Assembly: GCF_005144965.1 (NCBI RefSeq)
Contig: NZ_CP039704.1
Span: 2,216,001-2,280,000, forward strand
Direction of reading: 5' to 3'
Length of the DNA stretch: 64,000 bases
Origin: Hankyongella ginsenosidimutans
GTDB taxonomy: Bacteria; Pseudomonadota; Alphaproteobacteria; Sphingomonadales; Sphingomonadaceae
Below, one piece after another: positions 1-64,000 of this stretch. Position 1 is the stretch's first letter; each line of letters opens with the position of its first letter. The position numbers and the translations under genes are program-made. The notes beneath the pieces were generated by a model that saw nothing but the letters and a program-made list of their open reading frames with translations, had not been told where the DNA came from and made no database searches.

Positions 1-2637
1 GTTGCGCGCGTGCCCAGCAGCGGCCAGACCCTGTGTATTGGTACCTGCACCACCCCGGGCGATTTCACTGTTCGAAACCCCGGGGTGGAACCTATGGTTC
101 TGTCTTTGTCGATGTTAACCTTCCTGTCTTCCCTATTTTATCGCGCAGAAACCCTCAATCCCTCGCCGACCGGGATACGATCGTCCTCGACGGCGCGGGG
201 TCAGTGACGTCGCCCTTGGTGGCGTTTGAAGTGCGCAAGACCGGGCCGGGCGAGCAGCGCATCGATACCGACCTCGACACCTACCGGCTGGATATCCGAC
301 AGGGGCTGTGCGATTGACCCTCGACCGCTCGATTATCGTAGACGACTATCGCATCACCGGCGACTTGGTCTTGGACAGCCCCGGCATTGCTTATGATGAG
401 GCCGCAAGCCGACTGCAGATTGCCGGTAGCGGCACCGGGCGTATTGTGAAGGAAGGCCTTGGGGCGCTCCGCCTGACGTTGATCGAGGGCGAGGATGCAG
501 TGCCGTTCACAGGCCAACTCGTGGTGCGCGAAGGCTTGGTACATTTATTTAATATCTCGACACAATTTATTAATTTCAGTCAGGGCGGTACGCCCCTCGA
601 TGTGGAGGTCGCTGCTGGGGCAGGCGCGATCTTGAATGGACCGGTCCGCAACCTGACCGGCAGCGGAACTGTGCAGGTGGATAACCTCACCTTCATGAGC
701 AATGGCGGGCAAACGCGGGTGACAACCCGGCTCATCGGTGGTGCCGCCCCGATGGAACGCCCCTGGGCCAGACCGTCTCGATCGCGGCGGGAGCCGATGT
801 CGTTTTGATCAGATGAACAGTTATGCAGGGCCCACGATCATCGCGGGGCAATTGACCGCTGGTGCAGTCGGTGCCTTGCCGGCCCAGAGTATTGCCGAGA
901 TCCGCGACGGCGGCCAGTTGATCGTGGCGGCGAACCAATCCTTGCGACTGCTCACCGGCGGGACTTCGGCGCGGCTGCGGGTAGAGGCGGGGTCCGAATT
1001 GCGCGTTGCAGGGTTCGGTAATGGTTTCGACTTTATCGGGACTATTGCCGGCGGCGGGCAGCTGCGTCTGGTTAATGACAGCACGGTGCCGGTGCCATAC
1101 TTTCCACGCTTTGCCGTCGCTGACGTCGTGGCGGATGGGCAAACCCGGCTGCAATTGATCGAGGCCGGCCGCTACGAGACGCAGTTTCGGCTGTCGCCCG
1201 GCACGCAGTTGACCGCTGCGTCAGGCAGCAGCGTGCGCGCGCTCAGGGGTCAGGGCGCGTGGACTTGGGCACGAACCTGCTGAGCGTGGATCAATTTGAT
1301 ATGGAGGCTGGCGGCATATTGGCCGTCACCCTAACCCCGACGAACAACGGCGCGCTCTACATTACGCAAGGCGGTACGATCAACGGCACCCTTGAGGTTA
1401 CGTTGACTCCGGATACGCTGTACCGTGTCGACACCGAATGGGACCTGCTGCTGTCGGACGTTGCACTGGCGGGGACACCGCAGCTGCAGGTTCCCGACTT
1501 AGGCGCAGTTTTGGGCTTGAGGGCGGCTTTCGCGCTGACCGTAAGGCTTACACGGTGGCGCTCCGCGCGCTGAGTTTTGTCAAACCCTCGAGCAAACCCG
1601 GATCGAGCAGTCGATCGCCCGAAGTCTGGACGAGATTCAGCGACAAGCCGTTCGACCCGCCTGGTTCGACGCCCTGCAAGCGGCGCGGCAGAACCCGCAA
1701 CTGGTGGCCGCGAGCTTGTCCGAAGCCGATCCTGCCCCGTTTGGCGATTTCCAGGTCCATGCACTGGATGCAGCGCAGCTGTTCACCAACGCGGTTGCAC
1801 AGCGCCCGGTCTCGTCGACGGATACGGCAGAGGGAAAGCGTGCGGCCAGGTCTGGGCGCGGGGTATCGGCCTGTGGGGAAGCAGCGGCAATGCGCGTCAG
1901 ACCGACGTATCGGGCGTGGCCGGCGGCTTCAGCTTGACGCTCGGTCATTTGGGCGAAGCGGGTATTGCTGCTGGCTATATGGATGCCAGTTTGCGTGCGC
2001 CTGGCAGCACGGACACCGATGGCACGATGAGCACCGTCAGCGTCAGCGGCTTCGGGCGCATTACCGTCGCCCGGGTGGTGATCGATGCGCTGGTCGGATA
2101 CCAGGACGGCAAGGCACGGGAGTTTGTTCGCGGGGTTGGCGAGCGGCGTGGCAAGCCTGATACGCAAAGCTGGTTTGCAGATTTTGGTGTGGGCCTGCCG
2201 CTGGCCAGCGGGTCTTGGCAGTGGCTCCCAAGGCTGGGCCTGCGCTATGCAGCGACCAAATTGCCGAACTTCACCGACAGCGGCGGTCTGATTGGTCCGG
2301 CGACCATCCGTGCGGACCGCCTGAACGCCACCTACTTTACAGCCGGTTTGCGCACCCAGTGGCGGCCCGGCAGCCCAACCAGCAGCATGCATGTTTTGCC
2401 GATGCCAAGCTGGAGCAATCGCTCGACACGATCAAAGTGCGTTTGCAGGGGCAATTGGAAGGCAGCACATTAGCTTTTGCCGCACCCGTCGATCGCGTGG
2501 GAACAACTCAAGGCATAGTGGCCGCCGGAGTTGCCGGACGCTTCGGGCCGGTCATCCTGGAACTCGGGTATCAGGGTCAGTTGCGCACCGATGCCGCACG
2601 CCACGGTTTGAGCGGGATGATCGCGCTACCTTTCTAG
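1..2637 (+). CDS. Autotransporter-type outer-membrane protein, 3' part (frame-broken, 5' end outside window)
   Basis: The 5' end lies before the window. About the first 1.6 kb encodes Gly/Ala/Thr-rich, repetitive sequence of the kind that forms a beta-helical passenger. About the last 270 residues look like an autotransporter beta-barrel: amphipathic strands such as GIGLWGS, QSWFADFGVGLP and LPRLGLRYA, and a final IALPF ending in Phe, as outer-membrane barrels usually do. The reading moves between frames about eight times (near 310, 735, 800, 1258, 1520, 1580, 1830 and 2370). Each change fits one missing base and the joined protein stays sensible. The break density is higher than elsewhere, so a decaying gene cannot be excluded. 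The passenger's function cannot be told. Confidence 0.7.
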
Positions 2638-2810
2638 TGTCTGGAACCGGAAATCCGGGGCACCCAATATCAAGCGCGGCTCGACGCTGGTCGCTATGCT
2701 GGACAATCCCGTGTTGAACCAATCAAGCCTCGGGGGCGGAAAGGATATGCAGAGAATCCTGTGCCTCCCTCCGACCTCGGTGCGAGAAGAGCGTTGACGG
2801 AGAAATTGCA

Positions 2811-2962
2811 GTGAAAAACTGCTGTGGATCGCAACTGTGATCGTCGCGTTTGTACTTGGAGCGGTCTGCGGGTGGCTTCTTCAGAAAGAGAACCTGGTGG
2901 ATTCTTGTCTTGATGCGGGTGGGGGTTGGGAAACTGCAGGCTCATACTGCCAAGGTCTATAG
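2811..2962 (+). CDS. Small single-span membrane protein with CLDxGG motif (50 aa)
   Basis: A short gene with a GTG start, preceded at good spacing by GGAG (GACGGAGAAATTGCA). The supplied frame stops after a few codons. Restoring one A in the run after GTG (A5 to A6) gives 50 residues beginning MKKLLWIATVIVAFVLGAV, a single membrane span. A short tail follows with Cys residues in VDSCLDAGGGWE and SYCQGL. Small alphaproteobacterial proteins with a CLDxGGxW...C tail are common, but their role is unknown to me. It stands alone between the autotransporter gene and tRNA-Thr. Confidence 0.6.
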
Positions 2963-3260
2963 CCTGGACCATATTCATCTGTATCTTGGTGACAGGTGCG
3001 ATGATCCCATTGCGGACGGTGCGACTCGGTGGTGGCGTGAGCAGTGCCGCTGGTCGTGCGAACGATGAGTGTCGGCAAGTCCGCCGCACCAACAAGGATA
3101 TCGCCCGTTTGGTCAAGCTTTCCCGGGAGGCGTCAGAAGTCATCGGCGCGATCCTCATGCCGGACAGCCGCAAATCCTGGCCGCAAAGCAGTTACTCGGC
3201 TCGGCCCAATCACAGAACCATATAAACGGGCTATCTTTTGATATTGAAAAGCAAAACAGA
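2963..3260. other. Intergenic stretch without a supported gene
   Basis: About 300 bases between the small membrane protein and tRNA-Thr. Open frames exist on both strands, but none has a recognisable family, a good ribosome-binding site or a consistent codon pattern. I see no clear repeat or hairpin in it. Confidence 0.4.
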
Positions 3261-3336
3261 TGGTGCCGGATGTCGGACTTGAACCAACGACCTACCGCTT
3301 ACAAGGCGGTTGCTCTACCAGCTGAGCTAATCCGGC
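3261..3336 (-). tRNA. tRNA-Thr (anticodon TGT)
   Basis: The minus strand folds as a cloverleaf. The acceptor GCCGGAT starts at 3336, the D-arm is AGCTCAGCTGGTAGAGCA, and the anticodon arm is ACCGC-CTTGTAA-GCGGT with TGT at positions 34-36. The T-arm carries GTTCAAGTC, and CCA is encoded at 3263-3261. It reads ACA/ACG threonine codons. Confidence 0.95.
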
Positions 3337-3448
3337 TCTTTTCAATTCATCAGACCGTGATTGCAATTGCAGACTGGTTCAATCTGAAGCGCTCAAGGTC
3401 TAGAATGGTCTAGATCGCCAGCAGCTATGACGCTGCGTTGAGGGGAAA

Positions 3449-4362
3449 TCAACCGCTGAGCGGGGAAACGCTGCTGATGAGGCCTGCCTGCACCGGGCAG
3501 CCCACCTGCTGGACGATGCTGTGTCTCAGCTTGGCGAGCGCCTGCGCCTCCAATTGGCGTACCCGCTCCTTGGATATTCCCATGCGGTCCCCAGAGCTGC
3601 AAGCGTAAGACTGTCGTCACGCAGCATGCGGCTTTCAAGGATCGTGCGTTCGCGGGCGGTGAGCCGCGTCATTGCATCCTGCAGAACGGCGACGCGCACG
3701 GCGTCATCATGCTCGGTCTCGACCGCTTCATCCGGTTGCGGATCGTCTGCGGCGAGAAAATCCTGCCAGCTTCCTTCGCCGTCTTCTGTCATCGGCGCGT
3801 TGAGCGACCGGTCGCCGCCGGACAGCCGAGCCTCCATGGCCTCGACGTCGCGCGGCCGAACGCCCAGTTGCTCAGCAATCCGGGAGCGCATCACCGTGGA
3901 CATTGGCCCTTCGTTTTCAAGGCCGGTATCGCCGGCGATCCGCGCGCGCATGCGCCGCAGGTTGAAGAACAGGCTCTTTTGCGCCGCCGTGGTGCCGGTG
4001 CGCACGATCGACCAGTTGCGCAGCACGTAATCCTGCATGGAGGCGCGCACCCACCAGGACGCATAGGTGGAAAAGCGCAGCGCGCGGTCGGGATCAAAAC
4101 GTGCGGCTGCTTCCATCAAGCCGATGCAACCTTCCTGCACCAGGTCCGCCATTGGCAGGTTGTAGGCGCGAAAGCGCGCCGCCATCGCGATTACCAAACG
4201 CAGATAGGAGCGGATGAGCGTGGCCAGGGCCTTTTCGTCACGATCGTTGCGCCAGCGTCGCGCCAGATCCCATTCATGGGTGCTTTCCAGCATGGGGGCA
4301 CGGGTTGCCGCGCGTGCGAGATCGGCGATGTCCGCATCGAATGGTCTGCGCGCCTGGCCCAT
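3449..4362 (-). CDS. rpoH: RNA polymerase sigma-32 factor (heat-shock type)
   Basis: Alternative sigma factor of the RpoH/sigma-32 group, which directs RNA polymerase to heat-shock promoters. Region 2 is clear (ADLVQEGCIGLMEAAARFDP, RFSTYASWWVRASMQDYVLR). A version of the RpoH box, AQKSLFFNLRRMRARI, follows it. Region 4 ends with the helix-turn-helix ERVRQLEAQALAKLR. The ATG at 4362 is chosen over GTG at 4368 because AGGAGGT lies just upstream. One base is missing near 3587 (G run after GCTCT); the true end, SSVSPLSG, is in the next frame. The repaired length of about 304 aa is normal. It lies downstream of the epimerase gene on the same strand, separated by a two-hairpin repeat. Confidence 0.9.
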
Positions 4363-4380
4363 GCGCACCTCCTGTACCCA

Positions 4381-4499
4381 GAGCCTGATCGGTTGAGGTT
4401 GAGGCGAGGTAGCATCAACCGATGCCGTGAATCAGGCTCGTTTCAAAGAATTAGACCATGATCGTTTCAGATCGATTCAATCTGAAACGATCATGGTCT
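4381..4499. repeat. Two-hairpin intergenic palindromic element, copy 1
   Basis: Two adjacent inverted repeats. The first pairs GAGCCTGAT (4381-4389) with ATCAGGCTC (4431-4439), and internally CGGTTGA with TCAACCG. The second is a perfect 20-bp stem, 4453-4472 against 4480-4499, with a 7-nt loop. Related elements lie at 56727-56836 and, reversed, at 57429-57550. It sits between rpoH and the epimerase gene. There is no T-tract, so it does not look like an ordinary terminator. Confidence 0.85.
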
Positions 4500-4581
4500 C
4501 GTGGCCAATGTACGCAGGAAAGCGGTCAATCGATCGTTCGACAGTCATGAAATTCGCAACTCAACTCTATCGAAAAAGCGA

Positions 4582-5582
4582 TCAGAGTTCGCCATGCGCC
4601 AGCAGGCCGGCGGTTTGAAACCAGGTCAAGGCGTCGCGTACGCCCTGAACGGCCGGCCGGGGCGGTAACCCAGCTTATCTTCGGCATGCTTGTGGCAGAA
4701 GAACATCTTCTTGCGCGCCAACCGCACCCCGTCGACCGTGGTGAGCGGCGGCTTGCCGGTGAGGGCGGCCAGACACTCCATCGCAATGGCGATCGGCAGC
4801 ACCGCCATGGCAGGCAATTGCAGGCCAGGCGGCTGACGGCGGCAGAGCTGCGCGATGACGCTGAAAATTTCCCGCAGGCTGAGGTTCTCGCCGCCCAGGA
4901 TATAGCGCTGCCCGATTTCGCCACGGTCGTGCGCCAGCAGGTGGCCGGCGGCGACGTCGTCGACATGGACGAGGTTAAGCCCGGTGTCGACGAACGCGGG
5001 AATGCGCCCGCGCGCGGCGTCCAGCACCATGCGGCCCGTAGGTGTCGGCTTGATGTCCCTGGGGCCGATCGGCGTCGAGGGATTGACGATGATGACCGGC
5101 GCGCCCTCCTGGCCTATCAGTGTCCGCACCGCTTCCTCGGCCAGATACTTCGACTGCTTGTAGGGGCCCATCATGTCCTGGAAGCAGACCGGCGTCGTCT
5201 CGTCGCCCAAGCTGCCATCCTTGGGAATGCCAAGGGTCGCAACACTACTGGTGTAGACGATGCGGCGCGCGCCGGCGTCGCAGGCGGCGCGGATCAGGTT
5301 GACCGTGCCCTCGACGTTGGTGCGATGCATCGCCTGCGCGTCGCGAACCCAAAGCCGATAGTCCGCCGCGACATGATAGACGCTGCTGACGCCGCTCGAG
5401 GCGGCGCGCAGGCTGGGATGGTCGTTCAGGTCGGCCTCGAACAGTTCGACATCCAGGCCTTGAAGATTGCGGCGGTCGGAATTCGGGCGGACCAGGGCGC
5501 GGACGCTCTCCCCACGCTCGAGCAGCTGTCGAACCACGCTCGAGCCGACAAATCCGGTACCGCCGGTAACGAGCGTAACCAT
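4582..5582 (-). CDS. hpnA: NAD-dependent epimerase/dehydratase, hopanoid-associated HpnA type
   Basis: Short-chain, extended-SDR sugar epimerase. The N-terminal Rossmann motif TGGTGFVGSSVVRQL binds NAD(P). The catalytic region has TSSVATLG and YKQSKYLAEE (YxxxK). The body resembles HpnA, the hopanoid-biosynthesis-associated epimerase (GYRPGRP near the C-terminus). One base is missing near 4648 (TTCAGGG on the coding strand). Restored, the protein ends DALTWFQTAGLLAHGEL at 4582, about 333 aa, as usual for the family. It sits 65 bp downstream of the helix-hairpin-helix gene. No squalene-hopene cyclase is in the window, so the hopanoid role rests on family resemblance only. Confidence 0.75.
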
Positions 5583-5647
5583 GACGAGGCGTTTATCCTT
5601 CTATCCCGTGGCGGGGCAGGCGAGGGCAGGCCACGCCGGCAACCGTG

Positions 5648-6279
5648 TTATGCTTGGCCGCTGAGCGTTTTGGCCTGGTCGACCCAGTTTTCCCGCGTCA
5701 CGCGCCCTTTGAAGTCGAGCTTGCCCTCGATCCAGGCGATCTGCGCCGGGGTCCAGGCCGCGATCTGCGCGAAGGTATAGATGCCGAGATCGTTCAGAAG
5801 TTTTAAAATCTTCGGGCCGACGCCTTTCAACTGGAGAAGATCGTCGGGTTTCGCGGGCGCCGTGTCCAGCAGGGGCGGGATGCCGGAGTCTGGCGCCGCC
5901 GTGGGCTTAACCGCCGCGTTCGGCCCAGACGGGGCGGCGGCCTTCGCCTTGGCTGGCGCGTTTGGCGTCGCTGGCGCTCCGGTTTCACCGCGACCTGCGG
6001 GGCAGCGGGCGGCTCGTCCTGCGTATCGTGAACCGGCATCGGCCAGGCGCCGACCGGGGTGTCCGCGTCGGTGCCCTTCATCCATGCCGGCATCCAGGGC
6101 CTGAAAAATCTCTTGGGGAACAGCGTGGGCGCGCTGTCGCGCGGGTCGACCTTGGGCATCATTCCGGTCATCTTGCCTACCGTTTCCTGCCATTTGTCGG
6201 AAGCGCTCTGCCAATACTGCATCTGCATCGCAGCTGCGCGCAGCCACCACGAGGCCATCTCGGAAAAGAGGGTCATCAT
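5648..6279 (-). CDS. Uncharacterised protein with C-terminal helix-hairpin-helix domain
   Basis: About 210 residues. The N-terminus is Trp/Met-rich (MASWWLRAAAMQMQYWQSA) and of unknown type. A Pro/Ala-rich linker follows. The C-terminal 60 residues (LKGVGPKILKLLNDLGIYTF, WTPAQIAWIE) form a helix-hairpin-helix module like those appended to alphaproteobacterial NuoE and similar proteins. One base is missing near 5985, in the linker. The start at 6279 is chosen because AAAGGATGGGGT precedes it; the next codon is also ATG. It lies between bolA and the epimerase gene on the same strand. DNA or protein binding is an inference from the fold. Confidence 0.6.
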
Positions 6280-6344
6280 ACCCCATCCTTTTTCTGTTTC
6301 CGGCCACACAATAACAGCGGCGCAGGGCATGGGAAATATTTTCG

Positions 6345-6614
6345 TCAAGCCTGCGGCGGACGGGCGTCGATCGACAGGGCGTGGATCGGATTGCCCATCA
6401 AATCCGCGAGCAGGTCGAGCACCCGGCGCTGCCGGTCCAGGCGGCTGAGGGACGCGAACGCCGCTGAGACCACTGTGACCTGCAGGTGGGTCTCCACGCC
6501 TTCACGATAACCGCCGTGTCCGGCATGATGCGCGCTGTCGTCCTGGATTTCGAGATGCACAGGGTCCAGGGCCTCGCACAGCCTGCGTTCGATTTCCGTT
6601 GCGACTGGTCCCAT
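6345..6614 (-). CDS. bolA: BolA family protein
   Basis: 89 residues, the usual size for BolA. The start at MGPVATEIERRL, the conserved His-rich loop (SAHHAGHGGYREGVETHL) and the helix RLDRQRRVLDLLADLM are typical. Family members work with monothiol glutaredoxins in iron-sulfur handling and some bind DNA. It is transcribed away from the J-domain gene. A bolA, J-domain, cobS block is a standard alphaproteobacterial arrangement. Confidence 0.9.
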   Translation of the reverse strand: MGPVATEIERRLCEALDPVHLEIQDDSAHHAGHGGYREGVETHLQVTVVSAAFASLSRLDRQRRVLDLLADLMGNPIHALSIDARPPQA

Positions 6615-6669
6615 GTGCGATAGCCCCCGGCGCGCGCCCATGAAGAGGATTGCGCATTGCAATTCCCTT

Positions 6670-7294
6670 ATGGCAGCCACATGTGCTGCGTCCAGAGGCC
6701 CTCGTGAACAGCTCGTCCGATCCCCGCCGAAACGTAAGCCGGAACGGTTCCACGGCCGCGCCCGGTCCGCGCAGCCGGGCACCTGCGAATGGCCGGGCTG
6801 CACCCAGGCCGGAGAGTTCCGCGCCCCGAAATCCGCAACCCCGGAGCGCGATGGCTATCGCTGGTATTGCCTTGAGCATGTCCGTGACTTCAATGCCGGC
6901 TATAATTATTTCGAAGGGCTGGAGCCGGGGCGGCGCAGGCCGCGCGCCGGGGCCACCCGGGCTGGGAGCGCGGCACCCGCCCGTTCGCCCACAATGCCAG
7001 CGCCATGCATATCGATGATCCGATGGAGATTTTTGCCGGACAGCGCGGGTTTGGCGCGCGATACGCCGAACACCCGGGGCGGCGGGCAAGCCGCTCAGCC
7101 CGGAAGATCGGGCGAGCCTGCGCATCCTTGGCCTGACTGCGGACGCGACGCTCAAGGATATAAAGCTACGCTACAAGGATTTGGTCCGCAAACTGCACCC
7201 GGACGCCCATGGCGGCGACCGCAGGCACGAAGCGGCGTTGCGTCGCGTCATCGATGCCTATACGCATCTGGCGAAATCGCCTGCCTTTCTGTAA
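6670..7294 (+). CDS. J-domain protein upstream of cobS
   Basis: Matches the alphaproteobacterial J-domain protein encoded before cobS. It has an N-terminal SPPKRKPERF, a Cys-rich CEWPGCTQAGEFRAPKS, then WYCLEHVRDFNAGYNYFEGL. The C-terminal J-domain helices are LRILGLTADATLKDIKLRYK and LVRKLHPDAHGGD with the HPD signature. Two one-base losses are needed, near 6930 and near 7080. Total length is about 208 aa if the start at 6670 is right, but the 5' end is uncertain and could be some 10 codons away. J domains stimulate DnaK-type ATPases. It ends 42 bp before cobS, so co-transcription is likely. Confidence 0.75.
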
Positions 7295-7336
7295 CGCAGC
7301 ATCCGAACTGCGCGATCTATCTCCGAAGGACGTTCC

Positions 7337-8340
7337 ATGACCGCACCTGCCGCAAGCGCCATCTCCACGCCGGATATGACGGTGAGCGCCCGCGATGTCT
7401 TCGGGGTTGACGTCGACTGGCAGGTGCCGGCGTTCTCCGCCACCAGCGAGCATGTGCCGGAACGCGATGAAGCCTATGTGTTCGATCCGGATACGACGCT
7501 CGCTGTCCTCGCCGGCTTCACCTACAATCGCCGGGTGATGATCCAGGGCTATCACGGCACGGGAAAGTCGACCCACATCGAGCAGGTTGCAGCGCGCCTC
7601 AACTGGCCGTGCCTGCGGATCAACCTCGACAGCCACATCAGCAGGATCGACCTGGTCGGCAAGGATGCGATCGTCCTGCGCGAAGGGCAGCAGGTGACGG
7701 AGTTTCGCGAGGGCATTCTTCCCTGGGCATTGCAGAGCCCGACAGCGCTGGTGTTCGATGAATATGACGCCGGACGCCCGGATGTGATGTTCGTGATCCA
7801 GCGGGTGCTGGAAGTGGAGGGGCGGTTGACCCTGCTCGATCAGAGCCGCGTGATCCGGCCCAACCCTGGTTCCGGCTCTTCGCCACCTCGAACACGGTCG
7901 GGCTTGGCGATACGACGGGCCTCTATCACGGCACCCAGCAGATCAATCAGGGGCAGATGGATCGCTGGAACCTGGTCGTCACGCTCAACTATCTCCCGCA
8001 TGAGACCGAATGCGGCATCGTGCTGGCGAAGTGCCCAACCTACGATACCGACGCTGGCCGCAAGACGGTGGCGGCCATGGTGCGCGTCGCGGATCTGACA
8101 CGCCAGGGCTTCAAGGCTGGCGACATATCCACGGTCATGAGCCCGCGGACCGTGATCACCTGGGCGCAGAATGCACAGATTTTCGGCAATATCGGCTTTG
8201 CGTTCCGGGTTTCCTTCCTCAACAAATGCGATGAGGCGGAACGCGGCCTGGTGGCGGAATATTTCCAGCGCTGCTTTGGGGAAGACCTGCCCGAATCGAT
8301 CGTCAGCCGGGCGCACAGAGCGGCGGCGGCGCGCGCCTGA
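7337..8340 (+). CDS. cobS: CobS-type AAA+ ATPase (cobaltochelatase subunit family)
   Basis: AAA+ ATPase of the CobS family, which with CobT (and CobN) inserts cobalt during aerobic cobalamin synthesis. Seen: Walker A region [18 protein letters not shown], Walker [16 protein letters not shown], and the characteristic [19 protein letters not shown]. One base is missing near 7868: AACCCTGG should read AACCCCTGG, giving NPWFRLFAT. Repaired length is about 334 aa. AAGGA precedes the ATG. The usual cobT neighbour is absent; the next gene is a convergent histidine kinase. CobS-like proteins are also kept in genomes without cobN, so chelatase activity is not assured. Confidence 0.85.
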
Positions 8341-8349
8341 AACCCTGCG

Positions 8350-10093
8350 TCACACCGCACGCGACCGGTTGCCGGCGGCCAGCACCAGGCCTAGCCGCTC
8401 GATGTTGATCGGTTTGCCGACATAGCCGGCAAAGCCCGCTGAATTGAGGTCGCGGTCGATCTCGAACCGGCTGTTCGCAGAGACGGCGTAAATCGGCGTC
8501 TCGGTATTGGGGTTTGGCCTTCCTGCACGAAGGCGATGACGTCGAAGCCGTCGATCTTGGGCATGCGCAGATCAAGCAGGACCAGATCGAACCGTTCCTG
8601 CTGCAACAAGCGGATCGCATCTTCTCCGGAGCCGGCAAGCACGACATCCTGGCCGAGTGCCTTGAGCAGCACGTTCATGACCATCTGGTTGGTCGGGTTG
8701 TCATCGACGGAGAGCACGCGCAGCTTGGGGACCGCCACGCGGATGTCCGCACTCTCCAGCGGATTTTTGCTCGCAGCCGCCTCGCTTGCGATCGTGACGG
8801 GCATCTTCAGTGTGAAGGCGCTGCCGATGCCGTAAGTGCTCTCGACGCTCAAGGTGCCGTTCATAAGCTGCATCAGTCGCTGCGACAGAGCCAGCCCCAG
8901 GCCGGTTCCCCGAACTGGAGGGAGCGATCGAGTGTTAGCTGCGCGAACGGCTGGAACAGCATGGGCTGCAGATAATCCTCAATGCCGATCCCTTGATCGC
9001 GCACCGTGACGGTCAGGTTGGCGCTGCCGTTCTTTGGCTCATCCAGAGTGAAAATCAGCCGGATCTCACCCTTGAGGCTGAATTTCACGGCGTTCGACAG
9101 GAGATTGCTGATCACCTGGGACAGCCGAAGGGAATCGGCGCTCAATTGCACATCCGCCGGGTAATGCCGCTCCGTGACAATAGAGAGCCCCTTGTTGGCG
9201 GCCTGCACCTGCCACAGCGCCGCCTGTTGGGTGGCGAAGTCATCCAACGCGAACGCTTTCGGCTCGATGCGAATATGTCCGGCTTCAATCTTGGAGTAGT
9301 TCATGAGATCCTGCAGGATATTCTGCAGGGTTTGCCCGCTTTCCTCGATAACCGCGCATTTTTCACGAACGGTGCGGCTGCTGGTCTCCAGTGCGATCGC
9401 CTGCGCAATCCCGAGGATGGCATTCAGCGGCGTGCGAATCTCGTGCCCCATGGTGGCAAGGAATGCACTTTGGCGCGATTGGCTGCCTGGGCTGCGTCGT
9501 TTGCTTTTGCAAGCTCCGCCTCTGTCTGCGCGCGTCGCTCGACCTCTGCCCCAGCTCGTCGTTGGCCCGCTGCAACAGGCTGGTCCGTTCGGCGACACGA
9601 GACTCAAGGCTGTCATTGAGGGTGCGCAGTTCCTCCTCAGCCATTCGGCGCTGCGCCACCTCCTGCTGCAGGCTGGCGTTCACGGACCGCAGGAGGGCCT
9701 GGCTTGGCAGCGCAACGATCTTCGGCAAAAGTGGCCAGAGCAGCAACGCGGTCGCCGTGGAGACAATGGCCGTCGCCGTCTTGATGATCGCTTCGATGCC
9801 ATAATAGGGTGCCCAATTGACGATGATGCTCATGACGTGGGTCATGCCGCACAGCAGGATGAACAGGCTGAAGCAGTAAAAACAGGCCTGAATTCCCAGT
9901 CCTTACGAGTCGTGGCAACTTTGTAGATGGCGAACGGAATGCTGAAATAGGCGAGGGCGATCGCCGCGTCCGCTACGACATGCGTCCAGAGTAGTTCTTC
10001 GCGCCACAGGAAACAGGCACCATGGGGAAGTAGGCCCGGCGAACCAAGAAAATCCAGAATTCCGGCGGCCGATAGCTGAACGGTTGTCCACAT
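8350..10093 (-). CDS. Hybrid histidine kinase with ETR1-like ethylene-binding membrane domain and receiver
   Basis: About 582 residues. Residues 1-130 form a three-helix membrane domain matching the plant ETR1 sensor: ADAAIALAYFSIPF (D42, Y49, P53) and LLCGMTH (C82, H86). The spacing D-40-C-4-H equals D25, C65, H69 of ETR1, the Cu(I)/ethylene site. A coiled coil follows, then HisKA (phospho-His in GHEIRTPLNAILG), HATPase_c (SNLLSNAVKFS, DQGIGI, GTGLGLALSQ) and a receiver (DDNPTNQ, LVLLDLRMP, VGKP). Five one-base losses are needed (near 9853, 9547, 9472, 8912 and 8510), three of them in runs of G, A or T. GGGAGAG precedes the ATG. It is convergent with cobS. What it senses is inferred. Confidence 0.85.
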
Positions 10094-10312
10094 TGGCGCT
10101 CTCCCAGGATTTTGATCGGTTGACGTTTTTCTTTGGACGGACATGGCGTCCGCCTGAAAAGCCCTCCAGACTAGGAACACAGACACTGAAGATAGGGTTT
10201 TGCCGCTCATTTGACGTTGTGCGGCGAATTCTTAAAGGTAACGCATACACAACCTAAATCTGTATTTGGTTAATTTCAAGCAAGTATGAGCGCCTTAGGC
10301 TGATTTTCTGGC

Positions 10313-10467
10313 CTCGTGTTGTGGAATCGAAGTTCGCCACCCGATGAAGACGGGCGGCCGCGCGCGCATTGATTCTAAAACAACACGAGAAACAATGGCT
10401 TATTAGCGTCCTTCTCGAATCTGAAACCCAACTGGGCGCGATGTTGACTGTAACGGAATTCAGATTC
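10313..10467. repeat. Dispersed intergenic repeat, copy 1
   Basis: The 28 bases at 10313-10340 match 57019-57046 at 26 of 28 positions. The segment TGTAACGGAATTCAGATT (10449-10466) matches TGTAACGGATTTCAGATT at 57061-57078. The blocks are about 110 bp apart here but only 14 bp apart in the other copy, so the middle differs. The element lies in the 518-base gap between the histidine kinase and the str-operon promoter, where I see no gene. Confidence 0.6.
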
Positions 10468-10611
10468 GGGCTACACAGGTCCGATTCCGGCATTTGAATG
10501 CCAACCTGCCTGCACCCGGCACTCAAATGTCAAATCCACGCCACGAGCCGGCGCAGGGGCTCACGGGAAGGCCACCGTCGCGTCGCAGCGCGGAAGCCGT
10601 AGAAAATCCCG

Positions 10612-10639
10612 TTGACGGCCCGGCCCCTGTCAATATAAG
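10612..10639 (+). promoter_or_regulatory. Sigma-70-type promoter for the rpsL (str) operon
   Basis: TTGACG at 10612-10617, a 16-nt spacer, then TATAAG at 10634-10639. It is the best promoter match upstream of rpsL and leaves a leader of about 230 nt (to 10874). The leader itself contains no supported gene. A second TATAAA-like box near 10824 could mark another start. Confidence 0.6.
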
Positions 10640-10874
10640 CCCGCGCACGTTCGTGGAGCGCTCCCCGGCGGTTGGCTAGGGCGTGCGCTTTTGCGTAACG
10701 GCAAAGCGCTGATTTTACTGGTTTTGGCCTGTTGGCGGGCTCGAAGTATGGGTCCGTCCGGCGTTTTGTATTTTGAACGCTCCGAGTCGTATGCCGCCCC
10801 GGTGAGGCTTGGCGTGCGGCGGTGTATAAAGCCTCGCTCGAGATGGCGCGGCGAAACGAGAAGGTCGACTGCGA

Positions 10875-11246
10875 ATGCCTACGATTAACCAGTTGGTCCG
10901 CCACGGCCGCGCGCCGCAAAAGGCCCGCAACAAGGTGCCGGCCATGGAGGCTTGCCCGCAGAAGCGTGGTGTGTGCACGCGCGTCTACACCACGACCCCG
11001 AAGAAGCCGAACTCGGCGCTGCGCAAGGTCGCCAAGGTGCGTCTGACCAACGGCTTCGAAGTCATCGGCTACATCCCCGGCGAAGGCCATAACCTGCAGG
11101 AGCACTCGGTGGTGCTGATCCGCGGCGGCCGCGTGAAGGATTTGCCGGGCGTTCGCTACCACGTGCTGCGCGGCGTGCTCGACACGCAAGGCGTCAAGAA
11201 TCGCAAGCAGAGCCGGTCCAAGTACGGCACCAAGCGGCCGAAGTAA
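10875..11246 (+). CDS. rpsL: 30S ribosomal protein S12
   Basis: 123 residues, complete and in frame. S12 sits at the decoding centre and helps check codon-anticodon pairing. The conserved loops [13 protein letters not shown] and [14 protein letters not shown] keep the Lys residues whose replacement gives streptomycin resistance, so the protein is of the sensitive type. GAGAAGG lies upstream of the ATG. First gene of rpsL-rpsG-fusA-tuf. Confidence 0.98.
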
Positions 11247-11273
11247 GCGGTTTAACCGAGGAGAATAAGCAGT

Positions 11274-13841
<2,568 letters not shown>

Positions 13842-13900
13842 ACGAAGCGGCGCGGCAAGCGTGCGCTGGCCGGGTTTCCAAGAGGAAAGGTTGAAGTAAA

Positions 13901-15091
13901 ATGGCGAAGGCAAAATTCGAACGGACCAAGCCGCACTGCAATATCGGCACCATTGGTCACGTTGACCACGGTAAGACGTCGCTGACGGCAGCGATCACCA
14001 AGGTCCTGGCGGAATCCGGCGGCGCAACCTTCACGGCGTACGATCAAATCGACAAGGCGCCGGAAGAAAAGGCACGCGGCATCACGATCTCGACCAGCCA
14101 CGTCGAGTACGAAACCACCAATCGCCACTACGCCCACGTCGATTGCCCGGGCCACGCCGACTATGTGAAGAACATGATCACCGGCGCCGCGCAGATGGAT
14201 GGCGCGATCCTGGTCGTGTCGGCTGCTGACGGCCCGATGCCGCAGACCCGCGAGCACATCCTGCTCGCCCGCCAGGTCGGCGTGCCGGCCCTGGTTGTGT
14301 TTATGAACAAGGTCGACCTGGCAGAAGACGAAGAGCTGCTGGAGCTGGTCGAGCTGGAAATTCGCGAACTGCTGGCCAAGTACGATTTCCCGGGCGACGA
14401 CATTCCCATCGTCAAGGGTTCGGCTGTGTGCGCGCTGGAAGACAAGCGCCCGGAAATCGGCCGCGACGCCGTGCTGAAGCTGATGGCGGAAGTCGATGCC
14501 TACATCCCGCAGCCGGAGCGTCCGCTGGACAAGACCTTCCTCATGCCGATCGAAGACGTGTTTTCGATCTCGGGCCGCGGCACCGTTGTGACCGGCCGTG
14601 TCGAGACCGGCATTATCAAGGTTGGTGAAGAAGTCGAGATCGTCGGCATCAAGGACACCGTCAAGACGACGGTGACCGGCGTCGAAATGTTCCGCAAGCT
14701 GCTGGATCAGGGTCAGGCCGGCGACAACATCGGCGCCCTGCTGCGCGGTGTCGGTCGTGATGACGTGGAGCGCGGCCAGGTTCTCTGCAAGCCGGGCAGC
14801 ATCAAGCCGCACACCAAGTTCAAGGCCGAAGTCTACGTGCTGTCGAAGGACGAGGGTGGCCGTCACACGCCGTTCTTCGCCAACTACCGCCCGCAGTTCT
14901 ACTTCCGCACCACGGACGTGACCGGCATGGTCAGCCTGCCGGACGGCACCGAAATGGTGATGCCGGGCGACAACGTGGCGCTAACCGTCGAGCTGATTGC
15001 GCCGATCGCGATGGACCAGGGTCTGCGCTTCGCCATCCGCGAAGGCGGCCGCACGGTCGGCGCCGGCGTGGTGGCCGAAATCATCAAGTAA
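13901..15091 (+). CDS. tuf: Elongation factor Tu
   Basis: 396 residues, intact. It delivers aminoacyl-tRNA to the A site as a GTP complex. G1 [11 protein letters not shown]3 [11 protein letters not shown] and G4 NKVD are all present; domains II and III follow and the protein ends VVAEIIK. AGAGGAAAGG lies upstream of the ATG. Last gene of the str operon, followed by a GC-rich hairpin. Confidence 0.98.
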
Positions 15092-15102
15092 ACCGCTTAT
15101 AC

Positions 15103-15130
15103 GGCCCGGGAGCCTTACTCCCCGGGCCTT
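15103..15130 (+). terminator. Hairpin terminator after tuf
   Basis: GGCCCGGGAG (15103-15112) pairs with CTCCCCGGGCC (15118-15128), with one bulged C. TTGCTCT follows. The T-tract is weak, so termination may be partial, allowing read-through into rpsJ. Confidence 0.55.
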
Positions 15131-15207
15131 GCTCTGAACGGCGCGGCTTTCGCGCCATGGCGCGCCCCTGCTGATCCGTCAGGGACCGCTGTGCAACCTC
15201 GGGTCAA

Positions 15208-15240
15208 CGCCCTCGCGCCCGCGCGAGGGCGTCGTGTTTT
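15208..15240 (+). promoter_or_regulatory. Strong hairpin in the rpsJ leader (candidate attenuator)
   Basis: CGCCCTCGCGC (15208-15218) pairs perfectly with GCGCGAGGGCG (15221-15231), and TCGTGTTTT follows. It ends 60 nt before the rpsJ ATG. By position it could be a terminator for the str operon or an attenuator controlling the S10 operon. The sequence alone does not decide. Confidence 0.5.
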
Positions 15241-15299
15241 GTGAAGTGATGTCGCCCGCGGAAGGACCGCCGGGCGTGCGAGACAAAGGCAGACGTGAC

Positions 15300-15614
15300 A
15301 TGGAAACGCAGAATATCCGCATTCGCCTGAAGGCGTTCGACCACCGGGTGCTTGATCAGGCGACCAACGAGATCGCCATGACCGCCAAGCGGACGGGTGC
15401 GCTGGTGCGCGGGCCGATCCCGCTGCCGACCCGCATCGAGCGCTTCACGGTCAACCGCAGCCCGCACGTCGACAAGAAGAGCCGCGAGCAGTTCGAGGTG
15501 CGCACCTTCAAGCGCCTGCTCGACATCGTGGACCCGACACCGCAGACGGTGGACGCCCTGATGAAACTTGATCTGGCGGCGGGCGTGGACATCGAAATTA
15601 AGTTGCAAGCCTAA
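15300..15614 (+). CDS. rpsJ: 30S ribosomal protein S10 (NusE)
   Basis: 104 residues, complete. S10 is part of the 30S head and also acts as NusE in transcription antitermination. The start at [16 protein letters not shown] matches the family; earlier in-frame codons would add a non-conserved extension. [19 protein letters not shown] and the C-terminal [10 protein letters not shown] are typical. Here it is separated from rplC by an unusually long 231-nt gap. Confidence 0.97.
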
Positions 15615-15845
15615 CCCGCTTCTGACATAAGCGCGGCTTCCGCGATTCACGCGCGTTTTAAGTGGGCTTGAGGCCTGTTCCGATCCGGAGCTGGCCGTCA
15701 AACTGCCGGGGATGATCCCGGTGTGTGACCATCCGCCGCCATCCTGGCGCGGGGTCAAGCTCGGACAGGCGATCGACCGCCGGCAGCTTCGCTACGCTGC
15801 AATAACGGTCTTTTTCCCCGAGCCTCTGACAGGAGTGAGTGCGCC
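15615..15845 (+). other. Long rpsJ-rplC spacer
   Basis: 231 bases with no supported gene, where ribosomal operons usually leave a few tens of bases. It contains short GC-rich inverted repeats (GCCGGGGATGATCCCGG near 15701-15721) and ends with GACAGGAGTGAGTGCGCC, the rplC ribosome-binding site. It may hold an internal promoter or a leader structure. Confidence 0.5.
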
Positions 15846-16600
15846 ATGCGCACAGGTGTTATTGCGAAAAGGTGGGCATGACCCGCCTGTTCCAGGAGGA
15901 CGGCCGCCACGTGCCCGTGACGGTGCTGTCGCTCGACGGCTGCCAGGTCGTTGCCCACCGTACCATGGAGCGCGACGGCTACACGGCTGTGCAGCTCGGT
16001 GCCGGGGCCGCCAAGGTCAAGAACGTCGCCAAGCCGCAGCGCGGCCACTTCGCCAAGGCGGAAGTGGAGCCGAAGAAGGCGGTTGCCGAATTCCGCGTGA
16101 ATGCGGACGGCCTCGTCGATGTCGGCGCTGTGCTGTCGGCCGAGCACTTCCTGGCGGGTCAGTATGTCGACGTGACGGGCGTCACCGTCGGCAAGGGCTT
16201 TGCCGGTGCGATGAAGCGCTGGAACTTCGGCGGTCTGCGCGCGACTCACGGTGTGTCGGTCAGCCACCGCTCGCACGGTTCGACCGGTAACCGCCAGGAT
16301 CCGGGCAAGACCTTCAAGAACAAGAAGATGGCCGGCCACATGGGCGACCGTCAACGCACCCAGCAGAACCTCGAGATCGTGCGCACCGACGCCGAGCGCG
16401 GCCTGATCTTCGTGCGCGGCTCGGTTCCGGGTGCCAAGGGCGGCTGGCTGATGGTCAAGGACGCCGTGAAGATGGCGGCACCGACCGGCGCGCCGTATCC
16501 GGCGGCCATTCGCATGGTCGACGCTGGGGTGGTCAGCGACGCGCAGCCGGCGGCCGACGTGGCTGTCGAGGCTCCGGCAACCGAAGACGCTGGAGAATAA
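15846..16600 (+). CDS. rplC: 50S ribosomal protein L3 (one sequence break)
   Basis: L3 binds 23S rRNA early and reaches to the peptidyl-transferase centre. One A is missing near 15867 (A4 for A5), so [17 protein letters not shown] runs across the break. The conserved [20 protein letters not shown] is present. The repaired protein of about 251 aa is longer than the E. coli one because of an Ala-rich tail after [14 protein letters not shown], a common alphaproteobacterial feature. The stop is 2 bp before rplD. Confidence 0.95.
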
Positions 16601-16602
16601 CC

Positions 16603-17222
16603 ATGAAAATCGAAGTCAAAACCCTGGATGCGGCGTCGGCGGGCGAGATCGACCTGAAGGACGAGATCTTCGGCCTGGAAGTCCGCAAGGATATCCTGCA
16701 CCGCGTCATCACCTGGCAGCTTGCCAACCGTCGTGCTCCGGCGCGCGCCGCGAGCGCAGCGACGTCAGCCTGACCGGCAAGAAGATGTACAAGCAGAAGG
16801 GCACCGGCGGCGCTCGTCACGGCAACCGCGCCGCGCCGCAGTTCCGCAAGGGCGGCAAGGCGCATGGTCCGCGCGCCCGCACCTTCGAGCAGGGCCTGAA
16901 CAAGAAGATCCGCGCGCTCGGCCTCAAGACGGCGCTGTCCGCCAAGCAGGCGGAAGGCAAGCTGATCGTGGTCGACACGCTGTCCCTGTCCGACGCCAAG
17001 ACGAAGGTGCTGGCGGAGCGTCTGACCAAGCTCGGCATTCGCAGCGGCCTGTTCATCGATGGCGCGACCGTCGATACCGGGTTCCGCCTGGCCTGCGCCA
17101 ACCTGCCGAAGATCGACGCGCTGCCGGCGATCGGCGCCAACGTCTATGACATCCTCAACCACGAGACCCTGGTGTTGACCCGCTCGGCGATCGAACAGCT
17201 GGAGGCGCGCTTCCATGGCTAA
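16603..17222 (+). CDS. rplD: 50S ribosomal protein L4 (one sequence break)
   Basis: L4 lines the exit tunnel; in some bacteria it also represses its own operon. The N-terminus [20 protein letters not shown] is in the first frame. One base is missing near 16750, in the GC-rich ARAAR region, after which [20 protein letters not shown], the tunnel loop, continues. Repaired length about 206 aa. Its end overlaps the rplW start by 8 bp, suggesting coupled translation. Confidence 0.95.
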
Positions 17223-17517
17223 CGCACTCAAGCATTACGATGTGATCCTGTCGCCGGTCATCACCGAGAAGTCGACCATGGTCACCGAGTTCGGCCAGTA
17301 TGTGTTCAAGGTGGCGCTCGACGCCAGCAAGGACGACGTCAAGGCTGCGGTCGAGGCGCTGTTCAAGGGCGTGAAGGTCAAGGCGGTCAATACGATCGTC
17401 GCCAAGGGCAAGACCAAGCGCTGGAAGGGTGCGCCGTACCGGCGTTCGGATTTCAAGAAAGCGATCGTCACGCTGTCCGAAGGGCAGATCGACCTGACGG
17501 CGCCGGAACTGAAGTAA
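17215..17517 (+). CDS. rplW: 50S ribosomal protein L23
   Basis: 100 residues, intact. L23 sits at the tunnel exit and docks trigger factor and [18 protein letters not shown] and [20 protein letters not shown] are conserved. The start overlaps the rplD end by 8 bp, and rplB follows after 18 bp. Confidence 0.97.
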
Positions 17518-17535
17518 GGCTGGCGGGAGTCACAC

Positions 17536-18369
17536 ATGGCACTCAAGACATACAAACCGACCAGCACCGCGCGGCGTGGCCTTGTCCTCGTCGATCGCTC
17601 GTCGCTGTGGAAGGGCAAGCCGGTCAAGACCTTGACCGAAGGCCTCAACAAGACCGGCGGCCGCAACAACAAGGGCCACGCGACCAACCGCACCATCGGC
17701 GGCGGTCACAAGCGCAGCTACCGGATCATCGATTTCAAGCGGCGCCGCTGGGACGAGCCGGCGACCGTCGAGCGGCTGGAGTATGACCCCAACCGCACGG
17801 CGTTCATCGCGCTCATCAAGTACCCGGACGGCCAGGTGAGCTACATCATCGCGCCGCAGCGCCTGAGCGTCGGCGACACCGTGATCGCCGGCCGCAAGGT
17901 CGATGTGAAGCCGGGCAACGCCATGGAAATCGGCAACATGCCGGTTGGCACCATCGCCCACAACATCGAGCTGAAGCCCGGCAAGGGTGCGCAGATTGCG
18001 CGTTCGGCTGGCGCGTTCGCGCAGATCGCCGGCCGCGACAAGGGCATGGTGATCGTGCGCCTGATGTCGGGCGAGCAGCGCCTGGTGCGCGGCGACTGCA
18101 TGGCTTCGGTCGGTGCGGTTTCCAACCCGGACTTCGCGAACCAGCATCTGGCCAAGGCCGGCCGCAACCGCTGGCTGGGCGTGCGTCCGCTGGTGCGCGG
18201 CGTCGCCAAGAACCCGGTCGACCACCCGCACGGCGGCGGTGAAGGCCGCACGTCCGGTGGCCGCCACCCGGTGACCCCGTGGGGCAAGCCGACCAAGGGC
18301 GCGAAGACCCGGCATAACAAGGCGACCGACAAGTTCATTGTCCGCAGCCGTCACGCGAGGAAGAAGTAA
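17536..18369 (+). CDS. rplB: 50S ribosomal protein L2
   Basis: 277 residues, intact. L2 is needed for subunit association and peptidyl transfer. The conserved [17 protein letters not shown], with the functionally important His, is present, followed by [21 protein letters not shown]. The N-terminal [17 protein letters not shown] is typical of alphaproteobacteria. Confidence 0.98.
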
Positions 18370-18372
18370 GCC

Positions 18373-18653
18373 ATGGCGCGTTCGGTTTGGAAGGGTCCGT
18401 TCGTGGACCTGTATTTGCTGAAAAGGCGGAAGCCGCGCACAGCGCTGGTGCTGCCCGCACGCCGATCAAGACCTGGTCGCGCCGTTCGACGATCCTGCCG
18501 GATTTCGTCGGCCTGACCTTCAACGTCTACAACGGCAAGAAGTTCATCCCGGTCTTCGTGAACGAGGAAATGGTGGGTCACAAGCTCGGCGAGTTTGCAC
18601 CGACCCGCAACTTCCCCGGCCACGCTGCCGACAAGAAAGCGAAGAGGGGCTAA
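18373..18653 (+). CDS. rpsS: 30S ribosomal protein S19 (one sequence break)
   Basis: S19 is a 30S head protein that contacts S13. [17 protein letters not shown] is in the first frame. One A is missing near 18424 (A4 for A5), after which [20 protein letters not shown] continues to the conserved [18 protein letters not shown]. Repaired length about 93 aa. It lies 3 bp after rplB and 1 bp before rplV. Confidence 0.95.
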
Positions 18654-18654
18654 C

Positions 18655-19035
18655 ATGAGCAAGCCGAAAGCTCCCCGTCGCGTTGACGAGAAAGAAGCGC
18701 TGGCCGTGAACACCATGGTTCGCGGCAGCCCGCGCAAGCTGAATCTTGTCGCCGGCCTGATCCGCGGCCGCAGCGCGCAGGATGCATTGAACGTGCTGAC
18801 CTTCTCGAAGCGCGCCATGGCCGTTGACGTCAAGAAGGTGCTTCAGAGCGCCATCGCCAACGCCGAAAACAATCACCAGCTCGATGTCGACGCCCTGGTC
18901 GTCAAGGAAGCCAGCGTCGGCAAATCAATGAGCATGCGCCGCTTCATGACCCGCGGCCGTGGCCGCTCGGCGCCGATCGTCAAGCCGTTCAGCCGCATTC
19001 GCATCGTCGTGCGCGAAGTCGAGGAGCAAGCCTGA
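18655..19035 (+). CDS. rplV: 50S ribosomal protein L22
   Basis: 126 residues, intact. Its extended hairpin helps form the exit tunnel and is a site of macrolide resistance. The start at [18 protein letters not shown] is set by the overlap geometry; [18 protein letters not shown] and the hairpin [20 protein letters not shown] are conserved. The stop overlaps the rpsC start (TGATG). Confidence 0.97.
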
Positions 19036-19746
19036 TGGGCCAGAAAACGTCACCGATCGGGCTGCGTCTGCAGATCAACCGCACCTGGGACAGCCGTTGG
19101 TTCGCCAGCCGCGAGGAATACGGCCGTCTGCTGCACGAAGACCTGAAGATCCGCCGCTTCGTCCTGAAGGAAGTGCCGCAGGCCGCGATCTCAAGGTCGT
19201 GATCGAGCGCCCGGCCAAGCTGTGCCGCGTCGCCATCTACTGCGCGCGCCCGGGCGTCATCATCGGCAAGAAGGGCGCGGACATCGACAAACTGCGCAAG
19301 CAGATCCAGGCGCTCACCAAGTCGGAAGTGTCGCTGAACATCGTCGAAATCCGCAAGCCGGAAATCGATGCCCAACTGGTCGCGCAGTCGATCGCCGACC
19401 AGCTTGAGCGCCGGATCGCATTCCGTCGCGCCATGAAGCGCGCCGTGCAGTCGGCCCTGCGTCTGGCGCCGGCGGCATCAAGATCACCTGCGCCGGCCGT
19501 CTGGGCGGCGCGGAGATCGCACGCACCGAGTGGTATCGCGAAGGCCGTGTGCCGCTGCACACCCTGCGCGCCAACATCGATTACGCGGAAGGCCAGGCAC
19601 ATACCGCTTATGGCGTCTGCGGCATCAAGGTCTGGATCTTCAAGGGTGAGATCCTCGGCCACGATCCGCTGTCCCAGGACCGGCTGATGCTGGAAGCGCA
19701 AACCTCCGGCGGCGGCTCCGGCGGTCGCCCGGGCCGCGACAGGTAA
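19035..19746 (+). CDS. rpsC: 30S ribosomal protein S3 (two sequence breaks)
   Basis: S3 binds the 30S head near the mRNA entry and has helicase activity with S4. The start is [20 protein letters not shown]. The KH domain [20 protein letters not shown] lies in the second frame. The end [20 protein letters not shown] lies in the third. One-base losses occur near 19193 (ATCTCAAGG) and near 19470 (CTGGCGCC for CTGGGCGCC). Repaired length about 237 aa. The start overlaps the rplV stop. Confidence 0.95.
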
Positions 19747-19758
19747 GGCGAACAGACA

Positions 19759-20183
19759 ATGCTGCAACCGAAACGAACGAAATTCCGCAAGGCCTTCAAG
19801 GGCCGCATCCACGGCAACGCCAAGGGTGGCTTCACGCTGAACCACGGTGCCTTCGGCCTCAAGGCCCTGGAGCCGGAGCGGGTGACTGCACGCCAGATCG
19901 AGGCGGCGCGCCGCGCCATCTCGCGTCACATCAAGCGCGCTGGTCGTCTGTGGATCCGTATCTTCCCGGACCTGCCGGTCTCCAGCAAGCCGGCGGAAGT
20001 CCGCATGGGTTCCGGCAAGGGCTCGCCCGAATTCTGGGTCGCCCGCGTCCACCCGGGCCGGATTCTTTTGAACTGGACGGCGTGCCTGCCGATATCGCCC
20101 GCGGTGCTTTCGAGCGTGCGGCCGCCAAGCTGCCGATCCGCACCAAGTTCGTCGCCCGTCTGGGCGAAAACCTGGAGGACTAA
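19759..20183 (+). CDS. rplP: 50S ribosomal protein L16 (one sequence break)
   Basis: L16 organises the A-site region of 23S r[22 protein letters not shown] and [20 protein letters not shown] are typical. One base is missing near 20067 (TTCTTTTGAA, likely T5), after which [20 protein letters not shown] continues to the end. Repaired length about 141 aa. rpmC follows after 4 bp. Confidence 0.95.
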
Positions 20184-20187
20184 GGTG

Positions 20188-20391
20188 ATGGATTACGCAG
20201 AACTCCAGCACAAGACCGATGATCAGCTGGCCGACGAGCTGCTGTCTCTGAAGAAGGAGCAGTTCAACCTGCGCTTCCAGTCGGCGACCGGCCAGTTGCA
20301 GAGCCCGACGCGCGCGCGCGCCGTGCGCCGCACGATCGCCCGCATCATGACGTTGCAGAATGCGCGCCGTCGCGCATCCGCCAGCGCGTAA
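20188..20391 (+). CDS. rpmC: 50S ribosomal protein L29
   Basis: 67 residues. L29 lies beside the tunnel exit next to L23. The start [20 protein letters not shown], with AAGG just upstream, and the motif [17 protein letters not shown] identify it. Tightly packed between rplP and rpsQ. Confidence 0.96.
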
Positions 20392-20403
20392 AGGATAGAC
20401 GAC

Positions 20404-20679
20404 ATGCCAAAGCGCATACTGCAAGGCACCGTGGTGTCCGACAAAGGGAACAAGACCGTCGTGGTGCTCGTCGAGCGTCGCGTGCGTCACCCGCTGTACG
20501 GCAAGATCATCCGCCGCTCGAAGAAGTACCACGCGCATGACGAGGAAAACGCGATCCGCGCGGGCGACATCGTGCGCATCGAAGAGTGCCGGCCGATCTC
20601 CAAGCTGAAGACCTGGCGCGTGCTCGACAAGGTGTCCGGCGTGGTTGAGGCATCCGTCGTTGAAGGAGCTGCCCAATGA
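20404..20679 (+). CDS. rpsQ: 30S ribosomal protein S17
   Basis: 91 residues, intact. An early-binding 30S protein with an OB fold. [20 protein letters not shown] and [19 protein letters not shown] are conserved. A C-terminal tail after WRVLDKVSG extends the E. coli length. It overlaps the rplN start by 4 bp. Confidence 0.97.
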
Positions 20680-21043
20680 TCCAGATGCAGTCCAACCTGG
20701 ATGTGGCCGACAACTCGGGTGCCAAGCGCGTGATGTGTATCAAGGTGCTCGGCGGCTCCAAGCGCCGTACGGCCGGCGTTGGCGACGTGATCGTGGTATC
20801 GGTCAAGGAAGCCAGCCCGCGCGGCCGGGTGAAGAAGGGTGACGTGCACCGCGCCGTCATCGTGCGCACCGCCAGGACGTGCGTCGCGCTGACGGTTCGG
20901 TGATCCGCTTCGACCGCAATGCGGCTGTTCTGATCAACAAGAACATGGAGCCGATCGGCACCCGTATCTTCGGTCCGGTCGTGCGCGAACTGCGCGCCAA
21001 GAACCACATGAAGATCATCTCGCTGGCCCCGGAGGTGCTGTAA
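20676..21043 (+). CDS. rplN: 50S ribosomal protein L14 (one sequence break)
   Basis: L14 forms an intersubunit bridge and binds the silencing factor Rsf[21 protein letters not shown] opens the first frame. One base is missing near 20875 (GCCAGGAC), and [20 protein letters not shown] then continues to the conserved end [10 protein letters not shown]. Repaired length is 122 aa, the family standard. TAATG joins it to rplX. Confidence 0.95.
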
Positions 21044-21366
21044 TGTCCGCGGCGAAAATCAAGAAGGGCGACCGCGTCGTCGTCCTGTCCGGCAAGGACA
21101 AAGGCAAGCACGGCACGGTGCTGAAGAGCCTGCCCAAGGATGGCAAGGTCGTGGTGGAAGGCGTGAACGTTGTCGCGCGTCACCGCAAGGCGAGCCAGGT
21201 CAACCCGCAGGGCGGTATCGAGCGCTCCGAGGCACCGATCTTCGCGTGCAAGGTCGCACTGGAAGACCCGAAGACCGGCAAGCCGTCCCGCGTCGGCTTC
21301 AAGGTTCAGGAAAATGGAACCAAGGTCCGTGTGGCCAAGCGTTCCGGTGAGGTGGTCAATGGCTGA
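21043..21366 (+). CDS. rplX: 50S ribosomal protein L24
   Basis: 107 residues, intact. One of the two assembly initiators of the 50S subunit. It contains the KOW motif [40 protein letters not shown] is conserved. Its end overlaps the rplE start. Confidence 0.97.
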
Positions 21367-21948
21367 CATCGAACTGCAAACTCCGCGCTTCAAGACGCTC
21401 TACGACACCAAGGTCCGCCCGGCGCTCGTCGAGGAGTTCGGCTACAAGAACGTCATGGAAGTGCCGAAGCTGACGAAGATCGTCATCAACATGGGCGTTG
21501 GCGAGGCAACCCAGGATCGCAAGCGCGTCGAGCAGGCCGCTGCGGAAATGGCGCTGATCGCCGGTCAGAAGCCGATCATCTGCCGCGCCAAGAAGTCGAT
21601 CGCCCAGTTCAAGCTGCGCGAAGGCATGGCGATCGGCTGCAGGTGACCCTGCGCAAGGCGCACATGTACGAATTTCTCGATCGCTTGATCACCATCGCGC
21701 TGCCGCGCGTGCGCGACTTCCGGGGCGTGAACCCGAAGTCGTTCGACGGCCGCGGCAACTATGCGCTGGGTCTCAAGGAACAGATCGTGTTCCCGGAAAT
21801 CAATTACGACAAGATCGAGAAGATCCGGGGCATGGACATCATCATCTGCACCACCGCACGCACCGACGAGGAGGCGCGCGCTTTGCTGAAAGGCTTTAAC
21901 ATGCCGTTCTGGGGTCAGACCCAGGATTCAGCCAAGCAAGCGGCCTAA
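21359..21948 (+). CDS. rplE: 50S ribosomal protein L5 (one sequence break)
   Basis: L5 carries 5S rRNA into the central protuberance. [20 protein letters not shown] begins the frame. One base is missing near 21641 (TGCAGGTG, where IGCKVTLR expects TGCAAGGTG). The rest, [20 protein letters not shown], is in the next frame. Repaired length about 196 aa. The start overlaps rplX by 8 bp. Confidence 0.95.
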
Positions 21949-21966
21949 CCACCGGGAAGGACCAAT

Positions 21967-22272
21967 ATGGCCAAGCTGAGTTCGATCAACAAGAACGAGC
22001 GCCGCAAGAAGCTGGCGAAGAAGACCGCCACCAAGATTGCGCGCCTGAAGGCGATCGCGAATGACGAGTCGCTGGACGAAAACGAGCGCCTGGTGGCGCG
22101 CCTGAAAATGGCGGAGCTGCCGCGCAACGGCAACCCGACCCGGGTTCGCAACCGCTGCGAAGTGACCGGGCGTCCGCGTGCTTTCTATCGCAAGTTCAAG
22201 ATGTCGCGCGTCTCGCTGCGCGAACTTGGCAACAAGGGCCTGATTCCGGGCCTTGTTAAGTCGAGCTGGTAA
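21967..22272 (+). CDS. rpsN: 30S ribosomal protein S14
   Basis: 101 residues, intact. The long, zinc-free form: [18 protein letters not shown] lacks the CxxC pairs of the short form. [20 protein letters not shown] is the conserved C-terminus. GGGAAGGACC lies upstream of the ATG. Confidence 0.97.
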
Positions 22273-22287
22273 GGGAGGGCGACACAC

Positions 22288-22685
22288 ATGGCTTTGACCG
22301 ATCCTCTCGGCGATATGCTGACCCGCATCCGTAACGGCCAGCGCGCGCGCATCGACATGGTGACCTCGCCGGCGTCGAAAATCCGCGCCCGCGTGCTTGA
22401 CGTGTTGCAGCGCGAAGGCTTCATCCGCGGCTACTCGGAAATCGAGCAACGCGCCGGCATCAGGAACTGCGCATCGAGCTGAAGTACTTCGAAGGCGGCC
22501 CGGCGATCCAGCACATCCGCCGCGTCTCGAAGCCCGGCCTGCGCGTCTATTCCGGCGTCGGCGAGCTGCCGCGCGTCCGCAATGGTTTAGGCATCACGAT
22601 CGTATCGACGCCACGCGGCGTGCTCTCGGACGCCGAGGCGCGCGAGCAGAACGTCGGCGGCGAAGTGCTCTGCGAAGTATTCTAA
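22288..22685 (+). CDS. rpsH: 30S ribosomal protein S8 (one sequence break)
   Basis: S8 organises the central 30S domain and, in E. coli, represses the spc operon. [20 protein letters not shown] is clear. One base is missing near 22464 (ATCAGGAACTG), after which [20 protein letters not shown] and [14 protein letters not shown] follow. Repaired length 132 aa. Confidence 0.95.
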
Positions 22686-22698
22686 CGGAGACGTCCCC

Positions 22699-23233
22699 GT
22701 GTCACGTATCGGTAAAACCCGTTCCGGTGCCGGCTGGCGTCACAGCCGAGCTCACCGGCACCCAGCTCTCGGTCAAGGGACCGAAGGGCCAGCTCTCCAT
22801 GCGCATCGCGGACGAAGTGGTCGCGACCCTGGAGAATGGCTCGGTCCTGGTCCAGCCGCGCGACAGCGAAGACAAGCGCTGCCGCCAGTTCTGGGGCATG
22901 CAGCGCACGCTGGTCTCCAATCTGGTCCAAGGTGTGTCTGGCGGCTTCCAGAAGGTGCTGGAAATGACCGGGGTCGGCTATCGCGCCTCGGTTCAGGGCA
23001 GCATGCTGAAGCTCCAGCTCGGCTACAGCCACGATATCGAATATGCGATCCCGGATGGCATCCAGGTCAAGTGCCCGGACCAGACGACGATCGAGATCAG
23101 TGGCATCGACCGCCAGCTCGTTGGTCAGGTCGCGGCGGAAATCCGCCGGTGGCGCAAGCCCGAACCCTACAAGGGCAAGGGTGTGCGCTATCGCGGCGAG
23201 TTCATCTTCCGCAAGGAAGGCAAGAAGAAGTAA
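22699..23233 (+). CDS. rplF: 50S ribosomal protein L6 (two-base sequence break)
   Basis: L6 lies beside the factor-binding site of the 50S subunit. GTG start, giving [15 protein letters not shown]. The supplied sequence has A4 near 22714 where two Lys codons require A6, so two bases are missing. [20 protein letters not shown] and [18 protein letters not shown] are conserved. Repaired length about 178 aa. Confidence 0.95.
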
Positions 23234-23245
23234 GGACTGGCGACG

Positions 23246-23601
23246 ATGGGCAAGATTCTTTCGCTTTTCGAGCGGCGCCGCCAGCGGGTGCGCACGGCGC
23301 TGCGCGCGAATTCCGGCGGCCGTCCGCGGCTTTCCATTCACCGGACCTCGCGGCACATCTACGCACAGGTCATTGACGATGCAGCCGGCCACACGGTTGC
23401 AGCGGCCTCGACCCTGGAAGAGGCGCTGCGCGGCAAGTCCGGTGCGACCGCCGATGCGGCAACCGAAGTCGGCAAGCTGGTCGCGGAACGCGCCCAGGCG
23501 GCCGGCGTCACCAAGGTCGTGTTCGACCGCGGTGGCTTTCTGTTTCACGGTCGCGTGAAGGCGCTGGCGGACGGCGCGCGCGAAGGCGGATTGAGTTTTA
23601 A
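23246..23601 (+). CDS. rplR: 50S ribosomal protein L18 (break in the last codon)
   Basis: L18 binds 5S rRNA with L5. [20 protein letters not shown] and the C-terminal [15 protein letters not shown] are typical. In the sequence given the frame runs past the expected end. Adding one T to the T4 run at 23596-23599 puts TAA directly after Phe, the family's normal end, 118 aa. rpsE starts 3 bp later. Confidence 0.95.
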
Positions 23602-23604
23602 TCG

Positions 23605-24207
23605 ATGGCACGCGAACCCCGTGAACCGCGCGAAGGTCGTCGTAACGACCGCGACCGCGACAATGCAGAACCGGAACTGATCGAGAAGCTGGTGCACATC
23701 AACCGCGTCTCGAAGACCGTGAAGGGCGGCAAGCGCTTCGGCTTTGCTGCGCTCGTCGTGGTCGGTGACGGCAAGGGCCGGGTCGGCTTCGGCCACGGCA
23801 AGGCCCGCGAAGTGCCGGAAGCCATCTCGAAGGCGACCGCCTCGGCCAAGAAAGCCATGATCCGCGTGCCGCTGCGTGAAGGCCGTACCCTGCACCATGA
23901 CGTGCACGGTCACTTCGGCGCCGGTCGGGTGTTCCTGCGCTCGGCCCCGCAAGGGACCGGGGTGATCGCCGGTGGTCCGATGCGCGCCGTGTTCGAAAGC
24001 CTTGGCCTGCAGGATGTGGTGACCAAGTCGATGGGCACCAACAATCCGTACAACATGGTGCGGGCAACGCTCGATGCGCTGCAGCGCCAGGCCAGCCCGA
24101 AGGCGGTTGCTGCGCGTCGCGGCAAGAAAGTCGCCGATCTGCTGGCGCGTCGCGGTGATCTGACCCGTCAGGTCGCGGTCATCGAAGCCGAAGCCATTAC
24201 CGAGTAG
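23605..24207 (+). CDS. rpsE: 30S ribosomal protein S5
   Basis: 200 residues, intact. S5 influences decoding accuracy and mRNA unwinding. An Arg/Glu-rich N-terminal extension ([20 protein letters not shown]) precedes [20 protein letters not shown], as in other alphaproteobacteria. [20 protein letters not shown] is the conserved core. Confidence 0.97.
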
Positions 24208-24215
24208 GACGAACC

Positions 24216-24407
24216 ATGGCTGAGACCAAGAAGATCAAGCTGACCCAGATCGGGTCGCCGATCCGCCGGACCAAGGACCAGCGTGCGACGTTGGTCGGCT
24301 TGGGCCTGAACAAGATGCACCGTAGTGTGGAACTGGAGGATACGCCTTCGGTCCGCGGCATGGTGCGCAAGGTCGCGCACATGGTGCGCATCGACGAAGA
24401 AGCCTGA
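24216..24407 (+). CDS. rpmD: 50S ribosomal protein L30
   Basis: 63 residues, intact. [20 protein letters not shown] and [20 protein letters not shown] define the family. AGGACGAACC precedes the ATG. It lies 8 bp after rpsE and 37 bp before rplO. Confidence 0.96.
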
Positions 24408-24444
24408 ATTTTTCTGCGCCGCGCGCAGCAACGAGGACACAGCC

Positions 24445-24927
24445 ATGAAGCTCAATGAACTCACCGACAATGAAGGCGCACGCGTTCGCCGCGTTCGCGT
24501 CGGCCGGGGCATCGGTTCCGGGCTCGGCAAGACCGCGGGTCGTGGTCAGAAGGGCCAGAAATCCCGCTCGGGCGTCGCCATCAAGGGCTTCGAAGGTGGC
24601 CAGGTGCCGCTGCACCGCCGGATGCCGAAGCGCGGCTTCAACAACATCTTCGCCCGCGACATGAGCCATGTGAACCTCGGTCGCCTGCAGAAGGCGGTCG
24701 ATGCCGGCAAGGTAAAGGCCGGCGATACGCTGGACAGCGCGCAGCTTCAGGCGCTTGGCCTGGCCGCCCGTGCCCGCGATGGCGTGCGCGTGCTCGCCAA
24801 GGGTACGCTCTCGGTCGCTTTGACGCTGAAAGTCGAAGGCGCGTCGAAAACCGCGGTCGAGGCGGTTGAAAAGGCCGGCGGCAAGATCGAGATTGTGGGC
24901 GCACCCGCCACTCAAACGAACGAATAG
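24445..24927 (+). CDS. rplO: 50S ribosomal protein L15
   Basis: 160 residues, intact. A late-assembling 50S protein. The start [20 protein letters not shown] has GAGGACAC upstream. The Gly-rich [20 protein letters not shown] and the [19 protein letters not shown] segment are typical. secY begins 3 bp after its stop. Confidence 0.97.
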
Positions 24928-24930
24928 CGC

Positions 24931-26291
24931 ATGGCGTCCGCAGCCGAACAGCTCGCCCAGAACATCAATTTCGGCGCTTCTCCAAGGCGACCGAACTCAA
25001 GCAGCGCATCTGGTTTACCCTGGGTGCGCTGATTGTTTTCCGGCTGTGCACCTTCGTGCCAATGCCGGGCATCGATCCCTTGGCGCTGAAGACCCTGTTC
25101 GACCGCTCGTCGGGCGGCATTCTCGGCATGGTCAACCTGTTCTCGGGCGGGGCCTTGAGCGCATGTCGATCGTCGCGCTCAACATCATGCCGTACATCAC
25201 GGCGTCGATCGTCGTGCAACTGCTCACCTCGATTTCACCGACGCTTGGCGCGCTGAAAAGGAAGGCGAGAGCGGTCGCAAGAAACTGAACCAGTTCACCC
25301 GTATCGGCACGGTGTTTCTCACGGTCGTGCAGGCCTATTCGATCGCCCGCGGTCTTGAAAACTGGGGCGCGTCCGATGGTGTCAGCGCAGTGATCCAGCC
25401 GGGGCTGTTCTTCCAGTTCACCACGGTCATCACCCTGCTTGGCGGCACGCTGTTCCTGATGTGGCTGGGCGAGCAGATCACCAGCCGCGGCATCGGCAAC
25501 GGCATCTCGCTCATCATCATGGCCGGCATCGTCGCTGCGCTGCCAGGCGCGCTCACGCAGATGTTCGAACTGGGCCGGCAGGGTGCGATCTCCGGCTTCA
25601 CGATTATCGCCATTCTGGTCGGCGTGCTGGCCGTGATCGCGGGCATCGTCTTCATGGAGCGCGCGCAACGCCGCGTGCTCATTCAGTACCCCAAGCGCCA
25701 GGTCGGCAACCGCATGAGCCAGGGCGACAGTTCGCACCTGCCGCTGAAGCTGAATACGGCGGGCGTCATTCCGCCGATTTTCGCCTCCTCGATCCTGCTG
25801 ATGCCGTTGACGATCGCGCAGTTCGCCGGCTCGTCCGGCCCGGAGTGGCTGGGGTCCGCCATTTCCATGCTCGGCCACGGTCAGCCGCTGTACATGGCGC
25901 TGTACGGCGCGGGCATCATCTTCTTCTGCTTCCTCTACACCGGTATCGTGTTCGATCCGGTCGAGACTGCGGATAACCTGAAGCGCTACGGCGGCTTCAT
26001 TCCCGGCATTCGCCCGGGCCAGAAGACGGCGGAGTATCTGGAATATGTGCTCGACCGCATCACGCTGATCGGCGCGCTCTACCTCGCGGCGATCTGTCTG
26101 GTGCCAGAGTGGATTATCGCCAGCCTGGGCGTCGGCTTCCTGTTCGGCGGCACCAGTCTGCTGATTGTCGTCAACGTGACCATGGATACGGTCGCGCAAA
26201 TTCAGGGCCACCTGCTGGCGCATCAATATGAGGGGCTGCTGAAGCGCTCCCGACTGCGCGGCGGCCCGGCTGGGGAGGAGGTCGCCGATGA
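24931..26291 (+). CDS. secY: Preprotein translocase subunit SecY (four sequence breaks)
   Basis: Channel-forming subunit of the SecYEG translocon, ten membrane spans, inner membrane. Read across frames: MASAAEQLAQNINFG, FVPMPGIDPLALKTLF, ERMSIVALNIMPYITASIVV, QFTRIGTVFLTVVQAYSIAR, FIPGIRPGQKTAEYLEYVLD, AHQYEGLLKRSRLRGG. One-base losses are inferred near 24980, 25158, 25258 (A4 for A5) and 26276 (G4 for G5). The last gives a stop overlapping the adk ATG (ATGA), replacing an implausible tail. Repaired length about 454 aa. No second secY is in the window. Confidence 0.92.
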
Positions 26292-26953
26292 ACATCATTC
26301 TGCTCGGACCGCCGGGCGCAGGGAAGGGCACGCAGGCGCAGCGCCTGGTCGCGGAGCGCGGCATGGTGCAGCTGTCGACCGGTGACATGCTGCGTGCCGC
26401 CGTCGCCGCTGGCACGCCGGTCGGGCAGCGCGCGAAGGCGATCATGGACGCCGGGCAACTGGTGCCGGACGATGTGGTGATCGGCATCATCTCCGACCGC
26501 CTCGATCAGCCGGACCTCGCCAAGGGCGCGATCTTCGACGGATTTCCGCGCACGACCGCGCAGGCGGAAGCGCTCGACCGGCTGCTCGCCGACAAGGGCC
26601 TGCGGCTGAGCGCGGTCATCGCGCTGACCGTCGATGAAGAGGCACTGGTTGATCGGATCACCGGTCGATTCTCGTGCGCGACCTGTGGCGAAGGCTACCA
26701 CGATCGCTACAAGTTGCCGAAACAGGACGGCGTGTGCGATGCCTGTGGCGGTGCGACGTTTAAGCGCCGCCCGGACGACAATGTAGAAACCGTGCGCGCG
26801 CGCCTGGCGGAATATCACGCCAAGACCGCGCCGATCGCCGACTATTACGGCCAGCGCAGCATGCTGCACTCGGTGGACGGCATGGCGGATATCGATGCGG
26901 TTTACTGCCAGATCGTCGCTATACTGGATGAGAGCGTCGCCGACGCGGAATAA
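26288..26953 (+). CDS. adk: Adenylate kinase
   Basis: 221 residues, intact. It interconverts ATP + AMP and 2 ADP. The P-loop LLGPPGAGKGTQAQ and the NMP-binding part STGDMLRAAVAAGTPVG are present. FDGFPRTTAQAEAL follows, then a long LID with four Cys (CATCGEGY, CDACGG) that should bind zinc structurally. The start overlaps the end of secY, a common spc-operon arrangement. Confidence 0.97.
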   Translation: MNIILLGPPGAGKGTQAQRLVAERGMVQLSTGDMLRAAVAAGTPVGQRAKAIMDAGQLVPDDVVIGIISDRLDQPDLAKGAIFDGFPRTTAQAEALDRLLADKGLRLSAVIALTVDEEALVDRITGRFSCATCGEGYHDRYKLPKQDGVCDACGGATFKRRPDDNVETVRARLAEYHAKTAPIADYYGQRSMLHSVDGMADIDAVYCQIVAILDESVADAE

Positions 26954-26975
26954 TACGCGGCGGTGGCTTTTGGAA

Positions 26976-27003
26976 TTGACTGGAGGGCGTTGCACAATAT
27001 AGT
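26976..27003 (+). promoter_or_regulatory. Sigma-70-type promoter upstream of rpsM
   Basis: TTGACT at 26976-26981, a 16-nt spacer, then TATAGT at 26998-27003. It lies in the 166-bp gap between adk and rpsM and could drive rpsM-rpsK-rpoA-rplQ independently of the upstream operon. Confidence 0.6.
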
Positions 27004-27119
27004 GCGGCGCTTTCCGAATCGGTTTGTTGGGGTACCCCGTGCTATCCCATCGTCTGGCGGCCTGGTCCGCTCCGATGGTGGCACGCAAGGCAAGATACGG
27101 ATTTTAAGGAGACCGGCCG

Positions 27120-27485
27120 GTGGCACGGATTGCAGGCGTCAATATTCCGACAGCAAAGCGCGTCGAGATCGCGTTGACCTATATTCATGGCGTTGGCCCG
27201 CGGACGGCCCGGGAAATCTGCGCCAAGATGGGCTTCCCGCGCGAGCGCCGCGTCCATGAACTGACGGACAGCGAAATCGTGCAACTGCGCGAAATCATCG
27301 ATGCCAATTACACGGTGGAAGGCGATCTGCGTCGCCAGGTCGCCATGAACATCAAGCGCCTTATGGATCTGGCCTGCTATCGCGGCCTGCGTCACCGCAG
27401 GCTGCCGGTGCGCGGCCAGCGCACCCACACCAACGCCCGTACCCGCAAGGGCAAGGCCAAGCCGATCGCCGGCAAGAAGAAGTAA
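27120..27485 (+). CDS. rpsM: 30S ribosomal protein S13
   Basis: 121 residues, intact, with GTG start after TTAAGGAGACCGGCC, which carries a strong ribosome-binding site. S13 contacts the P-site tRNA and bridges to L5. [20 protein letters not shown] and [20 protein letters not shown] are conserved, ending in a Lys tail. Confidence 0.97.
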
Positions 27486-27521
27486 GCTCGACAGGCCGGC
27501 GACGGAACAAGGAACCAGCAT

Positions 27522-27917
27522 ATGGCACGCGATACAACCCAAGGCCGCGTCAAGCGGCGCGAGCGCAAGAACATCACGAACGGCGTCGCCCACGTGAATG
27601 CGTCGTTCAACAACACCATGATCACGATCACCGACGCCCAGGGCAATGCGATCTCCTGGTCTTCGGCTGGTCAGATGGGCTTCAAGGGGTCGCGCAAGTC
27701 GACCCCGTACGCCGCGCAGATGGCTGCGGAAGACGCTGGCCGCAAGGCGCAGGAGCATGGCGTGCGCACTCTGGAAGTGGAAGTGCGCGGCCCGGGTTCC
27801 GGCCGTGAGTCCGCGCTGCGCGCCCTGCAGGCTGTCGGGTTCACCATCACGTCCATCCGGGACGTGACCCCGATCCCGCACAACGGCTGTCGCCCGCCCA
27901 AGCGCCGTCGCGTCTGA
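27522..27917 (+). CDS. rpsK: 30S ribosomal protein S11
   Basis: 131 residues, intact. S11 lies on the 30S platform along the mRNA exit. [40 protein letters not shown] and the end [15 protein letters not shown] are family hallmarks. It follows rpsM by 36 bp; rpoA is 83 bp downstream. Confidence 0.97.
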
Positions 27918-28000
27918 GCCGCGCCGCTGCGCGGTTTCTCTGTCTCCGGTAGACCGACCGGCCACCATGGCCGGTCGCTAATTGCGAAGGTCATGCACTG

Positions 28001-29020
28001 ATGCTGATTGCGAAGAACTGGCAAGAACTGAAGAAGCCCTCCAGCCTCGAGATCAAGGACGCCGACCGCGGCGGCCGCAAGGCGACTTTCGTCGCCGAGC
28101 CGCTCGAACGCGGTTTCGGCATGACGCTGGGTAATTCGCTGCGCCGGGTTTTGCTGTCCTCGCTGCAGGGTGCGGCCGTCACCGCCATCAAGATCGACGG
28201 GGTTCTGCATGAATTCTCGTCGGTACCGGGTGTGCGCGAGGACGTGACCGACATCGTGCTCAACATCAAGCACCTGGCGATCCAGATGACCGCCGAAGGG
28301 CCGAAGCGCCTGCAACTGACGGCGACCGGCCCCGGCGAAGTCCGCGCCGGCCAGATCACCTCGGTTGCGAACATCGAAATCCGCAATCCCGATCTGGTCA
28401 TCTGCACGCTGGACGAAGGCGCGACCTTCAACCTCGAACTGACGGTCGACACCGGCAAGGGCTATGTGCCCGCCGCCGCCAACCGCCCGGCCGATGCCCC
28501 GATCGGTCTGATCCCGATCGATGCCCTGTATTCGCCGGTGCGTCAGGTCGCCTACAAGGTCGAGCCGACCCGCGTGGGCCAGGAGCTCGACTACGACAAG
28601 CTGACCCTTACGGTGGAAACCGACGGCACCATCAGCCCGGAAGAGGCGGTGGCATTCTCGGCGCGCATCCTGCAGGACCAGCTGCAGCTCTTCATCAACT
28701 TCGAAGAGCCGCAGATCCATGTGGCAACCGTCGAAGAAGAGACCCCGTCGCTCAATCGCTACCTGCTGAAGAAGGTCGACGAGCTGGAGCTGTCGGTCCG
28801 TTCGGCCAACTGCCTGAAGAACGACAACATCATCTACATCGGCGATCTGGTCCAGAAGACCGAGGCCGAGATGCTGCGCACGCCGAACTTCGGCCGCAAG
28901 TCGCTGAACGAAATCAAGGAAGTGCTGCAATCCATGGGCCTGCGCCTGGGGATGGAAATTCCCGGCTGGCCGCCCGAGAACATCGAAGACCTGGCGAAGA
29001 AGCTCGAACAGGAGTTCTAA
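28001..29020 (+). CDS. rpoA: RNA polymerase alpha subunit
   Basis: 339 residues, intact. The N-terminal domain ([40 protein letters not shown]) dimerises to start polymerase assembly. The C-terminal domain ([20 protein letters not shown]) contacts UP elements and activators. The Ser-Pro-rich linker in between is normal. It lies between rpsK and rplQ, as in most bacteria. Confidence 0.98.
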
Positions 29021-29111
29021 ACCCGGTCTGCAGGCTTAAATTTTCGGCTCGTTGCCTGCCGGGCCTGGTCCGGGGTACCTGATACGGCCCCTGAACGAAC
29101 AGGAGTGAACC

Positions 29112-29522
29112 ATGAGACATGGCGTCGCCGGCCGCAAACTCAGCCGCACCACCGCACACCGCACTGCTTTGTTCCGCAACATGGCGGCAGCCCTCATCAA
29201 GCATGAGCAGATCAAGACCACCCTGCCGAAGGCGAAGGAACTGCGTCCTTACGTCGAGAAGCTGGTGACGCTCGCCAAGCACGGTGGGCTGGCCAACCGG
29301 CGTCTCGCGATCGCCCGTATTGGCGATCTGGATCAGGTCGAGAAGCTGTTCGCAGTCATCGGCCCGCGTTACGCAGCGCGCAGCGGTGGCTACACCCGCG
29401 TGCTCAAGATGGGCTTTCGCGCCTCCGATGCGGCACCGATGGGCATCATCGAGTTCGTCGACCGCGACGTTTCCGCCAAGGGCCAGGACTCCGGCCCGGT
29501 TGCAAGTACCGACGAAGCGTAA
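29112..29522 (+). CDS. rplQ: 50S ribosomal protein L17
   Basis: 136 residues, intact. L17 lies near the tunnel exit. [20 protein letters not shown] and [20 protein letters not shown] are conserved. AACAGGAGTGAACC provides the ribosome-binding site. Last gene of the ribosomal cluster, followed by a clear terminator. Confidence 0.97.
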
Positions 29523-29545
29523 GCTGTCTGCATAATCATTCTGGG

Positions 29546-29572
29546 AAGGCCGGCCGCTGCGCCGGCCTTTTC
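29546..29572 (+). terminator. Intrinsic terminator after rplQ
   Basis: AAGGCCGGC (29546-29554) pairs with GCCGGCCTT (29561-29569) around CGCTGC, and the T-run TTTTC follows. It also lies just past the end of the convergent minus-strand gene and could serve both directions. Confidence 0.8.
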
Positions 29573-29575
29573 GTA

Positions 29576-29851
29576 TCAGGATGGCAACTGCGGGATCAGC
29601 TTGACCAGATGATCGAGCGCCGAGAGCACGCGCCGCTCCGCATCCAGCAGGGTACGCTCGCCCTGTTCGCCCCGGTCGGCCAGCCCGGCGAGATAGTCGG
29701 TCTCGCGCCGGCATTCGTCGAACACGAAATGCACGCGCTGGTCCGCCATCAGCAGGTGGCTCAGTTGCAGCCCGACCGCCAGTTCCTCGCGCCACCAGCC
29801 AAGGGCGATCCGCAGCCGCGCGCCCGTGGAGCCCTGAGCGAAGCCGTTCAT
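29576..29851 (-). CDS. Uncharacterised 91-aa protein
   Basis: I do not recognise the family. It is a helical, charged protein (WWREELAVGLQLSHLLMADQ, FDECRRETDYLAGLADRGEQ) without a signal peptide or membrane span. Its ATG overlaps the stop of the membrane protein upstream (ATGA), so the two are probably translated together and may work together. Confidence 0.5.
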   Translation of the reverse strand: MNGFAQGSTGARLRIALGWWREELAVGLQLSHLLMADQRVHFVFDECRRETDYLAGLADRGEQGERTLLDAERRVLSALDHLVKLIPQLPS

Positions 29852-30399
29852 CCACCCGATTGCCGGATGTTGTCCAGATTCTGCAGCATTTCGTCACGCC
29901 GCCGCATCGCAATCGCCGCGGGGCCGGAACCGCGCTGACTTTCCGGCATCGGGAAGCGCAGGAACCGCAGCCCCATGACGAAGCCGTACAGCGTCATCAG
30001 CGCCAGTTGCGACGTCCAGTGGACATTGAAAATCATGGTATGGGAAGGCTGGCTGAGTGCGAAGGCCATCCACAGGATCGACACGCCCGCATAGGCACCG
30101 GTCACCATGGTGCCGCCGCGCCGCACCAGGATGCTGTTCAGCGAGTCTTCTTCCGGCAGGCGCCGGTAGCGCAACATCAGCACGCCCCAGAACAGCACGA
30201 GGATGGTCTGGAGCCAGATAAGACCGCCGATGAAGTTGGGCTTCGAGAGCTTGTGTCCGTAAAACAGCGTAAACAGGGCAGAGGCGAGCAGGGCGGTCAA
30301 CGCCAGCCCGGTGGAAATCGCCGTGAGCAGGCGGTCCATAATCGGCGACCGGAGGAGCTGATCGGGCGAAGCCGCTTTCATCGTAAGCTCTGAGTCCAT
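29848..30399 (-). CDS. Uncharacterised four-span membrane protein
   Basis: About 183 residues from the ATG at 30399. Four likely membrane spans are visible: LALTALLASALFTLFYG, GLIWLQTILVLFWGVLML, TGAYAGVSILWMAFAL and LALMTLYGFVMGLRFL. A charged C-terminal tail (RRRDEMLQNLDNIRQSGG) follows. Family unknown to me. It is coupled to the downstream 91-aa gene by an ATGA overlap and lies 93 bp after the 2Fe-2S protein gene. Confidence 0.55.
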   Translation of the reverse strand: MDSELTMKAASPDQLLRSPIMDRLLTAISTGLALTALLASALFTLFYGHKLSKPNFIGGLIWLQTILVLFWGVLMLRYRRLPEEDSLNSILVRRGGTMVTGAYAGVSILWMAFALSQPSHTMIFNVHWTSQLALMTLYGFVMGLRFLRFPMPESQRGSGPAAIAMRRRDEMLQNLDNIRQSGG

Positions 30400-30492
30400 A
30401 ACCGCACTATTATAAGAGCGAGGCGCACGGCGGCGCTGCTGCATTTTAGCGCGTTGCGAAATTTGTTCCACACGCGTTTCCGCTGCGCACGA

Positions 30493-30993
30493 TTAATTTT
30501 CCGTGTCGGCCGCGGGGATTTCGCTCGTTCCCTGGCTGCTCCTGGCTTTCAGCTCGGCGGCCAGCAGCACGGCATGCCGGACACGCGGATATGCGCCGCA
30601 GCGGCACAGGTTGGTCATGTGTTCCTCGATGTCGGCATCCGTCGGCTCCGGTCGATCCTCCAGCAGCGCCGCCGCCGCCATGATCATGCCCGGCATACAG
30701 TAGCCGCATTGGGGAACCTGAAGGTGCAGCCAGGCGCGCTGGACCGGGTGGCCCGCGTCCGACGCCAAGCCCTCTATGGTGACGACTTCTGCACCTTCCA
30801 CAGTCTCGAGCGGCACCTGGCAGGACCGCACCGCGACCTTGTCCACCATGACCGTGCAGGCGCCGCAATAGCCTTTGCCACAGCCGTATTTGGTTCCGGT
30901 CAGGTTTGCCGTGTCGCGCAGCGCCCACAGCAGGGGCGTCTGCGGATCGAGCAGGAAATCCACGGGCTGGCCATTGAGAAGCAGCTTGGTCAT
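30493..30993 (-). CDS. (2Fe-2S)-binding subunit of a molybdenum hydroxylase-type oxidoreductase
   Basis: 166 residues, IorA-like small subunit of xanthine-oxidase-family enzymes. The N-terminal plant-type ferredoxin domain holds GCGKGYCGACTVMVD. The C-terminal helical domain holds CGYCMPGMIMAA and NLCRCGAYPRVRHAV, ligands for the second cluster. Electrons normally pass from a molybdopterin large subunit, but none is encoded next to it here. The start MTKLLLNGQPVDFLLDPQTP fits the family. It is divergent from coxB, and an FNR-type box lies between the two. Confidence 0.85.
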   Translation of the reverse strand: MTKLLLNGQPVDFLLDPQTPLLWALRDTANLTGTKYGCGKGYCGACTVMVDKVAVRSCQVPLETVEGAEVVTIEGLASDAGHPVQRAWLHLQVPQCGYCMPGMIMAAAALLEDRPEPTDADIEEHMTNLCRCGAYPRVRHAVLLAAELKARSSQGTSEIPAADTEN

Positions 30994-31081
30994 CGAACCT
31001 TCGATCAGCCCTTTCAAATTGTACCGCTGCGGCAAGCTGGCCGCTTGCTGCGACCGGATGAGCCGCCTATAACGGCGCAAC

Positions 31082-31095
31082 TTGATCGATATCAA
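31082..31095. promoter_or_regulatory. FNR/FixK-type palindrome upstream of coxB
   Basis: TTGATCGATATCAA matches TTGAT-N4-ATCAA at every conserved position. It lies 27 bp before the coxB ATG and 88 bp before the divergent 2Fe-2S gene. A site so close to coxB would suit repression under low oxygen. That an FNR/FixK regulator binds is inferred from the consensus. Confidence 0.65.
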
Positions 31096-31122
31096 CGACA
31101 AACAAGCACCGAGACCAAGCAG

Positions 31123-33640
<2,518 letters not shown>

Positions 33641-33697
33641 GCAGGACCCGCGGGCCGTCCCGGTGGCGGCCCGCACGCTTTGTAAGGCAGGACTTCG

Positions 33698-34606
33698 ATG
33701 TCGCACCTGAGTAGCCAGGCCGAGACGGACATGGCGGTGGCCTGGTCGGCCCGCTGGCAGGATTTTGTCGCGCTGCTGAAGCCACGGGTCATGACCCTGG
33801 TTGTGTTCACCGGTCTGTGTGGGCTGCTGGCCGCACCGGGGTCGATCCACCCGATGATCGCCTTTACCGCGATACTGTGCATCGCCGTCGGGGCCGGCGC
33901 CGCCGGGGCGCTCAACATGTGGTATGAAAGCGATGTCGATGCGCTGATGAGGCGCACCGCCGGTCGGCCCATACCGGCCGGGCGCATGAATCCGGACGAC
34001 GCGGCAGCCTTCGCAGTGACGCTTGCCGGCGGGGCGGTTCTGATCATGGGCCTGGCGGTGAACTGGCTGGCGGCGGCCGTGCTGCTGGCCTCCATCCTGT
34101 TCTACGTTGTGGTCTATACCATGTGGCTGAAGCGCCGCACACCGCAGAACATTGTGATCGGCGGCGCGGCCGGCGCGTTTCCGCCGGTGATCGGCTGGGT
34201 GGCGGTGACTGGCTCCATCGATCCGCTGGCCGCACTGATGTTCGCGATCATCTTCCTGTGGACTCCGCCGCACTTCTGGTCGCTGTCGCTTTACGCGTGC
34301 AGCGACTATGCGCGTGCCGGTATTCCCATGCTGCCTGTCGTGGCCGGCGAACAGGCTACGCGGCGGCAGATTTGGAGCTACACGCTGCTGATGGTGGCCG
34401 CGACCCTTGCGCCGGTCGCGCTTGGCGAACTGGGCGTGCTCTATGCCGCGACGGCTACGGTCCTGGGCGGCGTGTTCATCGCCGGTGCGCTCAAGCTGCG
34501 CCGCACCGGCCAGATTTCGGACGCCAAGCGGCTGTTTGCCTTCTCGATCCTCTACCTGTTCCTGCTGTTCGCCGCGATCGTTGCGGACAGGCTGGTGCTG
34601 GCATGA
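33698..34606 (+). CDS. ctaB: Protoheme IX farnesyltransferase (heme o synthase)
   Basis: 302 residues, intact. Adds a farnesyl group to heme b, making heme o for the oxidase. The UbiA-family motif [17 protein letters not shown] binds the prenyl diphosphate through Mg; [14 protein letters not shown] is the second conserved loop. About nine membrane spans. Its stop overlaps the next small gene (ATGA). Confidence 0.95.
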
Positions 34607-34734
34607 CCGAGCGTCCACCCGCAGACCAGGCCGAGGCCCGGCGGCGCGGCCGCAACTATGCAATCGGCGGCGTGCTGCTGGCGCTGGTCACCCTGTTCTA
34701 TGTCCTCACCATCGTCCGGATAGGGGCAAGATGA
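34603..34734 (+). CDS. Small membrane protein of the cox cluster (43 aa)
   Basis: [20 protein letters not shown] is followed by one membrane span ([20 protein letters not shown]). It fits exactly between ctaB and ctaG, overlapping both by 4 bp (ATGA at each end), which supports real, coupled translation. Small single-span proteins at this place in alphaproteobacterial cox clusters are often called CoxF-like; their role in oxidase assembly is not clear. Confidence 0.75.
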
Positions 34735-35258
34735 CCGCCATTGTAGAAGGACGCAGTGCAAACCGCGTCGTGGCCGCAGCCGCTGCCAGCATCGCCGTGG
34801 CCATGGTGGGCATGGCCTATGCCGCCGTGCCGCTCTACCGCCTGTTCTGCCAGGTGACGGGCTTCGGTGGCACCACGCAGCGTGCACTGGCGCCCGCGTC
34901 TGCGCCGCTTGCTCAGCGCATCGGCGTGCGCTTCGACGCCAATGTCGCCCCCGGCCTCGGCTGGACGTTCAAACCGGTGTTGACCACGGTCAGCCCGCGC
35001 ATCGGCGAGCAGACCCTGGTCTCCTATACAGCGACCAACAACACGGATCGCCCGATCACCGGCACGGCTACCTTTAACGTGACGCCGGAAAGCGCTGGGC
35101 AGTATTTCAACAAGATCCAGTGCTTCTGCTTCACGGAGCAGACCCTGCAACCCGGCCAGGCCGTGGACATGCCGGTGGTGTTCTTCATCGACCCGGCGAT
35201 CCTCAAGGACAAGCAGGCGCGCCGCATCAGCGAGATCACGCTCAGCTACACTTTTTGA
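34731..35258 (+). CDS. ctaG: Cytochrome c oxidase assembly protein CtaG (Cox11)
   Basis: 175 residues, intact. A membrane-anchored copper chaperone that delivers CuB to subunit I. One N-terminal span (AAAASIAVAMVGMAYAAVPL), then YRLFCQVTGFGGTTQRA. The copper-binding CFCF motif lies in NKIQCFCFTEQTLQPG. It overlaps the upstream 43-aa gene by 4 bp; coxC follows after about 100 bp. Confidence 0.95.
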   Translation: MTAIVEGRSANRVVAAAAASIAVAMVGMAYAAVPLYRLFCQVTGFGGTTQRALAPASAPLAQRIGVRFDANVAPGLGWTFKPVLTTVSPRIGEQTLVSYTATNNTDRPITGTATFNVTPESAGQYFNKIQCFCFTEQTLQPGQAVDMPVVFFIDPAILKDKQARRISEITLSYTF

Positions 35259-35359
35259 AGTTGAAAACCCAAGCAGACAGGCAATCAACAGGCCAGCCTG
35301 ACGCCGCGCGCCGCAAGCGCCGTCGTCAGCCGCTAACGAGCAAGACGGAAGGGCACACC

Positions 35360-36238
35360 ATGGCCGCGCACGCGAAACATCATGACTATCACCTGGTCAA
35401 TCCCAGCCCGTGGCCGTTCGTCGGCTCGATGTCGGCGCTGGTGATGGCACTTGGCGCGGTGTTCTGGATGCATGAGATGCCGGTCGGCCACTGGCTGTTC
35501 CCGATCGGCCTGCTCGGTATTCTCGCGACCTTCGCCGGCTGGTGGGGCGATGTCATCAAGGAGGCGCACCAGGGCCACCATACGCCGGTGGTGCAGCTGC
35601 ACCTGCGCTACGGCATGCTGCTGTTCATCGCCTCCGAAGTGATGTTCTTCGTCGCCTGGTTCTGGGCTTATTTCGCTTTCGCGCTGTTTCCGGACGGCTA
35701 TCAGGCCATTACCGATGTCACCGGGGCGGAGTGGCCGCCCAAAGACATCGCGGTGTTCGATCCGTTCGTGCTGCCGCTGCTGAACACGCTGATCCTGCTG
35801 CTGTCGGGGACGACCGTCACCTGGGCGCACCATGCGCTGCTTGAAGATAATCGCGAAGGCCTGAAGCAAGGCCTGTGGCTGACGGTGGCGCTGGGTGCAC
35901 TGTTCACCTGCGTGCAGGCCTATGAATACAGCCATGCCGCTTTCAAGTTCAGCGGCCACATCTACGGCGCGACCTTCTTCATGGCGACCGGCTTTCATGG
36001 CTTTCACGTGCTGGTGGGGACGATTTTCCTGATCGTCTGCCTGGTGCGGGCCTACAAGGGCCACTTCAAGCCGGAACAGCATTTCGGGTTCGAAGCAGCC
36101 GCCTGGTACTGGCACTTCGTCGATGTGGTCTGGCTGTTTCTGTTCATCGCCATCTACATCTGGGGTTCGGACTTCGGCGCCGCCGCGCAGGACTATTTCG
36201 CGCCGCATCATGTGGCGGCCGGCGCTGAAGCCCACTAG
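35360..36238 (+). CDS. coxC: Cytochrome c oxidase subunit III
   Basis: 292 residues, intact. The third core subunit, seven spans, stabilises the catalytic core. YHLVNPSPWPFVGSMSALVM is typical, as are LRYGMLLFIASEVMFFVAWF (with the conserved Glu) and FFMATGFHGFHVLVGTIFLI. The end WYWHFVDVVWLFLFIAIYIW is conserved. The ATG at 35360 is chosen because homology starts right after it. Confidence 0.95.
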   Translation: MAAHAKHHDYHLVNPSPWPFVGSMSALVMALGAVFWMHEMPVGHWLFPIGLLGILATFAGWWGDVIKEAHQGHHTPVVQLHLRYGMLLFIASEVMFFVAWFWAYFAFALFPDGYQAITDVTGAEWPPKDIAVFDPFVLPLLNTLILLLSGTTVTWAHHALLEDNREGLKQGLWLTVALGALFTCVQAYEYSHAAFKFSGHIYGATFFMATGFHGFHVLVGTIFLIVCLVRAYKGHFKPEQHFGFEAAAWYWHFVDVVWLFLFIAIYIWGSDFGAAAQDYFAPHHVAAGAEAH

Positions 36239-36241
36239 CGG

Positions 36242-36616
36242 GTGACGCCTGCCGCCCGTCCAGATGCCATAGCGCTCGCACTTGGCGGGCGCTGCCCGCG
36301 GTGCGGCCAGGGCAGGCTGTTCAAGGGCGTCGCCGCGCTTGCCCCTCAGTGCGCCTCCTGCGGGCTGGACTTCGCGGCATTGAACGTCGGCGACGGACCG
36401 GCGGCGTTCCTCACCCTCATACTGGGCTTTGTGATTGTCGGCGGCGCGCTGTGGCTGGAATTCGCCGTGTCACCGCCGTTCTGGGTGCACCTTGTGCTCT
36501 GGACGCCGCTCTTGATCGGGGCGGTGCTGATCAGCCTGCGTTGCGCAAAGGCTGTGCTGGTGGCGCAGGAAGTTCGCCACCAGGCCCATGAAGGGCGCCT
36601 GACGGATGATGCGTAA
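36242..36616 (+). CDS. DUF983 family membrane protein
   Basis: 124 residues with a GTG start 3 bp after coxC. Two CxxC pairs (GRCPRCGQGRLF, QCASCGLDF) form a zinc-ribbon-like head. Two spans follow (FLTLILGFVIVGGALWLEF, HLVLWTPLLIGAVLISLRC). DUF983 genes regularly sit between coxC and SURF1 in alphaproteobacteria, so a part in oxidase assembly is likely but unproven. Overlaps the SURF1 gene by 11 bp. Confidence 0.85.
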   Translation: MTPAARPDAIALALGGRCPRCGQGRLFKGVAALAPQCASCGLDFAALNVGDGPAAFLTLILGFVIVGGALWLEFAVSPPFWVHLVLWTPLLIGAVLISLRCAKAVLVAQEVRHQAHEGRLTDDA

Positions 36617-37208
36617 GCGCCTTTTGCCGAGTCTGATCCTGCTGTTGTGCCTCCCGGTCCTGCTGCGGCTTGGCTTCTGGCAACTGGAGCGCGCGGATTG
36701 GAAAGAAGCGCTGCTGACCCGCATCGACGCCAACCGCCAGTTGCCGCTCGCGGACCTGCCGGAGCGGTTCGACGGCGCATGGGACTGGCGGCGCGTGCGT
36801 GCTGCCTGCACGCTGGACGGTGGGCCCTGGCGGCGGGTCCGTGGCGGCGAGTCCACAACCGGGGCCAGCGGCTTCGTTTACGAAGCGCGCTGCCAGAACC
36901 TGCCGCTCAGTCTCGTTGCGGGATGGGCGGCGCGCCACACGCAACTGCCGCCGAAATCCAGCCGCCTGGTCGTCGAGGGCCTGCTTTACGATCGTCGCGG
37001 CGGTGGTGGGCCTGCGCTGATCGGCAAGCCCGACCCGGCGCGCGACTGGGTGCTGCATGCCGATACGCCGCTTGCCGGCCTTGCGCCCGCCGCCAAGCCG
37101 TCCGCCGCCAGCATCGCCAACACCCATCGCTCCTACGCGGTGCAGTGGTTCAGCTTCGCGGCGATTTTGTGCGTGGTCTATGCACTTGCGCTGCGGCGGC
37201 GCGCCTGA
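36606..37208 (+). CDS. SURF1 family oxidase assembly protein
   Basis: 200 residues, intact. Two membrane spans flank a periplasmic domain. The N-terminal LRLGFWQLERADWKEALL and the C-terminal NTHRSYAVQWFSFAAILCVV are the two SURF1 signatures. SURF1 helps insert heme a into subunit I. The start overlaps the DUF983 gene; a second ATG follows directly and could also be used. Confidence 0.93.
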   Translation: MMRKRLLPSLILLLCLPVLLRLGFWQLERADWKEALLTRIDANRQLPLADLPERFDGAWDWRRVRAACTLDGGPWRRVRGGESTTGASGFVYEARCQNLPLSLVAGWAARHTQLPPKSSRLVVEGLLYDRRGGGGPALIGKPDPARDWVLHADTPLAGLAPAAKPSAASIANTHRSYAVQWFSFAAILCVVYALALRRRA

Positions 37209-37223
37209 CCGCCAAGATGTAGT

Positions 37224-39133
37224 TTACAATCTGGGCTGCAGCAGCTTGTCCAGCGGGCCGTCCGCTTTGGCGGTCTTCTCGAAGCGCGGATAGCGCAGGC
37301 CCTCATGCCAGTGCAGGTCGACCTCGAAGATGCGCTTCTTCGCCTTGACCAGCAGCTTGATTGGCGCCGAGCCGCCCTTGGCCGCCTTGATCGCCGCCGT
37401 CAGTTCGTCGGTGGAATAGGCGACGCCGTTGACCGCCAGCAGCTTCATGCCGACCGTCAGCCCGGCGTTGAAGGCCGCGCTGTCCCACAGGACCGTCGAA
37501 ATTTCGTCGCCACTGCCGACCACAAGGCCGCCAGAGTAGCTGAGGTCGGTTACCCTGTTGCGCTTCTCGACATCCTTGAAGCTCGGGGTCGCTTCATCGG
37601 TGTAGACCAGCTTGTAGCCGCTGGCCCCGAAGCCCGCGAGCGGCGCGCGGTCCGAGGTCTGGTCCAGCCGCGCCTTGAGGAAGGCCGCCCAGTCGTGGGG
37701 CTGGATGCTGTTCAGGGTCGCGACCACTTCGTCGAAATCGTAGGGGCGCTGGCCGTAGTCGCCATCGCGGGCGGCGAAGAAGGTGCGGGCGAAATCGTCC
37801 AAGCCCTTCTTGCCGCCGGATTTCTCGCGGATGATCGAGTCCGCTTCCAGCCAGACCAGCATGCCTTCGTTGTAATAGTCTTCGGAGCGCTGCCAGCTCA
37901 CCCAGGGTTTTGGCCTGCGCGCCGAGATGATCGGATCGTTGGTGGTGTCCTGGAGCGGCCGCCAGGTCCGGCCCTTGCGGGTATCGAGCGTTGCGGCGAT
38001 CATCGCCAATGTATCGAGCGTTTCCTGCTTGCTGTAGAGGCCGGAGCGCGCGCTGAGCACATAGCCCCAGAACTGGGTCTGGCCTTCGTAAACCCAGAGC
38101 AGGCTGTCGCGCATTGGCGTCTTGTAATCGGGGGTCCAGAGGTCGGCGGGGCGGCGGTATTTGCCGTTCCAGCTATGCGTCAGCTCGTGCGGCAGCAGGC
38201 TGCGCCGGCCGGGGCCGCTCGCCCACTCGGTGAAGTACCAGGGCGGTACGCCATTTTCCGAGCTGCGATGGTGCTCCAGGCCGATGCCGCCCATTTCGTC
38301 GGACAACGACAGCAGGAAGTCGTAGTGGTCGAACGGGCGCGAGCCGAACAGCTTGAGCGCCTGATCGACCAGGCGTTTGTGAGCGTCGATCTGGGCCGGC
38401 TTGGCGTCGAGGAAGCGGGCGTCGTCTGCGACGATGTTGAGGGTGAAGCCCTGGCCCAGGTCCTCGGCGCGGAAATGGCACCCGGCGAACACCGGCGAAT
38501 CAACCAGCACATCGTAGCTCACCGGCTCATAGGTCACCGTGTCGCCGGCGGTCGTCCCGCGCAGGGCGGTTGCCGCGCGCCAGCCCTGCGGATAGGTGAC
38601 GCTGGCGCGCACCGGGATCTGCCGGGTGAAATACCCGGCCGGATAGAGGGACATCGCCTCCCATTGCAGGTTGAGCATCGCACCGGTCATCACGACGCGC
38701 CCCTGGCTGGGTCGGTCGCGGAGACGAACTGGAAGCCGATATCGAGGCTGGGCGCGCCCTCCGGCACATCGACATGGAAGGCATAAACATCGACCGGATC
38801 GCGCCGCCACGCGAGCGTCTTGCCGCCAGCCTTGATTGTCAGCCCAACCAGCTTGTCGATCTGTCCGCGCGGCGCGTGGTTGCCGGGCAGCCATTGCGGC
38901 ATCAGCAGCGTCATCGGCCCGGCCTTGGCGACCGGAATGGTCTGCTGCACACGGAAGATGCCGCGTGCCGTGTCGGTGGCGTCGACCTTGAGGTCGATGG
39001 TGCCGGGGTAGGGTGTATCCTGCGGCACCGGGAATGCACTCGGGAAGGGTGCGGGCTGGGGCGCGCTCAAGCTCTGCGCCAGTACGGGCTGGGACACGGA
39101 CAGGCAGAGCAGGGTCAGCAGTGGGCGCAGCAT
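37224..39133 (-). CDS. M61 family metallopeptidase with PDZ domain (one sequence break)
   Basis: A secreted glycyl-aminopeptidase-type protein of about 636 aa. Signal peptide MLRPLLTLLCLSVSQPVLAQ, then an N-terminal beta domain. The zinc site LLPHELTHSWNGKYRRP (HExxH) has its third ligand Glu in WVYEGQTQFWG. A C-terminal PDZ domain follows (SAAFNAGLTVGMKLLAVNG). One base is missing near 38700 (GCCAGGGG), joining SATDPAQG to RVVMTGAMLNLQWEAM. It is convergent with SURF1 and divergent from thrC. Confidence 0.9.
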
Positions 39134-39271
39134 CGATATCTCCCGAGAAGTTTTCAGCAATAATCTTGCAGGCCCTGCGTCCGTGGTCCAGCGGAAAGCG
39201 CCATTGCCGCGACGCGTTGCGGCTGCTAACGAAACCCGCTGATTTTTCGGCCGGCAGAGTGCGGGAGGACC

Positions 39272-40659
39272 ATGCGCTATATCTCGACCCGCGGCGGCGC
39301 ACCCGCCCTCGATTTCCAGGCGGTGACGCTCGCCGGGCTCGCCAGCGACGGCGGACTGTATGTGCCGGAGCATGTCCCGGCATTGTCTGCTGGTGAATTC
39401 CGCGCGATGGCCGGTCTGGACTATGTCGAGACAGCGGTGCGGGTGATGACGCCGTTCGTCGGCGACACGATCCCGCAGGCTGATCTGCGCGCCCTGCTGA
39501 CGCAGGCCTATGCCAGCTTCGACCATCCGGCGGTCGCGCCGCTGAAGCAGCTTGATGGCCGCACCTGGCTGCTGGAGCTGTTCCACGGCCCGACCCTGGC
39601 GTTCAAGGACTTCGCGCTGCAGGTGCTGGGCCTGCTGTTCGAGCGCTTTCTGGCCAACGCGGACAGGCCGTTGACCGTCGTTGGCGCGACTTCGGGCGAT
39701 ACCGGTTCGGCGGCGATCCATGCTCTGGCCGGGCGGGACAAGGTGCGGGTCGTCATGCTGCACCCCAAAGGCCGCGTCTCGGAAGTGCAGCGCCGCCAGA
39801 TGACCACGGTGCAGGCGGCAAACATCCGCAATGTCGCCGTTGAGGGCACGTTCGACGATTGCCAGGCGCTGGTGAAGGCGATGTTCAACGATGCCCCGTT
39901 CCGTGCGGCGCAGAACCTCTCCGCCGTCAATTCGATCAACTGGGCACGGCTGCTGGTGCAGGTGGTCTATTATGTCTATGCCGCCGTGCGTCTTGGCGCG
40001 CCGGACCGCGCAATCGCGTTTGCAGTGCCGACGGGCAATTTCGGCGATGTCTTTGCCGGCTATGTTGCGCACAAAATGGGCCTGCCGGTGCAGCAATTGA
40101 TTGTCGCCACCAACGCCAACGACATTCTGGCCCGCGCCCTGAACGCCGGCGACTATTCAGTGCGTACGGTTGCGCCGACAACGTCGCCGTCCATGGACAT
40201 CCAGGTATCCTCGAACTTCGAGCGCCTGCTGTTCGATCTGTGCGGCTGCGATGCCGCGCAACTGCGCGCGATGATGGCGACGTTCGAGGCGACCCGGTCC
40301 CTGCAGCTTGCCGCGGATGTCCGGGACGCAGCGGCGCGGTTGTTTCAGGCGTACCGCGCGGATGAGCCAACGACGGCAGCCACCATGCTTGCGGCCTGGA
40401 TGCAGCTCCATGAGGTCATCGATCCGCACACCGCGACTGGCCTTGCAGCGGCCTGGGCCAGCGACCTGCCTGCAGATGTGCCGCTGATTGCGCTGGCGAC
40501 CGCTCATCCGGCCAAGTTCCCCGATGCCGTCCAGGCGGCGATCGGGGTCACACCGAAGTTGCCGGACCGGATGGGGACCTTCATGCGCGCCCGGAGCGCT
40601 ATGACGTGCTGCCGAACGATCTTGCCGCTGTCCAGGCTTATGTTGCACGTGCCGCATGA
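39272..40659 (+). CDS. thrC: Threonine synthase (one sequence break near the end)
   Basis: PLP enzyme that converts O-phosphohomoserine to threonine. The PLP lysine is in GPTLAFKDFALQVLG. GATSGDTGSAAIHAL and VPTGNFGDVFAGYVA bind the phosphate. One base is missing near 40575 (ATGGGGACC), after which ERYDVLPNDLAAVQAYVARA ends with a stop overlapping the next ATG (ATGA). Repaired length about 462 aa. Coupled to the M16 peptidase gene, a usual sphingomonad arrangement. Confidence 0.95.
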
Positions 40660-41921
40660 CCATTGATCAGACGATCCTCGAGAATGGCCTGCGCGTCGTC
40701 ACCTGGGCGCTGCCGGGGCTTGAGACCGCCGCCATCGGCCTGACCATCGACACCGGCTCCCGCTTCGAGGCGGCGGAGGTGAACGGCGTCGCCCACATGC
40801 TGGAGCACATGGTGTTCAAAGGCACGCGCCGCCGCTCCGCGCGTCGCATCGCCGAGGAGATCGAGGCGGTCGGCGGCCAGCTGAACGCCTTCACCGGACG
40901 CGACATCACCAGCTTTTATGCCCGCGTGCTGGCGGACGACTTGCCGCTTGGCCTGGATATGGTGGCCGATCTCGTGACCGAGCCGCTGCTGGACCCGGAC
41001 GAACTGGTCCGCGAGCGCGATGTGGTGCTGCAGGAACTGGGGCAGGCGATCGACACGCCGGACGACATCGTGTTCGATCACCTGTATGCGGCGGCGTTCC
41101 GCGGGCAGGGGCTTGGCCGGGCCGTGCTCGGCACGGAGGCAAGCATTGCCCGCATTGACCGCCCTGCGCTGGTCGACTGGCTGGACCGGCAGTATCGCGC
41201 GGGCTCGATGGTGCTGACGGCGGCCGGCAAGGTCGACCATGCGGCGATCGTCGCGATGGCGCGGGACCGGCTGGGCGGCATCGCGGCGGGCGTGCGCGCC
41301 AACGCCACGGCGCCGGAGGCGGTGCTCGGCGGCGAACAACGGGACGAGCGGGCGCTCGAGCAGGTGCAGGTGGCGCTGGCACTGCCGGGGCCGCACTATA
41401 CCGACCCGGACTATTACCCGCTGATGCTGTTTGCCACCGCGCTGGGTGGCGGCATGTCGTCTCGGTTGTTCCAGGAGGTGCGCGAGGAGCGCGGGCTGGT
41501 CTATTCGATCTACAGCTATGTCTCCGCCTACGCCGACACCGGCTACTTCGGCGTCTCGTTTGCAACCGGCGAAGAGCTGGCGCAGGAAGCCGCCACGCGC
41601 ACCATGGCGACGATGGCGCAGACGGCCACCGGGCTTGATGCGGCAGAACTGGCACGCGCCAAGGCGCAGGTGAAGGCCGGGTTGCTGATGGGGCTGGAGA
41701 GCTGCACCGGCATGATCAAGCAGATGGCGCGCCAGCTGCTGCTGATCGACCGGGTGACACCGACGGCGGAAATCGTCGCCCGGATCGACGCCGTGACGCT
41801 GGAGGAGGTGCGCGCAAGCGCCCGGCACATGCTCCAGAGGGCAGATGCACTGGCGCTGGCGACAGTCGGCCCGAGCCAGACCGTGCCAGACCGTGCGCGC
41901 CTTGCAGGGTGGCTTGCATGA
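40656..41921 (+). CDS. M16 family zinc peptidase
   Basis: 421 residues, intact. A pitrilysin/processing-peptidase-type protein with the inverted zinc motif HMLEHMVFKGT (HxxEH) and the downstream Glu in VVLQELGQAIDTPDDIVFDH. The C-terminal half carries GGGMSSRLFQEVREERGLVY. Single-chain bacterial M16 enzymes degrade peptides; the substrate is unknown. Its start overlaps thrC and its end overlaps the methyltransferase start. Confidence 0.92.
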   Translation: MTIDQTILENGLRVVTWALPGLETAAIGLTIDTGSRFEAAEVNGVAHMLEHMVFKGTRRRSARRIAEEIEAVGGQLNAFTGRDITSFYARVLADDLPLGLDMVADLVTEPLLDPDELVRERDVVLQELGQAIDTPDDIVFDHLYAAAFRGQGLGRAVLGTEASIARIDRPALVDWLDRQYRAGSMVLTAAGKVDHAAIVAMARDRLGGIAAGVRANATAPEAVLGGEQRDERALEQVQVALALPGPHYTDPDYYPLMLFATALGGGMSSRLFQEVREERGLVYSIYSYVSAYADTGYFGVSFATGEELAQEAATRTMATMAQTATGLDAAELARAKAQVKAGLLMGLESCTGMIKQMARQLLLIDRVTPTAEIVARIDAVTLEEVRASARHMLQRADALALATVGPSQTVPDRARLAGWLA

Positions 41922-42793
41922 ACGACTGGCGGCGCGCCTTGAGCGTTCACGTCGCGGAGCCCTGGCCGGACTATGCACTGCTCGACACCGGGCACGGCCG
42001 CAAGCTGGAGCGCTATGGCGCGGTGCGGACGATCCGCCCGGAACCGCAGGCGATGTGGGCTCCGGCCCTGGCCGACTGGCAGGCGGATGCGGAATTCATC
42101 GGCGGATCGGACGAGGAAGGCGGCGGGCGCTGGGTGCGCATGCGCGCCGGCCCGGACGCCTGGCCGCTGGAATGGCAGGGGTCAGGTTTCTCGCGAGCTG
42201 CACGCCATTCCGGCATCTGGCTTTCTTCCCGGACATGGCGTCCCAGTGGGCGTGGATGCGTGGCCGGATCGGCGGCGGCGAGCTGCTCAACCTGTTCGGC
42301 TATACCGGACTGGCCAGCCTGATCGCAGCCACCGAGGGCCCAGGTCACGCATGTCGATGCCTCGAAGAAGGCGGTGACGGCAGCGCGGCGCAACCAGGAG
42401 GTTGCAGGGCTGGAGGATCGGCCGATCCGCTGGATCGTCGATGATGCCATGAAATTCACGGCGCGCGAGGTGCGGCGTGGCCGGCACTATCGCGGCCAGA
42501 TGCTGGACCCGCCGAAGTACGGGCGCGGACCGGAGGGCGAGGTCTGGCAGCTCTCGGAGCATCTGCCCCAGTTGCTGCGCAACGCTGCCGCCCTGACCCC
42601 GCCCGAAGGCCCGGCATTCGTGATCCTCACCGTCTATGCGGTGCGTCTGTCCGCGCTGGCGCTGGGCGAGGCGGTCGCGGACGCGTTCCAGGCCTGTGGC
42701 GGCACGCTCGATGTCGGCGAGATGGCCCTGCGCGAGGATGCACGCGGCCGCCTGCTGCCAACGGCGCTCAGCGTGCGCTGGTGGCGGGATTAG
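41918..42793 (+). CDS. Class I SAM-dependent methyltransferase (RlmI-like; two sequence breaks)
   Basis: Resembles rRNA cytosine methyltransferases of the RlmI type. N-terminal MNDWRRALSVHVAEPWPDYA. SAM-binding LLNLFGYTGLASLIAAT, then AQVTHVDASKKAV. Catalytic-type region MLDPPKYGRGPEGEVWQL. A one-base loss near 42180 and a two-base loss near 42343 (GGCGCC given as GGCC) are needed. Repaired length about 292 aa. It overlaps the M16 gene by 4 bp. RNA as substrate is inferred from family resemblance. Confidence 0.8.
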
Positions 42794-42808
42794 AGCAACG
42801 GACTTTCA

Positions 42809-42981
42809 CAGGCTGCGGAAAAACGACCTGGCACGCCTCAAAGCAGCGTCATTCCGGCGAACGCAGGAATCCATGGTCGCATAAATACACAACAAATATA
42901 AGGTGTTAGTCATGGACCCCGGCCTGCGCCGGGGTGACGTTTGTGGGTTTGGTGTGTAGATAACCACTTTTCAGCAACCTG
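42809..42981. repeat. Inverted-repeat-bounded intergenic element A
   Basis: The left end CAGGCTGCGGAAAAA (42809-42823) and the right end CTTTTCAGCAACCTG (42967-42981) are inverted copies of each other, 12 of 15. Inside are the palindromic pieces GTCATTCCGGCGAACGCAGG and GACCCCGGCCTGCGCCGGGG. The related element B lies at 56839-57018. It occupies most of the 311-bp gap between the methyltransferase and transglycosylase genes. It carries no gene. Confidence 0.65.
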
Positions 42982-43104
42982 CAAAAGTATCTCCCCTTGA
43001 ACGCGACGCAGTGCCGGGTCCCCGTCCCATTTCAGTCGAGATGCTTTAGCAATGCGTTAACCGCCATCCGGCATAGGGGAGGTAAACCCTCCCCAGAGGT
43101 GTGG

Positions 43105-43985
43105 ATGATCTCCAACCGTCCCTTCGCGCTCGACCCTACTGCCACGCCGGTAGCCCCGCAGGCGAAGCCGTCCCCGGCGCTGGTCGCGCAGCATCTGTGG
43201 CAGAAGACGGTATCGGCTGCCCTGGGCACGGACGAGGGCAGGGAGGGCAGCTTCTGGCTGTCGCCGCCAGGCCCCACCCTTGATAACGATCTGCTGCTGC
43301 TGCTCCAGCAGTCGCTCGATCAGGCGGTGCCGGTGCAGAGCGGGCCGCTGAGCCTGGGATCGAATGCGGGATACCAACCCTTGTTCGAGGCTGCGGGCGC
43401 GCGCACGGGGCTGGCGCCCGCGCTGCTGGCGGCGATCGTCGGCGCCGAGGCGGAAAGCCGCAACGGCGCGTGGGACCCGAATTCACGCAATCCGCGCTCC
43501 TCCGCCGCTGGCCTCACCCAGTTTCTGGACAGCACCTGGATCGGCGAAGCCCAGCGGCCGGGCACCTATCTGAACGGCGTCGCCCAGGCGAACGGCTGGC
43601 TGACGGCACAGGGGCGTATCGCACCGCAGGCGCGCGAGGCCCTGCTCGATCTGCGCTTCGACCCCGCGCGGCGATCGAGGCCGGGGCCGACTATGCGCGC
43701 GGCAATCTGGATGAGCTGCAGGCGCGTGGGCTGCTGCGCGGCGACGAGGACGTACAGACCCAGGCGCGCGCCGCCTATCTGGCGCACCACCTCGGCGTTG
43801 CCGACGCCGCCCGCTTTCTCGGTCAGGGCATTGCGCCCGGCCGGGCTGCAACCCTGCTGTCCGCACAGATCGGCGGCGGTGCCGCGGCGCAGCGCATTTC
43901 GGCGGCCGGAAATGCCACAGAGGCGCACCGCGACTGGCTGAACGACTATGTCAATCGCAAGATCGATCTGACGCGCTACACCTGA
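43105..43985 (+). CDS. Lytic transglycosylase domain protein (one sequence break)
   Basis: About 293 residues. A soluble-lytic-transglycosylase-like core: LLAAIVGAEAESRNGAWDPN with the catalytic-type Glu, then AAGLTQFLDSTWIGEA. One base is missing near 43670, after which AAIEAGADYARGNLDELQAR continues to the end. The start MISNRPFALDPTATP has AGAGGTGTGG upstream. I see no signal peptide. A Pro-rich N-terminus suggests export or attachment to a cell structure such as the flagellum, but no flagellar genes are near. Confidence 0.75.
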
Positions 43986-44012
43986 GAGCCACGTTCGGCC
44001 ACCCGGCGGGCG

Positions 44013-44184
44013 CTACTCGATATCACCGATCCGCAGCCCGGTGCGCTGGTAGAGGTAGGCCAGCGCCTTGACGCTGAACACCCGCCGTTTGCCGCGCGCC
44101 CCGCGCACGATGTACATGCCGGAGGGGTGCCGGAAGAAACCTGGCAGTTCCTCGTGTGATTCCTCGATCAGATAGTCTTTTCAT
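44013..44184 (-). CDS. Uncharacterised 57-aa protein (start broken)
   Basis: The frame reads DYLIEESHEELPGFFRHPSG, then MYIVRGARGKRRVFSVKALA, and ends RTGLRIGDIE. No start is in frame as given. Restoring two As in ATGAAAAGAC makes MKKDYLIEE, starting at 44184 and overlapping the end of the gene upstream. This resembles the A-run loss seen in rplF. Family unknown. The overlap suggests an operon with the membrane-anchored protein. Confidence 0.45.
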
Positions 44185-44894
44185 GGCTGGTCAGGCCGCG
44201 CCAGCCGCTGAGCGCGATGCTGTGCCGGCGGCTGGTGCGCCAGGCCAGCAGGGCCATCGCCACGACGAGCACATTGACGAGCATCAACAGGGGCAGCCAG
44301 AAGCGGCCAAGGAGGGACCTGCTGTTTTCCGGCTCTTCGACGGCTATGACAACCGGAGCCTGCTGCTCGGGCAACCGGTTTGCTTTTTCCGCTGCTCGCG
44401 ACTGTGCGCGCAGATATTCTTCCGCCCGCTCGCCGTAGAAGGATTTGATGATACCATCGCCGACGAACATGTCCGGCACCGTGCCGTCGCCGCCGCTCAG
44501 CGCGATCTCGCCCTCGCTGGTGACCTGGACGCGGATCAACGGCTGCTCGCGGCATTTGACCTTCACGAAGCGCACGCCGGTTGCCGATTTGTAAATCTGA
44601 TAATCGCTGATCCGGTCGCAGGTCATGCCCCGGTTGACGATTTCCGCCCGCAGCATGCGCGCAATGTCTTCCGCTTCGTTTTCGGTATCGAACAACAGGG
44701 TCTTGAACAGGCGCTTGCCGGGGAGGGCGGCGGTTCCTTGGCACTCGGCACCACTGCAGCTTCAGCCGCTGGCTTCGGGGATTTGGCGGCCTGGTCGACC
44801 GGCGCGGACAGGACATCGTCCTGCGCGCGCGCATCGACGCCGGTCAGCGATGCGACGAACAGCAGCGCAAGGCCCCCTTGGCGACGGTTCTCAC
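44168..44894 (-). CDS. Uncharacterised exported protein with C-terminal membrane span (two sequence breaks)
   Basis: About 242 residues if two missing bases are restored, in the G run near 44871 and near 44718. GTG start, signal peptide MRTVAKGGLALLFVASLTGV ending near DARAQ. A Pro/Ala linker follows, then a domain with DRISDYQIYKSATGVRFVKV and GDGIIKSFYGERAEEYLRAQ, and finally a span (FWLPLLMLVNVLVVAMALLA). I do not recognise the family. The start is less sure than the rest. Confidence 0.5.
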
Positions 44895-45064
44895 GGATTG
44901 GTGGCCCCTGCAGATCATCCAAGACACATTCGATTCAAAACGCGCCCTGTCTCGCGTGGAATGGGGAAAATCAATATTTCTGCGCGATCCAGCACCGGGG
45001 TTTACGCTTCGTAAATCCACCAGGCTTAAGATGCGTTTATTAGCAAACGTTTGTGGTTGGGTGT

Positions 45065-47619
45065 ATGGCCATGGCTCGCCGCTTTAGTCTCGGGTTCAAG
45101 CTGCCGCTGGCGATTGTTGCAATGGCGGTGGCCAGTGCGCTGTTCGTTCTGGTCAAGACTTCGAACGATGCGCAGACGACATTGATCCGTGATGCCAAGA
45201 CCGAGGGCGAGGTGATCGTTCATGGGCGCGCCAACGAGCTGAACCAATGGCTGTCCACGCTGCAGATGCTCCTGCGGTCTACTGCGGACAATCCCGAACT
45301 TGCGGTCAAGCTGCAGGAATACCGGCAGGCGCTCGCGACTCTTTCCGACAATCCGGAGCAGACGGCGCAGCAACTCTATATCGACAGGAATCCAAACAGT
45401 GTCGGCGAGAAACACAAACTGAACGATGCTGGTGACGGCTCGGTCTACTCCCAGGTCCATGCCCGCCATCATGCGTCGCTCCGGGCCTTGCAGCAGGATT
45501 TCGGCCTTTACGATCTGTTCCTGATCTCACCTGATGGCGACGTGGTCTACACGGTGTTCAAGGAGCGCGATTTCGCCAGCAACCTCAACACCGGCATTGC
45601 CGCAAAGTCCGGGCTGGCGCGTGTCTACCAGCAGATCACCGCGGCGAAGCAGCCCGGCAAGGTAGCACTGGCCGATTTCGAGAAATACGCGCCATCGAAC
45701 GGTGCGCCGGCCAGCTTCATGGCCACTGGCGTGTTCGGCGCGGACGGCGCGCTGGTCGGCGTGCTGGCGATCCAGCTGCCGATCGATCGGTTGAGCGCAA
45801 TCTTCAACTATGAGCTGGGTCTCGGCAAGACCGGGCAGATGCGCCTGGTCGGGGTCGATGGACTGATGCGCACCCAGGCGCGGTTCGCCAAGGACAACAC
45901 GGTCCTTACCGCCAAAGTGGCGCTGCCGGAAGTGACGCAGGCGGTTGAAGGCAAGTCAGGTTCTGGCATCGGCATAGGCATGGACGGCGAGGAGGCCTTG
46001 CTGTCCTACATGCCGGTGACCATCCTGGGCGTGCGCTGGGCCTTGATACTTGAAGACCCGACGGAAGAGCTGTTCGCAGCCTTCCATGCACAACGACGGC
46101 AGACTCTGGTGATCCTGGCGCTGGGTCTGGTTGGCATCGCGGCCTTCGGCCTGTGGCTGGGGCGCGGTATCGCCAGGCCGCTGGTCGGCGCCACCGGCGC
46201 GCTGCAAAACTGGCCGAGCACGACCTGACGGTCATACCGCCCGCCGTGCGCGGCAATGACGAGGTTGCGGATATTTCCGCGGCCATCGGTGTGCTGCGCG
46301 ACCAACTGATCGAGGCGGATCGGCTCGCCGCTGAGCAGGAAGAACTGCGCCAGCGCGCCGCAGAGGCGCAGGCGCGCAACGCGGAGATGCAGCACCAGGC
46401 CGAGATGGCGCGGGCTGCCGATGAACAGCGCGCTGCCGAAGAGCAACGCCGCGCGGTGGTGCAAGCCCTGCAAGCCATGGCGGAGTCGATTGAGCAGGAA
46501 CTCAACGGCTGCATTCAGCAGATTACCCGTGAGGCCGAGGACATGCGCCAGGCCTCCAAAAATCTATCCGACTCGGCAGAATTTGTGGTCCAGGAATCCG
46601 GTGCGGCGGATGGTGATTCGATGGTCGCGCTGCAGGCGGCGCAGAGCGTGGCCTCGGCGTCTGAGGAAATGAGCGCGGCCATTCATGAGATCGCCCGTCA
46701 GGTTCATCGCACGGCCGACGTCAGCCGGCAGGCGGTCGACGCCGCCGACAAGACCCGCGCCATCGTCTCCGGCATGGTGAGCGCTGCCGACGAGATTGAG
46801 AATGTGGTCAGCGCCATCAGTGCGATCGCCGAGCAGACCAACTTGCTGGCGCTCAACGCCACCATCGAATCGGCACGGGCTGGCGAGGCCGGGCGCGGCT
46901 TCGCCGTGGTCGCCTCTGAGGTCAAGAGCCTTGCCGGGCAGACCGCGAAGCTGACCGAGACCATCCGCGTGCAGGTCGCCGGCATTCAGGCCGTGGTCAG
47001 TGAGGCGGTCGATGCGATCGACAACATCAATACCCAGATCGCCAATGTCGACGAAGGCTCGAGCATGATCGCCGCCTCCATCGAGCAGCAGTCGGTTGCA
47101 ACCCACGAAATCTCGGCCAGCGTTCAGCGCGCCGCAGAGTCGGTCGGCATGGTGGTCAACCGTGTCGAGAAGGTGCGCGGCAGCGCGCAGGGCAGCGCAA
47201 GTCACGCGCAAGCGGTCTACGGTACGGCCGACCAGCTCACCGGGTCGACCCGGCGGCTGCGCGAACAACTGGTGCGCATGGTGCGTACCGTGGTGCCGGA
47301 GGTGGATCGCCGCGCAGCACCCAGGACCAAAGTGCAGATCAAGGGCCAACTGCTGAACAGCGGGGAGACCGTGCCTGTCACGGTCGAGACGGTCGATATT
47401 TCACCGCTGGGCGCGCGCATCGAACTGCAGCCGCCAGTTCCCGCTTTGCCCGGAACGGTCGAGATGCGCCTCAACGGCCTGAGTGGCATCATCCGCGCCC
47501 GCGTCGTCCAGCACAGCGAAAGTCTGGTGCGCCTGTGCTTCGACGCATCGGAAGAACAGCGCAGTCAGCTTCAGGCGATGGTGGAGCAGGTCGGCGGGCG
47601 CATTTCCTACGCCGCCTGA
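45065..47619 (+). CDS. Methyl-accepting chemotaxis protein with C-terminal PilZ domain (one sequence break)
   Basis: About 851 residues. TM1 lies in LPLAIVAMAVASALFVLV. A periplasmic sensor region of about 310 residues follows. TM2 is VILALGLVGIAAFGLWL, leading to a HAMP-like segment. The signalling hairpin tip IAEQTNLLALNATIESARAG is diagnostic. The last 100 residues form a PilZ domain: DRRAAPRTKVQ (RxxxR) and VDISPLGARIEL (DxSxxG), the c-di-GMP-binding signature. One A is missing near 46207 (A4 for A5). No che genes are nearby. It should route chemotactic signals under c-di-GMP influence. Confidence 0.9.
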
Positions 47620-47622
47620 CGC

Positions 47623-47655
47623 AAAACGACCGCCCTTTGAGGGGCGGTCGTTTTT
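47623..47655 (+). terminator. Intrinsic terminator after the chemoreceptor gene
   Basis: AAAACGACCGCCC (47623-47635) pairs with GGGGCGGTCGTTTT, with TTTGA in the loop, and ends in a T5 run. Strong and bidirectional: it also lies just past the 3' end of the convergent tRNA-Pro. Confidence 0.9.
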
Positions 47656-47681
47656 CTCGCGGCCACAAACCATTGAAGACA

Positions 47682-47757
47682 TGGTCGGGGAGAGAGATTC
47701 GAACCTCCGGCCCCTGCCTCCCGAAGACAGTGCTCTACCAGGCTGAGCTACTCCCCG
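47682..47757 (-). tRNA. tRNA-Pro (anticodon CGG)
   Basis: Cloverleaf on the minus strand: acceptor CGGGGAG from 47757, D-arm AGCTCAGCCTGGTAGAGCA, anticodon arm CTGTC-TTCGGGA-GGCAG with CGG, T-arm GGTTCGAATC. CCA is encoded at 47684-47682. It reads CCG proline codons. Confidence 0.93.
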
Positions 47758-47896
47758 GCCGCGTGGACTGGGCGTGCATACCGGCGGGCGTCGGGCGATG
47801 CAAGGCGAGAGATGGCGTTAACGTCGTTTTCGTGACCGCCCCGGAAAAAAACGGGGGCGCGCGGTCCCCGTATTCCAATCACATGAAACTATCAGC

Positions 47897-48694
47897 TTAG
47901 CGGCGACGCTTGGCGAGACCAAGAACGCCCAGACCCAGGCCCAGCAGGGCGATGCTGGCCGGTTCCGGAACCTGGCCACCGCCGCCGCCGCCGGTGGTGC
48001 AGGTGCCGGTGGTTGGGTTGTATACGGTGCCGCTCGGGCAGGTCACCTGGCCGGGGACGCCGTTGCCGGTGGTATCGGCATAGACGTAGGTGCCGCTCTG
48101 GGACTTGATGTCGCCGTTCGCGTAATAGGTATACGCGCTGTTGTCCGAGAAGTGATACCAGACGCCCACGTTCGGCCCGATGTCCACGCCGCGCCAGTTC
48201 GGGCCGACATTCAGGGCGTTGAGCGCTGTCGCGTCGACCGAGAAGCTGTAGGTGCTGCCGGACTTGGTGATGGCGTTGTTGTACACAGCGAGCGGCGCCG
48301 TCGGCGCTTGCCAGCTGTTCGGGCTGTTCTGGCCATTGTAGGCGTAAGCGGTGATCCGGCCATTGGCGACGTCGCCATAGAGGATCGCCAGCTCATTGGC
48401 GATGCCGACCGGGTTCGGGCCGTTGTTCACCACCAGCCAGAAGCCGTCGTTGCTGATGGTGTTGCCGGCCAGAAACTCGGCGCTGAAGCCCAGTACGTCG
48501 GTCTGGGTGTCGAGGCTGATGGTCAGCTTGTTCAACTGTTGCGCGTAGGAATTTGGCTGGACGTTCAGGTTCCCGTCCGGCGCGCTTCTGTTCCATACGT
48601 AGCTGTAGGCCGGCGCAACGTCCGCGGCGGCGGTGCCGGACATACCGGCGATCAGCACAGCGCTGGCAAGAAGACGGTTGATGAATTTCGACAT
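47897..48694 (-). CDS. PEP-CTERM sorting-domain protein, copy 1
   Basis: 265 residues. Signal peptide from MSKFINRLLASAVLIAGMSG (start chosen over an ATG five codons earlier). A soluble domain contains the stretches AELAGNTISND-like and ALNALNVGPNWRGVDIG. A Gly linker (CTTGGGGGGQ) leads to the C-terminal anchor VPEPASIALLGLGLGVLGLA plus KRRR. That VPEP, span and Arg tail is recognised by exosortase/PEP-CTERM sorting. No exosortase is in the window. A close paralogue lies directly upstream. Confidence 0.85.
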   Translation of the reverse strand: MSKFINRLLASAVLIAGMSGTAAADVAPAYSYVWNRSAPDGNLNVQPNSYAQQLNKLTISLDTQTDVLGFSAEFLAGNTISNDGFWLVVNNGPNPVGIANELAILYGDVANGRITAYAYNGQNSPNSWQAPTAPLAVYNNAITKSGSTYSFSVDATALNALNVGPNWRGVDIGPNVGVWYHFSDNSAYTYYANGDIKSQSGTYVYADTTGNGVPGQVTCPSGTVYNPTTGTCTTGGGGGGQVPEPASIALLGLGLGVLGLAKRRR

Positions 48695-48838
48695 GAGGCC
48701 CCACTCCAAATGACACGTCCGAAGTCCGGTCTCGCCTGAGAAGCGGCGTGCCGGGTTGTTATTGGTTGTGCAAGGACTGGGCCAATGAAGCGCGTCCGGA
48801 TCGCGGTCCGCGCGAATCGTTGTTTTATCGATATTATT

Positions 48839-48874
48839 AACCGGCAGCCCGCCCCCATCGTGCGGGCTGCCGGC
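48839..48874 (-). terminator. Hairpin terminator between the PEP-CTERM genes
   Basis: On the minus strand GCCGGCAGCCCGC pairs with GCGGGCTGCCGG, and TTAATAATAT follows. It lies about 60-100 bp after the stop of the upstream PEP-CTERM gene (48936), so the two copies are likely separate transcripts. Confidence 0.75.
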
Positions 48875-48935
48875 CTCTGTGTAAAAATACCGTCACTATA
48901 AGCGGTGAAAAATGCGGTTTTCTATGCTCGGCGCA

Positions 48936-49696
48936 TCAGCGCTTGCGCTTGGCCGCGCCGATCGCGGCCAAGCCGAGGCCGAGAATTGCGAAGCTGGCCG
49001 GCTCCGGCACCTGGTTGTTGCCACCGCAGCTTCCGCCGTTGCAGGTCTGCGTGGTGGCCAGGTTGGCGGCGTCGGCATAGACGTAGCTGCCGGACTGGCC
49101 GGTGATGTCGCCGTTCAGTGCGTAGGTGTAGCTGCCGCTGCTGGTGAAGTGGTACCAGATGCCGATCTGGCTGCCGATATCCACGCCGCGCCAGTTCGGG
49201 CCAACGTTCAGGGCGTTCAGCGCCGTGGCGTCCAGTGAGAAGCGATAGGTCGTACCGGATTTCGTGATCGCGTTGTTGTAGACGGCGAGCGGCGCGGTCG
49301 GCGTCTGCCAGCTGCTGGCGTTGTTCTGACCGTTGTAGGCATAGGCGGTGATGCGGCCGTTGGCGATATCGCCATACAGGATCGCCAGCTCGTTGTTGAC
49401 CGACTTCGGGTTCGGGCCGTCGTTCAGCACCAGCCAGAACGCATCGTTGCTGATGGTGTTGCCGCTCAGGAACTCGGCGCTGAAATTCAGCAGGTTCGTC
49501 ACGTCATCGAAGCCGATGTCCAGCGTTTTGAGCTGCTGCGCGTAGGAGTCCGGCTGCGGGTCGATGCCGGCATCGCCCTTGTTCCAGGTGTAGGTGTAGG
49601 TGGTTGCCTGCGCAGCGGCGGCGAGGCCCAATGCGACAGCCGTAGTAACAATTGACAAAATGCTTTGTTCACGGCCCTCGTGCTCCTGTTAATCAT
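48936..49696 (-). CDS. PEP-CTERM sorting-domain protein, copy 2 (one sequence break)
   Basis: About 253 residues, clearly paralogous to copy 1: shared segments are SYAQQLKTLDIGF-like, GNTISNDAFWLVLNDGPNP, GRITAYAYNGQN and NALNVGPNWRGVDIG. One T is missing near 49655 (T4 for T5). Restored, MINRSTRAVNKAF leads into LSIVTTAVALGLAAAAQA, a signal peptide. CGAGGGAATGTC precedes the ATG. The end is VPEPASFAILGLGLAAIGAA plus KRKR. Upstream is an AT-rich, probably promoter-bearing gap shared with murA. Confidence 0.85.
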
Positions 49697-49959
49697 GACA
49701 TTCCCTCGAGCCAAAGAAGTTTGCACCGCCAATGGCTTTCTATTTCCCCAGCGCAATAAGTGGGCCATGTTTTTAGTTAATAGATTTTAACCACCTAAAC
49801 CGCATAATCTTATATCCGTATTTCCATGTTGTTCTCGGTAACTATAATGGCCACACTTGGTAATTTGTAAAATTTTACGACATTTACTTTAATTTTTGAA
49901 TCGTCATGCTGCCCCTGGTGCGGATTGTGCGCAGCGCGGCGCGTTGCTAGATGTGCACG
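49697..49959. other. AT-rich divergent intergenic region
   Basis: 263 bases between the PEP-CTERM gene and murA, clearly richer in A/T than the surroundings (for example 49765-49905). It most likely carries divergent promoters. I cannot name a specific -10/-35 pair with confidence. No gene is seen. Confidence 0.45.
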
Positions 49960-51238
49960 ATGGACAAACTGATCGTGCAAGGCGGTGCAGCCCTGAAGGG
50001 GCGCATCGCCATATCCGGTGCCAAGAACGCGGCGCTGACCCTCATGCCCTGCGCCCTGCTGACCGACGAGCCGCTGACCCTGCGCAGCCTGCCGCGGCTC
50101 GCTGACGTTGACACCATGAGCCACCTGCTGAACCAGCATGGCGTGTCGATCACCACGGAGGGCGGGCGGCCCGAGGATTTCGGCCGGGTCGTCACCCTGA
50201 AAGCCAGCCGCATCACCTCGACGGTCGCGCCCTATGACATCGTACGCAAGATGCGCGCGTCCGTGCTGGTGCTTGGGCCTTTGCTGGCGCGTCACGGCGA
50301 GGCGACGGTCAGCCTGCCCGGCGGCTGCGCCATCGGCAACCGGCCGATCGATCTGCACCTGAAGGCTCTGCAGGCGCTGGGCGCGGAGATCGAGCTGGCG
50401 TCCGGCTATGTGCGCGCCAAGGCGCGCCCGGCGGCCTGCGCGGCGGGCGTATCGCCTTTCCGTTCGTCTCAGTCGGCGCCACGGAAAACGCGCTGATGGC
50501 CGCGGTGCTGGCCAAGGGCGAGACCGTGATCGACAACGCGGCGCGTGAGCCGGAGATCGTCGACCTGTCACTGTGCCTCAAGGGCATGGGCGCGCAGATT
50601 GAAGGGATCGGCACCGAACGGCTGGTGATCCAGGGCGTCGATCGCCTGACCGGCGATACCTACCGGGTGATGCCGGACCGCATCGAAACGGCGTCCTACG
50701 CCTGCGCTGCTGCGATCACTGGCGGCGACGTCGAATTGGTCGGCGCGCGCATCGACACCTTGTCGGCGGTCATCGCCTCGTTCCGGGAGGCGGGCGTTGC
50801 GGTCGAACCGACGAAGGACGGGGTCAAGGTCGCGCGGCTGAACGGCCTCCATGGCATCAACGTCGATACCCAGCCGTACCCCGGCTTCCCGACCGATGCC
50901 CAGGCGCAGTTCATGGCCATGCTCTGCGTCGCCAGCGGCGCTTCCGTGCTCACGGAGAATATCTTCGAGAACCGCTACATGCATGTGCCGGAGCTGAGCC
51001 GTATGGGTGCCGACATCACGGTGCGCGGCAACGCCGCCATGGTGCGCGGCGTCGATCATCTGATCGGCGCACCGGTGATGGCGACTGACCTGCGCGCATC
51101 GATGGGGCTGGTGATCGCTGGCCTGGCCGCGCAGGGCGAGACCGAGGTGCGCCGCGTCTACCACCTCGACCGCGGTTACGAGCGGCTGGAGGAAAACTCC
51201 AGGCCGTCGGCGCGAACATTGAGCGCGTCGGCGACTAG
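49960..51238 (+). CDS. murA: UDP-N-acetylglucosamine 1-carboxyvinyltransferase (two sequence breaks)
   Basis: First committed step of peptidoglycan synthesis; the fosfomycin target. [20 protein letters not shown] holds the substrate-binding KN region ([11 protein letters not shown]). The catalytic Cys is in [19 protein letters not shown], so the enzyme should be the fosfomycin-sensitive form. Breaks of one base lie near 50435 (after VRAKA) and near 51196 (A4 for A5). After the second, [13 protein letters not shown] ends the protein at 51238. Repaired length about 426 aa. Confidence 0.95.
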
Positions 51239-51285
51239 GTCCTGACCGGTTGTGATTGAAGCGTGCGCGCGTCAACCGGAAGCGA

Positions 51286-51705
51286 TCAAGGTCTGGCGCG
51301 GAACACCAGCAGCCGCGACAGCAGGAAGTTGGCGACGAAGCTGAAGACGACACCCAGCAGCGAGGCGACCGGTACGGGCATCGTCGCGCTGAGGGCGGTA
51401 ACGGCCTCCGAGAACGCGACCACGCTGACGACGTTGACGGCGACGAAGCGCCCGAACTGCCGCCAGGGGCCGTCTGCGCGGCGGGTGCGGAAGGTCCAGG
51501 CGCGGTTGAGCAGAAAGCTGACAACGACCGCCAGGCCTGAGCCGATATAGCTCGCCGGGCGCACTGCCACGCCACTGGCGTGCAGCATGTTCAGAACGCC
51601 GAGCGCCAGCGCGGTGTTGACCACGCCGACCAGGCCGAAGCGTGCGGCCTGCCCAAGCGCGTGGCCGGGATCGCGCAGCTGTGCGGCCAGCCCCTGCAAC
51701 CGCAT
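51286..51705 (-). CDS. GtrA family membrane protein
   Basis: 139 residues, four membrane spans (FGLVGVVNTALALGVLNML, YIGSGLAVVVSFLLNRAWTF, VAVNVVSVVAFSEAVTALSA, LLGVVFSFVANFLLSRLLVF). GtrA-like proteins are thought to help move lipid-linked sugars across the membrane. The start overlaps the stop of the methyltransferase gene upstream (TGATG), indicating an operon. No glycosyltransferase is adjacent. Confidence 0.85.
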   Translation of the reverse strand: MRLQGLAAQLRDPGHALGQAARFGLVGVVNTALALGVLNMLHASGVAVRPASYIGSGLAVVVSFLLNRAWTFRTRRADGPWRQFGRFVAVNVVSVVAFSEAVTALSATMPVPVASLLGVVFSFVANFLLSRLLVFRARP

Positions 51706-52429
51706 CAGCCGCGCCGGCCGATCGCCAGGATCGACACGCCGAAGGGGTAGCGCAGCACCGGCAGCACATAGCGCTCGGCAGCGAAGATCGCCTCCAGCGC
51801 TGCGTTCACCGGACCGGAGGGCATGCGGTCGTCGCCATCGTTCTTGAGCCCGAGCGCGCGCGCGCAAGCCGCACCCCGGCGATCAGCGGAAACAGGTGGC
51901 TGTTGAAATAGGTCATGCGCTCGATGGCGACGCCGGCCTGCTCAAGCACGCGGCGCAGGCCCGCCTGCGTATAGCGGCGCTTGTGGTGGTTGCGCCGGTC
52001 GTGCTCGCTCCACAGGAACTGGTAAGCCGGCACCGTGACAACCAGTCGGCCCTCCGGCGACAGCTTGTCCCGCAGTGCGGCAACCGAGGCGACATCCTGG
52101 TCCAGATGCTCGACCACATCGAGCGCTGCGATCAGGTCGAACGGCCCCTCGAATGGGATCGCGTCCGGCAGCGCACCCTGGGCAAGCATGGCAGCGCCTT
52201 TGCCGGCGGCCATCTCGACCGCCTCGGCATCGAAATCGAAGGCGCTGACCGCGCCGAAGCGGGCCAGCATGCCGAGGTTGCCGCCAGGTCCGCAGCCTGC
52301 CTCGAGCACCCGCGCGGGGCGGGGCAGGGGCAGGCGGGCGATCGCGTCGGTCAGGATGGCGCGGCGGGCGCGATACCACCAGTGCCGGGTCTGGTGCGCC
52401 GCCATGGCATGATACATTTCGCGGTCCAT
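51705..52429 (-). CDS. Class I SAM-dependent methyltransferase (one sequence break)
   Basis: About 241 residues. SAM-binding motif VLEAGCGPGGNLGMLARFGA, then FDFDAEAVEMA and the motif IAALDVVEHLDQDVASVAAL. The Cys/His-free N-terminus MDREMYHAMAAHQTRHWWYR suggests a lipid- or polyisoprenoid-linked sugar methyltransferase family, but the substrate is unknown. One base is missing in the GCGCGC run near 51857, after which LKNDGDDRMPSGPVNAALEA continues and overlaps gtrA. Confidence 0.75.
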
Positions 52430-52612
52430 CGCACCCCTGCGGCGGCAGCGCGCCCAGTTCGCTGCACTGCGGCGCTGTATCGTGTCGAGACGGCGGCGGC
52501 AAGGGTGCCCGCATGCCGGACAATCAGGCGCCAGGCCTCCTGCGCGGCCGAACCACGCTTTTGACTTGGCGGAACCGGCGACAGTTGGTAACCAGCCGGG
52601 CAGACAAGGCAT

Positions 52613-52689
52613 GCACCCGTAGCTCAGCTGGATAGAGCGTTGCCCTCCGAAGGCAAAGGCCACACGTTCGAATCGTGTCGGGTGCGCCA
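52613..52689 (+). tRNA. tRNA-Arg (anticodon CCG)
   Basis: Cloverleaf: acceptor GCACCCG, D-arm AGCTCAGCTGGATAGAGC, anticodon arm TTGCC-CTCCGAA-GGCAA with CCG, T-arm ACGTTCGAATCGT, encoded CCA at 52687-52689. It reads CGG arginine codons. The 180 bp before it hold no supported gene. Confidence 0.95.
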
Positions 52690-52802
52690 GTTTTTCTATT
52701 ACTTAGCGTGTAACGCACAATTCCCTGGTGGTGCATTAAGCCACTGCTTCGGGGATAATGGCTATCACCTTGATCTTGCATCCAGGGCAGGTTCAGTCGC
52801 CA

Positions 52803-53492
52803 TCAGGCTTCCGGCTGTTCGGTCGGGTGCTCCCAGTCGAGGGTCACAGGCTCGAAGCGCTCCATGTCGCCGCTGAGGATGTGGAGGATGCCATCCGCGA
52901 TGCCGAAGTAGGCACCATGCAGCGCCAGTGAGCCGGCGCGGATCGCGGCATCGACGAACGGGAAGCTGCGCAGGTTCTCAAGGCTTTGCCGGATCGCCGC
53001 CTGCTCCAGCGCGCGTTGCGGATCCATGTCCGGCATGATGCGATAGGCGGCCATCACCTTGTCGCGGGTTGGGCGAATGAGGGACATCCAGCGGCCTATG
53101 TAGTTGAATCGGCCTGGCTCGGCGCTGTCCTCATCGAAGTCGCCTTCGATCGCCGCATGGATGCCGCCGCACTGCGCGTGGCCGAGCACGACGATGTGTT
53201 CGACCTTCAGTCCCAGCACGGCGAATTCCAGCGCGGCGCTGGTGCTGCCGAAATGATTGCCCTGCGCCTGGAACGACGGCACCAGGTTGGCGACATTGCG
53301 CACAACGAAAATCTGGCCCGGCTCTGCGTCGAAGATCACTGTCGGATCGACGCGACTGTCGCAGCAGGCAATGACCATGATGCCGGGAGACTGGCCGATA
53401 TGACTCAGCGCATCGTAGCGCGCGCGCTGGCGGTTGTAGGTGTCGCTGCGGAAGCGGCGGTAGCCATCGAGAAGCATGTTGAAGTCGGACAC
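52803..53492 (-). CDS. Beta-class carbonic anhydrase
   Basis: 229 residues from a GTG start with GGATGGGG upstream; homology begins right there ([20 protein letters not shown]). It interconverts CO2 and bicarbonate. Zinc ligands: Cys and Asp-Arg dyad in [20 protein letters not shown], and His/Cys in [19 protein letters not shown]. The N-terminal length and sequence are typical of proteobacterial beta enzymes. It is divergent from lipA. Confidence 0.92.
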
Positions 53493-53615
53493 GTGTTTTC
53501 CCCATCCTTCGAACTTTGGCGCAAGTGGCCACAGACGACGCCGATTAGTAAAGCCCGTGCGCCAAAACAAGGGACGGAGGTTGGCGGAGGAGGCGTAAGG
53601 CGCTATCTGCCGGAT

Positions 53616-54545
53616 ATGGACGATTTCTCTCCTTCATCGCCGCCCGCCGAGACGGACACCGGTTATCGGCGCAAACCGGAATGGCTGCGCGTCAAGCTTG
53701 GCACGACGCCCGAGGCAGCGGAGACGCGCCGCACCATGCGGCGGCTGAAGCTGAACACGGTGTGCGAGGAAGCCGCGTGCCCTAATCTTGGCGAATGCTG
53801 GTCGAAGAAGCATGCGACCGTGATGATCCTCGGCGACGTCTGCACGCGCGCCTGCGCCTTCTGCAACGTCAAGACCGGGATGCCACGCGCCGTCGACCCG
53901 CTGGAGCCGGCGCATGTGGCGGATGCCTGCGCTGAGATGGGGCTGGAGCACATTGTCATTACGTCAGTTGACCGCGACGACCTGCCGGATGGCGGCGCGG
54001 GCCAGTTCGTCAAGGTGATCGAGGCGTTGCGCGCGCGCGCACCGAACACGACCATCGAGATTCTGACGCCTGATTTCCGCAACAAGGCGAAAAGCGCGGT
54101 CGAACGCATCGTCGCGGCGCGGCCGGACGTCTACAACCACAACCTGGAAACCGTGCCGCGGCTATACCCGACGATCCGGCCGGGCGCGCGCTATTACCAT
54201 TCGTTGCGCCTTCTTGAGCAGGTGAAGGCGCTCGACGCGCAAATCTTCACGAAATCCGGCCTGATGCTTGGCCTGGGCGAAGAGCGCCTCGAGGTCCAGC
54301 AGGTCATGGACGACATGCGCTCCGCCGACATCGACTTCCTGACGCTCGGCCAGTATCTGCGCCCGACGCCCAGGCACGCCGCCGTCGCGCGCTTCGTGCC
54401 GCCGGCAGAGTTCAACGGCCATGCGGCGATCGCTCGGGCCAAGGGCTTCCTGCTGGTCGCGGCCAGCCCCTTGACCCGGTCCAGCTACCATGCCGGCGCG
54501 GATTTCGCCCGGCTGCAGGCGGCGCGGTCAGCCAGACTGGCTTGA
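53616..54545 (+). CDS. lipA: Lipoyl synthase
   Basis: 309 residues, intact. A radical-SAM enzyme that inserts two sulfurs into protein-bound octanoate. The auxiliary cluster is held by [13 protein letters not shown]; the radical-SAM cluster by [33 protein letters not shown] and [19 protein letters not shown] are conserved. The ATG at 53616 is chosen because conservation fades before it. The Coq10-type gene follows after 4 bp. Confidence 0.96.
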
Positions 54546-54549
54546 GCCA

Positions 54550-55025
54550 ATGCCCCGGCATACCGACGAAAAGCTGTTGCCCTACACGCCGGACCAGATG
54601 TTCGACCTGGTGGCGGACGTGCGCGCCTATCCCCAGTTTCTGCCCTGGGTGGTCGGCTCCCGGGTCGTAAGCCAGTCGCAGACGCTGATCACCGCCGACC
54701 TGATCGTCGGTTTCAAGGTGTTTCGCGAGTCCTTCACCTCCCGCGTGACGCTGGAGCGGCCCGGCCATATTCATGTCGATTATGTGAAGGGGCCGCTGCG
54801 GCATCTCTATAACGACTGGCGGTTCGAGCCGGCAGGCGAGGGCGCGCGCATCGGCTTTCTGGTCGATTTCGAGTTCAAGAACCCCTGTTCGAGCGCATGG
54901 TCGGCGGCCTGTTCACGGAGGCCGTCAAGCGCATGGTGACGGCGTTTGAAGCGCGGGCCGCACAGCTTTACGGCGTCGGCGCGCCCTCGGCGACCAGCAG
55001 GCCGAGCGCCACCCGCACCGCCTGA
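54550..55025 (+). CDS. Coq10/RatA-type START-domain protein (one sequence break)
   Basis: About 158 residues of the polyketide-cyclase/START fold. [36 protein letters not shown] and [17 protein letters not shown] are typical. One C is missing near 54888 (C4 for C5), after which [20 protein letters not shown] continues. Family members bind ubiquinone and help its delivery. Some were first called RatA toxins. Its end overlaps the 3' end of the convergent cinA by 58 bp. Confidence 0.9.
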
Positions 55026-55484
55026 AGCCGGATGTCGGTGCGGCCGATATCGCCGAAATCCCGCTGATCGGAGACGATCTCGTTCGGGTCCTCGCCGCGC
55101 CGCGCCCGGGCGAACACGACCGTGCCCACGGGTTTCTTGTCCGAGCCGCCGCCGGGGCCGGCGATGCCGGTGATCGCGACCGCAATATCGGCCTTGGAAT
55201 GTTCGAGCGCACCGCGCGCCATCGCCCAGGCGACGGCGACGCTGACCGCGCCGAAGGTCTCGATCAGGTCAAGATGGACGCCAAGCTGATCGACCTTGGC
55301 CTCATTGGAATAGGTGACGAAGCCACGGTCCAGCACATCGGAGGCCCGGCACCTCGGTCAAGGCACCGCAGACCAGCCCGCCCGTGCAGGACTCGGCGAG
55401 CGCCACCTTGAGGCCGGCCATCCGGCAGCTTTCGATGGCGTGGACGGCCAGGTCGGCGATATCCTCGGGAAACAGCACAGCCAT
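54968..55484 (-). CDS. CinA C-terminal-type nicotinamide-nucleotide amidase (sequence break)
   Basis: About 172 residues, only the amidase half of Cin[41 protein letters not shown], then [20 protein letters not shown] and the signature [20 protein letters not shown]. Two bases appear to be lost near 55340, where GGCGCC reads GGCC (PGASDV). It deamidates NMN in pyridine-nucleotide recycling. It lies 46 bp downstream of ispDF, likely the same transcript. Confidence 0.88.
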
Positions 55485-55530
55485 GCGCAAATGTCCTAAC
55501 AGACAAGGGTTAAGATAGGGCCTGGGTCCG

Positions 55531-56714
55531 TTACCCTCGGGCCGACGGCAGCCGCACGGTGGCGATGGCCTGCGCGGCAAGGCCTTCCTGCCGCCCCGTG
55601 AAACCCAACTTCTCCGTGGTCGTCGCCTTGATGCTCACCTGATCGACCCCCAACCCCAGAAGCGTCGCGACATGCGCCACCATGGCGTCACGGTGCGGGC
55701 CGATCTTGGGGCGTTCGCAGATCAGCGTCAGGTCCACATGGTCGAGCACGCCGCCCCGTTCAAGCACCAGGTCGCGGGCATGCTCCAGAAACAGGTGTGA
55801 CGGTGCGCCGCGCCATTTGGGGTCGCTGGGCGGGAAATGCCGACCGATGTCGCCGGCTCCGATCGCGCCGAGGATGGCGTCGGTCAGCGCATGCAGCCCT
55901 GCGTCGGCGTCCGAATGGCCGACCAGGCCCGTCTCATGCGGGATGCGCAGCCCGCAGAGCATGACATGATCGCTCGAGCCGTCGCTGTTCGAGCCGAACT
56001 GGTGGACGTCGAACCCCATGCCGGTGCGGGAAATCATCTGCGCCTCCAGAAACTTCTCGGCGCGCGCCATGTCGCCGGCCAACGTGATCTTGAACAGGTC
56101 CTCGGACCCTCGACGAACGCGACCGCGCCGCCGGCCGCATGCAGCAGCGCAGCGTCGTCCGTGAAAGCGGCGGTTGCCGACCGGTGCGCAGCGAGCAGGG
56201 CTTTGAGGTGGAACGCCTGCGGGGTCTGGACGCGCCAGACCGCCTCGCGCGGCAGCTCGCCGGTCAGCAGGGTTTCGCCGGTGCGCAGCGAGTCGACGAC
56301 CCGGAGCGCGGGCGTCGCGCCCGGGTGTTCGCGCAGCGCCGCCAGCAGGCGGTCGATGACGTCGATGCCAACGAACGGCCGGGCGGCGTCATGCACCAGC
56401 ACGATATCCGGCGCGCCGTCCTGCGCCAGCGCCTCGAGCCCGGCCAGCACCGAGGCCTGCCGGGTCGTGCCGCCGGTGACCGGGGCCGGCAGGCCGAGCC
56501 CGGCGACCGCCTGATCATATTGTGGCCGATGGTCGCTGCTGATCACGCACTGAATGCGGTGGAGCGCGGGGTGCGCCCGCAACGCCAGGATGGCGCGGCG
56601 CAGCACGCTCATGCCGCCAAGCTGGGCATATTGTTTGGGGATATCGCCGCCAAAGCGGCTGCCGCTGCCGGCAGCGACCACGAGGACGGCGACGATCGGG
56701 TGTGAGTCGGTCAT
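55531..56714 (-). CDS. ispDF: Bifunctional IspD/IspF (one sequence break)
   Basis: Fused enzyme of the MEP isoprenoid pathway. The N-terminal IspD part has [20 protein letters not shown] and [19 protein letters not shown]. The C-terminal IspF part has [12 protein letters not shown] and [19 protein letters not shown] (zinc site) and [20 protein letters not shown]. One base is missing near 56110, between VEG and [20 protein letters not shown]. Without the repair it would look like two overlapping genes. Repaired length about 394 aa. The fusion is usual in alphaproteobacteria. Confidence 0.93.
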
Positions 56715-56726
56715 CCGCGCGCTCTT

Positions 56727-56836
56727 AGAGCCTGATTGGTTGAGATTGAAGCATGATTGCTTCAACCGATAGCCTGAATCAGGCCCTTTTCAAATATATA
56801 GACCGTGATCGTTTCAGGTTGAATCGGTCACGGTCT
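56727..56836. repeat. Two-hairpin intergenic palindromic element, copy 2
   Basis: AGAGCCTGATTGGTTGA opens the first hairpin and CAACCGATAGCCTGAATCAGGC closes it in spirit (core GCCTGA / TCAGGC). The second hairpin pairs AGACCGTGA (56800-56808) with TCACGGTCT (56828-56836). Same family as 4381-4499. It lies directly upstream of ispDF and 2 bp from element B. Confidence 0.8.
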
Positions 56837-56838
56837 GG

Positions 56839-57018
56839 CAGGCTGTCGAAAAGTCGCACAGATACAGCCCTGCTTCGTCATGCCTGCCCCGGATCGGACC
56901 CAAGGCCCGTCCGAGGACAGGCTACGTATCCATCATGGACCCCGGTTGGAGTTTATCCTCGTTAGGGGCGGGGTGACGGGCCTGTCTGAGGGCGCTGAAG
57001 TTACTTTTCAACAGCCTG
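56839..57018. repeat. Inverted-repeat-bounded intergenic element B
   Basis: CAGGCTGTCGAAAAGT (56839-56854) and ACTTTTCAACAGCCTG (57003-57018) are inverted repeats matching at 15 of 16. The 180-bp element carries GGACCCCGG and GCGGGGTGACGG pieces also found in element A. No gene. The right end touches the dispersed repeat at 57019. Confidence 0.75.
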
Positions 57019-57078
57019 CTCGTGTCGTGGAATCGAAGTTCGCTACACTGTGATATCGGGTGTAACGGATTTCAGATT
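57019..57078. repeat. Dispersed intergenic repeat, copy 2
   Basis: 57019-57046 matches 10313-10340 at 26 of 28, and 57061-57078 matches 10449-10466 at 17 of 18. It ends at the 3' end of the Hpt gene. Confidence 0.6.
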
Positions 57079-57400
57079 AGACTTCGTGGAGGTGGCGGGC
57101 GATTTCCGCCTCCAGCGCTGGGATGACGCTGGCGTCGTCCATGCGGTCGTCCTCCGCCGCATCGTTCATGCGATCGATGTAGGCGAGAACGGCGGCGTCA
57201 TCGCGGCCGCTTGCCAGCCGCTGTTCAAGGCCGTGGCACAGGCTTTCGATCACGATCAGGCCATAGGCGGCTGCGAGGCCTTTCAGGGAATGAACCTGCT
57301 GCTTCAGGTCGTTGGTCGAAAGCTGCGCCAGCCCGGCTTCAAGATCGGACAGGCGGTCGGCGACCGCGAGGCGGGCTTCTTCCAGATCGTCAGCATGCAT
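57077..57400 (-). CDS. Hpt-domain phosphotransfer protein
   Basis: 107 residues, a single four-helix Hpt domain with the phosphorylated His in QQVHSLKGLAAAYGLIVIES. Such proteins pass phosphate between a hybrid kinase's receiver and a final response regulator. No kinase or regulator is adjacent. The hybrid kinase at 8350-10093 has a receiver but no Hpt domain and is a possible, untested, partner. Confidence 0.8.
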   Translation of the reverse strand: MHADDLEEARLAVADRLSDLEAGLAQLSTNDLKQQVHSLKGLAAAYGLIVIESLCHGLEQRLASGRDDAAVLAYIDRMNDAAEDDRMDDASVIPALEAEIARHLHEV

Positions 57401-57428
57401 GCGTGGGTGCTCCCGGTTTCTTGCGCCC

Positions 57429-57550
57429 AGACCTTGATCGTTTCAGATTGAGCCAATCTGGAACGTGAATCATGGTCTGATTCAGGAAAATAGCCTGATT
57501 CACGCCATCGGTTGAAGCAACCATGCTTCAACCTCAACCGATCAGGCTCT
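57429..57550. repeat. Two-hairpin intergenic palindromic element, copy 3 (reversed)
   Basis: The reverse orientation of the family: AGACCTTGATCGTTTCAGATT with CATGGTCT first, then the hairpin bounded by AGCCTGATT and AATCAGGCT-like ends, with GGTTGAAGCA pairing to TGCTTCAACC and ATCAGGCTCT at 57541-57550. It lies just upstream of the Hpt gene, overlapping its probable promoter region. Confidence 0.8.
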
Positions 57551-57591
57551 GATTTAACCCTATCCGCCTAATGCTTCGTTACTGTTGCACG

Positions 57592-57714
57592 GGTCTTCCG
57601 GTAGTGGGTCATTTTGAAAATTCGCTCAAAGTAAGCTCGGACAGAACCACGAGCCGCTCAGCCCTTCGTCGAGCTCAGGGTCATGATTTCAAATTGACCC
57701 ACTACCGGTCTTCC
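57592..57714. mobile_element. MITE-like insertion with 8-bp target duplication
   Basis: A 107-bp element (57600-57706) has 20-bp terminal inverted repeats, GGTAGTGGGTCATTTTGAAA and the inverse of GGTAGTGGGTCAATTTGAAA (19 of 20). It is flanked on both sides by the same 8 bp, GGTCTTCC (57592-57599 and 57707-57714). The core holds CCCTTCGTCGAGCTCAGGG, an imperfect palindrome. It has no coding capacity. It sits about 100 bp before rpmG. Confidence 0.8.
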
Positions 57715-57817
57715 TGGACGCTTGACGGCGCGGCGCACATCCGGTAATTGCCGCCGCTCGTTTTCAGGAATTCGTGCAGGCGCCGGCTGATGGGGCTGCC
57801 GCCAGAAGGAAGCAGAC

Positions 57818-57984
57818 ATGGCGAAGCCAACGATCATCAAGATCAAGCTCGTGAGCACCGCGGATACGGGTTACTATTATGTGACCAAAAGAATCCGCGG
57901 ACCCAGACCGAGAAGCTGACCTTCCGCAAGTATGATCCGGTGGTGCGCAAGCACGTCGACTTCAAGGAAGCCAAGATCAAGTAG
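57818..57984 (+). CDS. rpmG: 50S ribosomal protein L33 (one sequence break)
   Basis: 55 residues after repair. [20 protein letters not shown], then one A missing near 57893 (A4 for A5), then [20 protein letters not shown] and the end [10 protein letters not shown]. The zinc Cys pairs of some L33 forms are absent, so this is the zinc-independent type. AGAAGGAAGCAGAC precedes the ATG. Confidence 0.93.
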
Positions 57985-58014
57985 CCGTTGCGGCATCCCG
58001 ATCTTGTAGGCAAT

Positions 58015-58044
58015 GAACCCCGGCTCCTGCCGGGTTCTTGCTTT
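58015..58044 (+). terminator. Hairpin terminator after rpmG
   Basis: GAACCCCGGC pairs with GCCGGGTTC around TCCT, with one bulged C, and TTGCTTT follows. It sits between the convergent rpmG and S9 peptidase genes. Confidence 0.65.
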
Positions 58045-60126
58045 ATCGCGCCCCCAGCTGCAGGCGCAGGTAGACGCTCATGAGCGCGGCGAGGTTGGCG
58101 CTTTCCTTGTAATTCGCGACGCCGGCATGCCCGCCGTCGATATTCTCGTAATAGAAGAAATCCTTGCCGTATTCCTGCATGCGCGCCGCCATCTTGCGGG
58201 CATGGCCGGGGTGGACGCGGTCATCCTTGGTGGATGTGTAGAAGAAGACGCGCGGGTAGGCCGCGTCCCGGCGCAGGTTCTGATACGGGCTGTAACGGCT
58301 GATGTAGGCCCATTGCGTGGGATCGTCCGGATCGCCGTATTCGCCCATCCAGGAGGCCGGCGAGCAGTTTGTTGTAACGCTTCATGTCCGCGAGCGGCAC
58401 GCCGACGATGATCCCGCCGTAGAGTTCGGGGCGCTGGGTCAGGGCGACACCCATCAGCAGGCCGCCGTTGGAACGGCCGTGGATGCCCAGCAGCTTGGGT
58501 GTCGTGACACCCCGCTTCACGAGATCTTCGGCGACGGCATGGAAGTCGTCGTAGGCGCGCTGGCGGTTTTCCTTGAGCGCGGCCTGGTGCCAGTCCGGCC
58601 CGAATTCGCCGCCGCCGCGAATGTTGGCGACCACATAGGCCCCGCCATCTTCAAGCCAGAACTGCTCGATCGGTTTCACATAGGTTGGCAGCAGGCTGAT
58701 CTCGAAGCCGCCATAGGCGAACATGTAGGTTGGAACCGGCCCTTTCGATCCTTTCGGCCGGACGACGAAGTAGGGTACTTGCGTCCCGTCTTTCGAAGTC
58801 GCGAAATGCTGCACGGTCGTGAAGCGTGCGGGATCGAAGCGCACCGGCGCGCGCGCAACTGCGCGGGTGCCACCCTGGCCGACGGCGTACAGCGAATTGT
58901 TGCTGGTAAAATTCTGGTGATCGACGAGCGCAAGGTTCGATTTCTCGCCGGCGCTGATGAGCGACAAGGTACCATCGGCCGGCAGACTGACCGGCCGCTT
59001 CAGCCAGGCCGGCGCACCGGGCTGGATGGTGATGAGCCGGTGCTTCACCTTGTCGAGGATCGACACGTAAAGCACATCGCGTGCGGGCAGCACATCTGCG
59101 ACGGCGGTCCTGTCTTCCGGAGTGTAGAGCGCCTCGATCGGGCTGCTGGCGTCGGCGCCGCCGAATGCCAGAACGGGACGGATCGCGTAGCCGACCAGCG
59201 AGCCGCGCGGAACCGTCGCGTCGCCGATCTTCAAATCAGACCGTAACTGCGCGATCGCGGTTCCGCCGAACACGGTCTTGAAGTCGGCATCCTCGGGCAG
59301 GGGCTTGCGACCGTCTGGCCGTCGTCGCGCAGATGGTAGACCGTACCGGTCCAGAAGGTTTTACCCTGATGGATTGTCGCGAACACGCCTTCCTTGGTGA
59401 CGTAGGTCTGCGGCGCAACCCAGACGTCGCTTTCTTTGCCTTCGAAGATCGTCCGGGCCTGCGTAATCGGTGCACCGCGCTGCCATATCTTGACGATGCG
59501 CGGGTAGCCCGAGCTTGTCAGGCTGCCCGGGCCGTAATCAGTCGCGACCAGCAGCCGGTTGTCGTCCAGCCAGGCGATCCGGTGCTTGGCTTCGCCGAGC
59601 ATGAAGCCGTCTGCGGCGAACCAGTTGGTCGAACGGTCGAACTCCCGCAGGATCGTCGCGTCCTTGCCCCGCGCGAGAGATAGACCAGGCAGCGATTGAA
59701 GACCGGGCCGAGGCAGTCCGCGCCTTTCCAGACCCAGTTCTCATTCTCCCGTTTCGCCAGATCGTCGAGGTCGAGCAGGGTGCGCCATGCTGGCTTGCCG
59801 GTGAGGTAGGATTTCAGCGTTGCGATGCGCCAGAGGCCGCGCGGGTTGGCGTCGTCCTGCCAGAAGTTGAACACATCGTCGCCCTGGATGTCCGGATAGG
59901 CGATCCGCCGCTTGTCGGCATAGATGTCCTCGGCGCGCTTGCGGAAGTCGGCGAAACGGGGCTGCTGCTCCAGCACCGCCAGCGACCGCTTGTTCTGCTG
60001 CTGCACCCAGTCGAGCGCTTTCGGGTCGGTCACGCCCTCCAGCCACTGATGGGGATCATCCTGCGCGAGGGTCGGCGCAGTCTTCATGGCGAGCAGGGCG
60101 AAGGATAGCAGCAGCAGGCGCAGCAT
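58043..60126 (-). CDS. Prolyl oligopeptidase family (S9) serine peptidase, exported (three sequence breaks)
   Basis: About 695 residues. Signal peptide MLRLLLLSFALLAMKTAPTL, then DDPHQWLEGVTDPKALDWV and a beta-propeller. The catalytic domain has Ser in GIHGRSNGGLLMGVALTQRP, Asp in STKDDRVHPGHARK and His in ENIDGGHAGVANY. Breaks are inferred near 59685, near 59300 and near 58355 (a two-base loss where GGCGCC reads GGCC). It should cleave short peptides in the periplasm. It is followed closely by the moaB-slt-udg group on the same strand upstream. Confidence 0.88.
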
Positions 60127-60144
60127 GGGCAGGACTCCATGAAG

Positions 60145-60672
60145 TTAGCGTTCGCGTAGCCGGGGCAGCAATTCGACGAAGTTGCAGGGCCGATGACGGG
60201 CGTCGAGCTGGAAAGCGAGGATCTGGTCCCAGGCGTCGCGCACCGCGCCAGTCGAGCCGGGCAGGGCGAACAGATAGGTTCCGTTCGCAACGCCCGCCAT
60301 GGTACGGGATTGCACGGTCGAGGTGCCGATCGACTGGAAACTGATCCAGCGGAACAGTTCGCCGAAGCCGGGAATCTCTTTCTCGATCACCCGGGCGAGC
60401 GCTTCGGGCGTGACATCGCGGCCGGTCAGCCCGGTGCCGCCGGTCGAGATGACGATTTCGATCTCCGGATCGTCGATCCACTGCTGGAAGCGGGTGGCGA
60501 TGGTCGTCGCGTCGTCCTTCAGGATCGCGCGGTCGGCAAGGCTGTGGCCTGCCCCGGTCAGGCGGGCGACCAGCGTATCCCCGGAGGTGTCGGTCTCCGG
60601 GGTGCGGGTGTCGGAGATGGTCGCGACGGCGATGCGCACGGGCACGAAGGGCAGGCGCTCGTCAATGGGCAT
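60145..60672 (-). CDS. moaB: Molybdenum cofactor biosynthesis protein B
   Basis: 175 residues, intact. MoaB/MogA fold: VRIAVATISDTRTPETDTSG, ISTGGTGLTGRDVTPEAL and ANGTYLFALPGSTGAVRDAW. It acts in molybdopterin adenylation or a related step. The start overlaps the end of slt by 11 bp. The 2Fe-2S molybdenum-hydroxylase subunit at 30.5 kb fits a genome that makes this cofactor. Confidence 0.9.
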   Translation of the reverse strand: MPIDERLPFVPVRIAVATISDTRTPETDTSGDTLVARLTGAGHSLADRAILKDDATTIATRFQQWIDDPEIEIVISTGGTGLTGRDVTPEALARVIEKEIPGFGELFRWISFQSIGTSTVQSRTMAGVANGTYLFALPGSTGAVRDAWDQILAFQLDARHRPCNFVELLPRLRER

Positions 60673-62363
60673 TGCTGCTGTCTCCGGCTTGTGCGGATAG
60701 GGTGCTCTGCTTGCTGGAAGCAATGGCGGCCGGCCCCGGGGTGCCGGGAAAACGCGGCCAGAGCGCGCGCGCCAGCGCATCGAGGCTTGGCGTGGGCTGT
60801 TTCAGGCGCAGGCTGTAGAGCCAGTAGTTCGCCAGCACCTTTTCGACATAATGGCGGGTTTCCGCGAACGGGATCGACTCGATGAACAGCAGGGGGTCAT
60901 CGCGGTCGTTCAGGGACTCGTTCCAGCGGCGCACGCTGCCCGGCCCGGCGTTATAGGCGGCGACCACCTTGGGCAGCAGACCCCGGGTCGGTTCCGCATC
61001 CCGCAATGTTTCCAGATAGCGCTGACCGAGCTCAAGATTGAATTCCGGGTTGCGCAGCTGCGTCTCGTCCTCGCCGCTGTCTTGCATCATGCGCGCCGTG
61101 CCCGGCATCAGTTGCATGACGCCGCGCGCGCCGGTCCGGCTGACCGCGTGGGTGATGAAGCGCGATTCCTGCAAGGCGAAGGCGTAAACCAGCGCCTGGT
61201 CGACGCGCCAGCCGCCGTTCGGCGTCCAGTTCGGCGCCGGATAGCGCCCGGACATCGGCGGCGTCTGACCCGCAGGTGTACGCTGGGACAGCCAATATTG
61301 GGTCGCCGGCAAATTGAGCACCGCGGCAAGGCGAACCAGCGCATCGAAATTCTGCGGGTCGACCCGTGTCGCAAGCGTGCGCAGTTCCCGGTCGGCGCGG
61401 CTCAATTGCCCGATCTGCGCCAGCGCCACGGCGCGCTGAGCGCCGGCGATCTTCGAGAGCTGGTTCCAGTCGGCGTGGATGAAGTCCGGCGGGTCCCAGT
61501 CGAAGCGCGGCGTAAAGCCCAGCGTACGCAGGGCCAGCAGGCCATACATGGTCTCCGGGTACCGGCCGGCATGGTCGAGCAGGTCGGCAATCCGCTGCGG
61601 CTTGCCCGACAGGAAGGCAGCGCGCGCGGCCCAGAACCCGGCGGCGCTCCGCAGGTCGTCCGATATGCCCGGCCGCTCGAGGATCGCGCTGAACCTGGCG
61701 AAGGCCGACCCCGCGTTGCCGCCGCGCCACTCGGCAAGGCCTGCGACCCAGAGTGCTGCCGCTGCCTCCCAGCAGGGTTTCGCACCGCCCTCCGCCCCCA
61801 GGCGCGCAGCCGCATCGTCCTGGCCGGCGAGATAATAGCGCCAGGCGATCTTGTAGGCCCAGTAGCTGGACACCCAATCAGGGACGCCAGGCTGGTCCGC
61901 CAGCTTGCGCCATTGCTCCTCCGCGTCGGACGGACGCTCCGCCTCAAGCAGGGGTTCGATCACGCGGCTGAACTGCCGGTTCAGGCCGCTGGGGTCGAGG
62001 CCAGCGCCGAAACGCGGTTTGCGATCCGGGGCAGGGCGGGTTCGTCGAAGCCGGGCACTCCTGCCCGCCGTGCGATCATCGGGGCGAGCGGCGCGTCGTC
62101 GTTGTTGGCCAGCCAGGCTTGGACCTCGTTTGATCGCGCGGAACCCCGGAGCAGCAGCTCGGACTCGACCGTCTGGCGCAGTGGCCCATCAAGCTCCGGC
62201 AGCATTACACGCACGGCCTTGAGCTTGTGCCGGTCGATCAGGTCGAATGCCTGGCGGTAGCGGCTGGCGTCCCCTGCGTGGAGCAGGGTTGGCAGGTCCC
62301 CTGCGGACTGGGCATGGGCAAGGCTCGGCCCCAAAGCAGAAGACCGGTCAGCAACAGCTTCAT
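60662..62363 (-). CDS. slt: Soluble lytic murein transglycosylase (two sequence breaks)
   Basis: About 567 residues. Signal peptide MKLLLTGLLLW with a base missing near 62331, then GPSLAHAQ. A superhelical N-terminal domain follows. The catalytic SLT domain is at the C-terminus: FALQESRFITHAVSRTGARG, with the catalytic Glu, then VMQLMPGTARMM and VVAAYNAGPGSVRRWNES. A second base is missing near 61990. It cleaves peptidoglycan to anhydromuropeptides. Its start overlaps the stop of the glycosylase gene (ATGA) and its end overlaps moaB. Confidence 0.92.
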
Positions 62364-63135
62364 GCGGCGGCGTCCAGGAAGGTCTTCAGCATCAGCAGGT
62401 CAGCCCATGCCTGAGCCTTGCCCGCGGGTTTGCGCAGCAGAAACGCCGGATGATAGCTAGGCAGCACGGGGTATTCGACGCCGTTGAGGTGGAGTGCTGC
62501 CCAGCGGCCGCGCACGCGCGTGATGCCTGCCTCGGTTGACAGCAGCGCTTTGGTGGCGACGCCGCCAAGCGCCAGGATGGCGCGTGGCCTGGCGAGTTCG
62601 ATGTGCCGCAGGGCGAGCGGCAGGCAGGATGCCACCTCGGCGCTGTTGGGCTCGCGGTTGCCGAGCGGCCGCCAGAAGACGATGTTGGTGATATAGGCGG
62701 CGCGGTCCGGCGTCTCGGCCTTGCGGTCGAGCCCGATCGCAGCCAGCATCCGGTCCAGCAGCTGGCCAGCGCGCCCAACGAAGGGTCGGCCGGTGCGATC
62801 CTCCTCCGCGCCTGGCGCTTCGCCGATCACCATCAGCCGGGCGCCGGCAAGGCCGTCCGCGATCACGGTATTCGTCGCCGTCTTTTCAGCGGGCACCCTT
62901 CGAAGGCTTCAATGTAGGCACGCAAGGCCGCGAGGTCCTGCACCCCGGCGATTTCCTGGTGCGGGCGCGGCGGGGCTGGGTCCTGCGCACGCGCAGGCTG
63001 CGTCGCGAACTGCTGCGTCGCGAACTGCTGTGCCCCGAACAGACGCGTTTCCGGGTCGATGGCGGCATCCCAGCCCGCCTCCAACCACCATGCGAGCGCG
63101 CTGGTGGCCTGCCGAAGACTGAACGTCGGTGTCAT
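62360..63135 (-). CDS. Uracil-DNA glycosylase family 4 (Fe-S type; one sequence break)
   Basis: About 258 residues. An N-terminal extension (MTPTFSLRQATSALAWWLEA) precedes the Fe-S and active-site region: YIEAFEGCPLKK, then one A missing near 62892 (A4 for A5), then TATNTVIADGLAGARLMVIG and EAPGAEEDRTGRPFVGRAGQ. PVLPSYHPAFLLRKP is the C-terminal motif. It removes uracil from DNA. Overlaps slt by 4 bp. This gene order beside ETF-QO is typical of sphingomonads. Confidence 0.9.
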
Positions 63136-63281
63136 GGCGCGGACTGTGGTCAATTCGGCACGGGGTGGTCAACCCAAAGTTCGCAGAAAAGACGGGGTAT
63201 GGACAATCCGTCCCCTTGGCTCCCATAAAGCTTTGGCTCAAGATGCGCCGATAATATGCACAACGATTGGGGAATGCCGCC

Positions 63282-64000
63282 ATGACGGAACGCGAAACAA
63301 TGACGTATGACGTGGTCGTCGTCGGTGGAGGTCCGGCCGGGCTCTCTGCGGCGATCCGAATCAAGCAGAAGGCCCAGCAACTGGGTCGCGAGATCAGCGT
63401 CTGCCTGCTGGAGAAGGGGTCGGAAATCGGTGCCCATATTCTGTCCGGCGCCGTGTTCGATCCGAAAGCACTCGATGAACTGATCCCCGATTGGCAGGCG
63501 CGCGGCGCACCCATAGGCGTGCCCGTCACGAAAACCGAGCATTGGGTGCTGACCGAAGGCAAGCGCTATTCCCTGCCGCACCTGTTCATGCCGCCATTGA
63601 TGAGCAATGCCGGCTGTTACACGCTGTCGCTCGGGAACCTGTGCCGATGGCTGGGGAGCAGGCGGAAGCGCTGGGCGTCGATCTGTTTCCCGGCTTTGCG
63701 GCGGCAAATCTTCTGTATCGGGACGATGGCTCGGTCGGTGGGGTCATTACCGGCGATATGGGCGTCGCTAGGGATGGATCGCACAAGCCAACCTACCAGC
63801 CCGGCCTGGCCATCGAGGGGCGCTATACCCTGATCGCCGAGGGTGTTCGCGGTCACCTCGCGCAGGAACTGATCGCGCGGTACAAGCTGCGCGAAGGCGT
63901 CGAACCCCAGACCTATGCCATCGGCATCAAGGAACTCTGGGATATCGCACCCGAGAAGCATGAGCCAGGCCTCGTGATCCACACCCAGGGCTGGCCCTTG
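63282..64000 (+). CDS. Electron-transfer flavoprotein-ubiquinone oxidoreductase, 5' part (one sequence break)
   Basis: Membrane-associated flavo-iron-sulfur enzyme that passes electrons from ETF to ubiquinone. The FAD-binding motif YDVVVVGGGPAGLSAAIRI, SEIGAHILSGAVFDPKALDE and MSNAGCYTLSLGNLCRWLG are conserved. One base is missing near 63655 (CTGGGGAGC), then EQAEALGVDLFPGFAAANLL and LIAEGVRGHLAQELI follow. The start MTERETMTYD is preferred over an ATG five codons earlier. The gene continues past the window. Confidence 0.93.

Follow-up and report, generated by a model that had tools for sequence, protein, structure and literature searches.

A hybrid sensor histidine kinase from a probable Sphingomonadales lineage, likely a copper-dependent ethylene receptor

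Bacterial ethylene receptors are already known, namely AzoEtr1 of Azospirillum brasilense and SynEtr1 of Synechocystis, and the gene described here is one more homologue. AzoEtr1 has been described as an ethylene receptor in which residues 1-130 bind ethylene, and the published account reports both ethylene binding and response in an alphaproteobacterium, as well as the presence of such domains in many bacteria (PMC11819568). As described there, AzoEtr1 contains a PAS domain, has the kinase as its last domain and is followed immediately by a response-regulator gene; its residues D35, C75, H79 and K98 are given by number (PMC11819568). SynEtr1 (slr1212), GeiEtr1 and GeiEtr2 are described as having an ethylene-binding domain with the seven binding residues and a single N-terminal cysteine, together with PAS and/or GAF domains and, in SynEtr1, a photoreceptor part (PMC6682694, PMC11819568). 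In Arabidopsis ETR1, C65, H69, I35, P36, I62 and D25 are numbered as in PMC6586836 and PMC11819568; I35, P36 and I62 are reported to be essential for ethylene binding and are not named as copper ligands in the passages concerned (PMC6586836). Plant receptors of this type are described with a GAF domain between sensor and kinase (PMC6586836). Ethylene in soil is said to come from plant, microbial and photochemical sources (PMC11819568).

The window, that is, the entire 64,000-nucleotide stretch of DNA analysed, encodes on its minus strand (8350..10093) a hybrid sensor kinase whose coding sequence is distributed over six reading-frame pieces (10093-9890, 9890-9546, 9540-9469, 9469-8912, 8915-8514 and 8514-8350, all minus strand). 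An intact 582-aa database copy, P0001, with 13 member sequences and located on a 2,970-base contig, is identical to these pieces in 572 of 573 comparable residues, positions adjoining the frame breaks being excluded. The profile comparison with the ethylene-binding domain that had been proposed earlier yielded a strong match of P0001 to Pfam PF25487 (ETR1_N; 112.2 bits against a cut-off of 27, E 1.5e-32), and the two broken halves of the domain in the host's own genome each exceed the cut-off alone (69.8 and 43.9 bits). Furthermore, the local alignment of P0001 with a plant ETR1 (P0122) scores 132, compared with a maximum of 56 in 500 shuffles. Among the best 60 of 244 matches to solved structures, none has its best-matching stretch in residues 1-130, and the ETR1 structure 4pl9 matches by the ATPase domain only; the best 25 of 134 NCBIfam rows all belong to kinase families and score under the respective cut-offs.

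All seven ETR1 binding residues are kept in P0001 as D42, Y49, I52, P53, I79, C82 and H86 (DYIPICH), which occupy the aligned columns of ETR1 D25, Y32, I35, P36, I62, C65 and H69; Y32 is included as in the original prediction. The codons of D42 (9968..9970), C82 (9849..9851) and H86 (9837..9839), all on the minus strand, were placed by alignment and residue check, the latter two residues corresponding to the Cu(I) ligands of ETR1. The coupling lysine is retained as well (K105, equivalent to ETR1 K91, for which a contact with the aspartate is predicted), along with T108 and S112 in helix 3. The peptides quoted in the original prediction are present in the pieces, and both the complete ETR1-type binding site that it claimed and its Asp-7-Tyr, Asp-11-Pro, Asp-40-Cys and Cys-4-His spacings recur in the intact copy (D42-Y49 7, D42-P53 11, D42-C82 40, C82-H86 4 and, in addition, H86-K105 19). 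The polar residues are nearly invariant among 85 representatives selected at 75% identity (84 bacterial and one plant), with D present in 82, C in 83, H in 82 and K in 80.

L144, a gene on an Azospirillum brasilense plasmid, is a 525-aa frame with D35, Y42, I45, P46, I72, C75, H79 and K98; because the printed residues fall at the same numbers, it is, judging by its sequence, AzoEtr1 or a near-identical counterpart from another strain, and it aligns with P0001 without a gap across helices 1 to 3. AzoEtr1 and the window protein are 46% identical over 111 domain residues (H16) and share the seven residues, the D-C-H-K spacing of 40/4/19, PHGxC before helix 1 and histidine-kinase output. Unlike AzoEtr1, the window protein has no PAS match and carries its own receiver, and no separate receiver gene adjoins it. 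The original prediction of a bacterial hybrid kinase with an ETR1-type site stands as far as homology is concerned, but the class was already known in proteobacteria from AzoEtr1 (PMC11819568).

With Arabidopsis ETR1 and the plant ETR1-type proteins, the window protein shares ETR1_N, the seven residues, the counterparts of K91, T94 and S98, HisKA and the receiver, but the plant GAF domain has no counterpart at E 0.001 in profile searches of P0001, the plant Cys-x-Cys before helix 1 is replaced by HGAC, and the plant loop between helices 2 and 3 is three residues longer. The same profile searches returned no PAS match, which also distinguishes the protein from SynEtr1, GeiEtr1 and GeiEtr2; these were compared by description, the sequences compared being those of three other cyanobacterial homologues. 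Homologues from Sphingobium (P0051), Bradyrhizobium (P0012) and Novosphingobium (L148) are 56-60% identical in the matched domain part and have HGxC, but their H-box is of the HDFNNLL type, whereas that of the window protein is HEIRTPLN. In the open-licence literature, no paper was found on ethylene binding in Bradyrhizobium or on ethylene reception in Sphingomonas.

Membership in ETR1_N, the seven residues, K105 and the spacing of a proven receptor support the originally proposed ethylene sensing and suggest that this hybrid sensor histidine kinase likely works as a copper-dependent ethylene receptor, a reading to which we assign a probability of about 0.7. Under the mechanism we propose, Cu(I) would be held by C82 and H86 and would bind ethylene in the outer half of the membrane, and a contact between D42 and K105 would carry the resulting change into the long helix that runs towards the kinase. 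Pieces resembling a P1B-type copper ATPase in the own genome would fit this reading, albeit all below that family's cut-off. Homology by itself does not specify which ligand is bound. The domain might hold Cu(I) while the physiological signal is copper supply, redox state or another small ligand, ethylene binding being incidental. This alternative is rather unlikely given that the counterparts of I35, P36, I62 and Y32 are all kept, and that AzoEtr1, whose binding residues and their spacing are identical, both binds ethylene and responds to it; nevertheless, it would accommodate the retention of C82 and H86, the further His/Cys pair in HGxC just ahead of helix 1, and the outcome for ACC deaminase, the sole ethylene-related enzyme sought, which was not found in the own genome in a search where 6 of 14 control genomes matched, none over the cut-off. 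A phototrophic lifestyle was also considered and dropped, as the own genome has no match to a photosynthetic reaction centre, for which the Synechococcus control was positive.

The AlphaFold2 model, built on a 74-sequence alignment (mean pLDDT 83.9, pTM 0.51, ten-residue blocks 41-120 at 86-94), predicts three helices preceding the kinase, with D42, C82 and H86 inside them. Predicted transmembrane helix 1 (residues 32-62; 9908..10000, minus strand) contains D42, Y49, I52 and P53, helix 2 spans residues 69-94 (9813..9890, minus strand), and helix 3 (residues 98-119; 9738..9803, minus strand) contains K105, T108 and S112. The original prediction was to fail if C82 and H86 lay apart or outside the membrane; in the model both are in helix 2, four residues or about one turn apart. 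As judged by residue counts, D42, C82, H86 and K105 are predicted to sit at similar membrane depth, their distances to the outer ends of the predicted helices being 10, 12, 8 and 7 residues, respectively. Because the number of helices is odd and the kinase should be cytoplasmic, the N-terminus is expected on the outside; Arg and Lys occur in the loop that joins helices 1 and 2 (RKDWEF). For ETR1, an ab initio model is reported to agree with EPR distances more closely than the AlphaFold model does (PMC13012798), so that helix packing in AlphaFold models of such a domain is uncertain.

Directly before helix 1, the window protein has HGAC (residues 24-27; 10013..10024, minus strand, coordinates by codon count), an instance of a juxtamembrane HGxC motif, in a stretch that the AlphaFold2 model renders at low confidence (pLDDT about 51). 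HGxC occupies this position in all 232 bacterial sequences that fit the core-residue pattern (of 255 domain hits), many of which were found via patterns that include the HGxC stretch. Among 53 loci recovered with the Pfam profile, whose start lies beyond HGxC, the motif is present in 39 of 39 pattern-fitting loci and 9 of the 14 others. The alignment comprised 369 sequences, 120 of them plant ETR1-type, six fragment rows (L001, L002, L025, L079) having been dropped beforehand. Among the bacterial representatives, HGxC is found in 76 of 76 that differ at no more than one of the seven binding residues but in only two (L096, L128) of the eight that differ at two or more, being missing in the other six (Fisher p 7e-8; 9e-6 when the two weakest homologues are left out; kinship being ignored). 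The motif is also present in the AzoEtr1 gene and in the three cyanobacterial homologues fetched, in one of which (L147) Gln replaces the coupling lysine. In place of HGxC, Cys-x-Cys is found in all 120 plant ETR1-type matches listed (of 1423), which are close relatives of one another. The PHGxC subfamily (PHGACFLWREELLW) suggested originally was indeed found to be a wider one, but it is not confined to proteobacteria, given that all three cyanobacterial homologues have PHGxC.

In ETR1, Cys4 and Cys6 are reported to form disulfides that link the dimer and help to retain ethylene binding on solubilisation, with the mutants still functional (PMC2799528), and the single N-terminal cysteine of cyanobacterial receptors has been suggested to link the dimer likewise (PMC6682694). 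In a search of the open-licence literature, which would miss motifs printed only in figures, neither the HGxC histidine nor the complete motif was found to be mentioned. HGxC may serve in the periplasm to bind copper or to form a disulfide; a role in copper entry is possible, the disulfide being the more conservative reading. In a more speculative scenario, which we regard as unlikely, HGxC would be a second metal site, common to working bacterial ethylene receptors, that passes periplasmic Cu(I) to the membrane Cys/His pair, and plants would have swapped in the Cys-x-Cys disulfide once RAN1 supplied copper in the ER. Being present wherever the sampled binding site is nearly intact, HGxC is a simple mutagenesis target for assessing copper loading or dimer holding. 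Two loci of the same class, L128 (G433, 7.3 Mb) and L129 (G417, 8.8 Mb), have degenerate ethylene-binding domains in 555-aa open frames, with Arg, Phe and Ala at the positions of ETR1 H69, Y32 and P36, respectively, and possibly represent a derived sensor for another ligand.

The hybrid HisKA-receiver architecture claimed for this gene is borne out by matches of HisKA, HATPase_c and Response_reg to P0001, all over their cut-offs. On the minus strand, the HisKA dimerisation/phosphoacceptor domain (residues 208-273, predicted phospho-His H218) maps to 9278..9475, HATPase_c (residues 321-435) to 8793..9136 with the break near 8912 inside it, and the receiver (residues 461-569, predicted phospho-Asp D509) to 8392..8717 with the break near 8514 inside it. 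The H-box HEIRTPLN is common to P0001 and P0002, the only two of 120 listed relatives with HExRTP, 102 having the HDFNNLL type and 16 neither. Assigned by simple motif class, the 84 bacterial representatives include 31 with HDFNNLL, 15 with HExRTP, six with HRxKN, two with GGDEF and 30 unclassified. Thus, by these motifs, the ETR1_N sensor is joined to several different outputs, as a review states for prokaryotic ethylene sensors generally (PMC7700396). A generic anchor would also allow such variety, and the three-helix domain could be imagined as a mere membrane anchor or dimeriser, with the kinase run by a coiled coil or partners; this is very improbable, the near-invariant intramembrane D, C, H and K being unexpected in a plain anchor. 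P0048 and P0093 combine ETR1_N with PAS and GGDEF and might be ethylene-controlled diguanylate cyclases.

If the protein is an ethylene receptor, ethylene would shift the balance between autophosphorylation of H218 and transfer to D509. No separate receiver gene was found beside the kinase gene, and the signal would for this reason leave via a separate phosphotransfer protein and response regulator; the receiver initially scored beside L001/L002 turned out to be the downstream piece of the kinase gene itself. A candidate carrier would be a ChpT-like phosphotransferase encoded elsewhere in the own genome, where an HPTransfase match occurs in two pieces; this link is a guess from presence.

Five frame breaks interrupt the kinase gene, near 9890, 9540-9546, 9469, 8912 and 8514. 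The first coincides with the start of predicted helix 2, and the domain order over the pieces is ETR1_N (N- and then C-terminal part), HisKA, HATPase_c and receiver. The one-base repair proposed originally gives a sensor spacing that agrees with P0001, but the four further breaks, in the linker, kinase and receiver, went unmentioned. Since the intact, near-identical P0001 exists, the breaks are most likely assembly errors, which the broken fusA, HPTransfase and copper-ATPase matches in the same assembly also indicate; the own genome, rated 86.7% complete with 6.5% contamination, has nine matches to a P1B-type-like copper ATPase, all below the cut-off and broken in pieces. A decaying pseudogene that senses nothing, as five breaks within 1.74 kb of this assembly might suggest, is exceedingly improbable in the face of P0001 with its 13 member sequences and of the other broken genes in this incomplete assembly, and this reading was dropped. 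fusA (elongation factor G; window 11771-13841, plus strand), located 1.7 kb from the kinase gene, is split over several frames, which points to frequent indel errors in this assembly.

On the other side, cobS (cobaltochelatase subunit; window 7337-8340, plus strand) is apparently split in two frames, and its end lies 9 bases from that of the kinase gene; Pfam CobS_N matches the N-terminal piece only, and the C-terminal piece, from its position, is presumably also cobS. An operon partner was sought and dropped because cobS converges on the kinase gene and rpsL, the other neighbour, points away. A promoter and terminator scan gave no promoter-like and one terminator-like site, no more than in shuffles, and Rfam over the whole window identified three tRNAs and nothing else. 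A sigma-70 family factor, matched in region 2 only (window 3526-4368, minus strand), is probably frame-broken near its C-terminus.

The host appears to belong to Sphingomonadales. Among the 120 listed relatives (of 8000 scored) of ribosomal protein L2 (window 17536-18366, plus strand), all 15 named rows are Sphingomonadales at 78-82% identity, from Sphingomonas, Sphingopyxis, Sphingobium, Sphingomonadaceae, Thermaurantiacus, Pedomonas, Polymorphobacter and Zymomonas; the first four belong to this order, and the last four were verified as members. Identities above 84% occur in only two of the 120 (96% and 88%), and the host accordingly seems to represent a little-sampled lineage. EF-Tu does not point to Sphingomonadales: it is 87% identical to that of an alphaproteobacterial MAG, the best match, 85% to Rhodopseudomonas, 84% to Bradyrhizobium and 81% to Sphingomonas, in a comparison of 12 genomes behind named loci, five without full-length EF-Tu and one from Sphingomonas. 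What is new here is limited to this host lineage, the compact hybrid architecture found there and the HGxC statistics; the bacteria that can probably sense ethylene gain a probable Sphingomonadales lineage whose hybrid kinase bears a receiver and lacks PAS and GAF matches.

Searches recovered ETR1_N from 6 of 59 relatives, from 22 of 196 genomes sampled within the same order (about a tenth) and from 29 of 398 sampled across the phylum (28 over the cut-off); each figure counts the own genome, which is incomplete and shows a single ETR1_N gene. Among 72,556 plasmid records, 18 carry ETR1_N, including those of Azospirillum, Novosphingobium and cyanobacteria. On plasmid p2 of Novosphingobium sp. 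ES2-1, which is typed as conjugative, the ETR1_N kinase (L148) is accompanied by an overlapping response-regulator gene, with a type II cas9 nearby.
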